Shown: piece after piece, positions 1-64,000 of the stretch | Numbering within the stretch: the first letter of the stretch is position 1 | Layout: each line of letters opens with the position of its first letter | IMG/VR virus record: IMGVR_UViG_3300021170_000010 | Location: 38,900 to 102,899 of that record | Origin: a virus | Direction: 5' to 3' (one strand) | Length of the DNA stretch: 64,000 bases | Position numbers and translations under genes: made by a program | The notes under the pieces: generated by a model | Databases searched by the model: none | The model's input: only the letters and a program-made list of their open reading frames with translations | What the model was told of the DNA's origin: nothing

Positions 1-518
1 CTGCTGCTCACGAGCCGCAGGTCCGGCCTCTGATCGAGCAGCGTGTCTATAGCCGGATCTACCGCCTTCGTACGGTCCCACCGGCCTAAGATCGCGAAGT
101 CGAGGTGTTCTCGGATCTTGAGCCAGAGTTGCCGCTTGTACGGCGCTCCGTGCTTCTCGTCGCGAATCCAGTAGGCTCCGTCTGCGAGTTCGCGGTGCGT
201 GTAGCCGGAGAAAATTCCGACGCTAAAGTCCGGACGGTATGCCTTGACCGCCAGGATCAGCGCGAGGAGTTCGTCGGCCTGCTGCATCGGTTCGCCGCCC
301 GACACGGTGATTCCCTTTGTGCCGACGGCGCAGTGAAGGATGATGTGCCGCGCGAGCGCCTGCGACTCCCAGAGCGTTCCGCCGGAGAGCGGATGCGTGG
401 CGGGATTGTGGCAGCCGGGGCAGTTGAGCGAGCAGCCTTGCAGCCAAATGCAGGTCCGTAACTCTGGGCCGTTGGCGCGCGTTCCGTGAAGGATCGCGTT
501 CTGGTGGATACGGATCAT
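1..518 (-). CDS. Radical-SAM activase, NrdG-like (partial, 3' end outside window)
   Basis: The first 172 codons are visible and the gene runs off the window edge. The N-terminal half has the three-cysteine 4Fe-4S motif GCSLNCPGCHNP (CxxxCxxC), followed by the TVSGGEPM strand-loop typical of radical-SAM proteins. The CHNP form fits the short anaerobic ribonucleotide reductase activases (NrdG and single-cluster relatives) better than QueE. Such proteins cleave S-adenosylmethionine to make a radical, usually on a partner enzyme. No NrdD partner lies in the window, so the substrate is unknown. The ATG overlaps the stop of the upstream gene by ATGA, marking the same leftward operon. Confidence 0.8.
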   Translation of the reverse strand, partial: MIRIHQNAILHGTRANGPELRTCIWLQGCSLNCPGCHNPATHPLSGGTLWESQALARHIILHCAVGTKGITVSGGEPMQQADELLALILAVKAYRPDFSVGIFSGYTHRELADGAYWIRDEKHGAPYKRQLWLKIREHLDFAILGRWDRTKAVDPAIDTLLDQRPDLRLVSS

Positions 519-706
519 TGCGTTCCTTTCGTGGCTACTTCTTCAATGTCGATAAGTTTCTGCGCGTATCGAACGCCGTTAAGCGCTGTGCGTAATTTCT
601 CACGCGCTTCTGCCGTCATATCGTCCTGCTCAATTAAAACGTCTTGAATTCTGGCGGCGGAATCACGAAGTGAAGATGAAGCTCCGTACGCGTCTTGCCA
701 TTTCAT
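515..706 (-). CDS. Hypothetical protein, 63 aa
   Basis: Small, mostly helical, charged protein beginning MKWQDAYGAS with no cysteine pairs or membrane segment. It overlaps the next gene by ATGA and the previous gene by 4 bases, so it is translationally coupled within the leftward operon. No family is recognised. Confidence 0.65.
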   Translation of the reverse strand: MKWQDAYGASSSLRDSAARIQDVLIEQDDMTAEAREKLRTALNGVRYAQKLIDIEEVATKGTQ

Positions 707-1233
707 CCAATTTCCTCCAAGTCGATACTACGAATCCGCGCCCACTCGATGAACGTTGATTCCATCGGAGATGGGACGCGGTACTGAACGATTGCTAATC
801 CGCCGGGGTTAGTGATCGAAGACGTTTCGATCTGGCCGTCGCCGCCGAAGACTTCCTGGATGGCATTGAACGTCGAGACGCAACCTCGATCCGGAAGCGT
901 GAATTCGAACATCATACCGTAGCCTCTTTCTGAGTTTCCGGATGACGGATACCTTTTGAAGTAGAGACCGGAAAAGACGAACGGCGGATGCGGCGTCGGC
1001 TTTACTCCGTTTAAAACGTCCTTGATCGTCACGGATTTGACCGAGTATGAATCCGTCCGGTACCAGTACGGGTTCTCGCCCATGCAGAAGACGCGGCAGC
1101 CGTGGAGCGTATCGTTGATATACGGCGAGCCGTAGCGGTCCGCGTAGACGTTCCGCTTCTCAGTAATCTCGCGCTGGAAGACGTCATTGGAATATATACG
1201 GACGCGGACCTCGAACTTGCCGAGCTTCTTCAT
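703..1233 (-). CDS. Hypothetical protein, 176 aa
   Basis: The start is placed at the internal Met (MKKLGKFEVRV) because that ATG overlaps the upstream stop as ATGA and has a GGAAGGA ribosome site 6-7 bases before it. A longer reading frame would run 17 codons into the upstream gene. The product looks like a mixed alpha/beta protein rich in aromatic residues. The family is not recognised. Coupling on both sides places it in the DUF2997/DUF1257 operon. Confidence 0.7.
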   Translation of the reverse strand: MKKLGKFEVRVRIYSNDVFQREITEKRNVYADRYGSPYINDTLHGCRVFCMGENPYWYRTDSYSVKSVTIKDVLNGVKPTPHPPFVFSGLYFKRYPSSGNSERGYGMMFEFTLPDRGCVSTFNAIQEVFGGDGQIETSSITNPGGLAIVQYRVPSPMESTFIEWARIRSIDLEEIG

Positions 1234-1532
1234 ACGTCGATTCCTTCCGCGCGCAAGCGCTGCGCTAAATCGCCGCGATTCCATTGAAGGAAGCCATCTA
1301 CCTGATCGGGAAAGCCGATCCGGAGCCGCGCGAGGTTATCGTCGTCAGCTTTCATAATCGCTTGCGCGAGCGCCGTCTGGAAGTCTCCGAGAAGGCCGAA
1401 TTGCCACTTCAGCACGAACTTGGTAGCGTCGGTAAAGTCCGAAGATACGAGAGCCTCGGCGACGCTCTTAGGAATGGTTCTCCCCGGATTCTCCCATGGA
1501 AGAGACAGAGGACGATTAACGAATCCGCTCAT
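1230..1532 (-). CDS. Hypothetical protein, 100 aa
   Basis: Begins MSGFVNRPLS and overlaps both neighbours by 4 bases. No recognisable domain, transmembrane segment or metal-binding cysteine pair. The C-terminal third is helical (WNRGDLAQRLRAEG). It is kept as a real gene because it shares the overlap pattern and codon use of the operon. Confidence 0.65.
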   Translation of the reverse strand: MSGFVNRPLSLPWENPGRTIPKSVAEALVSSDFTDATKFVLKWQFGLLGDFQTALAQAIMKADDDNLARLRIGFPDQVDGFLQWNRGDLAQRLRAEGIDV

Positions 1533-1711
1533 GCTTTCTGGTCCTCCTTCTGCCGGACGACTTCGAGGTACTCCGGCTTGTTGCGAATCGTCTTGGTCTT
1601 GTCGCCTCCGGCGAAGTCGGCAAGAACGCGTTCGCAGCCTTGACCATGAAAATTTTTCAGGTCAATTTCCGATTCGCCCTCTTCATCTACGGTGATGCTG
1701 ATCTCTTTCAT
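1529..1711 (-). CDS. DUF2997-like small protein
   Basis: 60 residues. The N-terminal half, MKEISITVDEEGESEIDLKNF followed by HGQGC, matches my memory of DUF2997: a short beta-beta unit then a G-x-S/G-C turn leading into a helix. DUF2997 genes are known to travel with DUF1257 (Ycf35) genes. Here such a gene starts 1.3 kb upstream in the same operon and a Ycf46-like ATPase lies beyond it, which supports the call. Function is unknown. The C-terminal extension (residues 38-60) is charged and helical. Confidence 0.6.
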   Translation of the reverse strand: MKEISITVDEEGESEIDLKNFHGQGCERVLADFAGGDKTKTIRNKPEYLEVVRQKEDQKA

Positions 1712-2589
1712 GCGCTTCTCTTCCCTTTCTGTGCGGCAAGCCGCTCTTCGTGAAACCGTTTAACGACTTCGTAGATCGCTTCCGGCCAAATGCAGTACGT
1801 CCAGAGGTTTCCTTTACCGTTCGGAAAGCTGATCTCGTAGACGCCCCCGAACGCTCCCCCGAGCGTACAGATCTTCTCGCCGGAAGTATCTTCGATCACG
1901 TCTACCATCGAATCGGCCATCTTAAAGCGCGCGAGGCCGGACGTCTGTCCAGGCTCCCAATCGAGGCAGATCGGAAGTTTGATCTCTCCGATAGGAGTCC
2001 GCAGCTTTTCACGAAGTTTCCGCGTCTCAGCATCATTCCGTTTCTTCGTTTCTTCACCGGCTTTAATGCGCTCCTGGAGGGCGACTTCGTTTGCTCGCTC
2101 ATCTTCCGCAAAGGCCGCATCTAGTTGCGCTTCTTCGATGCGTTCGATCTGCTTAACGTCCGGTGCGGGAAGACCGTTCATAGAACGCCACCACGCCGGT
2201 ATTGGGTCACCGTGTCCGTCGTCTACTACGATGTTCGGTAGGGATAGGCCGCGTTCCTCAGCTTCGACAGAAACGTAGTTGTTATACGTAAACGCGGAGA
2301 CCACTACGACGAGAGCGCTAGAGTTATCTTCCGCCCACTTAACGAGGTAGCGCGCGTTGTCTTCCATGAGCGAAGTTCCAGGAAGCATTCCGCCGAAGTC
2401 GTATATCACGAGATCAGTTCCGACCTTGATGTCTCCGGGAGAATGCGCGCGGTACCACGCTAGTTTCGCAGGAGCTACGCGCTCTTTATATTCGCGTACG
2501 TGGTCCTTGACTTCTTGTTCCGGAGAGAATTCTCCGAATCCGTGGCCCATCGGATCGACAATGATAGCCGCCTTGATCTTCTGCGGCAT
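1708..2589 (-). CDS. Unrecognised 293-aa protein between the DUF1257 and DUF2997 genes
   Basis: The N-terminal half (about 1-130) looks like an alpha/beta Rossmann-type fold: hydrophobic strands KAAIIVDPMG, TDLVIYDFGG and ALVVVVSAFT alternate with helices. The middle (about 150-205) is a charged coiled-coil stretch. The C-terminal 85 residues form a separate beta-rich piece with a GGAFGGVYEISF core. No known catalytic motif was identified. It overlaps its downstream neighbour by ATGA and lies 2 bases after DUF1257, so it is probably part of the same functional set. Confidence 0.65.
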   Translation of the reverse strand: MPQKIKAAIIVDPMGHGFGEFSPEQEVKDHVREYKERVAPAKLAWYRAHSPGDIKVGTDLVIYDFGGMLPGTSLMEDNARYLVKWAEDNSSALVVVVSAFTYNNYVSVEAEERGLSLPNIVVDDGHGDPIPAWWRSMNGLPAPDVKQIERIEEAQLDAAFAEDERANEVALQERIKAGEETKKRNDAETRKLREKLRTPIGEIKLPICLDWEPGQTSGLARFKMADSMVDVIEDTSGEKICTLGGAFGGVYEISFPNGKGNLWTYCIWPEAIYEVVKRFHEERLAAQKGKRSA

Positions 2590-2591
2590 GG

Positions 2592-2996
2592 CTATCGCGC
2601 TCCGAAGCGGAGCATCACCTTTCCCTTAACCACTTCTCTTCCGAGAAGGACGTGGCCCTTCGCGCGGGCGACGGCCATGTGGCGCTGGACGGTATACCCC
2701 TGCTTTAACTTCCCCATCCAGGTATCGTCGAATTTAGCGCTATGATCATACGCGGAGATAACGGCCTGATAGGTTCCGTCTGGCTGTTTAGAGAAGCCGA
2801 TATCATTCGACGCGCTAATCCCGGTATTCTGGCGTCTGATTATGATATTAGCCTTCTCGTTTCGCTGGTCTCCGCCGTATCCGTAGAGGGGTTGCGCCTC
2901 GGAATGGACTTCATATTTGAACCCCATGTCATCGAGCGCCGCGCAGAGATACCGTTCATCGCGGATCGTAGTCTCAAAAATTCCATACTTTGACAT
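2592..2996 (-). CDS. DUF1257 (Ycf35-like) protein
   Basis: 134 residues, start MSKYGIFETTIRDE, chosen because AGGAGA lies 9 bases upstream. An in-frame earlier Met would overlap the HNH gene. Family features seen: the opening strand after MSxxxxxxTxIRD, a YGYGGDQR segment, the central NDIGFSKQPDGTYQ match to the family's DIGF-x-x-x-x-DG-x-Y core, and a basic C-terminus ending in KVMLRFGAR. DUF1257/Ycf35 is conserved in cyanobacteria, plastids and many phages or plasmids, and is usually near DUF2997 and a Ycf46 AAA ATPase, as here. Its molecular job is not established. Confidence 0.75.
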   Translation of the reverse strand: MSKYGIFETTIRDERYLCAALDDMGFKYEVHSEAQPLYGYGGDQRNEKANIIIRRQNTGISASNDIGFSKQPDGTYQAVISAYDHSAKFDDTWMGKLKQGYTVQRHMAVARAKGHVLLGREVVKGKVMLRFGAR

Positions 2997-3016
2997 TTTA
3001 CGGTTGTCTCCTATTC

Positions 3017-3457
3017 TTAGTTTGTGGAATTCCAATGGTCTCGTTGCCATTGATTATGGCAGATACTGCAAAATCGGCTACCGCTAGCTGAGTTAATAGA
3101 ATCGTACGGATGGCCGTTTTTGCAATGCGTCTTACGGGCGTTAATAGCTGCTGGAGATTCGCCGCGTTCTTTATTGATTGAGAGAGGCACTGGATCTAGA
3201 TGTGATGGACGAACACATCGTCTATTTCGGCAAAGATGATCAAGCGTTAGACCGTCCGGGATTGGTCCGACGGAAATCTCGTATGAATAGCGATGGGTTA
3301 ATAGCACTCCACGTGGACGACGATTAATTTGGCCATATCCTGTAGCAGCCATAATGTATCCGGTCCATTCCCAACACGCACCTAAGTCCGGCCTTATAAT
3401 CGGTCCATCTTTATTAACGCGCTTCCAGAAGTCCGATTCCGTAGCTCTAGCTGACAT
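3017..3457 (-). CDS. HNH homing-type endonuclease
   Basis: 146 residues. The N-terminal third has CWEWTGYI and a glycine/arginine turn typical of the HNH_3 family. The nuclease core is LDHLCRNRRCVRPSHLDPV, with D-H, two cysteines and the terminal S-H-L-D-P. A C-terminal zinc knuckle HCKNGHPY...FCSICHN (two C/H pairs) probably binds DNA or holds the fold. It sits between the DUF1257 gene and the small zinc-ribbon gene as a free-standing nuclease, a common mobile passenger in phages. All expected core residues are present. Confidence 0.85.
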   Translation of the reverse strand: MSARATESDFWKRVNKDGPIIRPDLGACWEWTGYIMAATGYGQINRRPRGVLLTHRYSYEISVGPIPDGLTLDHLCRNRRCVRPSHLDPVPLSINKERGESPAAINARKTHCKNGHPYDSINSASGSRFCSICHNQWQRDHWNSTN

Positions 3458-3581
3458 GGCGTCTCTCCTGATCCCAGTACGGAGAATGGCACTTCGGGCA
3501 ACAGCGCGGTTCCTTCGTAGACCTGCGCCACCATACGTGAAGGCAGCGCAGGCAGTGTAGTGGATTCTTGATTGATCGCAT
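3447..3581 (-). CDS. Small zinc-ribbon protein, 44 aa
   Basis: Begins MRSIKNPLHCLRC and contains two CxxC pairs (CLRC near residue 10, CPKC near 28) followed by SPYW. This layout is common in small phage and toxin-antitoxin-like zinc ribbons of the form CxxC-H-x-W...CPKC-S-PYW. The stop lies 11 bases inside the HNH gene, which suggests coupling. The ATG begins 3 bases after the inverted repeat at 3584-3620, so the leader must be very short. Confidence 0.65.
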   Translation of the reverse strand: MRSIKNPLHCLRCLHVWWRRSTKEPRCCPKCHSPYWDQERRHVS

Positions 3582-3583
3582 AC

Positions 3584-3620
3584 CTATAGCGTAATACGAT
3601 AATAATATATTACGCTACTA
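3584..3620 (-). promoter_or_regulatory. Palindromic promoter/operator candidate
   Basis: A perfect 10-bp inverted repeat, TAGCGTAATA (3587-3596) and TATTACGCTA (3608-3617), surrounds an AT-only core. Read leftward it gives AGTAGCGTAATATATTATT, matching the motif seen at 10430, 20150 and 59278. It lies between the AAA+ gene end and the small zinc-ribbon/HNH genes and is the most AT-rich spot of the left arm. A leftward promoter with an overlapping operator is the simplest reading. Confidence 0.5.
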
Positions 3621-3629
3621 GTATTTTTA

Positions 3630-5162
3630 CTAGCCGTTTACCTCCAGGAGCCGTGCTCCGTGCTGTTCTTCCTGCCGTTTCCGCTCGTACGTTCCCGCGT
3701 AGGAAGCTGAGATGAACTTGCCGTCCGCCTGTTCGCGGAGGCGCTGAATGACATCCGGCGAAGACTTCGCGACCGGAACGATGTAGGCTGATGCTTCGAT
3801 CAGAGAGATCCGGAAGCGGTATGCCGTCTGGCAGCACGTCTGAATCTCCGCACCGGTCCAGTCCTTGTCGGAAGGGATCTTCGCCTGCGCGGACTTCAGT
3901 CCGTACTTGCTGATGTAGAGCTTCCAGATCGCCTTCTTCTCTTCGTCCGTCGGGAGATCGCAGAAGAAAGTTGCGCTCTTGAACCGGCGCTTCATCTCCG
4001 GTGAGAGAGTTCCGAAGCTATTGCACGTCGCGATGACGAGTACGTACCCCTGCGATACGGCGTCGATCACCTTGAACGTCTGGCGCAAGGCGAGTCCGCT
4101 CTCCCCGACGAGGCTAGACTTCATCGCCCCGAGGTCGAACGCGATGGTCGGCTTCTTATGGCTGCCGCCGGTGCATTTGGCGAGCATCGACTTGCCGCTG
4201 CCAGCCGGTCCGATCAGCAGAACGGCCTGAATGTTCTTCCGCTCTCCCATCCACGTCAGGAGCGCTCCGACCATCTCGGTCGATACTCCGGACGTATCGG
4301 TTCCAGCTCCGGCCAGCTGCTTTTCAATTTCGTCAATCCAAACGACGCAGCGCGGCGGGTCCTGTCCGGCCATCATCCGCTCGAAGTACTGGATCGCGTT
4401 GTCCGAGCCGCGCATGTCCGCGAACGTCTCGCCTCCGCGCCAGACCGTCAGGCCCTTCGTCGCTTCGATCATGGACCGCTTCCGGTCCCAGAGGTCGTCG
4501 ATGGCGAGTCCAGCCTTGCTGATCGACTCCGCGCAAGCCTGCTCTGCAGGGAAAGCCGCCAGGCCGGAGATCGCTTCAACCGCGTCTCCGAGATCGTCCG
4601 GCGCTTCGAGTTTCGCGCTCTTGTAGATTAGCCGGACGATAATACCGAGTTGCTTTTCGTCCGGCAGCGGCTCGTCGATCACGCGGACGTCCTGCTGGAT
4701 CTCGGTGGGAAGGTCCATAGCCGGACAGACGAGCACGAGCATCCGTCCGGACGACTTGTAGTAGTCGCGGAGATTCCAGACGGCCTGAGAGACGCCGAGT
4801 TGGCTGATGACGCGGTGGGCGTTCAGGAAGAACGTGATCGCGCCGTTCATCCGCATTCTTCCGCTTTCGTCCGGTTCGCTACCCTGAATCCCCATGAGGA
4901 CCTGGAGCGCCGTGACCGGATCTATGAGTTGATCTGGCATTATTCCTTCCGGCATCCGGAGATCCTTAACAGCCTTCGCTCCGGCTTCTCCGAGTCCGCC
5001 GATGCCGCGCACGATATCCCACTGGATAAACGGCGTTCCGTCTCCGTTGAATAATTCGCGGATGGCCTTGATCGTCGCAGCGGGGTCCGCCGTCTGGACG
5101 CAGACGATGGGTGTGCACGCGGTTCGCGCCGCGCGGAATTGAGTGATGAGAGTCTTCGTCAT
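3630..5162 (-). CDS. Ycf46-like AAA+ ATPase with permuted core
   Basis: 510 residues. The start MTKTLITQF is chosen because of AAAGGAAGG upstream and ATGA coupling to the preceding gene. Residues 1-240 resemble the N-terminal domain of Ycf46-type ATPases (VCVQTADP, an LPTEI...VIDEPLPDE segment). The AAA+ core follows in an unusual order: Walker B segment VVWIDEIEK (273-281) and LLTWMGERK (301-309) first, then Walker A GPAGSGKS (318-325), a LVGESG...R helix (351-360), sensor-1-like IATCNS (377-382) and an arginine-finger-like KRRF (391-394). In ordinary Ycf46 the Walker B block sits between the VGES helix and sensor 1. All motifs look intact, so activity is likely. The substrate is unknown; DUF1257 and DUF2997 neighbours suggest partners. 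Confidence 0.85.
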   Translation of the reverse strand: MTKTLITQFRAARTACTPIVCVQTADPAATIKAIRELFNGDGTPFIQWDIVRGIGGLGEAGAKAVKDLRMPEGIMPDQLIDPVTALQVLMGIQGSEPDESGRMRMNGAITFFLNAHRVISQLGVSQAVWNLRDYYKSSGRMLVLVCPAMDLPTEIQQDVRVIDEPLPDEKQLGIIVRLIYKSAKLEAPDDLGDAVEAISGLAAFPAEQACAESISKAGLAIDDLWDRKRSMIEATKGLTVWRGGETFADMRGSDNAIQYFERMMAGQDPPRCVVWIDEIEKQLAGAGTDTSGVSTEMVGALLTWMGERKNIQAVLLIGPAGSGKSMLAKCTGGSHKKPTIAFDLGAMKSSLVGESGLALRQTFKVIDAVSQGYVLVIATCNSFGTLSPEMKRRFKSATFFCDLPTDEEKKAIWKLYISKYGLKSAQAKIPSDKDWTGAEIQTCCQTAYRFRISLIEASAYIVPVAKSSPDVIQRLREQADGKFISASYAGTYERKRQEEQHGARLLEVNG

Positions 5163-5314
5163 GCGGCCTTCCTTTCTTTCCGCAGAGCCGCCGGATTGCC
5201 GCAGGCGAAGCATTTCGCCGTTGCGGTTCCTTCGCTTGAGACGGTTATCACAGCCGTCGGATGAGAACATTTAACGCACGGCATCAACGTTATCGCGTAC
5301 TTGGTCTTCGTCAT
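5159..5314 (-). CDS. Small zinc-ribbon protein, 51 aa
   Basis: Begins MTKTKYAITLMPCVKC. Two cysteine pairs, CVKC (13-16) and CFAC (39-42), are spaced as in a zinc ribbon. It overlaps the genes on both sides by ATGA, so it is translated with the AAA+ ATPase. The first codons repeat those of the ATPase (MTKTxxxxT). Function unknown; it may be an adaptor or nucleic-acid-binding partner. Confidence 0.65.
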   Translation of the reverse strand: MTKTKYAITLMPCVKCSHPTAVITVSSEGTATAKCFACGNPAALRKERKAA

Positions 5315-5691
5315 TTCTTGCCTTTCTCCTTCGCGGCCATAGACCGCAGTTTTTCGATGATCGAATTGAGGGTGACCTGAGTCTTATGCGCTTCGAGGTC
5401 ATCCCAATGATTCAGTCCGCAGCCGGAGCACTTCTCCTTCTTCGGGCGTAGCTTCGTAGCGTAGCGCTTTAGGATAACGAGCGCTTCGAGAGCCGCCTTA
5501 CCGCCTTCGGATAAAGCCGCGCAGGTCGGATTATCCGGATGATGATAACTGCGGCAGGATTCGCACCACGGGAAGCCGTTCTTATCGTCTCGATAATGAA
5601 ACGGACACGTCGATTGCGTTCCTTCGAGAACGCGCTTGCAATGATCGCACGTGTCCGGCCTCATTCCGGCTGCGATGGTTAGGTTGTTCAT
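5311..5691 (-). CDS. Cysteine-rich zinc-binding protein, 126 aa
   Basis: Start MNNLTIAAGM is fixed by ATGA overlap with the upstream stop and GGAGG 4-5 bases before. It has several metal-type pairs: CDHC (about 17-20), CESC (about 46), and CSGCGLNH near the C-terminal third, the latter ahead of a charged helix. No named family. The pattern suggests two small zinc modules joined to a helical tail. Confidence 0.65.
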   Translation of the reverse strand: MNNLTIAAGMRPDTCDHCKRVLEGTQSTCPFHYRDDKNGFPWCESCRSYHHPDNPTCAALSEGGKAALEALVILKRYATKLRPKKEKCSGCGLNHWDDLEAHKTQVTLNSIIEKLRSMAAKEKGKK

Positions 5692-5981
5692 GATGCCTCC
5701 TTGCGCGGAGCGTTCATAGCCGCGCCCGACTCCGTCATTTCCTTGATGCAGACCGGGCACAAGAGCATACCGGCGAAGGCGACGCCGTGGGATATGCAGA
5801 CCGTCCGCTCGCAGTCGCATTCGAACTGCGGACAGCCGGAGCAGAGATCCGCGCCGCACGTCGCGCACGGCTTCGTTTCGATCAAGGCGTGCTCTCCGTC
5901 TTCGTCTGCCTGGATCGGAACGTGGTGAAGAGCGCGGCAGCGCGCGCATTCGAGAAGGACCTTCGAGGGAAGGCTAGCCAT
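5688..5981 (-). CDS. Cysteine-rich zinc-binding protein, 97 aa
   Basis: Contains CARC, CATCGADLCSGC, CDC and CPVC clusters, about eleven cysteines in 97 residues, consistent with two or three zinc sites of B-box or RING-like spacing. Function is not recognised. It overlaps both neighbours by a few bases in the leftward operon. Confidence 0.65.
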   Translation of the reverse strand: MASLPSKVLLECARCRALHHVPIQADEDGEHALIETKPCATCGADLCSGCPQFECDCERTVCISHGVAFAGMLLCPVCIKEMTESGAAMNAPRKEAS

Positions 5982-6405
5982 AGTTGACCATTCCTTCCGC
6001 GTCGATGGCCGCTTGGATGATCGCGGAGAGTTGCGTTAGACGTTCGGTGAAGTAGCCGTCGTCCGTTCCGCATTCGATCCAGCGTCCGCCGTTCTTCGTA
6101 CGGGTTTCTTCCGTCGGTCGTCCGGTATCGAGAGCGGGAACCGCGATTAGCGATTGAAGCGCGAAGGTAACGCGCTCCTGAAGGTCCTGAAGCGAGCCGT
6201 CTCCGAACGTTCCGCAGTATTCCGCTCCGGGGAATCCGAGGAGTTCCATGATGCGGCAGAAGTTTCCGTTGGCGACGTTTAGCTCCCACGGATTCTGATT
6301 GGTCTGAATGCGTCCGTACTCGGCGTTATCCTCGAAGGTCGGCTGCCAACCTTCCGGCGCGAGTTCCGTTCCGTCACTGCTATACGCTGAAAACGTTACG
6401 CTCAT
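5974..6405 (-). CDS. Hypothetical protein, 143 aa
   Basis: Begins MSVTFSAYSSDG. The central segment NQNPWELNVANGNFCRIMELLG recalls phage proteins that describe a small alpha/beta domain of unknown role. No catalytic motif is seen. GGAGATCC precedes the start and the end overlaps the next gene by 8 bases. Confidence 0.65.
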   Translation of the reverse strand: MSVTFSAYSSDGTELAPEGWQPTFEDNAEYGRIQTNQNPWELNVANGNFCRIMELLGFPGAEYCGTFGDGSLQDLQERVTFALQSLIAVPALDTGRPTEETRTKNGGRWIECGTDDGYFTERLTQLSAIIQAAIDAEGMVNYG

Positions 6406-6416
6406 AGGATCTCCTT

Positions 6417-7961
6417 TTAATCGCAGTCCATCGTCTGGAGGTAGATCGGCGAGACGCCGAAGAACGCTTCCGTCTCGGCCTTCGCGCGGTGATCGAAGCG
6501 CGACTGCTGGCGTCCGGTATAGAGCCGGTATCCGGTTCCGAAGCCGGACGGCGTGAAGCTGTGGGATTTACCGGCCTTGAGTTCTGCCGTTACCTGCGCC
6601 TTCAGTTCCGGCGTGGCCAGGAAGCCGAGACCGGGGATCGACTCCGACCGGTCGATCCGCGCGCGGGATTCCGCTACCCGCTTAATTTGGTCACGGAATC
6701 GCTGTAGGACGTCCTCTACGGTGTCCGCCAGTTGCAGGTAGAAGGAATCCTCTACCCCGGTCCGGTCGAACGTCCTGACGCCCTGAGACGTCGTGAACGA
6801 GGTATGGCCGGAAGCCTTCGAGTCGTAGCTTGCGGGTTTCTCCTTTCCGGCATTTCGCCCGTAGAAGCGGAGCGTGATCGTGATACCGTCCGGCGACTTT
6901 GCCGTAAAGGTCGGCGTGATGAGCGCCTTGTCTCCGTATCCCCACCGGTCTTCTCCGACGGCTCCGGTCCATCCGGTGAACTCCGGAAGCGGTACGAAGA
7001 CGTCCGGAAGCTCCGGACAGAAGGAACCGTCCGCGTGGCAGATCGCCGCGAAGAGATCGGTAGCGGAGAACTCGACCGGCTTCCGGTGCTCGCGGCAGGT
7101 CTTCTCGATGATGGTCGCGTTCGGCGGCGCTTCGCCGTCGTGAACGTGCCACTCGTCCGGACCGTTGAAGAGATGCGGACGGTCCGAGTAGTGAGACGCC
7201 GAACAGTGGAAGATCACTTCGGAAGCGGCTGCGCTCGCGGCCAGCTTGTCAATGTCGAGGCCATCCGGCGTAAGAGAAGCCTTGACCGCTTCCATCGCTG
7301 CGAACCGCGTCATCCCGAGAACGATGTGCGCGATCTGGTCGATATGGAGAGGCACTTTATTCCAGGCCTTCTTAAAGACGTCCGCCACGAGGTCCTTACG
7401 GCGGTCGAATCTGCGGATCTGATACTCCGCGTTCAGGTCTTCTCCGAACGGACGCCAGAGGAAGCTCTTCGACGGATCGGTGAGTTCCGCGAGCGTCCGG
7501 TTCGGAACCGTGACGTACGTCTTTCCGACTTCCCCGTTCTTCCGGAGGAGCCGGATGATGACCTGGCCGACCATCGCGCGGGCGTAAGAAGCTATGTTCT
7601 CCGGGTGAACCGTCTCGCGCGTGACGATCTCGATGCGCCCCTTCTCGCCGGCGAGCTTCATCGTGAGTCCCGGCTTCTGCTGGTAGCGGTCGAGGTACTT
7701 CCACTCGGCCATCAGCGTGCCGACCGGCCACGGAGTCTTGACGCTCTCTAGCGTGATCCGGTCCGATTCCGCCTGGAGCGCTTGAGCCGCTAAGTTAACG
7801 GTATTCGTCGCTTCACGGATACGATCACCGAATAGCGTGTAGATCGTTCTGTTTAACTCCGCTTCGAGCGCGGACTTCTTAGCGTATTTCTCACTCTCGA
7901 TCTTGCTCTTGCTTTCCCGAGCGGCGTTAAGAGCCGCGCGGAGTTCTTCGATGTTCGGCAT
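6417..7961 (-). CDS. Unrecognised 514-aa protein with N-terminal coiled coil
   Basis: Start MPNIEELRAAL is chosen for GGAGGT 10 bases upstream and a 2-base gap to the previous stop. Residues 1-70 are a charged coiled coil. The middle (about 150-330) is mixed, with His/Cys-containing stretches (HVHDGE, CREHRK, CHADGSFCP). The C-terminal part has a second helical region and ends QTMDCD. No known domain is identified. As the second-largest product of the left arm it may be a replication or takeover protein, but the sequence does not show which. Confidence 0.6.
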   Translation of the reverse strand: MPNIEELRAALNAARESKSKIESEKYAKKSALEAELNRTIYTLFGDRIREATNTVNLAAQALQAESDRITLESVKTPWPVGTLMAEWKYLDRYQQKPGLTMKLAGEKGRIEIVTRETVHPENIASYARAMVGQVIIRLLRKNGEVGKTYVTVPNRTLAELTDPSKSFLWRPFGEDLNAEYQIRRFDRRKDLVADVFKKAWNKVPLHIDQIAHIVLGMTRFAAMEAVKASLTPDGLDIDKLAASAAASEVIFHCSASHYSDRPHLFNGPDEWHVHDGEAPPNATIIEKTCREHRKPVEFSATDLFAAICHADGSFCPELPDVFVPLPEFTGWTGAVGEDRWGYGDKALITPTFTAKSPDGITITLRFYGRNAGKEKPASYDSKASGHTSFTTSQGVRTFDRTGVEDSFYLQLADTVEDVLQRFRDQIKRVAESRARIDRSESIPGLGFLATPELKAQVTAELKAGKSHSFTPSGFGTGYRLYTGRQQSRFDHRAKAETEAFFGVSPIYLQTMDCD

Positions 7962-7963
7962 GG

Positions 7964-8149
7964 TTAATTGACCTCCACGTATTCCATCATCAGTTGAAGC
8001 GCGGCGTCGTAGGACGCGCACGCGAACAGGCGAGAGTTAAACTCCTTCGCCTTCTCGGGTTGGCCAGCGGTCTTCAGCGCGCGGGATACCTTCCCAGCAA
8101 GCGTGAAGACGTTTCCGTCGGTTCCGGTCAATTTCACTTTCGGCTTCAT
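7964..8149 (-). CDS. Small conserved-type phage protein, 61 aa
   Basis: The sequence MKPKVKLTGTDGNVFTLAGK followed by a helix-rich tail resembles small phage proteins that open with K-L-x-G-x-D-G-N. I recognise the type but not a function. GGAGAT lies upstream. It ends 2 bases before the 514-residue gene. Confidence 0.6.
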   Translation of the reverse strand: MKPKVKLTGTDGNVFTLAGKVSRALKTAGQPEKAKEFNSRLFACASYDAALQLMMEYVEVN

Positions 8150-8264
8150 ACGTTAAATCTCCTTTGGCGGCTGCGATCCTCAAGCCGCGTCTCTCGTAGT
8201 ACTTCACTTTCTCGCGCCACTTCTTGACGTCTTTCTCCTTGCGGCCTCAGCCGCTCTCTATGTT

Positions 8265-8639
8265 CTACCTTTCCGCGCGCCACTGGGCGATATAGGCGTC
8301 GCACCGCGCCTGAAATGGAAGCGCCATCAGCTTCGCTTCCGCGCGGCGCTGGAGCCTTCGGATCTGCTTCGAGATGGCCACGGCGCGCTCGTCGTTCGAA
8401 GAGGTAGAGCGGCAGGACCGGACCGGCTCCGGCGCTACCACGGCCAGCGGAGTAGGCGCGGCAGCCGCTTTACGCCACTCGTAGATCTCCGGACCGTAGT
8501 CGGCCAGGAGTTGCTTCTCGACGGAGGAGTAGTGCTTTACGTCTTCGAAGGCGACGGCGTGGAAGCCGCGCGCGAACAGGAGAGCGTCCGTCATCGGCTG
8601 GACCGGGACGATGCGGAGGAGCGTAGAGTAGGCGAACAT
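8265..8639 (-). CDS. Hypothetical protein, 124 aa
   Basis: Begins MFAYSTLLRIVP. The C-terminal half is basic and helical (SKQIRRLQRRAEAKL). No recognised motif. It lies 2 bases after the zinc-ribbon gene at 8642. The 115-base space on its far side holds no convincing gene. Confidence 0.5.
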   Translation of the reverse strand: MFAYSTLLRIVPVQPMTDALLFARGFHAVAFEDVKHYSSVEKQLLADYGPEIYEWRKAAAAPTPLAVVAPEPVRSCRSTSSNDERAVAISKQIRRLQRRAEAKLMALPFQARCDAYIAQWRAER

Positions 8640-8641
8640 GG

Positions 8642-8998
8642 CTAGTACCCCATCTCCCGTTCTTCGCGCTCATCGCGGTAGCAGTCCGAGCAGACGCCGT
8701 TTTTGTAGATGCGCGGCCAACCGCGCAGGTTCGGAGTTGCGCCGCATTCGCGGCACTTGCGCGGAGCGGGTTTGCAGTCGAGGCAGATCGTGTACGGCTC
8801 CTTGATCGACTTGCCGCACTTCGAGCACTTGCCGGGAACGCGCGGTGCTTCCGCCGGAGCGTCCGCGACGATCTTCTGCGCGTCGGCTAGCTTCGCGCTC
8901 GTGATCGTCCAGCACTTGGAGTCGGCGTCCCACTTCGCGCCGAGCGCTTTAAGCGCATCCTTGACGGGATACGTATTACCGGTGATCTTGGCTTGCAT
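8642..8998 (-). CDS. DUF5710-like domain plus zinc ribbons
   Basis: 118 residues. The first 40 (ITGNTYPVKDALKALGAKWD, then CWTI) match the repeated small domain in which K-x-x-LGA-x-W-D-x-x-x-K-x-W is the hallmark (DUF5710-type, common in primase and plasmid proteins). Three CxxC zinc pairs follow (CSKC, CLDC, CREC) plus a CSDC. A nucleic-acid-binding role is plausible. Confidence 0.65.
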   Translation of the reverse strand: MQAKITGNTYPVKDALKALGAKWDADSKCWTITSAKLADAQKIVADAPAEAPRVPGKCSKCGKSIKEPYTICLDCKPAPRKCRECGATPNLRGWPRIYKNGVCSDCYRDEREEREMGY

Positions 8999-9000
8999 GG

Positions 9001-9162
9001 CTAGTTAACTCCCTTCGCGGCTAGGATCTCAGCGATGGTCGCGGTGGCCGTCTTCCGCACCGGAGGCGTTAGCGGCCTGCGGTCATTGATCAGGTTGCGG
9101 GTGGACATGAGGATCAGCGCGTACTGCGCGTCCAGGATGCGGGCGTTCATGCGTGCGGTCAT
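9001..9162 (-). CDS. Small helical protein, 53 aa
   Basis: MTARMNARILDAQYAL begins 5-6 bases after AAGGAGAATT, a strong ribosome site. The product is short and helical with an Ala-rich C-terminus (ATIAEILAAKGVN). Its stop is 2 bases before the next gene. Function unknown. Confidence 0.6.
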   Translation of the reverse strand: MTARMNARILDAQYALILMSTRNLINDRRPLTPPVRKTATATIAEILAAKGVN

Positions 9163-9204
9163 TGTGAATTCTCCTTGGGAGAACGCTCTCTGCGTAAACC
9201 CGAA

Positions 9205-9230
9205 TAGCGGCTCTCACGAGCGGCTATTTT
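9205..9230. repeat. Stem-loop in spacer
   Basis: TAGCGGCTC and GAGCGGCTA (9205-9213, 9218-9226) pair with one G-G mismatch around a TCAC loop, followed on the + strand by TTTT. It has terminator shape only on the + strand, where no gene ends, so its role is unclear. It may be an RNA-processing or stability element of the leftward transcript. Confidence 0.3.
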
Positions 9231-9260
9231 CGACCGGATCTCACGGTCTCTTCAGGGGTC

Positions 9261-9797
9261 TTAGATACCGAACGCGCTGACGTCGATCTCGACGGCCTGC
9301 GGCACTTCGACCGTCGGATGGTCGATCAGGCCGAGCGCGTCCGCGATTACCGCCGTGATCGGATTCGCGATGCCGAGCATCACGCTGTAGCGCTCCGCTT
9401 TCTCGTTGCGCGTTTCGGCCCACGCTGCGTAATTCCACGACGTAGCGGGCGGAGGCGTAAGCGCCTTATCAAGTAGCTTCTGCGCGACCTTGCGCCACCG
9501 CGCTTCCGGCGTCATCTTGCGGAGTTCCGCAGCCATTCCGGAGCACGTCGGAAGCGAGCCGTCCGGCATACAGATCTGGTAGCCGTCCACCCCACCGCGT
9601 CCCTTGCGAATGTCCTTCTGGCCATATGCGAGAAGCGTTCCGGGCTCGGCGTCGAACGAAAACTCTCCGGCCTGTCCCCAGCGTCCGTCCCAGTCGAGGA
9701 ACGTAAAGTTTGCGGTCAGCGAAGTCGTCACGATTGCCATCCACGGCTTGCCGTAGCGCTTCTCGTTGTAGGGCGAGGTCTTCTCGGTATACGTCAT
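9261..9797 (-). CDS. Hypothetical protein, 178 aa
   Basis: Start MTYTEKTSPYNEKRYGKPW is chosen for AAAGGAG 10 bases upstream; a longer frame would enter the structured-RNA block. The N-terminal half is beta-rich with many aromatics (FTFLDWDGRWG) and a DGYQICMPDGSL segment. The C-terminus is helical. No family is recognised. It is the first gene downstream of the 479-nt RNA candidate and could be co-transcribed with it. Confidence 0.6.
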   Translation of the reverse strand: MTYTEKTSPYNEKRYGKPWMAIVTTSLTANFTFLDWDGRWGQAGEFSFDAEPGTLLAYGQKDIRKGRGGVDGYQICMPDGSLPTCSGMAAELRKMTPEARWRKVAQKLLDKALTPPPATSWNYAAWAETRNEKAERYSVMLGIANPITAVIADALGLIDHPTVEVPQAVEIDVSAFGI

Positions 9798-9840
9798 GAT
9801 GTCTAATCTCCTTTGATCTGTTCGCGTCATCAGCGGCACC

Positions 9841-10319
9841 GCGTGAAGGTCAGATCATTGCCGCCATAGGGATGGCTTTCCATCCCCTTGCTGTTTCATC
9901 GTCCCGATTCGTTTATCGTTAGTTGCGTCTCGGGCCGTTCCCGCTTCCGCCCTTCTTCCGTCGGACCGTTCCAGCTTTACTGGCGTCTCTGATCGGCTTT
10001 CTCGGGCGTCTTCGGCTCTAGTAGATTTCGCGTATCCCCCTGGCCTCGGAAGTTATCCATCTCGTCCCGGTCTCGAATCTTTCGCGCGGCGCGCTTACTG
10101 TCGGGTGGAAGTTTTCGGAACCGGTACGGGCGGAGGGTTTCGCTATTCTCTATTTCGTATTCGCTGCCGCTGGCGGACGACTTCTCCGCTTTATTTTTCC
10201 TCCGCGAACTATCGGGAGGCGCGTTCCTGATGAGAAAGAGCTTCGTGTCGAGGTCTACTTCAGATCAAGTCCAGACCGGTTGCTTTCCGCCGCTTCGGTC
10301 TGTTCTAACGTCTTCACGC
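9841..10319 (-). ncRNA. Large structured RNA candidate, about 479 nt
   Basis: No reading frame of note covers this block on either strand. On the minus strand the ends pair: GCGTGAAG (10319-10312) with CTTCACGC (9848-9841), continued inward by GTTAG/CTGAC across a 2-base bulge. Internal hairpins include CAGACCG/CGGTCTG (10302-10296 with 10278-10272), AGATTCG/CG-A-AATCT around 10080-10025, CCAG-TAAAG-CTGG (9983-9971), and an 8-bp GGGGATGG-AAAG-CCATCCCT (9887-9868). Unpaired stretches are A-rich. A closed, multi-branched RNA of this size in a phage recalls the GOLLD/ROOL class, but I cannot match it to either. Confidence 0.6.
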
Positions 10320-10429
10320 TTTCTATCTTAATACAAGCTAGCTGGAAAAGCTAGAAAAAACGCGTATTTATTTTTCCTACCTAAACCCTTTAGATTCAGC
10401 AAAACTACAAAAGCAGGTAGACGGATTAG

Positions 10430-10453
10430 GCGCAGGTAGCGTAGGATTAAGAT
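10430..10453 (+). promoter_or_regulatory. Rightward promoter-like motif
   Basis: GCGCAGGTAGCGTAGGATTA shares 16-17 positions with the element at 59278. It ends just before the ATG at 10454, so if TAGGAT acts as the -10 the mRNA would be nearly leaderless. No TTGACA-type -35 is present. Confidence 0.4.
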
Positions 10454-10654
10454 ATGGAAGCGAGTTCGAAGCGCGGCCCGATGCCGCTCGCCTGTCCGTA
10501 CTGCCGCCGTCCGTTCGCTGAAGAGTTCGTGATCTCCCTATTTTCGAGCTGGCGAAGCCTTAAGCGGAAGGTCTTTAGCGGAGGAAGGCTCGGAGGACGT
10601 CATCCGAAGGGATGCGCGTGCGGGCGCTGCGAGTGGTCGCGCGATGCTACCTAA
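10454..10654 (+). CDS. Small zinc-ribbon protein upstream of TnpB
   Basis: 66 residues with CPYCRRPF (about 15-22) and CACGRCEW near the C-terminus, a split zinc ribbon. It is the first rightward gene of this pocket and overlaps the TnpB start by about 11 bases. Function is unknown. It could be a DNA-binding partner or an unrelated phage gene into whose tail tnpB inserted. Confidence 0.6.
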   Translation: MEASSKRGPMPLACPYCRRPFAEEFVISLFSSWRSLKRKVFSGGRLGGRHPKGCACGRCEWSRDAT

Positions 10655-11780
10655 AATGATCCGCTCGTTCGAGTTCCGATTAAAGCTAACAAAGGCGCAG
10701 TTTCTGGCTTTCGAAGAAATCCTTCGCGATTCCTGCGAGACGTATAATGCCGCGCTCCAGGAGCGTAGGGATGCGTGGAGGATTTGCCGGAAGAAGATTA
10801 CGCTCTATGATCAGTATAATGAATTAACGGAACTGCGCCAAGATCCGCGCTTCGCGACCATTTCCGCTGAAATTCAGCGTGATCCTTTGCGTCGTATCGA
10901 CCGCGCGTTTAAAGCGTTCTTCCGCCGCTGTAAGCGCGGAGAAAAGCCAGGATATCCGCGCTTTAAATCACGCGATCACTACCATTCCTTCGCGTGGGGT
11001 TCTCCAGTTCTAAATCCCGATTCTATCCGTATTCCGAATCTCGGCTTAGTCCGCTATAAGGCCCACCGCCCGCTAGCCGGGACTCCGAAGCAGATCGTCG
11101 TGAAGCGCGTCGGAAAGAAGTGGATCGCGCGGATAGTCTGCGATCTTGGCCCAGCACCGTCGAAGGTGGCCATCTTAAATGCGGTCGGAATCGACCTCGG
11201 ACTGACGACGTTTGCTACGCTTTCGGACGGTTCCGAAGTACCGAATCCGCGCTTCGTTCAGAAGCACGCGCAGTCCATCGCGAGGGCGCAGAAGAATCTG
11301 GCGCGAAAGAAGCGCGGAAGTAAGAACCGGCTCCGCGCGAAAGAATCCGCGCGGCGAGCGTACCAGCGGATGGCGGACGCGCGGAAGAACTTCACGCATT
11401 ACATATCGAAGGAACTCGTGGCGCGGTACGACCTGATCGCGCACGAAGATTTGAAGATCGCGAATATGGCGCGAGGCCACTTCGCGAAGTCTATTTTAGG
11501 AGCGGCGTGGGGACAACTGCTATTTCAGTTAGCGTACAAGGCTGAGAGCGCCGGACGCTACGTGATAGCCGTTAATCCCCGGAATACGTCCCAGATCTGT
11601 TCACAGTGCGGCGCGCTAGTTCGGAAGAAACTCTCCGAACGTCAGCACGTCTGCGCCTGCGGAGCGGACCTGGGACGCGATCATAATGCCGCGATCAACG
11701 TATTGAACCTTGGGCTCGGTAGGAGCCTTGCAGCTGCGCAGGCGGCTTCAGAAGGATCAGTAAAATCCGCTACCCGCTAA
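10644..11780 (+). CDS. tnpB: TnpB RNA-guided nuclease
   Basis: 378 residues, the usual TnpB length. The N-terminal helix-turn-helix/OB region is basic. The RuvC-like site is complete: Asp184 in GIDLG, Glu268 in AHEDL, Asp346 in GRDHNAAIN. The zinc finger CSQCG...CACG lies just before the last Asp. TnpB proteins cut DNA guided by an omega-RNA that normally covers the 3' end of tnpB and the transposon right end. Here the next, convergent gene ends only 6 bases away and no IS200/IS605 ends were seen, so any guide RNA would overlap that gene or come from elsewhere. The start could be 10644 or the Met at 10656. Confidence 0.9.
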   Translation: MLPKMIRSFEFRLKLTKAQFLAFEEILRDSCETYNAALQERRDAWRICRKKITLYDQYNELTELRQDPRFATISAEIQRDPLRRIDRAFKAFFRRCKRGEKPGYPRFKSRDHYHSFAWGSPVLNPDSIRIPNLGLVRYKAHRPLAGTPKQIVVKRVGKKWIARIVCDLGPAPSKVAILNAVGIDLGLTTFATLSDGSEVPNPRFVQKHAQSIARAQKNLARKKRGSKNRLRAKESARRAYQRMADARKNFTHYISKELVARYDLIAHEDLKIANMARGHFAKSILGAAWGQLLFQLAYKAESAGRYVIAVNPRNTSQICSQCGALVRKKLSERQHVCACGADLGRDHNAAINVLNLGLGRSLAAAQAASEGSVKSATR

Positions 11781-11785
11781 TCTCT

Positions 11786-12178
11786 TCACGCTAGTTTTCT
11801 TCGGCATAGGCCGGAGCGCTCTTCATACCATCGCTTCCACTCCTGTGAATCCGCTTCAACGTCTTCTCCGAGAATCATCGTCCGGAATCCGCGCTCACGC
11901 ATAGAGTCGTGCCAGACCCGCTGCGCTAGCGATACGCGGCCATCCTTGGCCTTCGTCTCGATAAACAGGACTTGGCATAGGGTCCGGTCTTCCGCGCCGA
12001 CTACGGGCCGCTGGCAAAGCAAATCTGCGGTACCAGGCAAGTAACCCGGCGGAAGAACCTGCCCCGGTCGATATCCAGGATCGGTTACTGTCACGGTCCA
12101 TCCGTCAAGAGCCAGGATCGTCACTATCGCGCTCTGAATGGCGCTCTCGCGGACCCGGACCTTGGCACGCTTCTTCAT
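11786..12178 (-). CDS. VRR-NUC domain nuclease
   Basis: 130 residues. Start MKKRAKVRVRES is set by ATGA overlap with the upstream gene. The PD-(D/E)xK core is visible: PGTADLL (Asp), FIETKAKDGRVS (E-x-K), then LAQRVWHDSMRERGF, the Q-x-x-W/F-H-x-x-x-x-x-x-G helix of the family. Small single-domain VRR-NUC proteins are common in phages and probably act as Holliday-junction or structure-specific nucleases. It converges on tnpB with a 5-base gap. Confidence 0.85.
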   Translation of the reverse strand: MKKRAKVRVRESAIQSAIVTILALDGWTVTVTDPGYRPGQVLPPGYLPGTADLLCQRPVVGAEDRTLCQVLFIETKAKDGRVSLAQRVWHDSMRERGFRTMILGEDVEADSQEWKRWYEERSGLCRRKLA

Positions 12179-12555
12179 CGGTATTCGATCTGGTACTCTC
12201 CCGGCAGCATGTCCGGTATAGACCACTTGCCGTCGATAACCGGCGCGGCAGTCTTCTCTCCTAGCGCGTTCGTCGCCACGACCTCGCGGGCATCGGCGGT
12301 TCCCGAGAGGATCACCCGACCGGGGTGGGCTGGGTCGGTGGAGGTGGTATATGGTTTCACCACCTCTGCGGACTTCTCAATCACCATCACATCTGCATCC
12401 TTTGCCCAAGCTCGATAGAATTGAATGCCCTGCTGCCATTCAGGAAACACAAGCTGTACTAATCCCTGAGTAACACGTGCGACCGTAAAATTCTGATCCC
12501 ATTTGCGCAGCACATCTCCCGGCCTCGGGTCCACTCGCGGATCGCGCTCACTCAT
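12175..12555 (-). CDS. Hypothetical protein, 126 aa
   Basis: Start MSERDPRVDPRPGDVLRKW follows GGAGTTACC. The first 60 residues look like a small beta barrel of a type seen in other phages (PGDVLRKW...VTRV-like core). The rest is proline/threonine-rich with a final beta segment. Function unknown. The N-terminal MSER resembles the next upstream gene. Confidence 0.6.
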   Translation of the reverse strand: MSERDPRVDPRPGDVLRKWDQNFTVARVTQGLVQLVFPEWQQGIQFYRAWAKDADVMVIEKSAEVVKPYTTSTDPAHPGRVILSGTADAREVVATNALGEKTAAPVIDGKWSIPDMLPGEYQIEYR

Positions 12556-12731
12556 TGCGGTAACTCCACACGGAAACGAAGCCGGCAATGTGGGCATTTA
12601 TAGTAGTCGCAGCACCCTTCGGAGCATTCACCATCGTCAATCGCATCGGGATGCTGGACACCACCCGCCGTTCCCATAGACACATTCCAAGGAGCATACT
12701 TCGTGCAGACGTACGCATTGCGCTCACTCAT
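12552..12731 (-). CDS. Small cysteine-rich protein, 59 aa
   Basis: Begins MSERNAYVCTKYAPW. Cysteines at ECSEGCCDYYKCPHC form a zinc-ribbon-like tail. It overlaps the upstream gene by 8 bases and the downstream one by ATGA. It looks like a small phage protein presenting a CPHC-type knuckle. Function unknown. Confidence 0.6.
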   Translation of the reverse strand: MSERNAYVCTKYAPWNVSMGTAGGVQHPDAIDDGECSEGCCDYYKCPHCRLRFRVELPQ

Positions 12732-13038
12732 GGCCCACCGCCTTCAGCGCGGCGCGGCAAATCGCCAGCGGCGCAGTATCGGCCCACTCGATATGTTTTT
12801 CTCCGTCGCTCATCTCAATAATGCAGCGCCATATCATTTGGCCGTCCTTGAAGCCGGGAGCGTGGACAGCGGGGTATGTGTCAATCGCCTTGAATATCTT
12901 CACGTCACGTTGCGAACTCAGCTTCTTCGCTTCTATGAGGAATGCTACTGCCTGACGTTTTGTACTTTTCCCGAACGTCCAAGATGACTCTACTTCTTCC
13001 GGCTTCCAGCAGACTACGTAGCGCGTTATCCGCTTCAT
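12724..13038 (-). CDS. Hypothetical protein, 104 aa
   Basis: Begins MKRITRYVVCWKPEEVE. A compact alpha/beta protein: two N-terminal strands, a helix, then a strand-rich region ending in a helix (PLAICRAALKAVG). No motif is identified. Overlaps neighbours on both sides. Confidence 0.6.
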   Translation of the reverse strand: MKRITRYVVCWKPEEVESSWTFGKSTKRQAVAFLIEAKKLSSQRDVKIFKAIDTYPAVHAPGFKDGQMIWRCIIEMSDGEKHIEWADTAPLAICRAALKAVGHE

Positions 13039-13289
13039 CCCTTTACCTCGATTCCGAAGGCCGCACGGATGCGCTTCTGCAACTCCTCAATACAGCCGTT
13101 CCACCCGGCTCCGTACAGCGGCCCAATAAAGCACTCGGTCATCTTGCTACCCTCGATCTTCTTCATGCACTCCTCCGCCGTCTTCCGCTGGACGCGGAGC
13201 AAGGTGTCGGCAATGCGACTATTCAGTACCGGAGCCTTTAGCTTTGATACTCTCTGTGCCTGCTTCAGTGCTTCTTCGCGGTCCATCAT
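13035..13289 (-). CDS. Hypothetical protein, 84 aa
   Basis: Starts MMDREEALKQAQRV. Mostly helical with a YGAGWNGCIEEL segment. Overlaps both neighbours by 4 bases. Function unknown. Confidence 0.55.
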   Translation of the reverse strand: MMDREEALKQAQRVSKLKAPVLNSRIADTLLRVQRKTAEECMKKIEGSKMTECFIGPLYGAGWNGCIEELQKRIRAAFGIEVKG

Positions 13290-13630
13290 TTACCCTCCAC
13301 GATTGGCCGCAGGATCGCAGCCAGGGCTTTAATGCGAGTCAGGGCGTCGGCATGAATGACATTCCACGTTCGATCATCAATCAACGCCGAAGCACCATTA
13401 CATAGCATCTCTACAAGTAAATCTTTGTAATCCCATCGGTGCTCATCCGTCAGCCGCTCCTCAACCTGCCAGAGCGTGTCAAGGTCTAGGAGACGCGGGT
13501 GCCAAGCCATGCCACCCGCGTCAGTTTGCATTAACAACCACCACCGGTTCTGTGGCCAGCCGGTACTCCAGTAAGGCGGCAGTTCTGGCTTCGGACTCAT
13601 GAACGTGCAGATTACTTCCTCGTCGCTCAT
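13286..13630 (-). CDS. Hypothetical protein, 114 aa
   Basis: Start MSDEEVICTFMSPKPELPPYW is preferred over an earlier Met because GGAGG precedes it and the start matches the MSDE starts of neighbouring genes. Tryptophan-rich N-terminal half, helical C-terminal half. No family. Confidence 0.6.
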   Translation of the reverse strand: MSDEEVICTFMSPKPELPPYWSTGWPQNRWWLLMQTDAGGMAWHPRLLDLDTLWQVEERLTDEHRWDYKDLLVEMLCNGASALIDDRTWNVIHADALTRIKALAAILRPIVEGK

Positions 13631-13827
13631 TAGAAGTTCCTCCGAAATGCACCACACTTAGGGCAGCTTTCAAACCGTCTCCATCCGTCTTCTGCTTTCC
13701 AACTATGAGTGCATAGTCTCCTTTCAATCATTTCGTTTGATAACTTGTCGCAGATCGCCTCGCGCTCTCGTCTAGCAACAAGCTCTCTTTCGAGTTCTGC
13801 CACGCGCCGTTCAAGCTCGTCGCTCAT
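13630..13827 (-). CDS. Coiled-coil/zinc-knuckle protein, 65 aa
   Basis: Begins MSDELERRVAELERELVAR, a short heptad coiled coil, then CTHSW...CPKCGAFRRN, a possible metal-binding tail. GGAGGT lies upstream. Its stop overlaps the next start by one base. Confidence 0.6.
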   Translation of the reverse strand: MSDELERRVAELERELVARREREAICDKLSNEMIERRLCTHSWKAEDGWRRFESCPKCGAFRRNF

Positions 13828-14059
13828 TTGGAGCACCTCCAATGCCATCAGGTAATCCTTCGATGATAAAGCGAACCATTTCCTTTGCCTGATCTGCCGA
13901 GAGAAGATTCGTACCGACTGGTTCATATGTGTGATTGTTCGGATTCAGCTTCTTGGCAGCATTCGCATCGAACTGAATGCCGCAATCCGGCTGAAAGTCC
14001 TTCGGCAGTCTCCATTGCAGGAAACGATTTACCATGTGCGTGATTTGTTCGTCGCTCAT
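13811..14059 (-). CDS. Hypothetical protein, 82 aa
   Basis: Begins MSDEQITHMVNRFLQWRLP; the segment continuing KDFQPDCGIQFD is a pattern common in small phage proteins. No catalytic motif. Overlaps the following gene by 17 bases. Confidence 0.65.
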   Translation of the reverse strand: MSDEQITHMVNRFLQWRLPKDFQPDCGIQFDANAAKKLNPNNHTYEPVGTNLLSADQAKEMVRFIIEGLPDGIGGAPNERRA

Positions 14060-14385
14060 TTGCGGGCCTCCAGTGCGGTGTTAAGTCGTTTTACTCCACA
14101 TAAGCACTCTGCCGGGCAAAAGCACTGACAATCTTGCGCCGCCGCCTCGATCTTGCGGAGGGCGGCGAGTTCCTGCGTAGCGTATTCTAGTTGACCGACT
14201 GTAGACGAAGAATACTCACGCCATGAAGCAGTAGCATCGGCCTCGCGGTACTCCGCTATGAGGCGGGGAAGGCGCTCGCGGAGGCACGCGAAGAAGTATG
14301 CGGAGAGGTCATTGGACGGAGATATGGATTGCTGTAATTGCTCCAGTTCCTCGCAGATCTCCGCTATCGGTTGTTCGTCAGGCAT
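14056..14385 (-). CDS. Hypothetical protein, 109 aa
   Basis: Starts MPDEQPIAEICEELEQL. Helical, with a cysteine cluster CQCFCPAECLC (about 87-97) near the end. It may bind a metal. Coupled to both neighbours. Confidence 0.6.
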   Translation of the reverse strand: MPDEQPIAEICEELEQLQQSISPSNDLSAYFFACLRERLPRLIAEYREADATASWREYSSSTVGQLEYATQELAALRKIEAAAQDCQCFCPAECLCGVKRLNTALEARK

Positions 14386-14577
14386 TTACAGATCCTCCAG
14401 GAAGCAGCCACCGTCAATCTTCTCGGGAAACGCCATCGTCTCCGCATCGCGTCCAAAATTCCAATCACAGCAGAGTTGATGAGCATCCTCGAATGTGAAA
14501 TTACCTTTGAAGCGCGTTGGTAGGATAGCGCGTGAGATTATCCGATACTCCTTGACGGACGGAGGCAGTTCACTCAT
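14386..14577 (-). CDS. Hypothetical protein, 63 aa
   Basis: Starts MSELPPSVKEYRII. Short alpha/beta protein with no recognised family. Overlaps the upstream gene by ATGA. Confidence 0.55.
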   Translation of the reverse strand: MSELPPSVKEYRIISRAILPTRFKGNFTFEDAHQLCCDWNFGRDAETMAFPEKIDGGCFLEDL

Positions 14578-14786
14578 AGCTTTCCTTTCATCGCGGCGTC
14601 GGAATATTCAACTCCAGGCAGACAGATACTAAGCTTCGGGGCAGCGCACATATGAGCACCTTGCCATCCTGGATTAGTATCATCATAACGTCGGTGCATA
14701 GCTTCTCCGATTTTGTTCACCGATGATAATCCTTTAACTCTTTGCCGATCTCTCCATCTCTTAACGGCTTCCGTACTTTTGGCCAT
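14574..14786 (-). CDS. Hypothetical basic protein, 70 aa
   Basis: Starts MAKSTEAVKRWRDRQRVKG, a strongly basic N-terminal helix that could contact DNA. The remainder is less ordered. Function unknown. Seven bases separate it from the radical-SAM gene. Confidence 0.55.
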   Translation of the reverse strand: MAKSTEAVKRWRDRQRVKGLSSVNKIGEAMHRRYDDTNPGWQGAHMCAAPKLSICLPGVEYSDAAMKGKL

Positions 14787-14793
14787 AGGATAT

Positions 14794-15630
14794 TTATAGA
14801 ATCGGAAATACCTCAGCCTTCATCTGAGGAACGCGGAGCGGATTTGAGTACCCTTCCGGAAGGAACGGCTGAAGATCGCGCTTGATATAATGGCGCGCTC
14901 CGGTATCTACCAGGACTTCAATAACGTCCGCCGTGAATTTCTTCCAGTCGGTCGTCTTCGTTAACCCGATGTAATTCACGCGTCCGATCTTGTAGAGATC
15001 AACGAAGGTATGAGTCTGACGGATGATCTCAAGCGTCGCAGCCGTATCGAGCACCGGCTCTAAGCTGACCCAGGTGAAGATTCCGTTTTCGTGAAACGCG
15101 CGCAGCGCTTCGATCCGCTTCGCCGGAACCGCCGCATCGCGCTCCCACTTTAGTGAGAAGTTCTCGTCGAGCGAAGTGAGCGTAGACGCGAAGGCGTCTC
15201 TTCCTGACCGGAAGATTTCCATATCCATGAGAGCCTTCGTGCCGCCCTTCGTAAGAGTACATATCCCGAGGCCGTATGCCTGTAGGACTTCGAGCGTCTG
15301 GCGCGTTAGCGTTGTATCTCCAGGAGCGTATGGATCGGTAGTAAAGGAAAGCATCACCTGCTCCGTGATACCAAGAGTCTGATACTTGCGCGCATCCTTC
15401 TCCAGATTGCGGAGGAAGTTCTCGCGCGGCACGGCTCCGGCATCGAATTCTTCGCGCGTCATCCGCAGTACGTTCGGCACGTAGCAGTAGGCACACTTGT
15501 GCCCGCAGCCGCGATACGGATTGGTCGCTAAGGCTGAATATTCACCGGCTTGTCCGGACGGCGCGTAGATGATTGAGCAGCCTTTTACGCTCACTCCGTC
15601 GGCATTAAGTTGAGGTTTTACTTGAGTCAC
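14794..15630 (-). CDS. SPL/Rv2578c-type radical-SAM protein
   Basis: 278 residues. The cluster motif GCGHKCAYCYVPN (CxxxCxxC, about residues 42-49) follows NPYRG, the signature of the spore-photoproduct-lyase-like radical-SAM family. Downstream segments LSFTTDPYAPGD, TLTKGG and FTWVSLEPV match the family barrel strands. Relatives repair or modify DNA or act on unknown substrates. This protein lacks the long extra domains of true spore photoproduct lyase, so a repair role is inference only. Its start overlaps the upstream gene's stop by ATGA. Confidence 0.85.
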   Translation of the reverse strand: MTQVKPQLNADGVSVKGCSIIYAPSGQAGEYSALATNPYRGCGHKCAYCYVPNVLRMTREEFDAGAVPRENFLRNLEKDARKYQTLGITEQVMLSFTTDPYAPGDTTLTRQTLEVLQAYGLGICTLTKGGTKALMDMEIFRSGRDAFASTLTSLDENFSLKWERDAAVPAKRIEALRAFHENGIFTWVSLEPVLDTAATLEIIRQTHTFVDLYKIGRVNYIGLTKTTDWKKFTADVIEVLVDTGARHYIKRDLQPFLPEGYSNPLRVPQMKAEVFPIL

Positions 15631-15860
15631 GATCTCCCCTTCTTCGTCCGCTTGATCTCGACCACGCGCTCCGGTTCGCGCTTCTCACCGATCACCGGCG
15701 ACGGCTTCCAGCGCGGAACGTCGAAGCGCGGAGCCGGAAAGAAGTTGATCTTCGAAGGTCGCGTGCCGCCGCAGCGGTTGCACGTTTCGATGCCGTCCTG
15801 CGGCCACTGGTATTGATGGCGGCAGAGGATCGAATTTAGGATGGCCAGAAACGGGTTCAC
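15627..15860 (-). CDS. Small protein with zinc-type pair, 77 aa
   Basis: Begins MNPFLAILNSILCRHQYQW and has CNRCGGTRPS near residue 27. A single C-H...CxxC arrangement could bind zinc. The C-terminal tail is basic (EIKRTKKGRS). Coupled to the radical-SAM gene. Confidence 0.6.
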   Translation of the reverse strand: MNPFLAILNSILCRHQYQWPQDGIETCNRCGGTRPSKINFFPAPRFDVPRWKPSPVIGEKREPERVVEIKRTKKGRS

Positions 15861-16192
15861 GGCTTTACCTCGGTAGGCGTATCCGCTTTCGGGGTTGATC
15901 TATCCCATTTTCGTACGGGAGTATCGAACCATTTACGGTATCCAGCTATTGCTAACGCTATCGAGCGGCGGCTCGCGAGCGCTGCGGAGGCCACGCGTTC
16001 GGCGGTCCGCTTCATTTCCAGGTCGCGGTTCGCCGCCTCACGCGCTAATTGAAGCGTCTTCTGCGTGGCCGCGAGTTCTGCTTCGAGTTCGGCTATCCGC
16101 CTCGCCTGTTCCTGAGACTGAGCAACGTGAACGCGCGTTGATTCTTCGCGGTCCGGATCGTAGTCCATCTGGTGGTGCTGGTATCCGCTCAT
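15857..16192 (-). CDS. Coiled-coil protein, 111 aa
   Basis: Residues 25-75 form a long heptad coiled coil (ARRIAELEAELAATQKTLQL). The ends are polar. Likely a small oligomeric helper. Function unknown. Overlaps both neighbours. Confidence 0.6.
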   Translation of the reverse strand: MSGYQHHQMDYDPDREESTRVHVAQSQEQARRIAELEAELAATQKTLQLAREAANRDLEMKRTAERVASAALASRRSIALAIAGYRKWFDTPVRKWDRSTPKADTPTEVKP

Positions 16193-16599
16193 CCGATAAC
16201 CTCCGCGAAGATCTCCGGAGCCTTCTCGCGGAAGGCGTCTATTACCACGTCGTGCGTGATCCGTCTGCCTTCTAGGACGTCGAGATGGTTGCGGACCTCC
16301 TGAGCGTCGCGGAACTTCGTTACGCGCTGGAAATCCGATAGCTGGCCTTCGAGGACTTCAACTTGATCTTCCGCGATGCGCATCCGCGAAGCGTATTCTT
16401 CGGCTAGCGCTTCGGCCTTCCGCAGTGCCATGACGAGTCCGAGTTCTTCACCGACCTTGATCAGGCAGGCCGGAGTCGCGGACGGATTCTTACCGAAGTG
16501 GTCTTCCGCCGCGCCCCAGACCGTGAACGTCTCGCCGCAGTGATAGCAGGTCCAGCCGTGCGGCGGCTTAGGGTAGGTTCCGTAAGAAGCTTCGATCAT
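16189..16599 (-). CDS. Zinc-finger plus coiled-coil protein, 136 aa
   Basis: CYHCGETFTVWGAAEDHFG near residue 18 is a C2H-type finger with a later Cys (ACLI). The rest is a long helix pair (GLVMALRKAEALAEEYASR...) ending in a small globular segment. Proteins of this design occur in several phages; role unknown. Confidence 0.65.
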   Translation of the reverse strand: MIEASYGTYPKPPHGWTCYHCGETFTVWGAAEDHFGKNPSATPACLIKVGEELGLVMALRKAEALAEEYASRMRIAEDQVEVLEGQLSDFQRVTKFRDAQEVRNHLDVLEGRRITHDVVIDAFREKAPEIFAEVIG

Positions 16600-16632
16600 G
16601 GCGTATTCCTTTCTCGATGATTGATAAATGAA

Positions 16633-16806
16633 TTAGCTTACGACGGAAGCAACAAACAGAAGGACTCCGGGGACGAATAGCCACGGATGACGCAGCGCAG
16701 CCGGAGAAAATACCAACCCGCCGCTAAAGTAAGCCATCCAGATTGGAATCAATTCGACTATCGTCCGCTTGATCTCTGAGAAGTCCTTTTCGGGGAGGAT
16801 GTTCAT
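16633..16806 (-). CDS. Small membrane protein, 57 aa
   Basis: Start MNILPEKDFSEIK overlaps the upstream stop by ATGA. Two hydrophobic stretches (VELIPIWMAYFSGGLVF and WLFVPGVLLFVASVV) separated by a short polar turn predict two membrane helices. Role unknown. Confidence 0.6.
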   Translation of the reverse strand: MNILPEKDFSEIKRTIVELIPIWMAYFSGGLVFSPAALRHPWLFVPGVLLFVASVVS

Positions 16807-16973
16807 TTTCTCTTCTCCTGCGCGCGCCTGATGTCGGACTTCAGACATTCGATCTTCATCTCGATGCTCTCGCGGACTTCTGCGAGCGCGTCGAGCGTCT
16901 CCTCCTGGCTGACGCTCGTATCGGAGAATATGTTATCCACCGCTTCGATAGCCAACGCGATCTTCCTCTTCAT
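16803..16973 (-). CDS. Helical protein, 56 aa
   Basis: Start MKRKIALAIEAVDNIF has GGAGG five bases upstream. Amphipathic, charged and helical throughout. Overlaps both neighbours by ATGA. Confidence 0.6.
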   Translation of the reverse strand: MKRKIALAIEAVDNIFSDTSVSQEETLDALAEVRESIEMKIECLKSDIRRAQEKRK

Positions 16974-17137
16974 CTCTTCCTCCAATACATAATCCACGCT
17001 TCGATTAACGTCTTCCCGCGTCCCTGCCGCCGTTCCGGGTCCTGGAAGTCTACGACCCACGGACGATGCGCTCCCGGCAGATAATCGATGCCGGAAGTGA
17101 AGAGCGGCAGGACGTCGCCGAGAATCCGCTGGATCAT
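16970..17137 (-). CDS. Hypothetical protein, 55 aa
   Basis: Reads MIQRILGDVLPLFTSGIDYL then LPGAHRPWVVDFQDP. It fits exactly between its neighbours with ATGA overlaps at both ends, which is the main support. No family. Confidence 0.55.
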   Translation of the reverse strand: MIQRILGDVLPLFTSGIDYLPGAHRPWVVDFQDPERRQGRGKTLIEAWIMYWRKR

Positions 17138-17406
17138 CTCCGCGCCTTCTTCTTCCGCTCGACCGCGCAGTCGCAGTTCATAAACGGCTTGAAGCAGTTC
17201 GAGCAGCGCGTTTCCGAGACTTCCACGATCTTTTCTTTGCCTAGCTGAGAACGTAGCTTCATCGCGTTTCGATAGACCGGCGGGATCTTCTTGCCGTACG
17301 TATAGCAGGTGACGAATTCGTTCCCTGGATAGTTAAGGTTCGATATCACGTGCTCGGTGAGAGCGACGAGCACGTCCGCGAGTTCCTGGTAGGACGGAGC
17401 GCTCAT
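17134..17406 (-). CDS. Small zinc-knuckle protein, 90 aa
   Basis: Helical N-terminal half. CSNCFKPFMNCDC (about residues 68-80) forms a compact cysteine cluster, followed by a basic tail. ATGA overlaps at both ends. Function unknown. Confidence 0.6.
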   Translation of the reverse strand: MSAPSYQELADVLVALTEHVISNLNYPGNEFVTCYTYGKKIPPVYRNAMKLRSQLGKEKIVEVSETRCSNCFKPFMNCDCAVERKKKARR

Positions 17407-17747
17407 ACTCCGCCCCGCGCTTTAGCAAGAGCGGAATCGGCTGCGTCGCAAGCCATACCTAAATCCGCGAGAAGTTCGGAATCAGCCGTACTTGAAAATA
17501 GATCGCGTATTTCGGATCGAAGACGTTCCAGCGCCTCGTAGAGTTCCGACGCTGCGGCGTATAGATGAGCATTCCCCGGACCTTCCGGAGTGCCGGAGCA
17601 GGAATGATGATTCATCACCTGAGCGAGCCAGCAGGCATCTTTATCCGAGACGATCTCGAAGCAATCGACGCGCTGGCCGCAGATTACTACTTTCTGCTTG
17701 ACGTCCGAAACGCGGTGAGGCCCCGGCGTCCATAATCCATTCGGCAT
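17403..17747 (-). CDS. Conserved-type phage protein, 114 aa
   Basis: The core NAHLYAAASELYEALERL matches the A-x-L-I/Y-A-A-A-x-E-L-Y/L-E-A-L helix frequent in small phage proteins of unknown function. N-terminal beta segments precede it. Four bases separate it from the membrane-anchored gene. Confidence 0.65.
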   Translation of the reverse strand: MPNGLWTPGPHRVSDVKQKVVICGQRVDCFEIVSDKDACWLAQVMNHHSCSGTPEGPGNAHLYAAASELYEALERLRSEIRDLFSSTADSELLADLGMACDAADSALAKARGGV

Positions 17748-17751
17748 AAAT

Positions 17752-18321
17752 CTATGGCCTAACCTTCCGAATAAGATCCGCCTCGCACTTCGGAGGCTTC
17801 GGTACTTCGTGCGCGGCTTCGAACGTCTTAATCTGGCGTTCCATCTTCTGATGGATCACCTCGAAGCTATCTTCGACTGGCCTATGCTGAGAAATCGCAT
17901 CCGCAATCTTTTGGTCATCTCTGGCATAGGAATCCAGAATCTGGATATACTTCGAACGGACGCACGGGTCTTTGATAGAGTTTGCCCATTCTCGTATGCA
18001 GGCGATCCGGAGATCGTTCGCCTTGACTTCGTTTAGCGAGTGATTCTCCGACGGATTAAGGTAGAGAACGGGGTTGAGCTTCCGTATCACCGCATACGTT
18101 CCGCCTTCTTCGTCGCAGGGAACCTCTTCGGGGATAATCGCGTTGCCGCGAATAGAACTACTCTGCGAGTTCTTCTGAACCGTACCAGCGGAAACCGGAC
18201 TGGTTCCGGCTTCGAAGGTATAGACCGGAGTGACGTGGTCCCAATACGTAACGAATAGTAGCGCGCAGATTATGACTACCGCGAATATGGGTACGCCCGC
18301 AATATCCAGAAATCGTTTCAC
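17752..18321 (-). CDS. Membrane-anchored hypothetical protein, 189 aa
   Basis: Residues 8-27 (IAGVPIFAVVIICALLFVTY) form one transmembrane helix or uncleaved signal anchor. The remaining 160 residues are soluble, with two cysteine pairs and a helical C-terminus. Probably faces the periplasm. ATGA-coupled to the HTH gene. Confidence 0.6.
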   Translation of the reverse strand: MKRFLDIAGVPIFAVVIICALLFVTYWDHVTPVYTFEAGTSPVSAGTVQKNSQSSSIRGNAIIPEEVPCDEEGGTYAVIRKLNPVLYLNPSENHSLNEVKANDLRIACIREWANSIKDPCVRSKYIQILDSYARDDQKIADAISQHRPVEDSFEVIHQKMERQIKTFEAAHEVPKPPKCEADLIRKVRP

Positions 18322-18500
18322 GCCATCCTCCGCGCCGTAAGCCTTTCAATATCCGCCCGCCAGATCATCCATTTATGATTGCCTGGTTGCTTTTCGCCAG
18401 GGATCTTCTTCGAATGCAGCCAGCGACGTATCGTCGTCGCCTTTACTCCGTAGATCGACGCTACCTCATCGATTGTTATAAATTCGCTCTGCGCGTCCAT
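18318..18500 (-). CDS. MerR/excisionase-type HTH DNA-binding protein
   Basis: 60 residues: FITIDEVASIYGVKATTIRR then WLHSKKIPGEKQPGNHKW is a complete HTH_17 (excisionase/MerR-like) winged helix. It is the first leftward gene after the divergent region at 18501-18730 and is therefore a candidate regulator of that region or of the leftward operon. Confidence 0.8.
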   Translation of the reverse strand: MDAQSEFITIDEVASIYGVKATTIRRWLHSKKIPGEKQPGNHKWMIWRADIERLTARRMA

Positions 18501-18730
18501 CGACTGATCTTAATACGTATTCTACGCGCTTGTCTAGTAGTTTTTAGGATTATGCGCTATTCTTCGCGCCTAGATTCCGTAGAAAGTTGTTTACTTGCTA
18601 ACGCTTTACTGCGTAAACTAAATTCGGAAACGCTCTGCGGTTCCCGGCGGCTCTTCGGCGCTGAGAAACCTCCGTTGAGCAACGGAAAGTACCAAACTTT
18701 TCGTTGCGGCGTCCCCAAAATCCCTCAATC
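18501..18730. promoter_or_regulatory. Divergent control region
   Basis: No gene is convincing here. Leftward, AGCGCGTAGAATACG (18516-18530, minus strand) matches the phage promoter motif. Rightward, an inverted repeat GTTTAC (18589-18594) / GTAAAC (18613-18618) and the near-perfect palindrome TCCGTTG-AG-CAACGGA (18671-18686) are candidate operators. This is the point where transcription switches from leftward to rightward genes. Confidence 0.5.
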
Positions 18731-19186
18731 ATGCCGGTCGGCACGCGGATCACCCAGGATTCGATAGAGAAGTTCAGGTTCGACGGAGCGCTTCCGCTGC
18801 GCAGGCGCTCGGACGGCGCATTCCTCGATACCGTTTCGTTCTCGGACCTCCGCGCAGAAGTGATCGCCTACGACGTCGAAGCTGTCTTAACAGGTGACGG
18901 CAGGCCGAAGTACTTCCGCAGGATCGACGCGCAGAAGCCAGCCGTAGCTCCCGTCTTCGTGCCGCGCCGGTCTACTTCTCCCGAGATCTACCAGTCGAAC
19001 GTCAACGCGCTCTTCCAGCACGCGAAGATCCGCCACTACAAAGAACATCTCGACGCGGTGACCGTGGACCGTTCATCCGGATATCCGCGCGTCGTCGGAG
19101 AATCCGATTCATCCGGAGGATCGTTTACGTATTCGTTTCAGCTTCTTAGGTCGAAGCATGATCCGAGAAAGCGAGCCGAAATCTGA
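18731..19186 (+). CDS. Hypothetical protein, 151 aa
   Basis: Starts MPVGTRITQDSIEKFRFDGA; a TTG at 18704 is an alternative. No clear ribosome site is seen. The segment SFSDLRAEVIAYDVEAV is helical. No family is recognised. First gene of the rightward arm. Confidence 0.6.
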   Translation: MPVGTRITQDSIEKFRFDGALPLRRRSDGAFLDTVSFSDLRAEVIAYDVEAVLTGDGRPKYFRRIDAQKPAVAPVFVPRRSTSPEIYQSNVNALFQHAKIRHYKEHLDAVTVDRSSGYPRVVGESDSSGGSFTYSFQLLRSKHDPRKRAEI

Positions 19187-19224
19187 CGCGCCTCACCGTC
19201 CGTGAAGCTCAGGCCGTCGAATCG

Positions 19225-19443
19225 ATGGCTTCCGGCTCCTGTCTGAAAGAAACCGCGCACGCTATGGGAATCTCGGAAGGTTCCCTTAAAGCCAGCCTCG
19301 GAATCGCTCACGCTCGTACCGGCATGTCCACGTACCAGCTCTGCTACGCGCTCGGCAGAGGTGAGATCGAAGTACGTAATCTGACGCGCGGCAAGCAGAA
19401 GATCGGCGTGCTCAAAGCTAATCTCCCGGAGAAGGCCGCATGA
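19225..19443 (+). CDS. LuxR-type HTH protein, 72 aa
   Basis: SMASGSCLKETAHAMGISEG then SLKASLGIAHARTGM is the LuxR/GerE helix-turn-helix. The conserved opening LT-x-RE of that domain lies upstream of the ATG in the same frame (from 19180), where no ATG, GTG or TTG is available. The real start may be the CTG at 19180, or the domain is clipped. Confidence 0.65.
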   Translation: MASGSCLKETAHAMGISEGSLKASLGIAHARTGMSTYQLCYALGRGEIEVRNLTRGKQKIGVLKANLPEKAA

Positions 19444-19673
19444 CTACGCGCGGAGCGAAGTACCTGGCAGCCGAAAGAATGGCCCTCGCCGCGACGGAGG
19501 AAGCCGAAGCTGCGTCGCCGGAGCCTTCCGCGTCTATTCCCACCGTCCGCGCCTCCGCGCCGCTCTTCGAACTCGCTGCGGCCCACGACGGCCAGCCGCC
19601 GGAACCCTGGCTCGTCCGCTTGTTCCTGGTCCTCTTCGGGGATAGAGCCGCGAAGAAGATGGCGGTAGAATAA
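19440..19673 (+). CDS. Hypothetical Ala-rich protein, 77 aa
   Basis: ATGA-coupled to the HTH gene. The N-terminal 50 residues are Ala/Glu/Ser-rich and low complexity. The C-terminal WLVRLFLVLFGDRAAKKM may be an amphipathic or membrane-touching helix. Confidence 0.5.
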   Translation: MTTRGAKYLAAERMALAATEEAEAASPEPSASIPTVRASAPLFELAAAHDGQPPEPWLVRLFLVLFGDRAAKKMAVE

Positions 19674-19677
19674 ACGT

Positions 19678-20112
19678 ATGGCGTGGCAGTTTAATCCTTC
19701 ATTTGAGACCGGTTCTCTAGTGACCGTCGCGTCTGATATCAGTCGCTACGGCGGACATTACGGATTTTCTTCTCCTAGTGGCGAAGCGTTTTTCAATAGG
19801 GCTATCGAAGAATTCCTTAAACCGAATCTAAACGGATGGCTGTCGCTTACGGGATCTATCTGCCGGGACTATATCGCGGATAGGTTTATTCTTTCGGTTC
19901 AAGGCGTTAAGCCGAACTTTGAGACGTTTACCTCTTCTAGGGTAATTGAATCGTCGAAACTTCGGAATAACGGACTGGAAGAGTTGCGCAACGGCGTAGA
20001 ATGGCTGGTCGATGAACTTAACGGAACCCACCGGAATCATCTACCGAAGTCTCCCGCGCCATCTTCCGCTATGATCGAACCGTCCGGTGAACGCCAGATC
20101 ATTCTCGATTGA
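19678..20112 (+). CDS. Hypothetical protein, 144 aa
   Basis: Starts MAWQFNPSFETGSLV. Mixed alpha/beta, with no cysteine pairs or membrane segment. The disordered tail is Pro/Ser-rich. The promoter-like region at 20126-20170 separates it from the terminase genes. Confidence 0.55.
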   Translation: MAWQFNPSFETGSLVTVASDISRYGGHYGFSSPSGEAFFNRAIEEFLKPNLNGWLSLTGSICRDYIADRFILSVQGVKPNFETFTSSRVIESSKLRNNGLEELRNGVEWLVDELNGTHRNHLPKSPAPSSAMIEPSGERQIILD

Positions 20113-20125
20113 AGCGAGAAAGCGC

Positions 20126-20170
20126 TTAGTATTAGGATTTTTTATACTAACGCAGTAGCGTATTACGTAG
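20126..20170 (+). promoter_or_regulatory. Inverted repeat plus promoter motif before terminase
   Basis: TTAGTAT (20126-20132) pairs with ATACTAA (20144-20150), flanked by GCG/CGC, enclosing a T-rich loop. Immediately after comes ACGCAGTAGCGTATTACG (20150-20167), the recurrent motif. Likely late promoter with operator or leader hairpin for the terminase operon. Confidence 0.45.
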
Positions 20171-20182
20171 GTTTACAGTATC

Positions 20183-20845
20183 GTGCCGATTGACCTCAAC
20201 GCCCCGTTTCTCTGGACTAAAAAGCGTGAGCAAGCCTGTGCTCTTCTCGTCGAAGGACGGCTCCAGGAATTCGAGATCTGCGCGAAGATCGGCGTTTCCC
20301 GCCAGTCTCTTCATGCCTGGAAGCAGCATTCGGAGTTTAAGGCGAAGTACGACGCGCTGTTCGAGGAATCAATCGAAGGCATCCGCAAGCGCTACTGGGC
20401 CGTAAAAGAGCGTCGGATCGAAAGCTATTTCTCCGACCTCGATAAACTTGAGCAGATCGAGAAGGAACGTGGCGAACAAGTAGCGCTTCTCGCGGCGCAG
20501 GAGCCCATAGGCGACGTCGAAGCGGAAGGCGGCGTAAACTACGCCGGTGGCGCTAGCACCGGATTCATCACGCGGGACTATCGCGGTAAGGACGGCCAGA
20601 AGGTCGTCTATCAATTTGACGCGGCTCTCTTTCAAGCGAAACTGACGGCGCGCAAGCAGCTTTCACAGGAACTCGGCCAGTGGGTTGAAAAGCAGGCGCA
20701 GACGACTCCGGATGGTGCGGAGGCCGCTACCACGAATCTGGCGCTGATTCCGAATGATAATCTCGTGAAGGCGATAGAGTTGCTGACGCCGAAGACGGAG
20801 CAGGCAGCGCCTCCGGCGCAGGTCGAAGGCGAAGAGAAGAAGTGA
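20183..20845 (+). CDS. terS: Terminase small subunit
   Basis: 220 residues, GTG start. REQACALLVEGRLQEFEICA then KIGVSRQSLHAWKQHSEFKA is the helix-turn-helix of phBC6A51-type small terminases. A long coiled-coil-like helix (about 55-110) suits ring oligomerisation. The C-terminus is acidic and Pro-rich, as expected for contact with the large subunit. Its place 1.5 kb before terL supports the call. Confidence 0.75.
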   Translation: MPIDLNAPFLWTKKREQACALLVEGRLQEFEICAKIGVSRQSLHAWKQHSEFKAKYDALFEESIEGIRKRYWAVKERRIESYFSDLDKLEQIEKERGEQVALLAAQEPIGDVEAEGGVNYAGGASTGFITRDYRGKDGQKVVYQFDAALFQAKLTARKQLSQELGQWVEKQAQTTPDGAEAATTNLALIPNDNLVKAIELLTPKTEQAAPPAQVEGEEKK

Positions 20846-21042
20846 TGCTTACGCTTATCGATAGAAACGGAACGCGTGAACGTCCTATCTGCGTCGAATG
20901 CCGGAAGTTTCATAGACCTGAAAATTGTCCGAAACTCCGAGCGAAAAAGCGGCGTAAGCGGCTCGCAGATAAGCGCTTCTTCGAGGGATTAATTGCCTAT
21001 CGAGAAGCGCTTGAGGCTGCGCGAGAGGCTCGTCAGGCGTGA
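20842..21042 (+). CDS. Small cysteine-containing basic protein, 66 aa
   Basis: GTG at 20842 overlaps the terS stop (GTGA); the ATG three bases later is equally possible. CVECRKFHRPENCP is a metal-type cluster followed by a strongly basic helix (KLRAKKRRKRLADKR). Probably nucleic-acid binding. Confidence 0.6.
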   Translation: MMLTLIDRNGTRERPICVECRKFHRPENCPKLRAKKRRKRLADKRFFEGLIAYREALEAAREARQA

Positions 21043-21602
21043 GCGGTACGCGAAAAAACTGTAGCGTTCAGGGTGCTACAGTTAAGGTCCAAAGTGTAGC
21101 GTCTTGGGCGCTACAGTTTCCAGTATCATGGTCACGTAAGCCGTCTAGCGTAACCCTAGACTTTTCTTTGAGTTCTCTCGCCTATCGGCTATATGATCTG
21201 CTAGCGCTAAAGAATTATAAGAAGCACTTCGGAACGAATTTGGTCGAAGCGTCGGCGCGCGAACTCGCTCCAGTAGTTAAAAAACATCCAACAACTGTAG
21301 CGCGGGCATTGAAGGAATTGGAAGGCGTTCGACCGGAGGGGCAACCGAGGGGACACGCCCATACTGAACGCCTTAGCAGGCGCGGTCAGAAGTCTTTATA
21401 TCGGTTGACTTCTCTCGTATTCGATCAAGCCGTACGAGTTGAAGCGGCTCCGAATCAAGTCGTCGATGTCCAGGGCCGAGACTTGGAGAAAGTACGCTCT
21501 TCCCGTTATTGTCCGAAGTGCGGAAGAAAGGCTCGTAGTACTTCAGGAGTCTGCGACCGCTGCTTAAAGGATTGGGCCAAAAAGACTCAACAGGCCGGAT
21601 AA
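21039..21602 (+). CDS. Winged-helix protein with C-terminal zinc ribbon, 187 aa
   Basis: The GTG start overlaps the previous stop as GTGA. Residues 45-105 (SSLAYRLYDLLALKNYKKHF then ASARELAPVVKKHPTTVARA) read as a winged helix-turn-helix. CPKCGRKARSTSGVCDRC (about 158-175) is a zinc ribbon. The first 40 codons contain the two palindromes at 21059-21115, so a later TTG start is also possible. Replication initiator or transcription regulator are both open. Confidence 0.6.
   Translation: MSGTRKNCSVQGATVKVQSVASWALQFPVSWSRKPSSVTLDFSLSSLAYRLYDLLALKNYKKHFGTNLVEASARELAPVVKKHPTTVARALKELEGVRPEGQPRGHAHTERLSRRGQKSLYRLTSLVFDQAVRVEAAPNQVVDVQGRDLEKVRSSRYCPKCGRKARSTSGVCDRCLKDWAKKTQQAG
21059..21115. repeat. 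Tandem palindromes, probable protein-binding site
   Basis: CTGTAGC (21059-21065) pairs with GCTACAG (21075-21081), and TGTAGCG (21095-21101) with CGCTACA (21109-21115). Each has a 7-9-base spacer ending GGG, and the centres are 35 bp apart. They sit at the start of the winged-helix gene, suggesting autoregulation or an iteron-like site. Confidence 0.55.
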
Positions 21603-21931
21603 AGAAATTGGTCGTTATTGAAAAAGACGGAACGGAAAAGCGCCGATGCGCGTGGTGCGAAACGCTCCGTACCGATACGTATTGCTGCAATCCTGAGCGG
21701 CGTAAGGTTAACCGTCAGTACATGTGCGGTCAATGCCATACGTCGATACTCCAGCACGTCATCGCGCATTACCAAGAGCAGATCTCGAATGGAACTCCGC
21801 GTGAAGAGCGCATGGTCCTAATGCCGCTAAGAGTTTTCAGCAACAAACTTTGCGATGAAATTAGGGATGCTCTTCAGGAGATCGACGATAGACCTAACGT
21901 GATACCGTTTCCCTGCGGGAACGCGTCTTAA
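21572..21931 (+). CDS. Zinc-binding hypothetical protein, 119 aa
   Basis: The annotated start overlaps the previous gene by 31 bases; TTG at 21608 is a plausible shorter start. CAWCETLRTDTYCC...YMCGQCHTS gives two cysteine pairs in the first half. The C-terminal half is helical. Function unknown. Confidence 0.55.
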   Translation: MGQKDSTGRIKKLVVIEKDGTEKRRCAWCETLRTDTYCCNPERRKVNRQYMCGQCHTSILQHVIAHYQEQISNGTPREERMVLMPLRVFSNKLCDEIRDALQEIDDRPNVIPFPCGNAS

Positions 21932-21942
21932 AGGTAATCTAA

Positions 21943-22110
21943 ATGACCATCTTCATTTCACTGCTCGTAGCTCTCGTCGGCGTGCTGATGTACGCCTTAA
22001 GCGTCAACCCAAAACTCCAGGAGATCGGGCGCATCTCGTTCTTCTGCGGCCTGTTCGTCTTCCTGCTCCGGCTCAGTCCGGAGACGGTGTCACTGTTCGG
22101 CGCTCACTGA
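21943..22110 (+). CDS. Small membrane protein, 55 aa
   Basis: MTIFISLLVALVGVLMYALS and ISFFCGLFVFLLRL are two hydrophobic segments separated by NPKLQEIG. It resembles small two-helix phage membrane proteins. AAAGGTAA precedes the ATG. Confidence 0.65.
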   Translation: MTIFISLLVALVGVLMYALSVNPKLQEIGRISFFCGLFVFLLRLSPETVSLFGAH

Positions 22111-22113
22111 TCA

Positions 22114-22335
22114 ATGCCGATGCCGTTTCCTTCCGCTCCGTCCGATTACGTTATGCTGACGTGCGCCGTCGTGCTCGTTGCCATACTGATCGTCTGGATG
22201 TGGAAGCCGCGCTCTCAGCGCTATCCGCAGTGGCGCTGCGGCGGTTGCGGAAAGAATTTTACGGTTCTCGACGTTCAATCCCCTGGTTACGTGATCGAAT
22301 GTCCGAACTGCGCGAAGAAGGAGAACGTCCGCTAG
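22114..22335 (+). CDS. Membrane-anchored zinc-ribbon protein, 73 aa
   Basis: One transmembrane helix (VMLTCAVVLVAILIVWMW) followed by CGGCGKNF...CPNCAKKE, a classic zinc ribbon facing the cytoplasm or periplasm. Ends one base before the terminase large subunit. Confidence 0.65.
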   Translation: MPMPFPSAPSDYVMLTCAVVLVAILIVWMWKPRSQRYPQWRCGGCGKNFTVLDVQSPGYVIECPNCAKKENVR

Positions 22336-23886
22336 ATGGCCGCAGCTCTCGTAGTTCCCGGCGTAGGACGCGTCACGCTGACGGACCTTCACCGCGAGCT
22401 TGCGCGCCGTGACGCCCTTTACTTCGACTGGTGGACTTCGGACTTCAAGCGCTCACGTCCTAAGCATCTTCAATTCATCAGCGAAAAGATCTGTAGGCAG
22501 CTGGATCGCGGCGGCGCGCGCATCATCGTCTGCGCTCCTCCAGGCCACGGTAAATCCGAACTGATCAGCCGCGCGGTGTCGGCGTGGTTTATTTGGAAGT
22601 ATCCGGAGCGGCGCATCGGATTGCTCGGATATTCCGATGCGTTCGCGGATTCGTGGGGACGGAAGGTACGTGACCTCCTCGTCGAACACTCCGAACTCGG
22701 CGTGGCGCTCGATCAGGGGAAAGACGCGGCAGTCGGAGAGTGGCGCACGAAGAAGGGCGGCGGAATGATCTGCGCCGGAATTATGGGCGGAATCATGGGG
22801 CGCAGGCTTCACCTTGCAACTGTCGATGATCCCGTCAAAAATGCCGCCGACGCTTATTCTCCGACGTACCAGTACAACATGAGGCAGACGTATCAATCGA
22901 CCATCGGCAGCCGCTTGGAGCCAAACGCATCTGTGATCGTCACGATGCAGCGCTGGCCTTCGAGCGACTTCGTTACTTGGTTGATCGAGCAGAAGGAATC
23001 CGGACGTGAAGATTGGGAATTGATCCTGCTGCCAGCCATCGCTGAAGCGGACGACCCGATAGGACGTCAGATGGGCGAGCCGCTCTGGCCGGAGCGCTAC
23101 GACCTCAACGCCCTGGAAGCCAAGCGCCTCTCGCTCGAAGATCCGGCCTTCTGGCGCTCGCAGTGGCAGCAGTCGCCGCCGGAGGCATCTACCGAAGGTC
23201 TGGCGTATCACGCCTTCAGCGCGCAGCATTCCTTCGTTCCCTGCGACTACGATCCGAAGCTGCCGCTCTGCTTGGCCTGCGATTTCAACGTTGACCCGAT
23301 GGCGTGGCTGATCGCGCAGGTCCAGCGCGACTTCTCGCCGCAGTGGTACGACACAATGGGACTCGTCACTCATGAGGAGACGAGCAACAAGACCATCCGC
23401 ATCCTCGACGAGATCTTCCTCGCGAACACGACCACGCAGGCGGCGACGTATGAATTCATAGAGCGCGCCGAACGGCTAGTACCGCGCGGCCAGAAGATCG
23501 AGGTCATAGTCTACGGCGACGCCAGCGGCCATTCTAGGAAGACTTCCGGCTTGATGGACTACCGCGTCATCCAGGAGCGGCTCGAACGCGCTGGCAGGTT
23601 CGTGGTTTCAGTGCGGGCTACGCATAAAGATCCTCCGGTACGCGACCGCGTTACGACGGTGAACAACGCATTTCTGAACGCTCGCGGAGAGCGGCGCTTG
23701 CTGGTAGATCCGCGATGCAAAGAATTGAAGAAAGACTTCATGCAGATGAGGTGGAAGCGCGACGTCGCTGGAAATCCGACGGGCGAACTGGATAAGTCGA
23801 ACACGCAGCGGTCGCACATAAGCGACGCGCTCGGATACCTATGCTGGGGCGAACTCAAGATGCAGGGAAAGGCAGGCTGGCAATGA
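22336..23886 (+). CDS. terL: Terminase large subunit
   Basis: 516 residues. Walker A APPGHGKS (67-74), an adenine-binding-like region before it, a Walker-B/motif region RLHLATVDDP, and the ASVIVTMQRW coupling segment. The nuclease half shows acidic RNase-H-fold residues in ACDFNVDPM and VYGDASG, and the late HISDALGYL motif. It packages DNA by ATP hydrolysis and cuts the concatemer. Position between terS and portal agrees. Length is normal for the family. Confidence 0.95.
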   Translation: MAAALVVPGVGRVTLTDLHRELARRDALYFDWWTSDFKRSRPKHLQFISEKICRQLDRGGARIIVCAPPGHGKSELISRAVSAWFIWKYPERRIGLLGYSDAFADSWGRKVRDLLVEHSELGVALDQGKDAAVGEWRTKKGGGMICAGIMGGIMGRRLHLATVDDPVKNAADAYSPTYQYNMRQTYQSTIGSRLEPNASVIVTMQRWPSSDFVTWLIEQKESGREDWELILLPAIAEADDPIGRQMGEPLWPERYDLNALEAKRLSLEDPAFWRSQWQQSPPEASTEGLAYHAFSAQHSFVPCDYDPKLPLCLACDFNVDPMAWLIAQVQRDFSPQWYDTMGLVTHEETSNKTIRILDEIFLANTTTQAATYEFIERAERLVPRGQKIEVIVYGDASGHSRKTSGLMDYRVIQERLERAGRFVVSVRATHKDPPVRDRVTTVNNAFLNARGERRLLVDPRCKELKKDFMQMRWKRDVAGNPTGELDKSNTQRSHISDALGYLCWGELKMQGKAGWQ

Positions 23887-24101
23887 AACTTCTTTTGACC
23901 GATACGCTGTTGTTCCTTCTGGAGAACGCGCGGAGGACGGGCGACAACGCCGCGCACCAGAAAGCTACGCAACTGACGGCTGCGTTCGAAGCGGAAATGA
24001 GGGCGTCGTCGGAAGAACCTGAAGCCGCGCAGCAGAAACCGACCAAACCGGTCCTGACTGGGATCATAACTGGATCTCAAACGCCGGAGAAGCTGAAGTG
24101 A
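23883..24101 (+). CDS. Small protein after terL, 72 aa
   Basis: Start MKLLLTDTLLFLLENARRTG overlaps the terL stop by ATGA. Helical N-terminal half, Glu/Pro-rich tail. No family. Possibly a head or packaging accessory. Confidence 0.55.
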   Translation: MKLLLTDTLLFLLENARRTGDNAAHQKATQLTAAFEAEMRASSEEPEAAQQKPTKPVLTGIITGSQTPEKLK

Positions 24102-24472
24102 CCAAGTACGAATTCACCGTCACGATTGGAGCGTCTGCGCTGAACTTGGCGGCGCAGGCATTTCTCGGAACGGTCAACGTGGCGTATCCCGCAGGATGGA
24201 TCGCGGCATACGGAACCGGTACCTTGCGAGCGGCCAAGCTGTCGTTTCAAATGCTCGAAGGTGGATCGGGGCGCGGGTTCGTCGGCAATTCTTCCGTGAC
24301 CGCAGCCGGTGCGAACGCGGATTACGAGTTGGCGGCGGCTTCGGCGACGGCTCCCGGCGGATTCGCCAGCGTCGAATCCCATACAGACGCGAACATCGTA
24401 GACCTCGCGCAGTACTGGATCCACGGCTCGAATTCCGGCGACAAGGCGCTGGTAAGCTTCCAGACCGTTTAA
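24098..24472 (+). CDS. Putative head-associated protein, 124 aa
   Basis: GTG start with GTGA overlap. A beta-rich, Ala/Gly/Ser-rich sequence without cysteines (ADYELAAASATAPGGFA) resembles small capsid or decoration proteins in composition, like the 138-residue protein at 36913. Evidence is compositional and positional only. Confidence 0.45.
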   Translation: MTKYEFTVTIGASALNLAAQAFLGTVNVAYPAGWIAAYGTGTLRAAKLSFQMLEGGSGRGFVGNSSVTAAGANADYELAAASATAPGGFASVESHTDANIVDLAQYWIHGSNSGDKALVSFQTV

Positions 24473-26058
24473 TGCCGACCGTAAAACAACTCGACCGGAA
24501 GCATCCTGAGTGGCAGCTTCGTTCCGATCAGTGGGAGAACATCCGACTGCTCTACGAAGGAGCCATAGAGATGAAGAACAACGGCGACAACTTCGTGCCG
24601 CGCAGGCCGAAGGAGATGTTCGACGTGTTCTACGAGCGCCAGCGGCGGTTGACGTATCAGAACATACTGCAATCGGCCCTAGGCTGGTACCTCGGCAAAC
24701 TATTCCAGAATGATCCGGAGATCAAACCCAGCGCTAAAGAGAACAACTCCGACGACCGCTTCGCGGCGTTCCTTCAGGACTGCGATCAGTGCGGCGGCAC
24801 GTTCGTCAACGTCGCCGGTCGCCAGCTTCTCGAAATGATGATGCTCTATCGAAGGGCGTTCGTCCTGATCGACAAGCCGAAGCGTCCGGACCCGAGCGTC
24901 GCCACGATCAACACGCGCGCTGATGAGAAGGCGCTCGGACTCGATCAGCCGTACGTCGTCTTGTACGAGCCGAAGAACGTATTTAATTGGCAGCTCGACA
25001 AGTACGGGAACCTGAAGTGGATCATCATCAAGACCGTGGAAGACGACCAGGACGATCCTCTCGGTCCATCACAGCGCGTCGCGAACTGGTACGTCTTCGA
25101 CCGGCAGAAGTTCCAGCACTTCCAGTTCAAGAGTCCGGAGAAGGATACCCGTAACATAGCGGCGTTCTGGAAGGATTCCGTCCTTGACGACGAGAACGCG
25201 CAGCCGGAACTCGTCGATGCGGGGCCGCACGCTTTATCCGCGTTCGATCAGGTCCCGGTTAGGTGCTGCGAGCTTCCGCTGTCTCTCTGGTTTGCCAACC
25301 GGACGTATCTCCAGATCCTGGAGCACGTCGATCAATACAATGGCTATACGTGGAAGCTGTTCATGTCGAACTACCCTCAACTCGTGATCCAGACGGAGAG
25401 GGAGCTCACCGGGATCACGAAGAGCGAGGTATCGTTCGTTCAGCTCGATCCGAACGATAAGATCTTCTACCTGGAACCGGACGGAAAATCCCTCGACCAT
25501 TCGCGGATGCAGTTGATGGATCTCAGACAGGAGGTCTATCGCGGCTTCCACCTTCAGGCTCAGGCGAAGCAGAACACGGCGACTGCGGACGGCGCTTCGG
25601 GGTACTCGAAAGAGATGGAGATGGCTCCGGCGGTTGACATGCTGGCCGCGTTCGGCGACATCCTTCGCGCGCAGCAGCAGTTAATCCTAACGGACTACAA
25701 GAAGTGCGCCGGGATGCCGTACGATGGAACGGACCAGCCGGACGTGAACGGCTACCGCTTCGAGACGAAGCCGATCATGCAGAATATCGCCGTGGCGCAG
25801 GCCGTCGTCGATCTCGGTTTACCGGACAAGTCTCCGACGCTGGAGCGCTACCTCGACAAGCAGGTCGCCATAGCGGCCATGGACGGCGCGAACGAAGACG
25901 ATAAGGAAGCCGCATTAAAAGAGATCGACGAGGCTCCGACGCGGAAGGAGCAGAAGGACGCGGAACAGCAGGCGCAGGCCGACGCGTTCCAGAAGTCGTT
26001 CCAGCGGAACACGGCGAAGCAAGTGATCGCCGGAGAACAGGCCGCAGTGGCGGCATAG
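24472..26058 (+). CDS. Portal protein
   Basis: 528 residues. The ATG overlaps the preceding TAA. HPEWQLRSDQWENIRLLYEG then a YLG/Y-x-x-R...YQNILQSALG segment matches DUF4055-type portal proteins, with the stem region near TYQNILQSALGWYLGKLFQ and a Gln/Ala-rich helical C-terminus. The long helix near 430-470 would line the channel crown. Gene order terL-portal supports it. Confidence 0.85.
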   Translation: MPTVKQLDRKHPEWQLRSDQWENIRLLYEGAIEMKNNGDNFVPRRPKEMFDVFYERQRRLTYQNILQSALGWYLGKLFQNDPEIKPSAKENNSDDRFAAFLQDCDQCGGTFVNVAGRQLLEMMMLYRRAFVLIDKPKRPDPSVATINTRADEKALGLDQPYVVLYEPKNVFNWQLDKYGNLKWIIIKTVEDDQDDPLGPSQRVANWYVFDRQKFQHFQFKSPEKDTRNIAAFWKDSVLDDENAQPELVDAGPHALSAFDQVPVRCCELPLSLWFANRTYLQILEHVDQYNGYTWKLFMSNYPQLVIQTERELTGITKSEVSFVQLDPNDKIFYLEPDGKSLDHSRMQLMDLRQEVYRGFHLQAQAKQNTATADGASGYSKEMEMAPAVDMLAAFGDILRAQQQLILTDYKKCAGMPYDGTDQPDVNGYRFETKPIMQNIAVAQAVVDLGLPDKSPTLERYLDKQVAIAAMDGANEDDKEAALKEIDEAPTRKEQKDAEQQAQADAFQKSFQRNTAKQVIAGEQAAVAA

Positions 26059-26092
26059 AAGTAAACTTCCATACTTACGCAGGAGAAATGAA

Positions 26093-26770
26093 ATGAAAGA
26101 AACGAGACGCAGAATCTTCCAGATGATCGCAGCACTATTCGGCGGTACTACCGTCGCTTCGGCCCTACCTTCCGTTCGCCGTCCGCTTCCCACTGGAGCA
26201 GAGATACTGAAGTCCTTCGACGCGCGGGATTGGGCCAAGGCGTTCGTCGCGCACGTCCACCAGATTCCCAGTATCGCAACGGACGAAGAGACGATGTCGG
26301 GATGGTTCGCTAACGCGCTGATGCGCGGATTCGATGAGGCAAAGCAAAAAGCGGAACGGCTTATGCGCCGTCCGTACGCGGTTCCGCCAGTTCTTTGGTA
26401 CGAGAACGAACGCGGAGAGCGATGGATACCGGTATCACTGGATAAACTACAGTCTCCAGATGATTCTCCAGAAGGATTCAAATACCAACGTTCTCAGTTT
26501 CCGTGCGAGTTGCACGATTCGTGTTGCACTACGCGCGGACAGGTTATGAGCGGTTCGTCCGGATGGAATGAAGAACTCGTTATGGCACTCGCCACGACCG
26601 GATATAAACTCGGAGAGGCCATCTTGATCGTAGGTAATATGTGTGAGCGCTGCACGAACGCAGCCGCATACTGGTACGGTCTCGATTGGGGATACGCAAA
26701 TGGTTCTATCGAGTGGCGCAGAGCGAATACGGAGTGTGAGTTTTGCGCTCCGAGAAAAGTATCCGCTTAG
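26093..26770 (+). CDS. Hypothetical protein with twin-arginine-like N-terminus, 225 aa
   Basis: The first 26 residues, RRRIFQMIAALFGGTTVASA inside them, look like a Tat or Sec signal peptide. The mature part has CELHDSCC and CERCTNA clusters and CEFCAP near the end, suggesting metal or disulphide sites. The 5' leader TACTTACGCAGGAGAAATG is nearly repeated before the next gene. No family recognised. Not an obvious structural protein. Confidence 0.55.
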   Translation: MKETRRRIFQMIAALFGGTTVASALPSVRRPLPTGAEILKSFDARDWAKAFVAHVHQIPSIATDEETMSGWFANALMRGFDEAKQKAERLMRRPYAVPPVLWYENERGERWIPVSLDKLQSPDDSPEGFKYQRSQFPCELHDSCCTTRGQVMSGSSGWNEELVMALATTGYKLGEAILIVGNMCERCTNAAAYWYGLDWGYANGSIEWRRANTECEFCAPRKVSA

Positions 26771-26803
26771 AAAGTCTTTACCTACTTACGCAGTGAGGAT
26801 CAA

Positions 26804-27250
26804 ATGAGTCAACTAACGTTCAGGAGTTCACGCATCATCTACTACGGACCACACGCTTGCGAAAACTGCGGCGCGATGGTCTGTAAAATGTCAATAGAGT
26901 TCGGCGGCAACGCTTTTAACTACCCGTCGGAGCCGATCTATCCGAACACGGAATGGCATGCCCACGTCTGCGATCCGAAGGCTACGGTCGAGTGGAAGTC
27001 GCGACCGGGATATCACGGAACGGTAGAACCTCCGAGCCATCCAGCACCGTCTAGCGCAGGCATCTATCAGGACGTTACGGACTCTAGCGGTCGCGTATTC
27101 CGATTTGAAGAAGCGACTTCGTCTTCCGGACGTTTAGCGACGGCGTATACGCCAGAAGATTTTGACGGCTATCACGCGCGGATTGGTGACCGTGTCCAAT
27201 TTACTTCGGATAGTAAAGGCGGAATCACTAGCTATCGGAGGATCGCATGA
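26804..27250 (+). CDS. Hypothetical protein, 148 aa
   Basis: ACENCGAMVCKM...AHVCDP suggests one zinc site in the N-terminal half. The C-terminal half is a beta-rich domain (FDGYHARIGDRVQFTSDSKG) resembling a cold-shock or SH3-like barrel. The leader repeats CCTACTTACGCAG seen before the previous gene. Confidence 0.55.
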   Translation: MSQLTFRSSRIIYYGPHACENCGAMVCKMSIEFGGNAFNYPSEPIYPNTEWHAHVCDPKATVEWKSRPGYHGTVEPPSHPAPSSAGIYQDVTDSSGRVFRFEEATSSSGRLATAYTPEDFDGYHARIGDRVQFTSDSKGGITSYRRIA

Positions 27251-27615
27251 ACCTCCGATACTGTCCGCTCTCCCACGTTTCCCGAGAAGATCAATGCACG
27301 CGCCTTACTCAGCACGGGATGGTGCGCTCCGGCCTCCACTGCCCGCAGTGCCGAGCGCTGACGAAGCGCGTCGGTGACTTAGAATCCATGGCACCGCGCT
27401 TGCTAGACGTGCTCGTCGCAGTTCACTCAGGAGCGTCGAACAAGCGGATCGCCTTCACGCTCGGCATCGGAGCGCGAACCGTCAACGTTCTCGTGAGCCG
27501 CATGCTGGCCGCAACTGGATGCTCGAATAGAACAGAAGCCGCGCTGCTTTGGGAGCGCGCGCTCGCGAGCACAAAAGTATCCGCGCCGAAGCGCAGATTG
27601 GCGGTGGTGGCATGA
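27247..27615 (+). CDS. Zinc-knuckle plus LuxR-type HTH protein, 122 aa
   Basis: The N-terminus has CPLSHVSREDQC and HCPQC metal-type residues. Residues 55-105 (LLDVLVAVHSGASNKRIAFT then LGIGARTVNVLVSRML) form a LuxR/GerE HTH. It may regulate the following glycosylation genes, to which it is coupled by ATGA. Confidence 0.65.
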   Translation: MNLRYCPLSHVSREDQCTRLTQHGMVRSGLHCPQCRALTKRVGDLESMAPRLLDVLVAVHSGASNKRIAFTLGIGARTVNVLVSRMLAATGCSNRTEAALLWERALASTKVSAPKRRLAVVA

Positions 27616-28196
27616 TGCTCACCGTGCGTCCCAGCTACGCCTTCGACCTCGTCGATACGAAGACGGTCTTTTCGATTCCGGTTCCGCCGCGACTCTCCGG
27701 AGGCGTCACGGTCCTAGAGACGTGCGCGCTTCTGTCATTCGCCAAATGGCTGGAAGGAAAGCGCGGTCCGAACGGTGCTTCTATGTTCGAGTTCGGAACG
27801 TTCAAGGGACAGACGACGCGAACTATAGTCCTGAATCTTCCGGCTCTGGCCGTATCGACGCTTGATTTGAATCCATCGCTATCCGACGTTCTGCTCAACG
27901 GGAGTCTCAACGTCACGCGATTGAAGGGTCATTCCGGATCGTTCGACTTCGCGCCGTTCAGCAAAACGTTCGACCTGATCTTTATCGACGGAGGTCACGA
28001 CTACTATACAGTAAAGTCCGATACAGAGAACGCCGTTCGCATGGTTCGTCCCGGCGGAATAATCGTCTGGCACGACTACGGCACTCCGGAGTGGGACGTC
28101 ACCAAGTATCTCGACGAGGTAGCGGAGACGCTGAACATCCATCGCGTGGAAGAGACGAGCCTCTGCTTCTATGAGGAGCCGGGGGTGGCAGCGTGA
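27612..28196 (+). CDS. Class I SAM-dependent methyltransferase
   Basis: 194 residues. FEFGTFKGQTTRT is the SAM-binding glycine loop (family 24 type), followed by STLDLNP (acidic ribose contact), FDLIFIDGGHDYY and GGIIVWHDYG, all typical of Methyltransf_24 sugar or small-molecule methyltransferases. Overlaps neighbours by ATGA and GTGA, so co-translated with two glycosyltransferases. Probably modifies a glycan. Confidence 0.85.
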   Translation: MMLTVRPSYAFDLVDTKTVFSIPVPPRLSGGVTVLETCALLSFAKWLEGKRGPNGASMFEFGTFKGQTTRTIVLNLPALAVSTLDLNPSLSDVLLNGSLNVTRLKGHSGSFDFAPFSKTFDLIFIDGGHDYYTVKSDTENAVRMVRPGGIIVWHDYGTPEWDVTKYLDEVAETLNIHRVEETSLCFYEEPGVAA

Positions 28197-29296
28197 TCAT
28201 ATTCGGCGCTCCCTATAATCCGTCGCACGCCTGGACCGCAGGATGGGGCGATATCCTCGAAGGCATGCGGAAGACCGGCGAGAGGGTCGAGTTCGATCCT
28301 GCGTGGGATAAGACGGATCGTCCCATCGACTTCGACGCGCCTCTGCTCCAATCGACTCGCGCCATAGACATGCTGCCGACGAAGCCGTATCTTCGGAGCC
28401 GCGCGCGGAACATCGCCCAGTCGGTTCCGTGCGAGCAGTTCATCCTGCGGGACTACATCGCGAACGCGCATCGATACTGGGACCACATCGTGGCCGGATG
28501 CGAATGGTCCGCCGAGATGATACGCTCCGCCGGTTATCATTCGGTCAGCGTGATCACGCACGGCGCGAATACGGAGACGTTCACCCCTGCGGAAGATGAT
28601 AAGCCGCGCGACCGCTTCACTATCTTCTCGGGCGGCAAGATGGAGTGGCGTAAGGGTCAGGACGTCGCGATACAGGCCGTCGGCTACCTGATGCAGAAGT
28701 ACTCCGACGTCGAGTTGATCTTCGACTGGTACAATCCTTGGCCGAAGACTGCGGAGAATATCCGGATGACGCGGCTGTACGCGGATAATCCGGACTTGAG
28801 CACGCACCAGATCATGCGGAAGTGCGGCATTGACTTCGGGCGCGTTCGGACGCTTCAGACCGCCTCGGCTACTCCGGAAGAGCACGTCGCCGATAAACTC
28901 CAGGCGTATCGGCAGAGCGACGTCGGGATCTTCCCGAACCGCGCGGAGGGAACTCCGAACTCGATGATGGTCGATATGATGGCCTGCGCGAAGCCGGTCA
29001 TTGCGCTCTACGCTCACGGTCAGCGCGACGTTCTCGACTACCATCAACCGGTCACTTGCACGGAATCCGACGACCTAGAGATCAGAAGTAAGGAAGACGG
29101 CAAACTCCAGGCCGTGTGGTTCGAGCCGCACGTAGACGAATTCATAGCGAAGCTCGAATGGGCATATCGCCACCGGGACGCGCTACCCGCGCTCGGCGCT
29201 GCGAACCGCGAGCGAATCAAGAAGCACGCTCCGGACGTGATCGGGCGGCAGTACGTGGACGTCTGCTCCGGCGTTGGATTGGAGGTGGCAGCATGA
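28193..29296 (+). CDS. Family 4-type glycosyltransferase
   Basis: 367 residues, GTG start overlapping the previous stop. GT-B fold signatures: VITHGANTETFTP (start of the C-terminal domain), FTIFSGGKMEWRKGQDVAIQ (donor phosphate strand) and FPNRAEGTPNSMMVDMMACA then KPVIA (EGxxN/S variant of the E-x7-E motif). It would move a sugar from a nucleotide donor. Acceptor unknown; the cluster context suggests virion proteins or host surface glycans. Confidence 0.85.
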   Translation: MIIFGAPYNPSHAWTAGWGDILEGMRKTGERVEFDPAWDKTDRPIDFDAPLLQSTRAIDMLPTKPYLRSRARNIAQSVPCEQFILRDYIANAHRYWDHIVAGCEWSAEMIRSAGYHSVSVITHGANTETFTPAEDDKPRDRFTIFSGGKMEWRKGQDVAIQAVGYLMQKYSDVELIFDWYNPWPKTAENIRMTRLYADNPDLSTHQIMRKCGIDFGRVRTLQTASATPEEHVADKLQAYRQSDVGIFPNRAEGTPNSMMVDMMACAKPVIALYAHGQRDVLDYHQPVTCTESDDLEIRSKEDGKLQAVWFEPHVDEFIAKLEWAYRHRDALPALGAANRERIKKHAPDVIGRQYVDVCSGVGLEVAA

Positions 29297-31929
29297 AGAC
29301 CTCTGAACTACTAGCCTGCCACGGCGCTATGAGCACGCTGATGGAAGAACAGAAACTTCAGATAGAGCCTGGAATAAAACAAGGTACGCTTCCTGATATC
29401 CATATTCGTATATCTGCTCTGCTGACCGAGATCGCTCTGCGCAAACCGCAGGAATCCGAACATACGGCGCGGCTCTGGCGCATGGTTCTAGAACTCGATT
29501 CGCAGTCGGCGGAAGCCTATAACGGCATCGGCTATTACGAGCAGTCGCGGAAGAACTGGCTCGAAGCCTCGGCTCTCTTCGGGCGCGCGGCGCAGTTATC
29601 CGATACTCCGCTGGCATTCCTGAACGCTTCTATCGCGCACGATCAACTCGGTAACGTCGATGACGCCATGGTATTCGCGAAAGAAGCTATAGCGCGCGAT
29701 CCGAAGTGCGTCGCGGCGTACGCGCATCTCTACACGCTGTTCGATCAAGAGAATGAACTGGACGCGGCTCGCCAGGTCCTTCTGGACGGTCTAGCGCACT
29801 CTCCGGATTCTCCCGAACTTCTGTTCTGTACCGCCGAACTCGATCTGAAGCAGAGGCGCTACGAGCAGGGATGGAAGAACTACGAGCATCGCGGCACGAT
29901 GGGCACGTCGAGCTTCAGGGGAACGCTCGCGCAACTCCGCAGCGACATGGACGAATATCCGGAATGGACCGGCCAGCCGCTCGAAGGCAAGACCATCGTC
30001 GTGATGCGTGATCAGGGCCTCGGCGACGAGATCATGTTCGCGCGTTATCTGCCCATCCTTAAGGCGCAGGGCGCGACGGTCTGGTTATATACCTATCCGC
30101 GCGCCGCACGCCTCTTGGCCTCGCTAGCCTGCGTAGACGCGGTTTATACGTTTCTGCCGGACATTCCGTGCGAGTTCGACTACTGGGTAGCTATGGGGAG
30201 TCTGGCGCTACGGGCGAATCAGAGGTTAATAAGGTTTTTAGATGATTTCAACGAGTTAGGTCTTTCCGCAGATGAGAAAGACTGGAAAGTACGCGATGAA
30301 ATCTTAACGCCAAAGCGTCTCGAATTCGGACCGTTCCTCAGTTCACGCGTGGTTCGGCAAATCAAGCAATCTTCGAACCTGAAGGTCGGACTCCGCTGGG
30401 CCGGAAATCCCGCTCAAGCGAAGGAGCGCTTTCGCGGTGTTCCGTTCGAATCGCTGAATCCGCTCCTCGACATTCCCGGTATCGACTTCTATTCGCTTCA
30501 GGACGGAGAAGCGGCGAAGCAGTCCGGAGATCTTCTCGTTCATCTAGCGGAATACGGGCATGACGTGGCGGACTGTGCGGCTGCGATCAACGCTCTTGAT
30601 CTCGTAATCACGGTCGATACGATGATCGCGCATCTTGCCGGATCGCTCGGTAAGGACGTCTGGATCATGCTCGGACAGCCTAGCGACTGGCGCTGGGGAA
30701 GCGGACTATCCGGATCGACGCCGTGGTATCCGACTACGCGGCTGTTCCGTAAGAGTGTATGCGACGTGCCGAAGCAGATTAAAGCGGTTCTACGGAACGT
30801 GGTAATGGAGAGGGGTGGCGCAGCGGTAGCGCGCGAGGATCATGACCTTGAGGTCGCGGATTCAAATCCCGTCCCCGCACGGTTCATACCTGTCGGAGAT
30901 TCGTATACGAAAGATGACTGCATAGCTCACGGTAAAGATTACCTAAGCGGTAATCCGGTCTCTATACTACGTGATCTAGTTAAAGAATCAGGCTGTCGTG
31001 TAGACGAAGTATCGTTTACTATCGCTGAAAATTATTGCGCTGAGAATATCGGGATGCAGTTCGATAAAGTTCCTCCAGTGCTGGAACATCCGAATGCTTC
31101 CGTTCCTCCGGAGTTCCGCTATGCGCAGAAGGAGCCGCGCAAGATCGTTCTATGCTTTACAGCCGACTGCCGCTACGGCAAGATGGTCTGGCGCGATAAC
31201 GACTCCTACGTAGGCCGCTCACTCGATCTCTACGGCGAGTACAGCGAAGGCGAAGTGGACGTATTCCGCCGCCTCTTGAAGCCAGGTGATACGGTCATCG
31301 AAGCCGGAGCGAATATCGGCGCGCATACGGTCCCGATTGCTCAGATTCTCGGCTACGGAAACGGTACTAATACGTTAGGCACAGTATACGCCTTCGAGCC
31401 GCAGAAAGAATACTGCCATCTACTCGCAGAGAACGCGCCGTCGAACGTCGATATAACTCTCGCCGCTCTATCCGATTACCAAGGCGAGATCGACGTAGAG
31501 AACGTAGAACTCGAAAAGACGCACGCACCGAACTGGTATGGAGTAGACCGTCCGAACAAAGTTTCATGCATAACTATAGACGCGCTCGACTTCTTAGCGC
31601 TTCACTTCCTGAAGATCGACGTGGACGGCCAGGAGCACGCCATCTTGCGCGGCGGAGAGAAGACCATTGAGAGGCATCGTCCGATTATCTACGTCGAATA
31701 CGACAAGCCGGACTGCTATCCGGACATGATCCTCTGGCTCGACGAGCGCGGCTACCGCGTCTACAAGCACGCCGCGCGGATGTTCAATCTTCAGAACTTT
31801 CGCGGCAACGCGGTCAACGTCTTCGGCGGTCTCGGAAGCACGATGCTGCTCTGCATTCCGAAGGAACGAGCGGACCTGCGGTTCGATACTCTCGGTCTTC
31901 CGCTGGATCGCATGAAGGTTCGGAGATAA
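29293..31929 (+). CDS. TPR - GT9-like glycosyltransferase - FkbM methyltransferase fusion
   Basis: 878 residues, ATG overlapping the previous stop. Residues about 25-215 are TPR repeats (AYNGIGYYEQSRKNWLEASA type). About 240-502 is a heptosyltransferase-like GT9 domain: DQGLGDEIMFARY, LKVGLRWAGNP and LVITVDTMIAHLAGSLGK are its signatures. About 660-830 is FkbM-type: GDTVIEAGANIGAHT, YAFEPQKEY and LKIDVDGQEHAILRGG. The linker at 506-530 is encoded by tRNA-like DNA (see tRNA entry). Each half alone would be a normal-length enzyme. It likely builds and methylates a glycan. Confidence 0.85.
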   Translation: MKTSELLACHGAMSTLMEEQKLQIEPGIKQGTLPDIHIRISALLTEIALRKPQESEHTARLWRMVLELDSQSAEAYNGIGYYEQSRKNWLEASALFGRAAQLSDTPLAFLNASIAHDQLGNVDDAMVFAKEAIARDPKCVAAYAHLYTLFDQENELDAARQVLLDGLAHSPDSPELLFCTAELDLKQRRYEQGWKNYEHRGTMGTSSFRGTLAQLRSDMDEYPEWTGQPLEGKTIVVMRDQGLGDEIMFARYLPILKAQGATVWLYTYPRAARLLASLACVDAVYTFLPDIPCEFDYWVAMGSLALRANQRLIRFLDDFNELGLSADEKDWKVRDEILTPKRLEFGPFLSSRVVRQIKQSSNLKVGLRWAGNPAQAKERFRGVPFESLNPLLDIPGIDFYSLQDGEAAKQSGDLLVHLAEYGHDVADCAAAINALDLVITVDTMIAHLAGSLGKDVWIMLGQPSDWRWGSGLSGSTPWYPTTRLFRKSVCDVPKQIKAVLRNVVMERGGAAVAREDHDLEVADSNPVPARFIPVGDSYTKDDCIAHGKDYLSGNPVSILRDLVKESGCRVDEVSFTIAENYCAENIGMQFDKVPPVLEHPNASVPPEFRYAQKEPRKIVLCFTADCRYGKMVWRDNDSYVGRSLDLYGEYSEGEVDVFRRLLKPGDTVIEAGANIGAHTVPIAQILGYGNGTNTLGTVYAFEPQKEYCHLLAENAPSNVDITLAALSDYQGEIDVENVELEKTHAPNWYGVDRPNKVSCITIDALDFLALHFLKIDVDGQEHAILRGGEKTIERHRPIIYVEYDKPDCYPDMILWLDERGYRVYKHAARMFNLQNFRGNAVNVFGGLGSTMLLCIPKERADLRFDTLGLPLDRMKVRR
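30809..30880 (+). tRNA. tRNA-Met(CAT)-like gene embedded in frame, probably decayed
   Basis: A cloverleaf can be drawn: acceptor AGAGGGG/CCCCGCA, D-arm GCGC-AGCGGTA-GCGC, anticodon stem CGAGG/CCTTG around ATCATGA (anticodon CAT, 30841-30843), variable AGGTC, and T-arm with canonical TTCAAAT loop. Defects are A1xA72, A3xG70, A53xC61 and G37 instead of A37. No CCA is encoded. It is fully inside the glycosyltransferase-methyltransferase gene, which stays open through it. It could be a functional but divergent tRNA or a fossil now used as a protein linker. Confidence 0.65.
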
Positions 31930-31935
31930 CGGGCC

Positions 31936-32073
31936 ATGCCCCTCAAAGCCGGACGCAGTAACTCAGTCGTCAGCGCGAATATAAAAGAACTCATAGCGAC
32001 CGGCAAGTATCCCCAGCGTCAGGCCGTGGCGATTGCGATGAGCAACGCAGGACGCGCGCGCAAGAAGAAATAG
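31936..32073 (+). CDS. DUF6496-like small basic protein, 45 aa
   Basis: MPLKAGRSNSVVSANIKELI then ATGKYPQRQAVAIAMSNAGR and a lysine tail. The S-x-N-I-x-x-L-I...P-Q-x-Q-A-V-A-I-A pattern is that of small proteins frequent in phage head regions (DUF6496 type). Starts 6 bases after the FkbM fusion. Role unknown. Confidence 0.75.
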   Translation: MPLKAGRSNSVVSANIKELIATGKYPQRQAVAIAMSNAGRARKKK

Positions 32074-32086
32074 GAGTCTAACGAAA

Positions 32087-32572
32087 ATGAAGGCAGCTAA
32101 CAAGCAGGTCATCGACGATCTTCAGACCGGTGCGCAGATGCTCGCGCACATCGCCGGTCAATTCAAGGTTGACAAGATCAACCTAAACGTTATGGGCCTG
32201 AAGTGGCTCGCCAAGCGCCTCTGCAAGTGGCATCACATGACGGGCCACCAGCTCTGCATAGTCACGAAGCGTATCTTCCAATTCGGTGAAGACCCGGAGT
32301 ACGACGCCGGTACGGTATCCGGCGCGGACACGGTCGAAGAGATCCTGACGCGCGCGGAAGAACTCGTTACGGCGGCTCACGATCAGTTCTGCGAATTCCG
32401 TAAGGCTACGTACGAGGCGAAGGCCGACTATACGTCGGACATCTGGGAGCACGCCATCCAAGATCTGGATCACATCTTGACGCACGTCGAGCGCGAGATT
32501 ACCCTTCTGACGAAGACGCTCCACGGTGCCGAAGCCGCGTACGTCGGATCGCGTCTCGACGACAGCGAGTAA
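32087..32572 (+). CDS. Ferritin-like fold protein, 161 aa
   Basis: NKQVIDDLQTG, NVMGLKWLAKRL, MTGHQLCIVTKRIFQFGEDP and IQDLDHILTHVEREITLL line up with the four-helix plan of bacterioferritin/Dps proteins, including the RI-x-x-x-G-x-x-P turn. Most classical iron ligands (the Glu of helix 1 and the E-x-x-H of helix 2) are not conserved, so iron oxidation is doubtful. GGAGTCTAACG precedes the ATG. The IS target duplication begins in its stop codon, leaving it intact. Confidence 0.5.
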   Translation: MKAANKQVIDDLQTGAQMLAHIAGQFKVDKINLNVMGLKWLAKRLCKWHHMTGHQLCIVTKRIFQFGEDPEYDAGTVSGADTVEEILTRAEELVTAAHDQFCEFRKATYEAKADYTSDIWEHAIQDLDHILTHVEREITLLTKTLHGAEAAYVGSRLDDSE

Positions 32573-32578
32573 AATTCT
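32571..32578. repeat. Left target-site duplication of the IS
   Basis: AAAATTCT is repeated directly at 34224-34231 on the far side of the element. Eight-base duplications in AT-rich targets are usual for IS1595-family elements. Confidence 0.85.
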
Positions 32579-32626
32579 CGTGACTCTCTACTTGACAAAG
32601 TAGCGAATTTTCGACCACAATAGCTT

Positions 32627-32857
32627 GTGGTTGAGATTTGCGCAGACTGCCGTGCGCTCCTCGACGCGTACGGTGCTAGTCTTCGTGAATACCGAAGGGC
32701 TATAGCGAACTACCGGGACGGTCTAGCGCGCAGGGATACGGACATTAACGGAGTGCGGGGAATGGTGGGCGAATCGTGGGCAAAGGCTAAGAGCGCCAGG
32801 TTGTCATTACAGCAGCACAAAGCCAGCGTCCACGGCTTCCCTGCGCCACTGTGGTAA
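32627..32857 (+). CDS. Passenger ORF in IS, 76 aa
   Basis: GTG start right after a possible TTGACA-18-CACAAT promoter formed by the left repeat, so the message would be leaderless. MVEICADCRALLDAYGAS and a helical, charged middle give no family. It may be a small bacterial gene picked up by the element. Confidence 0.4.
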   Translation: MVEICADCRALLDAYGASLREYRRAIANYRDGLARRDTDINGVRGMVGESWAKAKSARLSLQQHKASVHGFPAPLW

Positions 32858-32865
32858 TGGTCCAA

Positions 32866-33006
32866 TCAACGCGAGTTCTTCGCCTTGCGCTTCACCGGCG
32901 CCTTCGGCCCGCGCTTGCGTGGTATATGAGACATCGGCATCGGCGGGGCCTTCAGCAACGCGCGCAGCACGGCGTTGAACTGGTCTTCCGGAACAGGGAG
33001 ATGCCT
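32866..33006 (-). pseudogene. Remnant of a small bacterial ORF in IS
   Basis: An open stretch of 47 codons, including PEDQFNAVLRALLKAPP and PRKRGPKAPVKRK, reads like the C-terminal part of a small bacterial protein I have seen in other genomes. It has no start codon: a stop lies directly upstream. Treated as a decayed passenger fragment. Confidence 0.4.
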
Positions 33007-33081
33007 TCAACCCTAGAAACGCTCCGGAAATAGCGGTGAATAGAATGGGTTTGGTTTTGTCTGATCCGATTGGGAGGATTC

Positions 33082-33561
33082 GTGAACATCGTTTCCGCTA
33101 GACACGATCTCTTAGAGAATCTCAAAGAGAGTAGCGACTACAGAGAAGCGTATGTGGCTGAGAGTGTCTATGCGCTCCTTGCATCTCAGATTCGGGTGCT
33201 TCGCGAGCAACGCGCCTGGTCCCAGAAGCGCCTTGGAAGAGAAGCCAATATGGCGCAAGAAAGAATTTCGATTTTGGAAGATCCAAACTCTGACACGAAG
33301 CCAACACTGACTACTCTTCTTCGGATTGCTGCTGCTTATGATGTTGGCCTGGATGTTCGCTTTATTCCATTCAGCCGCGTGTTGGATGGGTCATTTAACA
33401 ATAACCCTGAATCCCTCGGGGTTCCTAGTTTCGCTAGCGAAGCAATGGATATCGATCAATCCGACAGCAGATTGACGCATGAAATCGGGCTTGATGAGAT
33501 GGCGCGTAGAGCGCGCCGCGCCATTGAAGAAGCTCTGTGTAGACGGCATCCGCTTCGATAG
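33082..33561 (+). CDS. XRE-family HTH regulator (IS passenger)
   Basis: 159 residues. GTG start is chosen for GGGAGG six bases upstream. SQIRVLREQRAWSQKRLGRE then ANMAQERISILEDPN is an XRE/HTH_3 helix-turn-helix of antitoxin type. The last 8 codons read into the transposase remnant, so the native C-terminus is lost. No toxin gene adjoins it. Base use (more T, GCT and GAT codons) is unlike the phage genes. Confidence 0.75.
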   Translation: MNIVSARHDLLENLKESSDYREAYVAESVYALLASQIRVLREQRAWSQKRLGREANMAQERISILEDPNSDTKPTLTTLLRIAAAYDVGLDVRFIPFSRVLDGSFNNNPESLGVPSFASEAMDIDQSDSRLTHEIGLDEMARRARRAIEEALCRRHPLR

Positions 33562-34162
33562 AGACGTTATCCTTCAGCTTGTCGATGACGTGGTGACGAT
33601 TGACGGTCGGAACGTGCCACGTCCTCACCTTGCCGTCGCGCTCCACCATTCCGAACACCGGCTCTTTGTCGTACTTCGCACGCTTGCGGCGCTTGTCGTA
33701 TTTCTTCGCGCCGACGTAGGTTTCGTCCGCTTCGATCGTGCCAGTGAGCGGTGTGGCTGTCGCGTGCTCAAACAGGTTCATCGCTTCGCGGATGCGGTGA
33801 TTCAGGTACCACGCGGTCTTGTACGCCACGTTCAGATCGCGCTTCATCTGAAGGGCGCTGAGGCTCTTTTTCGCGTTGCACATGAGCGCGATGGCCATGT
33901 ACCACTTCTCAAGATCCAGGTGCGTATCGTTGAACAGTGTGCCCGTCATCGGCGTGAACTGATACTTGCAGGCGCGGCACTGGTAGATGTAGCGAGTCTT
34001 CTGAATGCCGTGGCGGTTCGGCTTGCTCTTCGTCGCCATGAACGTAACCTTGTCGCTGTCGCACTTCAGGCAACGCACGCCGTCCGGCCAGCGCATCGCG
34101 GCGAGATGCTTCACGCAGGCTTCTTCATCCGCGAACTTTTTGGTTACGTCTATCAGGTTCAT
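33434..34162 (-). pseudogene. Truncated IS1595-family transposase
   Basis: The N-terminus has the family zinc ribbon (CLKCDSDK...CRACKYQF) and MTGTLFNDTHLDLEKWYMAI. The first catalytic Asp is in EADETYVGAKK, and VFGMVERDGKVRT is conserved. Homology stops at SIEADAVYT (about 33538); the next 30 residues are out-of-context sequence read from the antisense of the XRE gene. The later catalytic D and the H/N-E residues are missing, so it should be inactive. Confidence 0.85.
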
Positions 34163-34181
34163 TCAGGCCACCACTAGATGT

Positions 34182-34210
34182 AGTATGGCTCTTGCCGCGT
34201 GCTTTGTCAA
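34182..34210 (-). promoter_or_regulatory. Transposase promoter in right IS end
   Basis: TTGACA (34210-34205) and CATACT (34187-34182) are spaced 17 bases on the minus strand, 20 bases before the transposase ATG. The -35 is part of the inverted repeat, so the left end carries the same box reading into the passenger genes. Confidence 0.7.
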
Positions 34211-34223
34211 GTAGATAATCACG

Positions 34224-34231
34224 AAAATTCT
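34224..34231. repeat. Right target-site duplication of the IS
   Basis: AAAATTCT, the direct copy of 32571-32578. Confidence 0.85.
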
Positions 34232-34255
34232 TTAAACGAAAGGAGGAAACGAAAA

Positions 34256-34453
34256 ATGGCAGCCTCGGTTTCTGGTGCGAAGACGATCTCAACAAATATC
34301 TCGCCCGCTCATCCGGCATCGACGATGACGACGATCCTGGCGACGGCGGTGGAGAATATGACGGTTTCTCAGCTTTACTTCCTAGAAGCGTGCCTGCGCC
34401 AGCGCGCGGGCGGCGAAGACCCGAATACGGTCATCGGAACGCTCTTCAGCTAG
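34256..34453 (+). CDS. Small protein, 65 aa
   Basis: Start MAASVSGAKTISTNISPAH follows AAGGAGG by 9 bases; the frame extends upstream only through IS DNA. The ending LYFLEACLRQRAGGEDPNTV is helical. Lies between the IS and the scaffold gene, perhaps a head accessory. Confidence 0.6.
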   Translation: MAASVSGAKTISTNISPAHPASTMTTILATAVENMTVSQLYFLEACLRQRAGGEDPNTVIGTLFS

Positions 34454-34468
34454 GCCAAGTTTTCGGCA

Positions 34469-34498
34469 GCACCCAGCCGCGTGGGTAATCGCGGGTGC
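34469..34498 (+). repeat. GC-rich inverted repeat
   Basis: GCACCC/GGGTGC encloses an alternative CCGCG/CGCGG pairing. It has terminator-like shape without a T run; it lies between two rightward genes and may slow or process the transcript. Confidence 0.35.
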
Positions 34499-34560
34499 AG
34501 TAAAATCAACCGGGCCGCGCCGGTCTAAACATTCGCGGGGCAGTAGAAAGGTAAACCCCA

Positions 34561-35334
34561 ATGAAGTATTTTAACGATGTAAGCAGAGGTCCGCTCATGA
34601 TGCCTGCGGGGGCAGGCGGAGGCGCGGGCGGCGGTGCCGGAGCCGCAGAACCAGTTCCGGGGGCATTTGATCCAGCAGCTTTCCAGGCGGCGATTCTCGC
34701 TGAGTTCAATAAGGGAATCAACGCTCTGGACAAGAAGATCAACGCGGTAGCAGAAAAACTCGCGGCTCCTCCGAATCCCAATCCGCCAGCTCCGGGAGCC
34801 GATCCGAACGATCCTCCGGCAGATCCGCCGAAGGCTAAGACCGTCGCGGAAGTCGCTCTAGAACTCCAGCGCGTCAACCGAACGCTCGAAGCCGAAGTGA
34901 AGAAGCGCGAGGCATCGGAGAAGGTCGCGATGGAAAAGGAAGCTCTCGTGTTGGAGGCGAACCGCAAGGCCGCTTTTATGGAGAGCATTCAAGACCTGCC
35001 GTTCGCAGTCGGGAAGGACGGAGTATCGAAGGCGCGCGCGCAGTTCATCGACGCATACATGCCGAAGGTCAAGCGCGCCGAAGACGGCGAGTTCGTCGTG
35101 GATACGGAAGCCGGTCCGGTAGGGGTGAAGCAGTATATGCAGTCGGAGTTCGAAGCATCACCTTATCTGGCCGCTCCCCAAGGTCACGGCGGATCGGGCG
35201 CGGCTCCGGGCGCGCGAGTGGCCGGAGGCAACAAGATGCCAGACTACGCCAGTATGACCGCAACGCAGCTTTCGGCTATTCCGGTGGCAGAGCGAGACGC
35301 GCATTTGGCGGAGCTGGTTCACAGTCTTACATAG
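34561..35334 (+). CDS. Capsid scaffold-like protein
   Basis: 257 residues. N-terminal Gly/Ala/Pro-rich disordered stretch, then a long coiled coil (about 80-140, VALELQRVNRTLEAEVKKRE), then a small domain with KDGVSKARAQFIDAYMP and a short acidic-helical C-terminus (ERDAHLAELVHSL). Scaffold proteins have this shape and sit directly before the coat gene, as here. Confidence 0.7.
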   Translation: MKYFNDVSRGPLMMPAGAGGGAGGGAGAAEPVPGAFDPAAFQAAILAEFNKGINALDKKINAVAEKLAAPPNPNPPAPGADPNDPPADPPKAKTVAEVALELQRVNRTLEAEVKKREASEKVAMEKEALVLEANRKAAFMESIQDLPFAVGKDGVSKARAQFIDAYMPKVKRAEDGEFVVDTEAGPVGVKQYMQSEFEASPYLAAPQGHGGSGAAPGARVAGGNKMPDYASMTATQLSAIPVAERDAHLAELVHSLT

Positions 35335-35397
35335 CGGCGGATTATTCGCGCCGTCGTTAAACCTCAACAACCGAAAAACTCTTAAGGAGAGTGAACC

Positions 35398-36321
35398 ATG
35401 GCGACCATCACGTCGCAAAATACGGCCCAGGCGATTGTCAAGCTGGTGGCCGCCAAATACCTCGACGCGCTCATCGGTGCAACCGTAATGGCCAACATCG
35501 TGAACCGCGACTATGAACCGACTCTGGCGCAGGCCGGAGACACCGTCAACATTCCGATTCCTCCGGTGTTGACGGCCAACACGATCTCCGAAGGCGGCTC
35601 GGTCGTTCCTCAGACGCCGTCGCTCGGAAACGCGCAGATCATCCTGAACCAGCACATCGAGTCCACCGTGGCGATCCCCGATGCGACGAAGGTGCTGGCC
35701 GTGCCGGATCTCTTGAAGATCTACATGGAACCGGCGGTCAATGCCTGCGCCGAGCGCATCGAGACCGATCTGCTCAACCTCTACACCAACTTCACGGTCA
35801 ACGCCGCGACCGGCGGCGCGACTGCGGTGGACGAGGCGCGCATCGACTTGGCGGAGACGGAACTCTTCGCGCAGAAGGTCCCGAAGAACCAGCAGAAGTT
35901 CCTGATCGTGTCCGGCGCGACCTACGGCGCTCTCCGTCAACTGCCGCGCTTCACCGACTGGAACAACCTCGGTCCGAACAGCCAGCCTTCCGCGCAGATC
36001 ACCGGAATGCTCCCTGGCGGCGCTGCCGACGGTCGCATCAAGGACTTCTGGGTCTATCGCTCCCAGTTCGTCGCGAAGCCGTCTAGTACGACCTACAACG
36101 TGGCCTTCGCTCGCGACGGCATCGCGCTCGTCATGCGCAAGCTACCGCAGCCGCTTCCCGGCACCGGTGCCATTGCCGAGTTCGTCGAGAAGGGCGGATT
36201 CGGCCTGCGCGTCATCATGAGCTACCAGTCCGGCACGCTCGCCCAGCAGTTCACCGTCGATGCCCTCTACGGCTGCGGAATCCTCCGCAATTCGTTCGGC
36301 GTCCAGGTCCAGACCAATTAA
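35398..36321 (+). CDS. Major capsid protein, P22 coat type
   Basis: 307 residues. LVAAKYLDALIGATVMANIV then NRDYEP, and AGDTVNIPIPP, are the opening features of the P22 gp5-like HK97-fold coat family. FLIVSGATYGALRQLPRF and the DGIALVMRKLP segment also fit. A strong AAGGAGAG ribosome site precedes it. High-expression gene context after the scaffold. Confidence 0.85.
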   Translation: MATITSQNTAQAIVKLVAAKYLDALIGATVMANIVNRDYEPTLAQAGDTVNIPIPPVLTANTISEGGSVVPQTPSLGNAQIILNQHIESTVAIPDATKVLAVPDLLKIYMEPAVNACAERIETDLLNLYTNFTVNAATGGATAVDEARIDLAETELFAQKVPKNQQKFLIVSGATYGALRQLPRFTDWNNLGPNSQPSAQITGMLPGGAADGRIKDFWVYRSQFVAKPSSTTYNVAFARDGIALVMRKLPQPLPGTGAIAEFVEKGGFGLRVIMSYQSGTLAQQFTVDALYGCGILRNSFGVQVQTN

Positions 36322-36340
36322 AGGAGAAACGACAACCGAT

Positions 36341-36916
36341 ATGTCAACCGCAACTCAGACCCCGCTGGCCAGCAGCATCGAGCGCCTCCAGCGCGCTTAT
36401 ATGGCCGGATGGGGACAACTCAATCCGAGAGTGCTGGACCCGAACTGGAGCAATCGCTACGCGCGCCGTGAGGTCCTCGCGACGCTCGCACTGGCCGACC
36501 AGAGCATCACGCCGGAATCCGTCGTTCATATCGCGGAGAGTAATCCGGATGATGCCGATCTTCTCGGAACGAAGGGAAGCAATCCCATCGTCTGCGAAGC
36601 AACGGGACGCGTCGCCGCCCAGCGGATCGCGGAAGGCTCACACCGCTTGGCGACTCCCGAAGAGATCCATTCGTTTCGGCAGGCTCAGATCAAACGAGAA
36701 GAAGCCTGCGCCGAGATGGAGCGCAATAATCCGCAGAACCGCAAGAACACGGAGCGCATCGTCGAGCGCACCGTCGTCATGACGCAAGCCGAAGCGGAGC
36801 GCGCCGGTTATACCTTGACCGCGCCGCCCCAGAACCAGAAATCCACCACGGGCGACACCACTTCTGCCGCCGCCGTGCTCCAGAACAAGGCAGAAGGAAG
36901 GGGTAACCAGAAATGA
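36341..36916 (+). CDS. Head-region hypothetical protein, 191 aa
   Basis: Start MSTATQTPLASSIERLQRA with AAGGAG upstream. Helical, with REVLATLALADQSITPESVV and a basic/acidic middle, then a Pro/Thr tail. Possibly a head accessory protein. No family recognised. Confidence 0.55.
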   Translation: MSTATQTPLASSIERLQRAYMAGWGQLNPRVLDPNWSNRYARREVLATLALADQSITPESVVHIAESNPDDADLLGTKGSNPIVCEATGRVAAQRIAEGSHRLATPEEIHSFRQAQIKREEACAEMERNNPQNRKNTERIVERTVVMTQAEAERAGYTLTAPPQNQKSTTGDTTSAAAVLQNKAEGRGNQK

Positions 36917-37329
36917 CGATCACCGCATTGACCACTGGCCTCCAGACGGTGAGCGCCACCGGGGCCGTATCTCCGACCGCCGGTGTGGACATCTCGGCCA
37001 TGAGCAAGCAGGTCACCGTCTGCATCGAGTGCATTCAGTTGACGGCGTCGAAGACCATAGCCGTCCAATTGGAGACGTCCACGAATGCCTTCACCGCGTC
37101 CGTCGCAGCCAACGTATTCCAGTTTATCGGAGCGGAAGGCGAAGGCGGCACTACGTTCACCGCAGGCGACTACACGCAGGCAACCGATAAGCGCTCCGTC
37201 ATCGTCAAGCAGCAGCTTCCGTTCTCGGCGGCGAACTACTTCGGCGCTTCCGGCGCGAAGGCTCGGCTGAACGTGATCGGCGTCGATGGATCGGCGGGCG
37301 GAACGTTCAACGCTTGGCTCGAAACCTAA
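36913..37329 (+). CDS. Putative capsid decoration or head protein, 138 aa
   Basis: ATGA-coupled. Beta-rich, Thr/Ala-rich sequence without metal motifs (KTIAVQLETSTNAFTASVAA). Composition and position directly after the coat cluster suggest a decoration protein. A terminator follows. Confidence 0.5.
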   Translation: MTITALTTGLQTVSATGAVSPTAGVDISAMSKQVTVCIECIQLTASKTIAVQLETSTNAFTASVAANVFQFIGAEGEGGTTFTAGDYTQATDKRSVIVKQQLPFSAANYFGASGAKARLNVIGVDGSAGGTFNAWLET

Positions 37330-37348
37330 TCGAGCAATTCTCCAACTC

Positions 37349-37392
37349 GGGGCGGCGGAGATTGCCCTCAAGCCATCCGCCGTCCCTATTTT
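37349..37392 (+). terminator. Intrinsic terminator after the coat cluster
   Basis: GGGGCGGCGGA (37349-37359) pairs with TCCGCCGTCCC (37376-37386), 11 bp with one G-T pair, followed by TATTTT. Good rho-independent shape on the + strand. Confidence 0.7.
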
Positions 37393-37418
37393 CATAATCT
37401 ACTTTAAGCGACCATCCA

Positions 37419-38393
37419 ATGCTCTTTACTGACCGCATGTTCTGCACAGCCGAGGCGCTGTCGTTCATCGACGGAGAACTATCTAACGTCGCTAAAGCGG
37501 AGAGTCTAGACATCAGCGACGCGGAGACATCGGTCCTCTGGCACTACACGCTGTCAGCGGGAGAGAAGCTGCTCTCGCGCGTCCAGAACTTTAGCGGCTA
37601 CCTTGTTGGGGTCGGCGTCAATTCGAACCACGCGGCTGCCGTGATGAACGTCCTCAGTACAGCGATCAATAGGCCGCGCGCGCTGCTTCAGCAGATCACC
37701 GTCGCGGAACCGGACCACACGCGCCACGCGTTCGCGCGCTGGTGCCGCTATTCGGTGCTCAAGGACTTCTATCAGAACGTCTTCCGCCGCAAATTGAACG
37801 ACCGCTACGAGCGGAAGATGAACGACTTCGCGGAGGAAGAGAAGGCTCACTGGACGATCCTGAAGGGACGCGGACTTCCGATCATTCTTTCTCCTCTGGC
37901 CGCACCGGGAGCGATCTGGACGTACGGCGCTGGCACCTGGGGTTCATCGAACGTGACGACCACGGCTGGTGGCTCCCAGCCTGGAGCGGCTACGTACGAC
38001 GTCTCGATCACGTGGTGTTCTCTGCCAGCATACGTCAATTACGCGAATCAGAACGGAGCGGAAAGCGCAGGGTCTATACCGCAATCTCAAGCGGTGGCTG
38101 CGAACCACGTTTTACAGATCAACCTCGCCGGATTGAATCCGCCGACGTCGATCATGCCGGTAGCGATAGGAACCGCTCAGGGGATCTTCGCGCCCATGAA
38201 CGCAACGCACTGGAACGTCTACGTCGGTCCGCAGAACGGCGCGCGCTGCTTGCAGAATGCCGTTCCGATTCCGATAGCGACGACCACGTACACGCTGGCC
38301 GACGTTCCGGTCGTTAATGGAAACTTCGAGAACGCAGGACAACCGGCGCAGTATGACTTCTCTATACCGGATGGACTTTGCTGGAGAGCATAA
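37419..38393 (+). CDS. Virion protein with C-terminal Ig-like domain, 324 aa
   Basis: Residues 1-150 are helical (KLNDRYERKMNDFAEEEKAH). The C-terminal 160 form a beta-sandwich-like domain (VSITWCSLPAYVNYANQNGA, TTYTLADVPVVNGN) of the kind seen on phage surface proteins. It may be a neck or fibre-anchoring protein. Confidence 0.5.
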   Translation: MLFTDRMFCTAEALSFIDGELSNVAKAESLDISDAETSVLWHYTLSAGEKLLSRVQNFSGYLVGVGVNSNHAAAVMNVLSTAINRPRALLQQITVAEPDHTRHAFARWCRYSVLKDFYQNVFRRKLNDRYERKMNDFAEEEKAHWTILKGRGLPIILSPLAAPGAIWTYGAGTWGSSNVTTTAGGSQPGAATYDVSITWCSLPAYVNYANQNGAESAGSIPQSQAVAANHVLQINLAGLNPPTSIMPVAIGTAQGIFAPMNATHWNVYVGPQNGARCLQNAVPIPIATTTYTLADVPVVNGNFENAGQPAQYDFSIPDGLCWRA

Positions 38394-39871
38394 TGAAACT
38401 TATAGTATCAACCGCATTCTTTGCCGTGAATCTTTGGGCGCAAGGCGTGGTAAATCCTCCAGCGGTAGCGACGTATCCCGCTGCTGGTATCGCCAAATCG
38501 ACAGGTAGCGCGTGGGCTTCGAGTTACGGTGTGACGGGAACTGGCAGCAACGTAATGCTGAATTTGGACCCCACATTCCCGCTCAACAATAGCGGCCCTG
38601 TCCTGACGTGGGACCCGCAGCAGGCTGATGGGATCAAGTTCTACCATAACCTTTCAGTCGCGGCGAATCCAGGTGACCCGACCAACGGAAATCCGGCCAC
38701 TAACTGGACGTACAACATAAATTCTGGCGGCGGTGCGGCCAATCCAGCGCAGACAGGGTGGGGATGGGCCGAGGAAGGCAACTATTGCCCGACTTACCAC
38801 AACGGTACCGATCTCGTGGTGGATGGGTCGAATAACCTGAATGTTAGCAGTGCCTCTTACAACTTCGTCGCTGGCGACGTTAACCGGCAAATTCAGATCA
38901 CGGCTGGCACCGGCTGGACACACGGCTATTACACCGTCTCCAGCGTGGCCGCAAACAAAGCAATTCTTGCATCGTCCCCTGCGCCTGTAGGTACGACGGG
39001 CGGCACGTGGTGGCTGGATGACTGTAGACATGAGGCGCACGTCTTCTTTGTGGACCGCAGCGGCGTGCAGCATCGACCGTTCTCCTTGACAGTGAGCAAA
39101 TATGATTCGCTCGGCGCGGCAGGATCATGGGTTTATCTGCTTCACTTCAACACCATAAGTTTCTTCAACGGAGACGACGGAGCGGGGACCAGCGGCAACA
39201 TCAGCGCAGGAACCATCAACATGCTCGGCTACAAAACCGCTGGCACATATACGGACGGCTGGACAATTGGCACAAACCCTAGCACCGCTCAGGTGACATT
39301 TGGTAGCTTGGGTTCCCACTCCAACGCCTTGATTTTCAGCGCCTGGACATCGATCTCAATGGGTAACGTCTCGATCAACCCCAACAACGGTAATGCCCTC
39401 TCGGTTACCGGCAACGTACTTGCCTCGGCTGGCTTGCAAGGCGCGAGCGGCAACTTCGTCACCGCTGGAGCTCCACTCGTGATTTTCAATAACACATCGG
39501 GCGGCACCAACACGTCCGACATCCGATTTCAGTCAAACGGAACGAATCGCTGGCAGATCAACGACAATGGCGGCATCGGAATGCATGACTATGTTGGCGC
39601 TCGATCCGTTTTTTTCGCGGCAAGCAACGGGCCGCTTGAACTGATGCCGGATGGCGGCAAAGGTGTAACGGTGGGCAGCACGGTTACTGACCCAGGAGCC
39701 AATAATCTAGCAGTGACAGGCACGATCAAGTTCCTTGGCACAAACAGCACCGCCGCCGTGGTCGGGGTTATCGGCTCAACTTGCCCAGCGGTCACATGCA
39801 CGGCAGCTTATACCTGGGTGCAGGCCGTCGCCGCAGACGGCTCAACGATTTGGATACCGGCCTGGAAATAA
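38393..39871 (+). CDS. Putative tail fibre with Sec signal peptide
   Basis: 492 residues; the ATG overlaps the previous TAA. Residues 1-17, MKLIVSTAFFAVNLWAQ, are a typical signal peptide. The rest is a Gly/Asn/Ser/Thr-rich beta-structure with fibre-like repeats, ending in a short ISNQ/TWVQAVAADGSTIWI-type tip common on fibres. Gly codons are mainly GGC here, against GGA in most phage genes, suggesting recent acquisition. Why a virion fibre would be exported is unclear. Confidence 0.6.
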   Translation: MKLIVSTAFFAVNLWAQGVVNPPAVATYPAAGIAKSTGSAWASSYGVTGTGSNVMLNLDPTFPLNNSGPVLTWDPQQADGIKFYHNLSVAANPGDPTNGNPATNWTYNINSGGGAANPAQTGWGWAEEGNYCPTYHNGTDLVVDGSNNLNVSSASYNFVAGDVNRQIQITAGTGWTHGYYTVSSVAANKAILASSPAPVGTTGGTWWLDDCRHEAHVFFVDRSGVQHRPFSLTVSKYDSLGAAGSWVYLLHFNTISFFNGDDGAGTSGNISAGTINMLGYKTAGTYTDGWTIGTNPSTAQVTFGSLGSHSNALIFSAWTSISMGNVSINPNNGNALSVTGNVLASAGLQGASGNFVTAGAPLVIFNNTSGGTNTSDIRFQSNGTNRWQINDNGGIGMHDYVGARSVFFAASNGPLELMPDGGKGVTVGSTVTDPGANNLAVTGTIKFLGTNSTAAVVGVIGSTCPAVTCTAAYTWVQAVAADGSTIWIPAWK

Positions 39872-39873
39872 TC

Positions 39874-40164
39874 ATGCGCAAATTAACGATCTTCTCAATG
39901 TTCGCCTGTGCCGCTTTCGCTCAGGATCAACCGCCCGCTGCCAAGCCCATCGCGCCCGAGTACATGACCTTGGCGACCGCGCTTGACCAGCAGATGCGGC
40001 GGATTATCGCGGAGTCGAATGCGGCTATGAAGCGGCTCGAAGCGCACGCCTGCGAAGAGGCAAATATCCCGGCAGATAAGTGCGCGGTGAACTGGCAGGC
40101 TGGTACGGTGGGCGTGAAGCCGGAGCCCGCGAAAACGGCCACCTCGGAACCGTCGAAGAACTAG
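39874..40164 (+). CDS. Secreted small protein, 96 aa
   Basis: MRKLTIFSMFACAAFAQ is a signal peptide. The mature part is helical (LDQQMRRIIAESNAAMKRLE) with two cysteines. Lies between the two secreted fibre-type genes and may be a chaperone or fibre partner in the periplasm. Confidence 0.6.
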   Translation: MRKLTIFSMFACAAFAQDQPPAAKPIAPEYMTLATALDQQMRRIIAESNAAMKRLEAHACEEANIPADKCAVNWQAGTVGVKPEPAKTATSEPSKN

Positions 40165-40165
40165 A

Positions 40166-42475
40166 ATGAACGCGCTATATAAAATTATCGTCAGCATCCT
40201 CCTGGCAGCCTGTACCGCGTGGTGTCAGGATACCCTGACGACCGTATCCGAAGTGATCCACGACGGAGCCGGAAATCCAGTCAGCGGTTCCTGCACGTTC
40301 CGCGCGGCTACAGGAAGATTCCTCGGAGCAGCGCAGGACCAGATAATCGGCGAGCCGGTTACCGTGAAGTTCAAGAGCGGAGCGTTCTTCGCGAAGATCG
40401 TTCCGACGGATACGGGAGTACCGGTAGGGCAGTATTATGCCGCATCGTGCGTCTCCGATACGCGCGGATGGAGCAAGACCGGAATCTGGCTCGTGCCTAC
40501 CTCGTCTACGCCGGTGACGTGGAATTCGATATGGGGAACGACGCCTCCGAATCCGTCTGCCATGATTCCGCCGTCTCAGGTAGTCTCTGCTGGAATCGGA
40601 GCCGGAACGTTCTGCTTCCTATCAGTGAACGGAACGGTCGGATGGAATCCATGCCCGAACACAAGCGCCGCGAATTATAACTTTACGCCGCAGACTCCGG
40701 GCGGAACGCTAACGTCCGGAATAACGAACACGATCTCTCTTCCTCTCGGATGCCCGCTCGGAGTTTCTGGAACTGACGTAGCGCACTACGTATACCTTTC
40801 TAACGGTACCGGGACTGCGGAAGCCACTCCGATAACCGGCGGGACCTGCACCAGTGGAGCGCCATCCGGAACGATCACCGTAACGCCTGCTAACAACCAC
40901 AGCGGAGCGTGGACGGTCGGTAGCGCATCAGTCGGTATTCAGGAGGCCATAAACTCCGCTATAGTCGGCTCTATCGTCCCCGTTCCTCCTGGAGCGTACA
41001 CCGTCTCTCCGATCACGATATCGAGTAAGATCAATCTCTCGCTTTCGTCCGGAGCGGTCCTGACGCTGCGGAACAATAGCAACTTCCCGGTTATAACGAT
41101 AACCGCTGGCGGATCTTCGATATCTGGCGGGGAGATCAACGGAAACGGAACCAATAATACGTCTCCGCCGACCATCGGAAACGACGGCGTGGCCGTCAAC
41201 GGGGCCTCTAAGGTCGAAGTCTCCGGAATCTATATTCACAATTGCGCTAATGCCGGAGTACTTCTGACCGGCGCTACCACTGAATCAAGCGTTCACGATA
41301 ATCACTTTTCGGCTAACGGGATGCCAGCGTGGATGAGCGGTTCCGGAGTAGCGCAGAACGTAATCCGAAACAATACATCGAACGGCGACGTCGATGGAAT
41401 CTACGCGAACTCCGCTGGCCGGAACATAATCGCGTCGAACATCATAGAGAACACGACCGGCCCGTGGCCGTCTCCGGATAACGCAGGTTGCATATACTTT
41501 GATACGGCTCAGACCGTAACCGGAAATACTCTCACGAACTGCGGCAACAAAGGTATAACTAACTTTTTCGCAACGAACTGCACGATCACGAATAACGTCA
41601 TCCTGAATTCTGGCGCGTTGGCTACTTCGGTCTATCGCGGTACCGCCATCGAGATTAACGACGGCAATAGCTGCGTGATCCAGGGGAACTTTATTAGGTC
41701 TCCATCGGGAGCCGGTATCCTGATTCTAGATACGATAAACGCGGTCGTCACGTCGAATCGAATCGAGAACGCAGGCCAATGGTGTCCGGCTCATTTAAGT
41801 GAATCGCAGCCGCAGGTGTGCAGTGCCATCGCTATGTTCTGGGAATCGCAGAGCCCGTCTGTGGCCAGTACGGCGAACAACACAATCGCCCTTAACGTCT
41901 TTACCGGAGCCGCCGTATATGGCATTCGCGAGGACGACTTCAATTCGCCCGTTCAGCAGGCTCACTTCCTGACGAATACCTACCTCGGCAATTACGGGTT
42001 CGCCAGCGGAACGACGGATCTTTCTCTCGCTCCGAATACGACGGCCATAGTGGCCTGCAACAACCTGAACGCCATCTACGGTAGCGTCGGGTGTAGTTTA
42101 TTGAATCCAGTCTTCAGCGGCCTTACGGTGGCGACCGGTAATATGGAAGTGCAGACGATACCAGTCGCGACATTTAAAGTAGGCACCGGCCCTAACGGTG
42201 GAAACGCTGATGGCATCCTGATGAAGTGGGACAACGGACCACACAACGGCTACACGGACGTAAGCGGCCCGTTCATTGGTCTGCGTCCCTGGATCATCAC
42301 GGACCAATCGACCAGTTGGAACGGCTGCGTGCAATACGAAGGCACCGGCAGTCCGAACGGCGTCGTCACCGGAAACCCCTGCGACCGGTACTGGAACAAG
42401 TCCGGCGGATCGGGAACGACCATGTACGTGAAGGAATCCGGTACGGCGTCGAATACTGGATGGGTCGGGAAGTAG
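40166..42475 (+). CDS. Right-handed beta-helix tailspike with lipoprotein-like signal
   Basis: 769 residues. Residues 1-16 end in LLAAC, a lipobox, and continue AWCQD; either lipidation at Cys16 or Sec cleavage is possible. Residues 30-110 are a beta domain (VSEVIHDGAGNPVSGSCTF). About 250-600 are PbH1-type beta-helix coils (repeats such as NVIRNNTSNGDVDGIY, TITNNVILNSG). The C-terminal 125 residues differ in codon use and may be a swapped domain. Such spikes bind or cut host glycans. Confidence 0.75.
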   Translation: MNALYKIIVSILLAACTAWCQDTLTTVSEVIHDGAGNPVSGSCTFRAATGRFLGAAQDQIIGEPVTVKFKSGAFFAKIVPTDTGVPVGQYYAASCVSDTRGWSKTGIWLVPTSSTPVTWNSIWGTTPPNPSAMIPPSQVVSAGIGAGTFCFLSVNGTVGWNPCPNTSAANYNFTPQTPGGTLTSGITNTISLPLGCPLGVSGTDVAHYVYLSNGTGTAEATPITGGTCTSGAPSGTITVTPANNHSGAWTVGSASVGIQEAINSAIVGSIVPVPPGAYTVSPITISSKINLSLSSGAVLTLRNNSNFPVITITAGGSSISGGEINGNGTNNTSPPTIGNDGVAVNGASKVEVSGIYIHNCANAGVLLTGATTESSVHDNHFSANGMPAWMSGSGVAQNVIRNNTSNGDVDGIYANSAGRNIIASNIIENTTGPWPSPDNAGCIYFDTAQTVTGNTLTNCGNKGITNFFATNCTITNNVILNSGALATSVYRGTAIEINDGNSCVIQGNFIRSPSGAGILILDTINAVVTSNRIENAGQWCPAHLSESQPQVCSAIAMFWESQSPSVASTANNTIALNVFTGAAVYGIREDDFNSPVQQAHFLTNTYLGNYGFASGTTDLSLAPNTTAIVACNNLNAIYGSVGCSLLNPVFSGLTVATGNMEVQTIPVATFKVGTGPNGGNADGILMKWDNGPHNGYTDVSGPFIGLRPWIITDQSTSWNGCVQYEGTGSPNGVVTGNPCDRYWNKSGGSGTTMYVKESGTASNTGWVGK

Positions 42476-42482
42476 CGTAGGC

Positions 42483-43322
42483 ATGCCTTCTCTCGATAAG
42501 ATCCACGCGCAGCAATCCGCGTATCAGGACGCGATGGTCCGCGCGTTCGAAGAGCATCTACGCGCCATAGTCACGGCTTCTCAGGCGAGCGTAACGGCGA
42601 AACTACAGCACGATCTCGTGATCGAAGACGGCATAATCCAGCAGACTCCGGGGAATCTTAAACTCATCAGGAATCTGAATAATCTTCTCGTTAAGGAGAT
42701 GAAGAAGCGCGGATTAAAGACGCTTCTGAACGCCTATGCCGGAGAGTTTCCGCAGCAGCTTCAGTTCTTCGATCAGACGCTGGAGTACCTCTCAGAGCAA
42801 ATGGATACTCCGCTTCCGAAGATCAAGTTCACCGGAGCCGACATAAGCGTCATGTCGAGCTTCCAGGCGAACGCGGTATCGAGTCTTGAAACGGCTATGG
42901 AGACGGCGGCTGCGGCAGTAATGACGCGCGGTATGTTGAGCGTCGGCGGCCTACGCTTCGGAGAGCTGGTAGAAACGCTCGGTAAGCGCCTCGACGTTGG
43001 AATCGCTCAGGCGCGAACGATAGCCGATACCGGAATGAGTGTGTTCTACCGGACGGCGACGGATCGCGGATATCGGGCTATCGAGGCTTCGTTTGGAAAG
43101 ACCGTAGTGAAGTATAAGTATAGCGGTCCGAACGACGTACTGACGCGTCCGTTCTGCGTTCATCTTCTCGCGGTCGATAAAGCGTATACGCGAGAGCAGA
43201 TCGACAAGATGAGCAACGGTCAACTCCCGAACGTCTTCATCAGTGGCGGTGGTTGGAACTGCCGCCATAATTTCCTCCTCGACGTAAGCGAACTAGAAGT
43301 TATGGCTGCGGAGGCCGCATGA
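42483..43322 (+). CDS. Minor head protein, Mu gpF/SPP1 gp7-like
   Basis: 279 residues. The C-terminal third, KYSGPNDVLTRPFCVHLLAV then GQLPNVFISGGGWNCRHNF, is the signature of the head-morphogenesis family (R-P-F-C...G-G-x-N-C-R-H). The N-terminal part is helical. These proteins sit with the portal inside the head. Confidence 0.8.
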   Translation: MPSLDKIHAQQSAYQDAMVRAFEEHLRAIVTASQASVTAKLQHDLVIEDGIIQQTPGNLKLIRNLNNLLVKEMKKRGLKTLLNAYAGEFPQQLQFFDQTLEYLSEQMDTPLPKIKFTGADISVMSSFQANAVSSLETAMETAAAAVMTRGMLSVGGLRFGELVETLGKRLDVGIAQARTIADTGMSVFYRTATDRGYRAIEASFGKTVVKYKYSGPNDVLTRPFCVHLLAVDKAYTREQIDKMSNGQLPNVFISGGGWNCRHNFLLDVSELEVMAAEAA

Positions 43323-43549
43323 CGCCGATTCCGGAAGGAATCAAGAAAGAGCGTACTCCTTCTGAGACTCTTATAGCCGCACTAGAAGACTTCGGAGAAT
43401 CCGAACCTCAGATGTGCGTGATTATCTGGACGAGTGACAACGGTGATATAAATTGGAGTACTTCGACGCGCAATCGGTCTCCGATAGTCGGAATGCTAGA
43501 GACGGTGAAGCATTTGATCCTGAAACGTATGGAAGACGACCATGCCTAG
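43319..43549 (+). CDS. Hypothetical protein, 76 aa
   Basis: ATGA-coupled to the minor head gene. MTPIPEGIKKERTPSETLIA and CVIIWTSDNGDINWSTSTR give a small alpha/beta protein of the kind often found in phage genomes. Overlaps the next gene by 8 bases. Confidence 0.6.
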   Translation: MTPIPEGIKKERTPSETLIAALEDFGESEPQMCVIIWTSDNGDINWSTSTRNRSPIVGMLETVKHLILKRMEDDHA

Positions 43550-44321
43550 CGGCGCGACGTTCACTACTCCCGGAGGCGGAAACGCGGCTATATCAATCCG
43601 ACAGGAAGTTCACGCGCTTATGACCGTAACGGCTGGAGATATGCTCTACGTCGGACAGGCATACCGCGCTCGGATCGTGAAGCGTACGCTCCAGGGGACC
43701 GACGTCAATGGAGTACCGTTTGCCGCGTACTCGCAGAAAGGTCCCTACTACTTCTACCCGAATAGGGAAGTCGGAGCCGCTCACGGACCGAAGGCCACGG
43801 CTAGCAGCCGCAAGGCTCGTGCGACGGCTGCGAAAGGTAGACAACGGCTCGCTAAGGGCCAAAGAACGCCCTACGGTATCCGCTACGCCAGCTACGGGGC
43901 AGCTAAGGCGGCTCACGGAGTCGGAAACGTCAACCTCTACGGCATGGAGCAGCATACGCACATGCTTGATACGATTATGGTGCGCGCCGGAGGTTCGGAG
44001 TTGCCGCCCAGTTCCGGCGGCGCGGACTTCGGAAGTGAGTTCTCTTCGTTCGAAGCGAATACTCCGGAGAACAATCTGGCCATCGGATTCTACGGCCCTG
44101 AGGCGGAACGCGCGCGCGGAAATAATGAAGGCGTTCCGAAGGTCAATCTTCCGAAGCGGGAATTCTTCGCTCTTAACGACATGGACCTGCGCGTCGGAGA
44201 GCGGGCGATAGGGCAGAGGATGATGTCGCGCGCGCAGGCCGGATCATCCGGGGCATCTCCCGCGTCGAACGTGGCGCAATATCAGAGCGGTCCGATAACG
44301 ATAGACGACGTGGGATTCTAA
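43542..44321 (+). CDS. Head-tail/virion morphogenesis protein, 259 aa
   Basis: The N-terminal 80 residues (GDMLYVGQAYRARIVKRTLQ then GTDVNGVPFAAYS) and the LALNDMDLRV-like end (FFALNDMDLRVGERAIG) resemble gpG/virion-morphogenesis proteins. The centre is basic and disordered (SSRKARATAAKGRQRLAKG). Position between minor head and terminator-like genes fits. Confidence 0.6.
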   Translation: MPSGATFTTPGGGNAAISIRQEVHALMTVTAGDMLYVGQAYRARIVKRTLQGTDVNGVPFAAYSQKGPYYFYPNREVGAAHGPKATASSRKARATAAKGRQRLAKGQRTPYGIRYASYGAAKAAHGVGNVNLYGMEQHTHMLDTIMVRAGGSELPPSSGGADFGSEFSSFEANTPENNLAIGFYGPEAERARGNNEGVPKVNLPKREFFALNDMDLRVGERAIGQRMMSRAQAGSSGASPASNVAQYQSGPITIDDVGF

Positions 44322-44324
44322 CGA

Positions 44325-44891
44325 ATGGCCGACGTCTGCCGCATCGCGCGACAAGCTCTGTTCAATCGGATCTCTGATCAGACGCTTGGGTTCAATGCTA
44401 CGTACGCAGCCGTTCAGCCGGGGTATTTAGACTTCTTTAGCGGAGATCCGGTCGATCCAATCGTCATTGACTTCTCGGCGGGTTCGGTAAATTTCAACTT
44501 CGGACGCGTGCCGCCGGACTTGATCGAAGAAACGTCCGCGTTCACGTATCCGTTTCTAACGATATCAGCAGAGCGGATTCAGCCGTGGGGAACCGGGAAC
44601 CGCGTCCACTACCAGCAGTTTTCCGGCGCGATACAGGGATTCGTTGAAGTCCACGTTTCCTGGGAGCAAGAAGAAGTACGCGACTTCGAAACTCTTCCTG
44701 ACGCCGTGATCGACGCAATGTTCCAGTGCGTGCAGGCTCCGTCCATGAGCCAGCCAAACGTTGCGAATTCCTGGAACACTCTGAACTTCCGGTACGATCT
44801 GAGCGCTCAGAAGACTCCGGTGTTAGCCCTCGGCCAGGGATGGCGCAGGACGATTCTGTTCGCGTGCTCGTTCGAGGCGATGATCGCCTGA
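44325..44891 (+). CDS. Putative tail terminator/neck protein, 188 aa
   Basis: Beta-rich protein with YPFLTISAERIQPWGTGN, IQGFVEVHVSWEQEEVRDFE and a final helix-strand. The pattern of strand, acidic turn and VDAMFQ-like helix matches minor tail or terminator proteins in position. Moderate support only. Confidence 0.5.
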   Translation: MADVCRIARQALFNRISDQTLGFNATYAAVQPGYLDFFSGDPVDPIVIDFSAGSVNFNFGRVPPDLIEETSAFTYPFLTISAERIQPWGTGNRVHYQQFSGAIQGFVEVHVSWEQEEVRDFETLPDAVIDAMFQCVQAPSMSQPNVANSWNTLNFRYDLSAQKTPVLALGQGWRRTILFACSFEAMIA

Positions 44892-44913
44892 AAGGTATAA
44901 GGAGAATCAAAAA

Positions 44914-45240
44914 ATGGTCTATCGTTTCGTTGGTTCGTCCGTCGATCTCGGCGGCAGAATGGTCGAGCGCTTCGGAGAGAAGGTCGAACTCGATGAGGCG
45001 TTCGTGCGCGAACTGGCTGATCGGAACTGCTTCCTGCCGGACGCTGACTTCGCCGCGTGCGGCTTTACTCCGACAGAACTTGAAGCTAACTATTCCACGC
45101 AGCTTCACGTCGGCGCGAAGACGGAGTTCATCGCCAAGCGCGACAAGGCTTGGGCAGCGCTGGCTGCGTATCGGAAAGCGCTAAAGACTCCATCGGCGGA
45201 TGTCGTCGCCCCAATCGTACCCGTAAAGGAAGGTGAATAG
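44914..45240 (+). CDS. Hypothetical protein, 108 aa
   Basis: MVYRFVGSSVDLGGRMVERF opens a short beta unit, then a helical C-terminus with KRDKAWAALAAYRKAL. AAGGAG is 15 bases upstream. Probably a neck or tail component by position. Confidence 0.5.
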   Translation: MVYRFVGSSVDLGGRMVERFGEKVELDEAFVRELADRNCFLPDADFAACGFTPTELEANYSTQLHVGAKTEFIAKRDKAWAALAAYRKALKTPSADVVAPIVPVKEGE

Positions 45241-45242
45241 CC

Positions 45243-46292
45243 ATGGCCGTTTGGTCAGCAAGTCCTCTTGATCGGGTGTTCGTCCAAGCGCAGGCTTCGA
45301 ACACTCCGCGAACCATCACGAACAGCGCCGGAACGTGGACGAACACCGGCTCTATCCTCACGCGCCACCAGAGCCTCACTCTTACGCAGAACAGGCCGAC
45401 GACGACGGCTCCGTATAAAACCGGAACGCGGTCGAACCTCAACGGCATCGCGGGGCGCACGTCCGGCGGATTTACCTGGACCGGTCCGCTGATCCCGAAC
45501 GGCGTGACGTCTACGAATCCAGATCTCGATCCGATGTTCTCTGCTATGTTCGGACAGGTCGGATCTGCCGGAGCGTACACTATGCTCGATACCGGCATCC
45601 TGCCGTTCGCTCTCTTCCGCTTCAATCGTTCCGGCGGATCGAGTCCGGAGCATCAAATCGCGGGCGGATGTATTCCGCAGCGCGTGACGTTCACGTTCGG
45701 CGGCGAGCACATGATGATGAGCGTCGAAGGAAAGTGCGTCGCGATCTGTAGTTCGGCCCAGTTCTCGCAGTATCCGTTCACCGGATTCGATACCGTGTCG
45801 CAGTTCGGCCTGACGACGTTTCCGACGGAGCCGAGTTCCGGCGCTCCGATCACAGTTCACGGCAGCCTGATCAACGGCTTCGGCGGAACGGCGACTATGT
45901 TCACGGTTTCTCCGCTCGGTCTGCGCGGCACGTATTCCATCGTCCTGAATACCGGCCTCGACTTCGCGGAAGATGGGTACCTCGACGGTTATCCGTTTGC
46001 CATTACGTCCGGGCGCAGAACGGCGTCGATCAGTAACATGCACTTCATCGACTCCGACGACACGAACCTGAAGACGCTCAAGGTGAATTCGTTTACGAAG
46101 ACCTCCGGCGACATAGTGATCGTCGTCAACAATATCTCGGGAGCCACCGCGACGTTCACGCTGAAGAGCGTCCAATTGAATCCGTATCAGATCGTCGAGA
46201 ACGGCGGAGCGTTCGACATCAACTTTTCAGAAGCCACGGCCCACGCGAGCGCCATCGGCAACATCGACGACTTCAGCTTGGCGTTTACGTAG
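45243..46292 (+). CDS. Major tail (tube) protein
   Basis: 349 residues, beta-rich and Ser/Thr/Gly-rich: IAGRTSGGFTWTGPLIPNGV, CIPQRVTFTFGGEHMMMSVE and GSLINGFGG. Location directly before the chaperone pair and tape measure is the standard tube-protein position. The repeated sandwich-like segments suggest an added Ig-like domain. Confidence 0.7.
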   Translation: MAVWSASPLDRVFVQAQASNTPRTITNSAGTWTNTGSILTRHQSLTLTQNRPTTTAPYKTGTRSNLNGIAGRTSGGFTWTGPLIPNGVTSTNPDLDPMFSAMFGQVGSAGAYTMLDTGILPFALFRFNRSGGSSPEHQIAGGCIPQRVTFTFGGEHMMMSVEGKCVAICSSAQFSQYPFTGFDTVSQFGLTTFPTEPSSGAPITVHGSLINGFGGTATMFTVSPLGLRGTYSIVLNTGLDFAEDGYLDGYPFAITSGRRTASISNMHFIDSDDTNLKTLKVNSFTKTSGDIVIVVNNISGATATFTLKSVQLNPYQIVENGGAFDINFSEATAHASAIGNIDDFSLAFT

Positions 46293-46307
46293 AAAGAAAG
46301 AGACGGT

Positions 46308-46949
46308 ATGGCATTTTCAGCAGAATACGAGTTCGCTTCAGCGGCAGTTCCTGGATCGAAGATCACGCTCCGCCGCATGGGGTTCGCGCGGCGGACGGAG
46401 GTAGACTTTAAGGCGCTGAAGCTGCGCCAGAGGATGCGCGAGATCGAGCAGGAATATCCTCCGCAGAACGATAGGGAGAAGGAGATATCGCGCCAACTCC
46501 AGGCAGCTATGAAGAAGCTGGAGTATACTCCGGAAGCCGATAAGCTGGCCGTCTATTCTGCCGACGTCGCGCCGCTCGAAGAAGAATTCCGCAACGTCCC
46601 GATATCGGTAGAGATTCGGAAGACTCGCGCCGCGTTCGATCAGGAGTATGCGCTCGTCGATTCGCAGATCCGCTTGATCTGGATTCGAGAAGGATTCGTT
46701 AAGATCGAGGGCGGCGAAGCGGACGGCATGACGGTCGATCAGATCCTCGATTCGGCTCCTCAGGCGCTCTCATTTGAGATCTACGCGGCGCTTCTTTCGG
46801 ACGGGCGATTGACGGGAGAAGAATCAAAAAACTCGCAATCGCATTCCACTTCGGACGCACCGGCGGGTGGGACAAGCGAGAGTACAAGTGCGCCGGGTGC
46901 GTCGAATGGAACAACCGAAACTGCTATACCAAGCACCCAGGCAGCGTAG
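46308..46949 (+). CDS. Tail assembly chaperone, zero-frame product
   Basis: 213 residues: helical middle (KALKLRQRMREIEQEYPP), acidic end of the core (ILDSAPQALSFEIYAALLSD) and a low-complexity Ser/Thr/Gly tail after residue 175. The change occurs at the slippery site A-AAA-AAC (46826-46832), where the -1 frame opens. Lambda-type gpG equivalents have this design and interact with the tape measure. Confidence 0.75.
   Translation: MAFSAEYEFASAAVPGSKITLRRMGFARRTEVDFKALKLRQRMREIEQEYPPQNDREKEISRQLQAAMKKLEYTPEADKLAVYSADVAPLEEEFRNVPISVEIRKTRAAFDQEYALVDSQIRLIWIREGFVKIEGGEADGMTVDQILDSAPQALSFEIYAALLSDGRLTGEESKNSQSHSTSDAPAGGTSESTSAPGASNGTTETAIPSTQAA
46826..46832 (+). promoter_or_regulatory. -1 ribosomal frameshift slippery site
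   Basis: A AAA AAC is read as codons AAA AAC in the zero frame, the canonical -1 heptamer. An SD-like GGGAGAAG lies about 9 bases upstream. Downstream, GACGCACC-GGCG (46854-46865) pairs with CGCC-GGTGCGTC (46891-46894, 46896-46903), 12 bp with one bulge. Confidence 0.8.
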
Positions 46950-47266
46950 CGCCGAAGCGTCAGCAATGGTGGATGCCGCGCTACGAGGTCCGCGTACGCA
47001 AGGCTCGGCGGATGACGCAGGGATGGGACGTGATTCCTACTCCCGCGCCGATCAACGACGGACCAGCTACGGCGGAATGTCCGGTATCACTGATATCTCA
47101 ACGCTCCGTGGAACTAATTCAAGTGGCGTCCGCCATCGTCTCCGGAGAAACGATCAACGCGGACATCGTGGAACTACCCGGTTCCGTAGTTGACGCTCTT
47201 CGAATCATTCAGCGCGAAACAAAGATGGCCGAGAACGCGATAGACGAAGCCGTTCATAACGAGTGA
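46832..47266 (+). CDS. -1 frame extension of the tail chaperone (gpG-T type)
   Basis: From 46832 the -1 frame is open for 144 codons with a domain rather than filler: LAIAFHFGRTGGWDKREYKC then CVEWNN, a CxxC pair, and a helical C-terminus. Joined at residue 175, the fusion is about 319 residues. An internal Met at 46973 could give a short separate protein, but the upstream conserved start argues for frameshifting. Confidence 0.75.
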   Translation, partial: LAIAFHFGRTGGWDKREYKCAGCVEWNNRNCYTKHPGSVAPKRQQWWMPRYEVRVRKARRMTQGWDVIPTPAPINDGPATAECPVSLISQRSVELIQVASAIVSGETINADIVELPGSVVDALRIIQRETKMAENAIDEAVHNE

Positions 47267-47271
47267 TCTAG

Positions 47272-50202
47272 ATGGCCTACGAGTTAAACATCCACGCAGG
47301 AGTGTCCGGCCAGCAGCAGGCTGACGCGCTCGTCGGTACGACTGACAAACTCAGCGGCAGCACGTCTAAACTCAACGACGCGCTATACGGGCAGGCGAAG
47401 GCATCGGAAGCCGCGTCGCTGAAGCTAGTCCAACTTCAGATAGAGGAAGCGAAGCTGGAGCAACTCCGCGAGCGGCATCGGATGCAGATCGAAGGGTTAG
47501 CCGCTTCTCAGACGAAGAGCACCGTCGTTAACGAGCAGTTTAATGCGTCGCTCGGACGTACGACTGGTAGCGCTATGGCGGCAACGGCTGCGCTGCGTGA
47601 ATTAGAAGGCGCTAGCTCTATGCGCGCGGCGGGAAGATTCCTAGCTGGCTTACCGACGCTCGGAGCAGCGCTACAGTTCGCATTTCCGCTAGTTGGAGCT
47701 ATCGCTCTATTCGAGGTACTTAGTAAGGTCGGAGATAAACTTGGCATCCACCTAAATTTCTGGAAGCAGATCGCAGACGCTCAGAAAGAGTCCAACAAAC
47801 TCCTTGAAGACGCAACTAAGACGTATGAACAGAACATCAAAAAGTTGAAGGAACTACGTGATGAGGAGTATAGAGCTAAATACGGACCAGAGGCGGCAGC
47901 AAGGCGGCAGGCCGGAGAATTAGGACAGGATAAAGCGGCGGCTGATAGGCAGGTCCAAAGACTCCAGCGCGAGATTGACGCGATCCGAAGAATTACTGGT
48001 CCGGCTACCGGCGGCTCGGCCTGGGGGATGGGCCTAGATCCGTCTGGCAAGTTTCTGCGCCAAGGCTTTACGCAGTTTCCTGTTCCGACGCAGCAAGAGG
48101 CCGGAGACCTCTCTGGAGTATTCGATTTCGGCCTAGCTCCCGGAGCGATGGTACCGTCTTCTGAACAGAAGATCATGCAGGCTCGTATTCCAGCTCTTCT
48201 GCGCCAGCAGTTGGCCCTACGTTCAAGCGCTATGGTGTCTACGGCGACGGCTAATGCTAAACTGGCGCAGGCTGCGGCTAGGACATCATTTAGTGAGACA
48301 GACTCGATAGCCGAACTTCAGAAGCGGTCGCGAGAGATGTTTGGCGCAGCGATCTATGGCGGAGAAGATTCACCGCAACGCCATCTATCCGTAGCGATGG
48401 CAAAGATCGAAGAAGAGCGTAAGGATACTTTAAGAAAAGACGAAGAACGAGCGCTGAAGACTCACGTCGCTGCGCAGCCGCGCGCCATAAATGAAGCGTT
48501 CGATCTTCAGAAAACCGCCGCGTTCTTAAAGTTCCTGACGGAGTCATCTTCTGCGCTGGAGAAGTTTAATCATGAATTGATCGACGGGGCGGAACGGATT
48601 AACCGCGAACTGCTCGGAGCTGGTGATGCGGTAGAGCAGCACAAACGCTGGTTATCCGGAATGATATCCCACGGAGAAGGCGTCCTGGATTCCAGGGGAA
48701 ATCTTAATCCGGCATTTTTCGGATTCGGAGCGTTCGACGTCGAAGGTCCAGCGCGAACGATGTCATCTCCTGAAGAACAACTCCGCGATGCGCGTAGAAC
48801 GGGGTCAATTAATCTACGCCGCGCGGCACGTGCTACTCCTGGGGAATTAGCGGACGGAGCGACCGGAGCCGCGATGCGTTCGTTTCAGGTTCGTATGGAT
48901 AACGCAGAGCGAGAATATCAGGCAGAACTTCGCATAGCTAATCTAAAGCACGATGAAGGTGAACGCGCGCAGGCTAGGCAGGATGCTCTCGATCAAAAGA
49001 ACGAGAAGATATTCGAAGCGCAGATGGACCGTGAAGACGTAATTCTCTCACTGATTGACGCTCAGATCAACCGAGTCGCCGGAGTAGGAGCGAATCTCAT
49101 TACTGCTGCGCAGCACGGCAAAGCCGGATCGTTCGTGCGCTCTCAATTTGAAGGTCTGGAATCGACCGTCATACAGAACGTTCTAAAGATGGCCATCGGC
49201 TCCGGAACCGGCCAGTCCGTTCTCGGTTCTCTTCATCTTCCTGGAGGACTCGGAAAGATCTTCAGTGGTACGCCGTTTGGCGCAGACCCTACGAAGATCG
49301 CCACGCAGGATAATACGGCTGCGACGAACGCGAACACCGCAGCGACGATGGGATTGACGCGCGCTATGTCAATGTCACGTTCCGGTGGCGGCGGAGCTGC
49401 GGTTCCTATGTTTGGAGCCGGTGACCCAGGCGGCGGTAATTTCTTCGGGCCTCCTGATGTATTCGGATTAGATCCTATGATGCAGAATGGGGATTTACCG
49501 CTTACCCATACGTCTTCGATCTATAACATGAATTTAACCCCAGGAGGTTCAGTAGCCTATAGCCCGACGGCTGGAAAGTTAACGGCTACGCAAGTAGTCG
49601 GTATGGCTGCTGCGGCTGGTGCGGCGGCTTACGGAGCATATAGCGGATTTAAAGCTGGTGGCGCTCAGGGAGCGCTCATGGGAACTAGCTCTATCCTCGG
49701 CGCAGCCTCAATGATTCCTGGCCCACAACAGCCGTTCGTTGCGGCAGCAGCGGCTATTACCGGAACCATTGCAGCGATCATGGGTGATCCGAAAGCGAAC
49801 CGTGAAGCAGAGATCACACGTCATCTTAAGTATTCCCAGTTTATGGCTCCCATAGCAATCTCGGAAAGCATGAGCACGTCCGGAACATTCTCTGACTTCG
49901 ACCGCTTCGGCGGCGTGCGTAGTTCTAATCTTTCGGCAATGCCGCAGGTCGCGCAGGGATACTTCGACTATAGGCATAACCAGGTCGTTCCAGGATACGT
50001 AACGAGTCCGTTCGGCGGCCCGAGTCCGAATCAGGCATCGGCTGGCCATCCGCAAGCCGTGGTAAATAATATCTACGCGATGGACGGTAATGACGTAGAG
50101 AGAGTCCTAACGCGCCATCCCGCAGCCGTCGGTAAGGCTATGAACCACGCAGTCGTACTTGGTCACGCCACGGAGTTCCAGACGACGATGAGGAGCCAAT
50201 AG
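47272..50202 (+). CDS. Tail tape measure protein
   Basis: 976 residues. Long coiled-coil regions (EAASLKLVQLQIEEAKLEQL; EKFNHELIDGAERINRELLG), hydrophobic segments in the middle (LGAALQFAFPLVGAIALFEV) and glycine/alanine-rich membrane-like stretches near the end (AAAGAAAYGAYSGF). It follows the chaperone pair. At about 1.5 angstrom per residue the length suggests a tail near 145 nm. Confidence 0.9.
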   Translation: MAYELNIHAGVSGQQQADALVGTTDKLSGSTSKLNDALYGQAKASEAASLKLVQLQIEEAKLEQLRERHRMQIEGLAASQTKSTVVNEQFNASLGRTTGSAMAATAALRELEGASSMRAAGRFLAGLPTLGAALQFAFPLVGAIALFEVLSKVGDKLGIHLNFWKQIADAQKESNKLLEDATKTYEQNIKKLKELRDEEYRAKYGPEAAARRQAGELGQDKAAADRQVQRLQREIDAIRRITGPATGGSAWGMGLDPSGKFLRQGFTQFPVPTQQEAGDLSGVFDFGLAPGAMVPSSEQKIMQARIPALLRQQLALRSSAMVSTATANAKLAQAAARTSFSETDSIAELQKRSREMFGAAIYGGEDSPQRHLSVAMAKIEEERKDTLRKDEERALKTHVAAQPRAINEAFDLQKTAAFLKFLTESSSALEKFNHELIDGAERINRELLGAGDAVEQHKRWLSGMISHGEGVLDSRGNLNPAFFGFGAFDVEGPARTMSSPEEQLRDARRTGSINLRRAARATPGELADGATGAAMRSFQVRMDNAEREYQAELRIANLKHDEGERAQARQDALDQKNEKIFEAQMDREDVILSLIDAQINRVAGVGANLITAAQHGKAGSFVRSQFEGLESTVIQNVLKMAIGSGTGQSVLGSLHLPGGLGKIFSGTPFGADPTKIATQDNTAATNANTAATMGLTRAMSMSRSGGGGAAVPMFGAGDPGGGNFFGPPDVFGLDPMMQNGDLPLTHTSSIYNMNLTPGGSVAYSPTAGKLTATQVVGMAAAAGAAAYGAYSGFKAGGAQGALMGTSSILGAASMIPGPQQPFVAAAAAITGTIAAIMGDPKANREAEITRHLKYSQFMAPIAISESMSTSGTFSDFDRFGGVRSSNLSAMPQVAQGYFDYRHNQVVPGYVTSPFGGPSPNQASAGHPQAVVNNIYAMDGNDVERVLTRHPAAVGKAMNHAVVLGHATEFQTTMRSQ

Positions 50203-50205
50203 CGC

Positions 50206-51219
50206 GTGGCCGGTCTTCTGCCACTGGTCCGCACGGCTACCGGCGCGGGAGCGACGTGCCTCTATCCTGTTACGCGCAAGGTGACGTTCCTGACCGACGT
50301 AGCGATGGCGCAGAACTGCACAGAGCAGAGATCGAGAACGCGGCCTCCACTCGTTACCCTTCAACTTCCGTACTCGCGGATCAACGCGACGGATATGACG
50401 TCTATGCGTAACTTCGTCGCCAGCCAGAAGGGGCAGTTCGATCAGACCTGGGGAGTCGTGATCGGTCTCGCTTCTTTCGGCACGATCTCGCTTGGTAGTC
50501 CTACGCATCTTTCCATCAGCGCGCCGATGTTCGTGAATCCGGACTGCGTGGGCCAGCAGGTAGTCGTAGCTGGAGCCGGTCCAGCGGGAGCGCTTTTCGT
50601 CTCCACGATTGCGTCGTTCACGGATTCGCAGCACGTCGTGACGACAGATCCGGCTTCTACAGCCGTAAGCGGAGCGGACACGCGATGGGGCATCTACTAT
50701 CCGCACATGACGCTCACCGATAGAAACTTTCAGGTAAGTGAGCGCGACTATCAGCAGTACGACTTCGTGATCAACGCGCGCCAGACGATAAACCCGTACG
50801 TGAATACGGGAACGGCAGGTACGAACTTTCCGCGTCTCGGCAACGGAGCGCCAGCGCAGTTTCCCTACGCACAGATCGACCGCTATCAGGTAACGCTGAA
50901 CGATAACCAGAATGTCGGCATCCGGTATTCGTGGGCGTGGATCGGCGGAGGATTGACCGGATTCCCGTCGAGCGCTCTGCGCGGTTATGAACTTCACGGC
51001 CCAGCGCTCATCAATCCCGACCTCGCTCTATGGGAAGCGCACTTCGTGGCGAACTGGGGTATGTGGAGCGGTGGAACGACGGCTAGCGGATTCTCCTACG
51101 TCGATCCAGACAACTCGACCACGTACACGGGCTTCCGCTACGACCAGGACGTGATGGAGATCAGCCACGCGAACTTCAACCAGAACTCTACGGTCCTGAA
51201 GATCATGCAGTCGTTCTGA
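50206..51219 (+). CDS. Distal tail-type protein (DUF2460-like)
   Basis: 337 residues, GTG start. PLVTLQLPYSRINATDMTSM then RNFVASQKGQFDQTW resembles the F-x-x-x-K/R-G-x-F-x-x-F/W turn of distal tail proteins. The rest is beta-rich. It lies between tape measure and tip, the expected position. Confidence 0.65.
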   Translation: MAGLLPLVRTATGAGATCLYPVTRKVTFLTDVAMAQNCTEQRSRTRPPLVTLQLPYSRINATDMTSMRNFVASQKGQFDQTWGVVIGLASFGTISLGSPTHLSISAPMFVNPDCVGQQVVVAGAGPAGALFVSTIASFTDSQHVVTTDPASTAVSGADTRWGIYYPHMTLTDRNFQVSERDYQQYDFVINARQTINPYVNTGTAGTNFPRLGNGAPAQFPYAQIDRYQVTLNDNQNVGIRYSWAWIGGGLTGFPSSALRGYELHGPALINPDLALWEAHFVANWGMWSGGTTASGFSYVDPDNSTTYTGFRYDQDVMEISHANFNQNSTVLKIMQSF

Positions 51220-51222
51220 TAA

Positions 51223-54200
51223 ATGGCGTCTCTTCCGGCAATACTAACGAGCAAGGAGCAGGCATACTTCCCTTGCCTACTCGCGCAGATCCAGTTCGAG
51301 AACGGTTCCTTCGGCTACTTCTCAACGCACAACTTCAACACGGCTGAAGGCGGAAACCAGTACCAGAGTAATTCGTATCTAGCGCGGCTCAACAACCAGA
51401 CGATCAGTACGATTCAGGCGCGATCTTCCCAAGGCGTCGATAGCATTTCAGACGTAACGCTCGAATTCGACAACGCGGACCAGTATATTCTTCTGACGTA
51501 CGAGATGGCGGCAGGTATGGGATTCAAGGGGGCAATCGTAAAACTCGCGCTGATCATGTGCGACATAACGAACCTCGGAGTCTACATCTTCAACAACGAT
51601 TCCGTCACGCCGTTCAAGTTTACTGGCGTGTGCGACGCTCCCGCACGGTCTCCGATGGGCGCTTCTACGATGGCCGTCCGCGCGACGACCAGCCACAATA
51701 TGGCGATGGTCAACTTTCCCATCGAACTCTGTGAGACGCGCTGCGTGAACCTTTTCCCGATCAATGCGGCTCGCCGTCTGGCCGGAGCGACCGACCAGAG
51801 CGCCTACGAATGGGGATGCGGATATAACCCCGATCAGGCCGGAACCGATCCAGAGATAGGCGGCGATTGCAGGCGCGGGAACACGACGACTCCGAACGCG
51901 ACGGACAGCTTCGGAAACGTGATTGCGGATGGCAGCGGAAACTACATCGTCTGTGATTACACGAAGACCGGATGCGTCGCGCGCGGTATGTACTCGACGG
52001 ATTCCAGCGCCCGCGCGACCGGACGATTCAAGGGAGTTCAGTGGGCACCGTCCTGGCGCGAAGGCCAGTCGAAGTCCTACGTTCAGGGAAAGAACGTGAC
52101 GGTATTCGCATTCCTGAATCAGGGAATCTACGGCAAGCCGTACCCGCTCGTCTATGGAACGCAGTGGGTAAATAGTCCTCTGATCGCTAACACCATAGGC
52201 GACGGCAACTCGACGCGCATGGAGATCGTCGTTGCGAACGGCGACATCGGGCAGAACGGCGTTCAGATGCTCGTTATCAACGGCATCATAATCCCAGCAT
52301 GGAGTACGCAGGGAGTCGATAAGCTGGAGCGTTGGAACTTCTTAGATAACCTGAATTCCCCTCAGATCTCCGCTCATACGGGAAGCCGAAACGGGTATGC
52401 CAGCCAGGACGCTGAATACAACGGGCAAGGAGATCCGTACGGTGGACTGGCAACAATCGAGGCCGTCGTCTATTCCGACCTCGCTCAGTCGAACTCGACG
52501 GCCAGCGTTCAGGCTCTCATAAACGGCACGCGGATCGCGAAGTACGCGCCGATTGCGACGTATAACAACGGATTGATCACGTTTCCGACCGGCGTGCCGA
52601 ACGTGGACGTGGCCGGTAACGCTCCGTTCACGATTCAGGTCCTCCAGAATTCCCTGAGCGCCGCTAATGGAACGTGGGGCCTTTCGAGTTGGTCGTACGG
52701 ACCTCCTGGAACGGTGACGCTCGCTTCTGGTCCTTCCGGAACCGGAACCGGCGGATGGATTCGCTACCTGTCTTATGGGCAGATCGCAGGGATCACGTCT
52801 CCCGCTGGGAATACGTACACGAGCTTCGGCCAGAATCCAGCGTGGGCCGTCTTCGATATCCTGATCTGGGCGAACTACAGCTACGCCGAACTAGACATCA
52901 CGAGTTTCTACAACGCTGCGGTCATCTGCGATCAGCCGGTGACGTATACGGACCTGAACGGAAACTCCGCGACTCATCCGCGCTATATTTTCCAGTACTG
53001 CTTCGAAGAGTTGACGCGCGCTAACGAAGTGATCGCCTCCGCGCTGAGGTCGTTTAACGGGCAACTCGTCGATAACAGCGACAGCGGATTGAAGCAACTG
53101 TTCATCCGGCAGACGCTGGCCGATCAGCAACCGGCTGCACTTCCGGGGAGCAACTATAACACGGCCATCTCTTCGATCCACGCGGACGGAACGAGCGGTA
53201 ACGGATTCGTCGCGTACCTGATCGACGAAGGCGTCGTGCTTCAGGATGAGAACGGTAATCCGCAAATGGAAGGGCCTTCCTGCGCGCCGAACGCGCAAGC
53301 GCCCAACTACATTCAGTTCCAGTTTCAGGATGCGGATAACCAGTGGGTATCAGATAGCCTTTCCGTAGTGGATCCAGAAGACGTGGCGCGGTCCTCGGGA
53401 TACCTTCTCGGAGGCTCACAGATTCCGGCGAACTACCCGATACGCGGCGTATCGAGTTTCGATCAAGGCCACCGCATCGCCAACGCGATCCTGGCAGAGA
53501 ATTACCGTGGCAATACGAACCGCGATACGCGCGGCACGTATACGTGGACTCCTACGACGACGCAGCGCCTTGAGCATCTCCGCGCCGGTCAGATCTGCCT
53601 GCTGCGCTTTCAGAGCCAGCAACTGTCGCCGCTGGTAGCGCTTCAGTCTCCTCCGGGAACTCCGATAACCGGAGTCCTCGTTCGCGTAGAGGCCATCAAC
53701 CCTAAGATGGACTACAAGCGGATGACCGTCACGCTGAAGATGCACGAGGACTATTGGTATACGACTACGTATGGTCAGACGGCTGTACCGCCGTACTCCG
53801 ACCCGACGAAGTCCGTCACGGGGCGTCCTCCGCTTCCGTGGAGGCCGTATGCCGAGCAACCCATATCCGGCGACTCGATGTTCTCGACTACGGAGTGGGG
53901 ATTCTCCGTTTCTCAGTTCTACGGACAGGCGGCTGACGGCTCACCGATAGCGCAGCTATTGATCAGCGGATGCTCTCCTGTAAATCAGTTCAGTCCGACG
54001 CTTCAACCTCCGCAGGTCGGGGTTCAGGGAACGACGGCCAATACCGGCGGGACGATTCCCGGCGGCCAGACGATCACTGGCGCTATCGCCGTTCAGGATT
54101 CTAACGGACTATGGTCTCCGCTCTCTAAGTTCTTCTCGGTCTACATCCCTACCGGAACGAACACGAACACGTTCATAAGTCCTCCGGTGGCTTGGCCTGC

Positions 54201-55650
54201 CGGAATGGCGCACTGGACGCTATTCGCCGGATTGGGGCACAATAAACTCTGTGAACAAGCCACTGGAAGCACGACGCCCGCTACCGTCGCATTCACGAGC
54301 CTGAACGTTTCAACGTACGGACCTCCTGACCCGATAGCCGATTCCCTACAGTTTGAGGTCAAGCCAGAAGTTCACGGAGGCGTATGGGGTGATGCCTGCT
54401 CGGTCGATGCCACTTCTAACGGAGACGGAACCGGATTCCTCACGTTCAGCGTCGCATGCACGACTCACCAGTTCCAGCAGGTAGACGCGACTCACGGATA
54501 TGACCTAAGCGTGCTCGCGCTTCCGATTGCGAATCAGCTGAATGTTCCGATAGCGGACTTCCACGTCATCGATAACACCGGAGCCGTCTACCACGTTTCT
54601 CCAGACCCATCGCTGGTAGTGATCAATGGAGTCACTGGAGTGAAGGCCGGAACGGTCTTCAAGCTGAACTACTTTCCGACGACGATCACGGCCATCACGA
54701 TCAAAGATCCAAACACCGTCAACGCCTACGATCCTTCCGGATTCGGCGGTACTGGAAATGAATTAGTCGGAACGCGCCTTCGCATTACGAAGGGAACCGG
54801 ACGCGGCCAAGAGCGCAATATCGTGGGCAACAACGCGGATACGATTACGATAGACAAAGCGTGGCATACTACCCCGGATAATACTTCGCGCTACATCATA
54901 GAGACAGCCGCTTGGCAGGATCTTCCGTACTCGACGATATCGAACACGGCCCTTGTTCCTTCCCCGATTCCGAACGTTGGCTCAATCGACATCCAGAACT
55001 ACTCGCAGGAAGTCGTTCTGATTCGAGCCCTCGTCCTAGACCAGAACGGAAACTCTTCGGTCAAGCGCTGGTCGCCGATTAGGGAAGCGTACGTATGGGG
55101 TTCCGGAGCCGCTAGGACGATCACTACCAGCCAGACGATGCTTTCCACGGACCGCTTTCCGCGATTCGATACGTCAGGTATTACGCGGCCAACGGCGACG
55201 ACGCTGAATGGTGCATTGAATAACTCCCAAACCAACGTTACGCTGACCGCTGCCACCTCTCAGCCGAACGGCACGTACATCGGCATCGATACCGGCGGAA
55301 ACTATGAAGCGATGCTTATGACCGCAGGAAGCGGAACGGCGTCTATCACGGTGGTTCGCGGTCAACTAGGAACGACCGCAGTATCGCATCTAACGCTCGT
55401 GGCGGTCGTCATCCCGGGAGCCTTGACGTATACGCTTCTGCCTGCGTCTCAAGTGCCTAATTCCGTCCTGTACGCGACGAGGCTGAAGACGACGGTCGGC
55501 GGAGTTCTGGACATAAACTACGTCGTCATACTTCCGGGCGGTTCTGACGTTCTTCCGCTCGCGTCCGATGGCTCAACTCCGACGTCGATCATACTTCGCG
55601 ATTCGACGACGGCGAACGGTACTTCCGTGATCAAATTTCCAGCGAACTAG
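51223..55650 (+). CDS. Tail tip / central fibre protein, 1475 aa
   Basis: The N-terminal domain has DVTLEFDNADQYI and ELCETRCVNLFPI, then cysteines WGCGYN, GGDCRRG and VCDYTKTGC resembling the DUF2163/BR0599 cluster of tail-tip proteins. The middle (about 600-860) is hub-like with the RAGQICLLRFQSQQ and RMTVTLKMHEDYWY segments. The last 500 residues are fibronectin/Ig-like beta repeats. It would form the tip that contacts the cell. Confidence 0.75.
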   Translation: MASLPAILTSKEQAYFPCLLAQIQFENGSFGYFSTHNFNTAEGGNQYQSNSYLARLNNQTISTIQARSSQGVDSISDVTLEFDNADQYILLTYEMAAGMGFKGAIVKLALIMCDITNLGVYIFNNDSVTPFKFTGVCDAPARSPMGASTMAVRATTSHNMAMVNFPIELCETRCVNLFPINAARRLAGATDQSAYEWGCGYNPDQAGTDPEIGGDCRRGNTTTPNATDSFGNVIADGSGNYIVCDYTKTGCVARGMYSTDSSARATGRFKGVQWAPSWREGQSKSYVQGKNVTVFAFLNQGIYGKPYPLVYGTQWVNSPLIANTIGDGNSTRMEIVVANGDIGQNGVQMLVINGIIIPAWSTQGVDKLERWNFLDNLNSPQISAHTGSRNGYASQDAEYNGQGDPYGGLATIEAVVYSDLAQSNSTASVQALINGTRIAKYAPIATYNNGLITFPTGVPNVDVAGNAPFTIQVLQNSLSAANGTWGLSSWSYGPPGTVTLASGPSGTGTGGWIRYLSYGQIAGITSPAGNTYTSFGQNPAWAVFDILIWANYSYAELDITSFYNAAVICDQPVTYTDLNGNSATHPRYIFQYCFEELTRANEVIASALRSFNGQLVDNSDSGLKQLFIRQTLADQQPAALPGSNYNTAISSIHADGTSGNGFVAYLIDEGVVLQDENGNPQMEGPSCAPNAQAPNYIQFQFQDADNQWVSDSLSVVDPEDVARSSGYLLGGSQIPANYPIRGVSSFDQGHRIANAILAENYRGNTNRDTRGTYTWTPTTTQRLEHLRAGQICLLRFQSQQLSPLVALQSPPGTPITGVLVRVEAINPKMDYKRMTVTLKMHEDYWYTTTYGQTAVPPYSDPTKSVTGRPPLPWRPYAEQPISGDSMFSTTEWGFSVSQFYGQAADGSPIAQLLISGCSPVNQFSPTLQPPQVGVQGTTANTGGTIPGGQTITGAIAVQDSNGLWSPLSKFFSVYIPTGTNTNTFISPPVAWPAGMAHWTLFAGLGHNKLCEQATGSTTPATVAFTSLNVSTYGPPDPIADSLQFEVKPEVHGGVWGDACSVDATSNGDGTGFLTFSVACTTHQFQQVDATHGYDLSVLALPIANQLNVPIADFHVIDNTGAVYHVSPDPSLVVINGVTGVKAGTVFKLNYFPTTITAITIKDPNTVNAYDPSGFGGTGNELVGTRLRITKGTGRGQERNIVGNNADTITIDKAWHTTPDNTSRYIIETAAWQDLPYSTISNTALVPSPIPNVGSIDIQNYSQEVVLIRALVLDQNGNSSVKRWSPIREAYVWGSGAARTITTSQTMLSTDRFPRFDTSGITRPTATTLNGALNNSQTNVTLTAATSQPNGTYIGIDTGGNYEAMLMTAGSGTASITVVRGQLGTTAVSHLTLVAVVIPGALTYTLLPASQVPNSVLYATRLKTTVGGVLDINYVVILPGGSDVLPLASDGSTPTSIILRDSTTANGTSVIKFPAN

Positions 55651-55659
55651 AAATCAAGA

Positions 55660-58113
55660 ATGGGTCAGCTAACTATATTAGCGGGAGCGGGACCGGCAGG
55701 AGCCGCAGGATCGAGCGCTACTCCGACCGCTCTTCAGATCACGTTCTCGGGAAGCAATGCTTCTCAGAACGTTGCGTTCCGAGCCTCACTCATCGCGACC
55801 GGCGGCGTTCTTCCATACACGTTCTCTATCTCTTCTGGAAGCCTTCCGCCTGGGCTTTCCTTAACGACTGCGACCGGACTCATCTCCGGTACGCCGACAA
55901 CTCCTGGAACGTACGCCTTCACGGGAATGGTGACGGATTCCGCTTCTACAACGGCCACCGTTAGCTGCTCGATCACGGTGACGCAGGAAGCTCTCGGAGA
56001 CTTCACTATTGGAACGATCACGGCTGCGTGGGATGACGTCCGCAATACCGGTCTTCTGATCAGTATTCCGGTAACGCCTCCGAGTCCCATGGGAGACGTA
56101 GTCGGCGGACACATCTATCTTGAAATTCCGGACGTTTCATCGAACGGCCAGTTCGTCCTCGGCGTATCGACCCCTGGATCAGCCGCGCCGTCCGGCCAGT
56201 GGACGCCCCTCGACATCCGCCAGATTCCGTACCTCTCCGCGCAGCAACCATGGGTGATCCTCATTCCGACGGATTGGTATAACATGGGCGTCATCAATAC
56301 AGCGCTCGTGCCGAACCTCAGCATTCGCGTCTACGTGCGCAGCTATTCTGCGGCGATTGATCCAGCTCCGATTCAAGCCGGTCTTGCCGGTGCAACTCCG
56401 AGCGGCCTCGTAACGATTCCGGCTCAGACGGTGCTCAAGCCGAATTCAGGAGTTGAATACGAGCCGTGCATAAACGGCATCACAGCGCAATCTGGAATAC
56501 TTTCTGCGGTGGCGATAGCGACTGCTGGAAGCGGGCAGACGGACGGAACCTATATTCTCGCCGATACAGGCGGAGGAGATGGAGTTAACGCTTCGATCAC
56601 AGTGGTGATTTCCGGCGGACTTGCGACGACGGTAACCGTGCGGACCGGAGGTACTGGATATAACATACTTCCGCCGACGTTCGTACCGAACTTTGCAGGC
56701 GGAACAGGTCCGACGTTTACCTTGACGTTGAGCCTGACGCCGGATAACTCGACGGGAAAGCTGATTTCGCCGGTCGCGGTTACGGCGGACACCACAAATC
56801 TACCCAATCCTCTTCCGACGGATTTCGCGTATGAGTTGGTCGGTATCTGGGATAATGATCCCGCCCAGACTCAGATTATCCTAACCGGATTACAGACGGT
56901 TAACGGGCTTGTACCTTGCGGTCCGGATAATATCCTCGTACCGCATTCAGTCGATCTCCAGACACCGACGACGGCGCAGTGGGTAACGATCTTCGCGCGG
57001 TCCGTAAAGGTTCGGCCTAACAGCGTCGGAGCGCCTACGCTCGGCACTCCAGGCCAGATCTTCCGCAATACCATTGTTCCGGGAGTAACGCCTCAGGCAA
57101 GAATCAGGATTGGAACTGGAAGCGGAGTTAATGATCTGTCTCAGTCGATCCAGTCAAAGGTCGGACCGATGCTTCAAGCATCTCCTGGCGTATGGCTAGA
57201 CGGAAAGCCTCTCGGCGTGACGACTGGTTATGTTGCGTCATCGGCAATCACGAACCCTAAAGTCGCGTCACTTGCTATTGCGGCAGGTAATATGCAATCG
57301 GCGAGCGTCACACTGGCAAATGCCGCCCTTGATAATCTTGTTGTTCTAACTGCGAATATGGCTAATCTAGCGACGACTGCGGCCAAGCTGGCATCATCGT
57401 CGGTCTATACGGCAGCATATCAGGCCGTCTCGATTCCGACGGGCGCGTACCAGAACCTATCCGTCGGAAATGCCGCGATTGCTAACCTTGCTATCGGAAC
57501 CTCCAATATTCAGAACCTTGCGGTAACGGACGCAAAGATTAATGATCTAAGCGTAGGGAAATTAACCGCTGGTACGATCTCCGTAGCCGTCAGCCTTACT
57601 GCTCCTACGATTACGGTTTCAGGAGGATCGTTCACAATAAATATAGACTCTACAAACGGAGTTAAGTGTACTGGCGGCGGAACGACGACGTTAATACAGA
57701 ATCTTTCGGCCTACAGCGTGGTTAATGGTTTCGTGTGTTATAACACTACCGGAGGAACGGGCGCCGTACTAATCAGCCCTGGAAATATACTATTAGCCTC
57801 GAACGTATCTTCTGGTATAAACCAGGTCCTTATTTCTAGCGCTGCATTTATTCACTTGTTTGACGGCGCTGGCTCTACGGCAGTAGCTCTAAGCGCAGCG
57901 TCCGGTCTTCAGCTATTCGCTGGGAATATATCCGTAAGCGTCGGAAACGTAACCGTTAGCTCCGGAACTATCTTTGCCAATAGTACAATCGAGACAAACA
58001 ATCTATTCAAGTGTAGCGGAAGCAGTGGTTTCTCTGGCAGTAAAACTGTATCCGATGGATCTGCCACCCATACCGTTACCATTACCGGCGGCATAATAAC
58101 AGGTTGGACATAA
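55660..58113 (+). CDS. Tail fibre with putative Ig domain, 817 aa
   Basis: Residues 25-108 are a putative Ig (He_PIG) domain: LPPGLSLTTATGLISGTPTT then PGTYAFTGMVTD. The middle is beta-rich. About 540-640 has short repeats NLATTAAKLA, NLAIGTSNIQNLAVTDAKIN, typical of the central fibre (gpJ C-terminal) of siphoviruses. The end is a beta tip. Likely host-contact fibre. Confidence 0.75.
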   Translation: MGQLTILAGAGPAGAAGSSATPTALQITFSGSNASQNVAFRASLIATGGVLPYTFSISSGSLPPGLSLTTATGLISGTPTTPGTYAFTGMVTDSASTTATVSCSITVTQEALGDFTIGTITAAWDDVRNTGLLISIPVTPPSPMGDVVGGHIYLEIPDVSSNGQFVLGVSTPGSAAPSGQWTPLDIRQIPYLSAQQPWVILIPTDWYNMGVINTALVPNLSIRVYVRSYSAAIDPAPIQAGLAGATPSGLVTIPAQTVLKPNSGVEYEPCINGITAQSGILSAVAIATAGSGQTDGTYILADTGGGDGVNASITVVISGGLATTVTVRTGGTGYNILPPTFVPNFAGGTGPTFTLTLSLTPDNSTGKLISPVAVTADTTNLPNPLPTDFAYELVGIWDNDPAQTQIILTGLQTVNGLVPCGPDNILVPHSVDLQTPTTAQWVTIFARSVKVRPNSVGAPTLGTPGQIFRNTIVPGVTPQARIRIGTGSGVNDLSQSIQSKVGPMLQASPGVWLDGKPLGVTTGYVASSAITNPKVASLAIAAGNMQSASVTLANAALDNLVVLTANMANLATTAAKLASSSVYTAAYQAVSIPTGAYQNLSVGNAAIANLAIGTSNIQNLAVTDAKINDLSVGKLTAGTISVAVSLTAPTITVSGGSFTINIDSTNGVKCTGGGTTTLIQNLSAYSVVNGFVCYNTTGGTGAVLISPGNILLASNVSSGINQVLISSAAFIHLFDGAGSTAVALSAASGLQLFAGNISVSVGNVTVSSGTIFANSTIETNNLFKCSGSSGFSGSKTVSDGSATHTVTITGGIITGWT

Positions 58114-58122
58114 GGAGAAATA

Positions 58123-58320
58123 ATGACAAGCCCAGGAAAAACGATCTATCTTATTTCAATAATCAATTCCGCAAATTCAGCAGTATCCTACTGTATAGTG
58201 GGATCTTCACTATCTACCGCGATCACGCAGGCACAGACGGCAGCTGGCGTTTCCCATGATCCGTTGAGTACGCAGAAGATGGGCGGCATGTCGTCCGGCG
58301 TGATCGACTTTGAGGTATAA
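58123..58320 (+). CDS. Small protein, 65 aa
   Basis: GGAGAAATA precedes MTSPGKTIYLISIINSANSA. A small alpha/beta protein, GVSHDPLSTQKMGGMSSGVI at the end. No family. Confidence 0.55.
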   Translation: MTSPGKTIYLISIINSANSAVSYCIVGSSLSTAITQAQTAAGVSHDPLSTQKMGGMSSGVIDFEV

Positions 58321-58322
58321 AT

Positions 58323-58643
58323 ATGACTCCAGTACACAACCACGAACTACCGCCTTCCGGTCCAGTGATCGTTCCGAAACCAGCTACTTCGTACGAGCTT
58401 ACGGAGGCGGAATATACTCATGTTATAGCGGTCGGAAATCGTATAGCACAGGCAAAGCTATACGTCTACGATCTGAACGTTCAACTCGAAGAGCTTCAGA
58501 AGAAGATCCGCATCGCCGTGGCTGATGTTAACGCTACGGACCAATCCCTCGGCGGAGCATTATCGATTCTCGCTGACGCTCATGGATTCAAGCAAGCGAA
58601 ACTTAGCCAGGATATGAAAACCCTGATAGCGACGGTGGTATAA
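58323..58643 (+). CDS. Small helical protein, 106 aa
   Basis: TEAEYTHVIAVGNRIAQAKL then YVYDLNVQLEELQKKIR is a coiled coil. The N-terminus is Pro/His-rich. May be a tail accessory. Confidence 0.55.
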   Translation: MTPVHNHELPPSGPVIVPKPATSYELTEAEYTHVIAVGNRIAQAKLYVYDLNVQLEELQKKIRIAVADVNATDQSLGGALSILADAHGFKQAKLSQDMKTLIATVV

Positions 58644-58645
58644 CG

Positions 58646-59248
58646 ATGGCCTGGTCCTACGATCCTTCAGCATGGGTGGATGGCTCTCCGGTCGTCCACG
58701 CGACGGACTTCCAGCATATCGCTGCCGACATCCACACGTGGGGCGGCGACGTTAATGCCGGGGCGCATAACCTGACGAACGTCGCTGGCCTATCGTATCC
58801 CGGTGTGATGACAATCTCCGGAGCGACATTGGGGACTAGCGGCATCCGGCTCACCCCGACTACCGGCAGCGGCGCTCTGAGCGTCGGTGGTTCTGGTTCT
58901 GCCGATGATAAGCTATTCCTGGAGTGCTTCAATAACGCGGCATCCGGTTCCGCCGCCGAAGTCTGGCTGACTGGATACGCCGTAGCGGCTATGCCGAAGC
59001 TGTTCGTTGTAGCGACGACCGTAACGTACGGAAGTACGACCGGCTTCGGAATCGGAACGTCTTCTCCGACGGTCAGCGGCACTGGAATCTTGCACGTCAC
59101 AGGCAATACCACGAGATTGCTCGATACGAGTCGAACCCCAGCGAATAGCGCGGCATCCGGTAATGACGGAGAGGTATGTATGGATAATTCTTACGTATAC
59201 ATCCATACCGGCGGTTCCTGGCGCAGGGCGGCGGTATCGACGTTCTAA
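58646..59248 (+). CDS. Tail fibre/receptor-binding-like protein, 200 aa
   Basis: MAWSYDPSAWVDGSPVVHAT then DFQHIAADIHTWGGDVNAGA is the opening of short fibre proteins. The middle resembles the intramolecular repeat LTNVAGLSYPG...ISGATLG, and GNDGEVCMDNSYVYIHTGGSW is a fibre-tip turn also seen in the fibre at 38393 (DGSTIWI). Beta-structured throughout. Confidence 0.65.
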   Translation: MAWSYDPSAWVDGSPVVHATDFQHIAADIHTWGGDVNAGAHNLTNVAGLSYPGVMTISGATLGTSGIRLTPTTGSGALSVGGSGSADDKLFLECFNNAASGSAAEVWLTGYAVAAMPKLFVVATTVTYGSTTGFGIGTSSPTVSGTGILHVTGNTTRLLDTSRTPANSAASGNDGEVCMDNSYVYIHTGGSWRRAAVSTF

Positions 59249-59277
59249 ACGAAAGATTAAAAACGCGGAACGAGACC

Positions 59278-59314
59278 GCGCAGTAGCGTAGAATAATAGC
59301 GCATCGAGAGATGC
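59278..59314 (+). promoter_or_regulatory. Promoter motif plus 5' leader hairpin
   Basis: GCGCAGTAGCGTAGAATAAT (59278-59297) is the clearest example of the recurrent motif. If TAGAAT (59289-59294) is the -10, transcription would begin at about 59301, exactly at the perfect hairpin GCATC-GAGA-GATGC (59301-59314), giving a stem-capped 5' end. Confidence 0.5.
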
Positions 59315-59334
59315 AGAAAGAAAAGGACTACCCC

Positions 59335-59871
59335 ATGAACGCAGCAACGCAACTCGCAGCAGACTATTCCATCAAGTTCTTTGGCGTCTACGAAGACGCT
59401 GGCGATGGAGTGAACTATAACCTCGTGACGCCTCCGACGGACAAGCCGTTCATCGACAAGGCAACGGGCCAGATGATCGACGCGGGAGCGCCGGTCTTCG
59501 ACCGCAACGTTCAGTACATCGCGACGCCTCAGGCGCACGGCGACTTCGGAGCGATCCTCGAAGCGTGCGGCTATACGGTCGTGAAGGCCGACGGTCCTCC
59601 GGAGCCGAGCTTCGTCTACGACTTCCAGCACGGCAACCTCTGGCCCGCTGGCGCTCCCTGGTGGCTCGTGACCGGTCCGAAGTCGGACGGCAGCGGCGAA
59701 GCGACCGTGCCGATCAATCCGGCGGTGGTCTCGGCTCAGATCTTCTTGGACAAGGTCGTCAAGAAGTACGACGTCGATCATCCGGAGAACGAGTTCCCTG
59801 GCGCGGCTACCGCTATCACCGATATCAAGCTTCAGGTTCAGAACGCCATCGACGGAAAGGCGAACTACTAG
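59335..59871 (+). CDS. Hypothetical protein, 178 aa
   Basis: Start MNAATQLAADYSIKFFGVYE follows AAAAGGACTACCCC. An alpha/beta protein with DGVNYNLVTPPTDKPFIDKA and DFQHGNLWPAGAPW segments. No family. First gene of the last operon. Confidence 0.55.
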   Translation: MNAATQLAADYSIKFFGVYEDAGDGVNYNLVTPPTDKPFIDKATGQMIDAGAPVFDRNVQYIATPQAHGDFGAILEACGYTVVKADGPPEPSFVYDFQHGNLWPAGAPWWLVTGPKSDGSGEATVPINPAVVSAQIFLDKVVKKYDVDHPENEFPGAATAITDIKLQVQNAIDGKANY

Positions 59872-59975
59872 TCTCCTTCATGGGGAGCCATTCTCTGCCG
59901 CTTCAGATCTCTTCCGAGTCCGAGGCGGCGGGGATGGTTAACGCTCTCCGTGATCTACCGAAAGAAAGAGAACCC

Positions 59976-60434
59976 ATGAATATCAAACGTTCGATCTTCA
60001 TCACGCCCGCGCTTCTGGCAATGCTCCTATTCGTTGGAGCTTCGACCGGATGCGTCAAGTCAGGCGCAGGCGCGACGCTCGTTCCGAAGACCCCGCAGCA
60101 GTCGGTGCTCGTATACAACGCCACGCTCGTCAAGGCTGACTACGCGGTATCCGATACCTGTAAGTCTCTCGGAGCGGCCAAGACCCTATCGCTCGCCCAG
60201 ACGAAATCCTGCCTCGTCGTCACAGACAAGATCGCGACCGTAGGCGATTCCATCCAGTCTATCGCCACGTCCACGTCTCCATGGACGGCGGCTGCCGCTC
60301 AGATTAAAGCGCTGCTCGATCAACTCGGAGCGCAAGCGCTTCTGTCTCAAGCCGGGATAACGTCCCAGGAGGTCCAGACGCTCTACTCGTCGGTCCTGGC
60401 GGCGATCACGCTCATCCAAGCGGAGGTGAAATAG
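59976..60434 (+). CDS. Putative lipoprotein, 152 aa
   Basis: MNIKRSIFITPALLAMLLFV ending STGC gives a signal peptide with a near-lipobox (Cys26). The mature part is helical with two more cysteines. It might act as an outer spanin component, but no inner partner is clear. Confidence 0.6.
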   Translation: MNIKRSIFITPALLAMLLFVGASTGCVKSGAGATLVPKTPQQSVLVYNATLVKADYAVSDTCKSLGAAKTLSLAQTKSCLVVTDKIATVGDSIQSIATSTSPWTAAAAQIKALLDQLGAQALLSQAGITSQEVQTLYSSVLAAITLIQAEVK

Positions 60435-60435
60435 C

Positions 60436-60639
60436 ATGGGAGCCTTATTCCTGGTCCTGAGCCAAGTCCTCCAACTCCTGCCGGTCGCGGCTACGACCGT
60501 CCAGGGAATCCGCAACCTTATCGCGAGCGATCCGTCGGTCCCGGCAGAACTCGCTGCGATCCTCAAAAGCGAAACAGACGACAGCGCGGCAGTCCATCAG
60601 AACTTGAAGGACTTCGTCGCCGCGAATCCGGGAGTATAA
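60436..60639 (+). CDS. Small membrane-type protein, 67 aa
   Basis: MGALFLVLSQVLQLLPVAAT is a hydrophobic N-terminus, then an acidic helical tail. GGAGGTGAAATAGC precedes. Possibly lysis-related; not recognised. Confidence 0.5.
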   Translation: MGALFLVLSQVLQLLPVAATTVQGIRNLIASDPSVPAELAAILKSETDDSAAVHQNLKDFVAANPGV

Positions 60640-60644
60640 CTTTA

Positions 60645-60990
60645 GAGGGCTGCGCGTTCGCGGTGGGACCGTACGGCGAGAGCCGGTAAGACCAGAAAGG
60701 GGCGGCTTAACTAACCGCAGAAACGAGTATGGTCGAGACTGTCGAGGGCATGTCGGCTAACTGTATCGTCGAGAGACGAAGCATCCAGCCTTATCGAGAG
60801 GACGCGCCGAGCCTTCAAAAAAAGGAAGGTGATGAGAATTGACCAAACTATTCCGAACGGTACGACGCGCTGTCCTCCTGGCATTATTTGTTCAGCCGGG
60901 ATTCCAGTATGCGTTACAAACCGTTCGGATTATCCCGCGCCCCGGCGTGGTAAGGCTTGCGGGATAGGAAAGGCCACGCAAAAAAAGGAA
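60645..60990 (+). ncRNA. Structured RNA block, two domains
   Basis: Domain 1 (60645-60816): GAGGGCT-GCGCGTTC pairs with GGACGCGC-CG-AGCCTTC (60800-60816), 15 bp with a 2-base bulge, closing a branched region with hairpins CGGT-GGG-ACCG, CGGC-GAGA-GCCG (60674-60685), GCGG/CCGC and CGTC-GAGA-GACG (60767-60778). It ends in AAAAAAAGG. Domain 2: TCCGAACGGT (60852-60861) pairs with ACCGTTCGGA (60920-60929), plus CCTGGC/GCCGGG and ATCCCGC/GCGGGAT (60932-60965), again ending in AAAAAAAGG. Short frames (ATG 60832; TTG 60839) exist but look incidental. Confidence 0.55.
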
Positions 60991-60998
60991 TATAAATT

Positions 60999-61349
60999 AT
61001 GACGCTGCAGCAAGCATTCACATTCGCGTGGAAGGAAGCGAAGTCTCTCTCGGCCTCGGTTACTTCCTACTTCGCAGCTAACGAAGCCACGATCAAGACG
61101 GTCGTGGACGACGTCAGTAAGGTGGCCGTCCTATCCGGCGCTCCGGCGGCTACCGTGACGAACCTGGACCACTTCGAAGAGTCCCTGGTCGGAACGGTGG
61201 CCGCAGCAGCCGCCGACGTGACCAAGGCGCAGTCTATGCAGGATATATTCGGGGATTCTCTCCCGCACATCCAGGCCATCGTCGCGACGCTGAAGAACCA
61301 TCCGACGGTTCAGTCGGTTACGGAAACCATTAAGGCCCAGCAGCAGTAG
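60999..61349 (+). CDS. Hypothetical helical protein, 116 aa
   Basis: MTLQQAFTFAWKEAKSLSAS followed by Ala/Val/Asp-rich helices. AAAAGGAATATAAATT precedes the ATG. No membrane segment. Similar in flavour to small phage proteins of the holin neighbourhood. Followed by a terminator. Confidence 0.55.
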   Translation: MTLQQAFTFAWKEAKSLSASVTSYFAANEATIKTVVDDVSKVAVLSGAPAATVTNLDHFEESLVGTVAAAAADVTKAQSMQDIFGDSLPHIQAIVATLKNHPTVQSVTETIKAQQQ

Positions 61350-61380
61350 TTTTTCTCCAGCGGGGCGCGTTTCACGTTTC

Positions 61381-61397
61381 GCGCGCTCCGCGCTTTT
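61381..61397 (+). terminator. Intrinsic terminator
   Basis: GCGCG-CTC-CGCGC followed by TTTT, 30 bases after the 116-residue gene. Ends the operon that starts at 59278. Confidence 0.65.
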
Positions 61398-61449
61398 CTC
61401 CTTCCCTAGATATTCTTCCCGTAAAATCATAATGCAAGGATGGTTCGCC

Positions 61450-61812
61450 ATGAAACTTCCTTTAGGTTTCGGAGAACTCGACTTCTCAGATTGGCTACGC
61501 GGCCTTCTAGCCGCATTCATAACGGGCGGATCTTCCGCAGTCGTTAGCGGAGTCGTCGTGACCGCAAATGATCCCCAGCACTACGCTCTCGGGACCGTTA
61601 AGTTCTTCGAGGTGGTCGGCTCCGTATTCCTCGTGAGCGGCACACTGAACATGTTTTCTTTTCTGCGTACGAAGCCGCTTCCTGAATTGAAAGTAGTGAC
61701 GACTACCGTTCAGAAGACGGAGCCGCTGCGCCCTTCCGGAACGGTCGTTACGACCGTAGCCGAAACCCATACCGAGCCAATTTCTCCGGATGGTCCGAAG
61801 GCTACAACCTAA
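61450..61812 (+). CDS. Holin-like membrane protein, 120 aa
   Basis: Start MKLPLGFGELDFSDWLRGLL is chosen for AAGGA 10-12 bases upstream (an ATG at 61432 lacks one). Two membrane helices: LLAAFITGGSSAVVSGVVV and FFEVVGSVFLVSGTLNMF. A polar Thr/Pro tail follows. Two-helix phage proteins in this place are often holins; no other evidence. Confidence 0.55.
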   Translation: MKLPLGFGELDFSDWLRGLLAAFITGGSSAVVSGVVVTANDPQHYALGTVKFFEVVGSVFLVSGTLNMFSFLRTKPLPELKVVTTTVQKTEPLRPSGTVVTTVAETHTEPISPDGPKATT

Positions 61813-62135
61813 TGCGTCTCTCCGAATTGCAGCCGCGCTGGATTCATCCTAACGTCTTCGTCTTCCTGTGCCCGCATTGCCAGAAGGATTTCTTAGCCTG
61901 TAAGAATATTGCGATGAGCGAGCGCGATCAGTGGGCGATGTTCGAAAAAGAGTTCGGCGAAGACTGGAACACCTTGGTTATTCCGATGAAGCCCGAGTTC
62001 TCTTGGGCGATTAGCGGTACCATTCCACAGAGACTCAATGCGTCCTTCCCCGACGACCTGACCGTCACGCCCTCAATCGACGCAAGCGCTTCCGGCCACT
62101 GGCATGGATTCATTACGAACGGTATGATTACCTAG
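61812..62135 (+). CDS. DUF6527-like protein, 107 aa
   Basis: VFLCPHCQKDF near residue 17 (CxxC) and the C-terminal TVTPSIDASASGHWHGFITNG match a small phage family with PSI...HWHGFI-x-G. Coupled to the holin-like gene by a shared ATG/TAATG. Function unknown. Confidence 0.65.
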   Translation: MRLSELQPRWIHPNVFVFLCPHCQKDFLACKNIAMSERDQWAMFEKEFGEDWNTLVIPMKPEFSWAISGTIPQRLNASFPDDLTVTPSIDASASGHWHGFITNGMIT

Positions 62136-62138
62136 ATC

Positions 62139-62819
62139 ATGAAGGTTATTAGTTTCCTTCTCTTCTCCGCGCTTGCCGTCTCCGCGTGGCAGAAGGTCGA
62201 TCTGAAGTCTATCGACGCCGCGCAGAAGAAGGCCGGAGCCGATCAAGCGGCTGCCAGTAAAGCCGCTGCGGATTCTACTGCCCTAGAACGCTACAAGCTG
62301 AAGGAGCGGTCTGACGCGGCCAAGAAGGTAGATAAGGACCGTTTCTCGAAGCTCGAAGAGGGGTTAAAGGAAGTTCGGGAAGCTAGGGCCAAAGAAGTCC
62401 AGGACGCGAAGGATGCCGCCGACGCGGTAGTCAAGAGAGCCGCAGAAGATCACGCAGACCTTATGAAGGCGATCCGTAATGCCTCCATAGGCGTGATAGC
62501 CACGCTAATCGGAGCGCTGATTATGTTCGCGGCGAAGTCGTTCTCAGATAGAAGACATCATCGCAGAGAAGAATCCCAGATAGCGGGGTTGGTCAATACC
62601 AGCAACCACATTAAGGGACTCGTGAATTCGACGTACACGGCGGCTCTTCAGGGCCGATTAGATTCTACTCAGATCGCTCTAACGGCTCTCCTGGAAGTGG
62701 TGGCAAGCGCGGAGAAGCACGGAGAGGTTGCCAGTCCGGAAACGAAGCCGAGGATCGAAGCCGCGCGCAAGACGATCCGGGAACTTGAAATAACCCTCGC
62801 GGACCGTCTCAAGGCTTGA
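62139..62819 (+). CDS. Secreted/membrane coiled-coil protein, 226 aa
   Basis: Signal peptide MKVISFLLFSALAVSAWQ, then a periplasmic coiled coil (about 20-110), one membrane helix (IRNASIGVIATLIGALIMFA, about 115-135) and a cytoplasmic coiled coil. This layout resembles spanin- or methyl-accepting-like scaffolds. A lysis role (inner-membrane tether) is possible but not shown. Confidence 0.55.
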   Translation: MKVISFLLFSALAVSAWQKVDLKSIDAAQKKAGADQAAASKAAADSTALERYKLKERSDAAKKVDKDRFSKLEEGLKEVREARAKEVQDAKDAADAVVKRAAEDHADLMKAIRNASIGVIATLIGALIMFAAKSFSDRRHHRREESQIAGLVNTSNHIKGLVNSTYTAALQGRLDSTQIALTALLEVVASAEKHGEVASPETKPRIEAARKTIRELEITLADRLKA

Positions 62820-62845
62820 TCTATTATGGAAGAAGGAAGCGCGAT

Positions 62846-64000
62846 ATGGAAAGGTTAAAGTCCGCTCCGGGACGTCTCATTATCCATCACCGTGGAATCT
62901 CCGCTTCCGACCGGCGCATCGTTAACGCGCTGAAACCTCATCGCGCGAAACTCATATCTCATCATCCGGATCTCGGCGCTTCGGTGATCGAGGTTCCGGT
63001 CGGAACGGAAGGCGCGGCACGCGACTCCCTGCTTTCCCATCCGCTGATGCGCGACGTAGAGTTGGACTACTACGCCAGCACGAAGTCCTCCGCGCCGAAC
63101 GATCCGTTATTCTCGCAGCAGTGGTACCTGAAGACGATCCAGGCTATGGCTGCGTGGTCGATCACGACCGGATCGAGCGCGCCGATAGCCGTGATCGACA
63201 CCGGCGTTGACGCGACGCATCCGGACCTCGCGGGAGTGGTTCTGCCGGGATGGAACTTTGTGGCCAGTACGTCAGACTCAACGGATTCGCTCGGCTACGG
63301 GACGGCGGTAGCCGGAGTCATAGCGGCCAAGTCTAATAACGCCATCGGCGTATGCGGAATCACCTGGAAGAACCCGATCCTTCCGCTGGTCGTCGTGGAC
63401 GCGAACGACTATGCCGCGTACTCGAATATCGGAGCTGCAATCCAGTACGCGGTTGACTTCGGCGCGCGAATCTTGAATATCAGCATCGGCGGAGCGATGT
63501 CTTCTACGTTCTTGCAGAGCGCGGTAGACTACGCCTGGAGCAAAGGCGCGGTCGTGTTCTCTGCCGCGATGAACAACGGCTCCAGCGCTCCGTACTATCC
63601 GGCTGCGTGCGATAAGGCCGTGGCTCTCAGCGCGACCGACGGAGGCGACGCCATAGCTAGCTTCTCCGACTTCGGTCCGTGGATCGTTCTATCTGCTCCC
63701 GGAACCGCGATCCTTACGACGGCGAAGGGCGGCGGTTACCAGGAGTGGGAGGGTACGTCCTTCGCGTCTCCGATTGCGGCTGCCGTGGCCGCTCTAGTCC
63801 TGGCCGTTAATCCGTCCCTTAGCGCTGCGGCTCTAGTGGATCTCTTGATCCATAATTCAGACGACCTCGGAACGCCGGGACGAGACGATAAGTTCGGATG
63901 GGGAAGGATAAATGCCTTCCGCGCGGTGTCTGCGGCGGCGGGGTCGCCAGTGCCAGCGTCCGCAGTTCCTCAACCGAAGCCTAATCCTATGCCTTCACCA
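62846..64000 (+). CDS. Subtilisin-like (S8) protein with His-to-Tyr change (partial)
   Basis: 385 codons visible. An I9-like N-terminal pro-region (about 1-75) is followed by the S8 domain: catalytic Asp118 in AVIDTGVD, the His loop SLGYGTAVAG where Tyr151 replaces the catalytic His, oxyanion-type Asn in SAAMNNGSS, and Ser305 in GTSFASP. The codon is TAC instead of CAC. Fold residues are otherwise intact. It may be an inactive binding protein or a mutant. The C-terminus lies beyond the window. Confidence 0.85.
   Translation, partial: MERLKSAPGRLIIHHRGISASDRRIVNALKPHRAKLISHHPDLGASVIEVPVGTEGAARDSLLSHPLMRDVELDYYASTKSSAPNDPLFSQQWYLKTIQAMAAWSITTGSSAPIAVIDTGVDATHPDLAGVVLPGWNFVASTSDSTDSLGYGTAVAGVIAAKSNNAIGVCGITWKNPILPLVVVDANDYAAYSNIGAAIQYAVDFGARILNISIGGAMSSTFLQSAVDYAWSKGAVVFSAAMNNGSSAPYYPAACDKAVALSATDGGDAIASFSDFGPWIVLSAPGTAILTTAKGGGYQEWEGTSFASPIAAAVAALVLAVNPSLSAAALVDLLIHNSDDLGTPGRDDKFGWGRINAFRAVSAAAGSPVPASAVPQPKPNPMPSP

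Follow-up and report, generated by a model that had tools for sequence, protein, structure and literature searches.

A Ycf46-like AAA+ ATPase family of tailed phages with an internal block swap in its catalytic core

The ATPase gene and its neighbourhood

The DNA analysed here (the window) is a stretch of 64,000 nucleotides from IMG/VR virus record IMGVR_UViG_3300021170_000010. The record is 102.9 kb in length and contains terminase, portal and major head genes, and is thus attributed to a tailed phage. In the window we identified a gene for a Ycf46-like tandem AAA+ ATPase in which Walker B precedes Walker A; proteins with this order are referred to as permuted, and those with the usual order as canonical. 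An ATG supported by homology gives a protein of 510 aa; the longest mechanical frame begins at 5270. The gene and its neighbours are as follows.

3..542, minus strand: NrdG-like radical-SAM activase gene, an occasional partner (Pfam Fer4_12, 3.8e-21)
1529..1711, minus strand: DUF2997-like partner gene (weak Pfam match, 14.9 bits; family assigned by clustering)
2592..3050, minus strand: DUF1257 (Ycf35-like) partner gene (Pfam PF06868, 6.2e-12)
3017..3457, minus strand: HNH endonuclease gene, between the ATPase and partner genes (Pfam HNH_3, 6.9e-10)
3630..5162, minus strand: permuted Ycf46-like tandem AAA+ ATPase gene (510 aa)

Relatives of the DUF1257 gene are present in 90 of 109 permuted loci and DUF2997-like genes, by clustering, in 97, with both found in 89; among canonical phage relatives the corresponding figures are 51 of 64 (DUF1257) and 49 of 64 (DUF2997). 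A member of the DUF2997-like family in locus L014 scores 56.7 bits. Where both partners are detected by profile, they follow the ATPase gene on one strand, in the order AAA-DUF1257-DUF2997, in 59 of 62 permuted and 46 of 49 canonical phage loci. The permuted ATPase therefore holds the same module position as its canonical counterpart, a strong sign, as far as gene order can tell, that it works; it seems to be a functional substitute within a conserved module. A ferredoxin gene adjoins DUF2997 and ycf35 (DUF1257) in cyanobacteria (PMC4284462).

The other neighbours are less regular. The HNH endonuclease cluster occurs in only 6 of 109 permuted loci, and the NrdG-like gene in 12 of 110, as well as in three canonical bacterial loci and one canonical phage locus. 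A link to anaerobic ribonucleotide reductase through the NrdG-like neighbour was considered and set aside, no NrdD being found in the virus record. Identity with the defence protein IetA, the ATPase of the IetAS anti-phage system, was rejected: the similarity is confined to the AAA+ domain, the NCBIfam score of 35.4 bits is far below the 510-bit equivalog cut-off, and a scan of neighbouring genes revealed no IetS-like protease. About 1.8 kb downstream of the permuted ATPase, 45 loci encode unknown small proteins (median frame 117 aa; for example L044:8341-8586 and L064:8429-8695) that carry a motif like ASHVEPxxxGxWxADMSP; the two tested, those of L044 and L064, have no Pfam match. Elsewhere in the window, on the plus strand, are a transposase-family ORF of TnpB-like look (10644..11780; PHROG 506, 4.2e-96) and a gene for a 937-aa protein with a C-terminal methyltransferase match (29116..31929; PHROG 8156). 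A tRNA-Met call at 30808..30881 falls inside the latter gene, and so may be spurious.

Order of the blocks and predicted fold

The ATPase gene was divided into the following segments, all on the minus strand.

4434..5162: D1, N-terminal, residues 1-243; degenerate AAA+-like domain in canonical order, without Walker A
4353..4433: linker and helix into D2, residues 244-270; now joined to the Walker B strand (profile columns to 246)
4233..4352: moved block, residues 271-310; strand 3 (Walker B) and helix 3 (canonical columns 324-363)
4320..4346: Walker B VVWIDEIEK, residues 273-281 (homologue alignment)
4050..4232: Walker A block, residues 311-371; strand 1 (Walker A), helix 1, strand 2 and helix 2 (canonical columns 263-324)
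4188..4211: Walker A GPAGSGKS, residues 318-325 (homologue alignment)
3690..4049: canonical-order part, residues 372-491; strand 4 with sensor 1 N381, Arg-finger region with R392/R393, strand 5 and the helical lid

The canonical profile represents 51 canonical-order Ycf46-like relatives (50 bacterial proteins and that of mycophage Smooch). It matches the ATPase in four blocks: residues 7-261 correspond to columns 5-246 (62.8 bits), residues 271-310 to columns 324-363 (49.3 bits), residues 314-371 to columns 267-324 (51.9 bits) and residues 372-491 to columns 363-496 (55.6 bits). Homology to Ycf46-like AAA+ proteins is therefore full-length (D1, AAA core and C-terminal lid), residues 7-491 being covered at 49-63 bits per block, and the middle two of the four blocks have changed places; in nearly all members the joins span a few residues. 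Instead of the canonical order Walker A, Walker B, sensor 1, the family has B before A. A sequence-only reading of this DNA had already placed Walker B ahead of Walker A, which the four-block match confirms in that block 271-310 precedes block 311-371; its residue numbers for VVWIDEIEK and GPAGSGKS also hold (VGES is V352-G353-E354-S355, followed by T379-C380-N381), as does its Ycf46-like label, given that the nearest canonical relatives are of Ycf46 type and the best BFVD matches are named ycf46.

General-purpose profiles respond to the protein in pieces. Pfam AAA scores 53.9 bits (cut-off 21.2) with a best stretch covering only residues 314-366 (profile positions 1-53), and PHROG 8638 matches in four separate stretches; this fragmentation is the signature of a changed block order. 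The profile of the permuted D2 alignment maps to solved Cdc48 chains in swapped blocks, and every D2 block matches both Cdc48 AAA domains. The solved tandem classical AAA+ rings, p97/Cdc48 and NVL/Rix7, have the same tandem architecture but in canonical order; both of their AAA domains keep Walker motifs. Closer relatives are the canonical Ycf46-like AAA+ proteins of bacteria and of phages SM1, RcKickapoo, RHph_I4 and the Corndog group of mycophages, which are of similar length, homologous throughout and built from the same degenerate N-terminal domain and active AAA+ domain, and most phage members of which share the DUF1257 and DUF2997 neighbours; their D2, however, runs A then B, and that of the permuted family B then A. 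Three canonical-order phage Ycf46-like proteins, L294 (154-2709), L301 and L304, have an insertion of about 275 aa inside Walker A; that of L294, the only one tested, matches intein splicing models.

We modelled the whole protein with AlphaFold2 using 84 homologues (pLDDT 94.1, pTM 0.89), and D2 alone (pLDDT 93.4, pTM 0.88). The predicted D2 elements are, in order, strand 272-276 (Walker B), helix 293-307, strand 311-317 (leading to Walker A), helix 324-334, strand 339-342, helix 352-370, strand 374-380 (sensor 1) and strand 397-400. The Walker B segment is a sheet strand in the model, and helix 352-370, which carries VGES, runs directly into the sensor-1 strand, as the sequence-only reading had described, with no second Walker B-like strand after residue 360; the sheet strand and this absence both speak for that reading. 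Foldseek retrieved the tandem AAA+ relatives p97, Cdc48, Rix7 and NVL, and, in BFVD, Ycf46-type phage proteins. When D2 alone was compared with canonical PDB entries, TM was at most about 0.59 with a large rmsd, which is not proof by itself; a high rmsd is to be expected when an order-dependent aligner meets reordered blocks. In the canonical family D1 and D2 align in canonical order (hhalign probability 93%), and permuted D1 alone aligns weakly with D2 (9%).

Coevolution was analysed in 124 permuted-only sequences (about 110 effective; numbering there is residue minus one). The strongest coevolving strand pairs are 1-5, 3-2 and 3-4, all of which are neighbours in the canonical AAA+ sheet order 5-1-4-3-2, and pairs 3-1 and 3-5 do not rise above background; I276-V376 ranks 13th in strength overall. 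These pairs agree with the sheet order, the strands of which are present by DSSP in the predicted model, and they support a position of strand 3 in its usual place between strands 4 and 2. Couplings compared column by column between the permuted family and the canonical one peaked only weakly at zero shift (rho 0.04), and we have therefore relied on the strand-pair statistics instead.

As coevolution reads contacts within and between subunits alike, the same couplings would also arise if strand 3 and helix 3 completed the core of a neighbouring subunit, giving a segment-swapped ring in which the change of order mainly wires subunits together. The D1-D2 linker now leads into Walker B, and segments so placed come near neighbouring subunits in AAA+ rings. 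However, the monomer model is confident and has the moved block as a sheet strand, and a join to strand 1 of at most a few residues in nearly all members would leave little reach to another subunit. We consider such use in trans very unlikely, and take strand 3 to complete the core of its own subunit.

The sequence-only reading had called the core circularly permuted. The reordering stands, but a true circular permutation does not: the original ends of the domain are not joined and new ones are not opened elsewhere, as in circularly permuted P-loop NTPases. D1, the linker, sensor 1, strand 5 and the lid all keep their canonical places, and the rearrangement is restricted to the strand1-helix3 segment, in which two adjacent internal blocks have been exchanged. 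As judged from the block matches, the REARRANGEMENT is best named an internal block swap, equal to a circular permutation of the strand1-helix3 sub-segment alone. The GTPases RsgA/YjeQ and RbgA/YlqF are circularly permuted, with the order G4-G5-G1-G2-G3 in RsgA (PMC6912228). They too are natural, functional P-loop NTPases with a family-wide change of motif order; in them, however, the permutation is a true one with moved ends, in contrast to the internal AAA+ block swap of the phage ATPase.

Distribution and single origin of the permuted order

B precedes A in each of the 190 family loci that could be classified (110 once redundancy at 90% was removed), and A precedes B in all 136 classifiable other relatives, which comprise bacterial and phage Ycf46-like proteins; among all loci fetched, three truncated frames were of unclear order. 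Most family members come from IMG/VR, and 27 more lie on MAG or single-cell contigs. Several of these contigs carry phage-type genes near the permuted ATPase, and in at least one case (L020 and L102) a MAG or single-cell contig and an IMG/VR record agree in length and range; host assignments based on binning are therefore not to be trusted. A permuted-order relative, gp103, is also encoded by the isolate phage Tunturi_3, the sole phage among 50,697 phage records with a relative covering 80% or more of the protein. The annotation of this relative is just "ATPase", a word absent from the main text of the Tunturi_3 paper (PMC11924767).

These occurrences bear on whether the changed order could be mimicked by mis-assembly, a frameshift, an intein or a gene-model error. 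We found nothing in favour of such an artefact: the intein-like insertions of canonical relatives are extra sequence rather than reordering, the frame is open and uninterrupted, and the four blocks are colinear with tiny joins. That many independent contigs, recovered from different samples, share the order with an isolate genome refutes this explanation, to which we assign a negligible probability.

After removal of sequences with at least 90% identity, 110 permuted and 108 canonical sequences were used for phylogenetic analysis. In the maximum-likelihood tree from all columns the permuted sequences form one exact clade with support 1.0, and the same clade, again with support 1.0, is recovered from 349 columns outside the rearranged region; the canonical proteins that branch nearest to it in the unrooted tree are phage ones. 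This bears out two suggestions of the sequence-only reading, namely that the order marks a distinct phage clade, and that it is a stable permutation and not decay, as all 190 loci share it, they belong to a single clade and their catalytic residues are conserved. On the evidence of the alignments and trees, the permuted family is a separate clade related to Ycf46 rather than an ordinary Ycf46-like member, and the reordering is a stable evolutionary rewiring, in one lineage, of a very conserved fold.

The order would have arisen once in a phage lineage. The simplest route would be for the region coding for strand1-helix3 to be duplicated in tandem and for complementary halves then to be lost; no protein corresponding to the duplicated intermediate was found in a search among relatives. 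We found no earlier description of a permuted AAA+ protein or other permuted P-loop ATPase in a literature search of 5.39 million papers that covered few subscription papers and preprints, so that an earlier mention is possible.

Catalytic residues, proposed activity and significance

Nine residues, E278, K281, G318, G321, K324, G353, T379, N381 and R393, are invariant in the 84 homologues, and D277 and R392 are nearly so, in an alignment with a mean column identity of about 36%. This indicates that the ATPase residues are under strong constraint. Walker A, Walker B, the sensor 1 Asn and the Arg-finger residues are all present, as in the classical AAA clade. One position departs from the usual pattern: 60 of 110 permuted members have Ala, Ser or Cys where a Gly would usually precede the Walker A lysine (e.g. 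GPPGAAKS), in contrast to the canonical relatives listed for comparison, and this may alter nucleotide handling.

A missing Gly at this position in so many members could be taken to mean that the protein is a catalytically weak or regulatory Ycf46 derivative, in which the reordering was tolerated as hydrolysis no longer mattered. This we regard as improbable, given that no change of K324, E278, N381 or R393, and hardly any of D277 or R392, is seen in 84 divergent homologues; moreover, a similar AKS motif is natural to RavA-type ATPases, which are active. An active enzyme is instead what we propose. The three joins would lie in loops at the sheet edge opposite the nucleotide, leaving the folded active site as usual and able to hydrolyse ATP through K324, D277/E278 and N381, with the Arg finger R392/R393 acting on the neighbouring subunit. 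Only three loops would have been rewired, those from the linker to strand 3, from helix 3 to strand 1 and from helix 2 to strand 4.

We conclude that the protein is very probably a Ycf46-like tandem AAA+ ATPase with a degenerate D1 in normal order and an active-site D2 in which strand3-helix3 has been transposed before strand1-helix1-strand2-helix2. Judging by its predicted fold and relatives, it probably acts as a tandem AAA+ remodelling ring, and would assemble into a p97/NVL-like ring that pulls or remodels a client through its pore. In this it may work with the adjacent DUF1257 and DUF2997-like proteins, as canonical phage Ycf46-like proteins appear to; more speculatively, the client could be related to iron-sulphur or radical-SAM proteins.

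Few ATPases are as conserved as AAA+ motors, in which strand connectivity is regarded as a defining trait. It is likely that this internal block swap, fixed once in tailed phages, is the first natural reordering to be described in a catalytic AAA+ core; as D1 and the linker are wired to the Walker B strand rather than to that of the P-loop, with the active site probably left intact, inter-domain coupling may differ from that of all known AAA+ motors. A large phage clade with a rewired yet conserved core indicates that connectivity can change while motif geometry is kept, and offers a natural experiment for the study of folding, of domain coupling and of how P-loop topology evolves. Since canonical-order profiles such as those of Pfam and PHROG match permuted proteins only in fragments, their genes may be under-annotated. 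Through its conserved association with DUF1257 and DUF2997, the ATPase gives access to an uncharacterised module common to phages, bacteria and, in part, cyanobacteria (PMC4284462).

Follow-up and report, generated by a model that had tools for sequence, protein, structure and literature searches.

The window, by which we mean the whole 64,000-base stretch of DNA that was analysed, covers positions 38900-102899 of a virus record of 102,899 bases. Genes for TerL (22336), portal (24469), a methyltransferase (27609) and a glycosyltransferase (28193) are followed there by an 878-aa ORF (29293-31929), a 161-aa ORF, a scaffold-like gene (34561) and the coat gene (35398), an order that identifies the head module of a tailed phage carrying a sugar-modification cassette. 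A truncated transposase of the IS1595/ISXO2 type (33434-34162, minus strand; zinc ribbon plus part of the DDE domain) sits in this head module, with the 161-aa ORF on one side and the scaffold gene on the other, and an HTH ORF (33070-33561) overlaps the end of the remnant. Elsewhere in the window, an IS605 OrfB/TnpB-type transposase with a Cas12f1-like nuclease domain is encoded at 10644-11780 (plus strand). The ATG of the 878-aa ORF overlaps the stop codon of the upstream GT4 gene (ATGA), with GGAGGTGGC lying just 5' of the ORF start, and the following features were assigned to the ORF.

29293..31929, plus strand: single ORF of 878 aa, TPR repeats - GT9-like glycosyltransferase - linker - FkbM methyltransferase (ORF and profile search)
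29293..30810, plus strand: TPR and GT9-like part, residues 1-506, with the last helix at 492-506 (AlphaFold model, homologues)
30809..30880, plus strand: initiator-type tRNA-Met(CAT)-derived sequence, in frame as ...RGGAAVAREDHDLEVADSNPVPA, with a C73 discriminator and no CCA (ARAGORN, Rfam)
30841..30843, plus strand: anticodon CAT of the tRNA-like sequence, which the ORF reads as a His codon (ARAGORN)
30811..31146, plus strand: linker between the enzyme domains, residues 507-618 (AlphaFold model, linker lengths of relatives)
30880..31110, plus strand: low-GC coding-like stretch, absent from short-linker relatives (base composition, comparison)
31147..31866, plus strand: FkbM-type methyltransferase domain, residues about 619-858 (Pfam, AlphaFold model)

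The FkbM match (PF05050) exceeded the curated Pfam cut-off (62.8 bits, E 5.8e-17), and the TPRs of the 878-aa ORF were clear Pfam matches. GT9 (PF01075) scored below its curated cut-off in the same ORF (12.7 bits against 22, E 0.078), and a fold search with this part returned TPR-O-GlcNAc-transferase/SPINDLY-like chains at low TM; the GT9 assignment rests on homologues, and 'GT9-like' is used here as a label only. AlphaFold modelled TPR-GT9 confidently to residue 506 and FkbM confidently from about residue 619, with residues 513-615, between the two confident domains, at a pLDDT below 50, a value due in part to the lack of homologues of the linker. The model suggests that the linker, tRNA-derived residues included, serves as a flexible spacer between the GT9-like and FkbM enzymes, which, to judge by their domain families, probably work one after the other on the same sugar-bearing substrate.

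At the junction between the GT9-like part and the linker, ARAGORN called a tRNA-Met(CAT) at 30808-30881, the sole tRNA in the 102.9-kb record. The Rfam covariance model RF00005 matched over model positions 1-71 with 44 bits, above its gathering threshold of 29, and the E of 4.4e-6, obtained with the whole window against all 4227 families, means that the likeness to a tRNA is not a matter of chance. The ORF, from the ATG at 29293 to the stop at 31929, passes through this sequence without a stop codon. The initial annotation, which had described a tRNA-Met(CAT)-like sequence at 30809-30880 lying in an open frame where the GT9 domain ends, is upheld on these points: caller and model agree, the frame holds no stop, the last GT9 helix extends to residue 506, and the start of FkbM is at about 619.

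DNA comparison placed the sequence nearest to free-standing tRNA-Met genes, often without annotation, in Erythrobacter phage ZS04, Rhizobium phages and a Bosea plasmid, with 58-59 of the 72 positions (~80%) identical to real phage or plasmid tRNA-Met genes, while 24 bases of the tRNA, searched as an exact pattern, had no match in IMG/VR. The sole match in E. coli fell in the metZWV locus, an initiator-tRNA locus, between mltA and amiC. Like the free-standing tRNA-Met genes of ZS04, Rhizobium phage RHph_TM30, Bosea plasmid pBSY19_1 and E. coli metZWV, with their CAT anticodon and mostly unpaired 1:72, the window copy combines CAT with an unpaired A1.A72; position 1:72 is unpaired in most intact relatives too, e.g. 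as C.A, A.A or U.U. The D arm (TGGCGCAG..GGTAGCGCGC) and the T arm (GAGGTCGCGG..TTCAAAT) are similar in these free-standing relatives, whose identity to the window copy is about 75-82%. The relatives lie between genes, with A73 and the stems preserved, whereas the window copy lies inside an ORF and has broken pairs. In ZS04 (L030) the unannotated initiator-type tRNA-Met occupies 2997-3073, with CCA encoded, between the terminase large subunit and portal genes.

Two other traits of initiator tRNAs are absent from the window copy: in place of three G:C pairs at 29-31:39-41 it has A29-U41, G30-C40 and G31-C39, and in place of purine 11:pyrimidine 24 it has C11-G24, a pair common to the close phage relatives ZS04 and TM30. 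Read from these positions, 'initiator-type' is a term for the apparent descent of the sequence, not for its function.

The open frame turned out to be a property of the tRNA itself. The frame that reads CAT as His is stop-free in 11 of 13 related tRNAs, and the peptides that it spells are alike, (V)ARxAHNxEVAGSNPAPA, as can be seen by setting RGRAVVARQAHNLEVAGSNPVPA of Pan5 beside RGGAAVAREDHDLEVADSNPVPA of the window in the same frame. Since this frame is naturally open in initiator tRNAs, no special history is required to account for the open ORF. In Pseudanabaena phage Pan5 and Mesorhizobium phage vB_MseS-P1, a neighbouring annotated ORF likewise takes in a tRNA-Met in this frame. The Pan5 (L276) tRNA-Met at 3999-4071 is unannotated, and the annotated 'omega repressor' CDS begins inside it; that start is probably wrong, and an in-frame ATG at about 4155 fits better. 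In vB_MseS-P1 (L277) an intact tRNA-Met without tRNA annotation lies at 4005-4079 within gp13. It resembles the window copy as an A1.A72 initiator-type tRNA-Met inside an annotated CDS in the same frame (...SRVAHNHDVAGSNPAPAT), but unlike the window copy its fold is intact (-31.4), and the ORF in which it lies, close to the 3' end, is short and has no Pfam matches. The gp13 ORF may be an over-annotation.

To place the tRNA-like sequence in the history of the gene, we compared relatives found through portal, coat and full-protein searches. GT9 and FkbM form one ORF in the same order in four of them, with no tRNA and with linkers of 41 aa (L096/L097), 143 aa (L095), 38 aa (L099-L101) and 40 aa (L103). 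The window linker, by comparison, measures about 135 aa, and its gain over the short-linker relatives is made up of the tRNA and the low-GC stretch of about 230 nt; the 143-aa linker of L095 is unrelated to it and holds no trace of a tRNA. Synteny with portal and coat was confirmed for L095 and L096/L097, which thus share the head-module neighbours of the window gene; in L096/L097 the portal, GT9-FkbM, 161-aa ORF, scaffold and coat genes follow in the same order, with similar identity on both sides. The fused forms, among them those of L095, L096, L100 and L103, fell into one clade in both trees (GT9 100/99; FkbM 88/87), and the window was nested inside that clade, as sister to L096+L103 in the FkbM tree (99/98) and to L095+L100 in the GT9 tree (90/81). 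As the window is nested among tRNA-free fusions in both trees, the fusion is older than the capture of the tRNA. The linker site, moreover, accepts foreign DNA in frame: L095 and L100 are 88% identical in the flanking DNA on both sides, yet carry 419 and 52 unrelated bases, respectively, at the same in-frame spot (L095:9196-9614 against L100:7262-7315, DNA comparison).

Other arrangements were found further afield. GT9 and FkbM are separate adjacent genes in L023, with no tRNA between them, and L006-L021 show the opposite fusion order, FkbM - TPR - GT9, a domain permutation of the TPR - GT9 - FkbM of the window. The coat-protein relatives L037-L094 have no GT9-FkbM cassette; an ARAGORN call in L065 (6930-7027) was rejected as not tRNA-looking and at an unrelated location. 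No tRNA was found in 27 of 30 records of other GT9/FkbM phages.

These comparisons bear directly on the history that the initial annotation had proposed, in which GT9 and FkbM were once two genes around a tRNA-Met and merged because the spacer stayed open. The position of the tRNA exactly between the domains, the naturally open frame and the existence of phages whose tRNA genes are read into a neighbouring annotated ORF (Pan5, MseS-P1) would all suit such a merger. Against this, four tRNA-free relatives are already fused and the window is nested within them, while separate GT9 and FkbM genes flanking a tRNA-Met, which the proposal predicts, were looked for and found in none of the relatives, L023 having no tRNA. 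For a merger, moreover, the fusions would have to have arisen independently, or every other relative would have to have lost the tRNA; we regard a merger as very unlikely. The tRNA is not the cause of the joining of the two enzymes; its presence is an evolutionary accident.

A free-standing counterpart occurs in the related record G012 (L279, 83.9 kb), whose one tRNA is a tRNA-Met(CAT) at 1501-1573 with a U1.U72 mismatch and CCA, on the strand opposite to its neighbours. It is identical to the window copy at 49 of 70 positions, no closer than unrelated tRNAs, and the window site matching the G012 tRNA locus (by the homologue at 54769-55554) leaves no room for a tRNA between ORFs. Relocation of the tRNA of this group into the fused gene is possible, a reading that we do not claim in view of that level of identity.

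We next turned to the condition of the tRNA-like sequence. Relative to intact relatives, the window copy carries C3 -> A and G53 -> A, which break 3:70 and 53:61 and leave neither the acceptor stem nor the T stem intact, together with A37 -> G, C32 -> A, a C discriminator and no CCA. The resulting A3xG70, A53xC61 and G37 are as first described for this DNA. A53xC61 is present also in one copy of the E. coli metZWV locus, and among the tRNAs compared both pairs are broken in the window copy only. The anticodon and D arms are intact, and A1.A72 does not count as decay because intact initiator-type relatives mostly have no pair 1:72. The window cloverleaf folds at -20.7 kcal/mol against an MFE of -27.7 kcal/mol, the MFE being a different shape 7.0 kcal/mol lower; for most intact relatives the MFE is the cloverleaf or the cloverleaf lies within 2.6 kcal/mol of it, in a comparison that mis-parses the T arms of pFRL6 and G012, which differ in arm length. 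The Rfam score is also lower in the window copy than in intact tRNA-Met relatives (44 versus 52-70 bits); scores down to 44 bits also occur among true phage tRNAs, so that the score by itself is no proof of decay. At the protein level, three of the changes convert Ala, Asn and Gly codons to Asp. There was no placeable substitution at third codon positions, in a comparison with few sites and with relatives that are not close, and hence nothing to suggest conservation of the peptide itself. On the evidence of the broken pairs, C73, the missing CCA and a cloverleaf above the MFE, tRNA function has likely been lost in the window copy, as the initial annotation had suspected.

We weighed against this the idea of dual use, in which the embedded putative tRNA would still be processed as the only tRNA of the phage, cutting its own mRNA and splitting the fusion. 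It is indeed the only tRNA in the record, its anticodon and D arms are intact, and G012 also has exactly one tRNA, a free-standing tRNA-Met(CAT), so the group may use such a tRNA. Everything listed above as decay, including G37 and C73 where A73 would be expected, speaks against such use, as does the low identity to the G012 tRNA, and we consider it very improbable. Cleavage of the mRNA at the tRNA-like sequence appears improbable from the sequence, and there is at best a slim chance that host processing of the putative embedded tRNA would cut the mRNA and so determine how much fused enzyme there is relative to its halves.

The sequence might also be an attachment site inside a gene, where integration into a host tRNA-fMet would split the fusion in the manner of integration-dependent switches. 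In phages, the sequence that attP has in common with attB is often the 3' half of a tRNA gene, and the window resembles the tRNA-overlapping attP of tRNA-dependent lysogeny in that phage DNA carries a host-like tRNA sequence (PMC10865867). Unlike those sites, however, it contains the whole tRNA and not the 3' core alone, and lies inside a gene of the structural module. Neither a tyrosine integrase (PF00589) nor a large serine recombinase (PF07508) was found in the 102.9-kb record, which is possibly incomplete, and five related records gave no PF00589 match. As no integrase was found, we hold an attP role to be extremely unlikely. Assembly could in principle have joined two genomes at a common tRNA sequence, tRNA sequences being repeats where metagenome assemblies can break or join; the frame is nevertheless kept across the junction, and the synteny with L096/L097, in gene order and in identity, continues on both sides, which makes mis-assembly exceedingly improbable. 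That a coding sequence merely happens to look like a cloverleaf has nothing in its favour beyond a weak fold z-score (-1.17) and is refuted by the Rfam E value and the identity to real phage and plasmid tRNA-Met genes.

The rest of the additional linker differs in composition from the gene around it. Its GC is 0.42-0.52 (core 0.42-0.47) over 30880-31110, with GC3 down to 0.26, compared with a GC of 0.57 and a GC3 of 0.65 in the GT9 part, and its base pattern is coding-like (GC1 0.60, GC2 0.38, GC3 0.44). Searches for a donor of 30880-31147 gave no match in Pfam (E above 0.1), PHROGs, phages (protein and DNA) or IMG/VR, and chance-level 38-base matches only among plasmids. The stretch could be a small domain that is not recognised, and it may have arrived with the tRNA, perhaps being the beginning of a gene that followed the tRNA in the donor.

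We judge it quite probable that a tRNA gene was inserted into an already fused gene, decayed there and now serves as linker. In this tailed phage TPR-GT9 and FkbM were already one gene of the head-module cassette, with about 40 aa of linker between them. In the window lineage, a fragment with an initiator-type tRNA-Met gene would have been inserted into this linker, or swapped for it, by illegitimate recombination; its donor was probably another phage or a plasmid, and the low-GC stretch probably came on the same incoming fragment. The insert could have kept the reading frame open, since initiator tRNAs have one naturally stop-free frame. Decay as a tRNA would have come later, and the remnant may now supply about 25 residues to a flexible spacer, about 110-135 aa long, which would let the two enzymes move independently. 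Most likely, the decayed tRNA gene is a neutral linker.

The closest known phenomenon is the in-frame insertion of non-protein elements such as the Rickettsia palindromic elements (RPE), which are inserted in frame into protein genes and kept as extra peptide (PMC10969869). The window sequence is similarly a non-protein element in frame in a coding gene, yet it falls outside that repeat class: RPE form ~150-bp repeat families with many copies, whereas the tRNA-derived copy here is single, the window having no other copy and the record no other tRNA. Searches of open-access literature turned up no clear precedent for a phage protein gene with a tRNA inside it in frame. Were the copy still to work as a tRNA, the overlap of RNA gene and protein gene would be of a new kind. 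As a decayed insert, it offers a well-resolved case of a structural RNA gene turning into protein sequence, in which donor type, frame and tRNA-free relatives are all visible. Because initiator tRNAs have a stop-free frame and phage tRNA genes move frequently, they provide ready-made in-frame inserts for flexible linkers, which suggests a general route by which initiator tRNA genes may become part of linkers in proteins.
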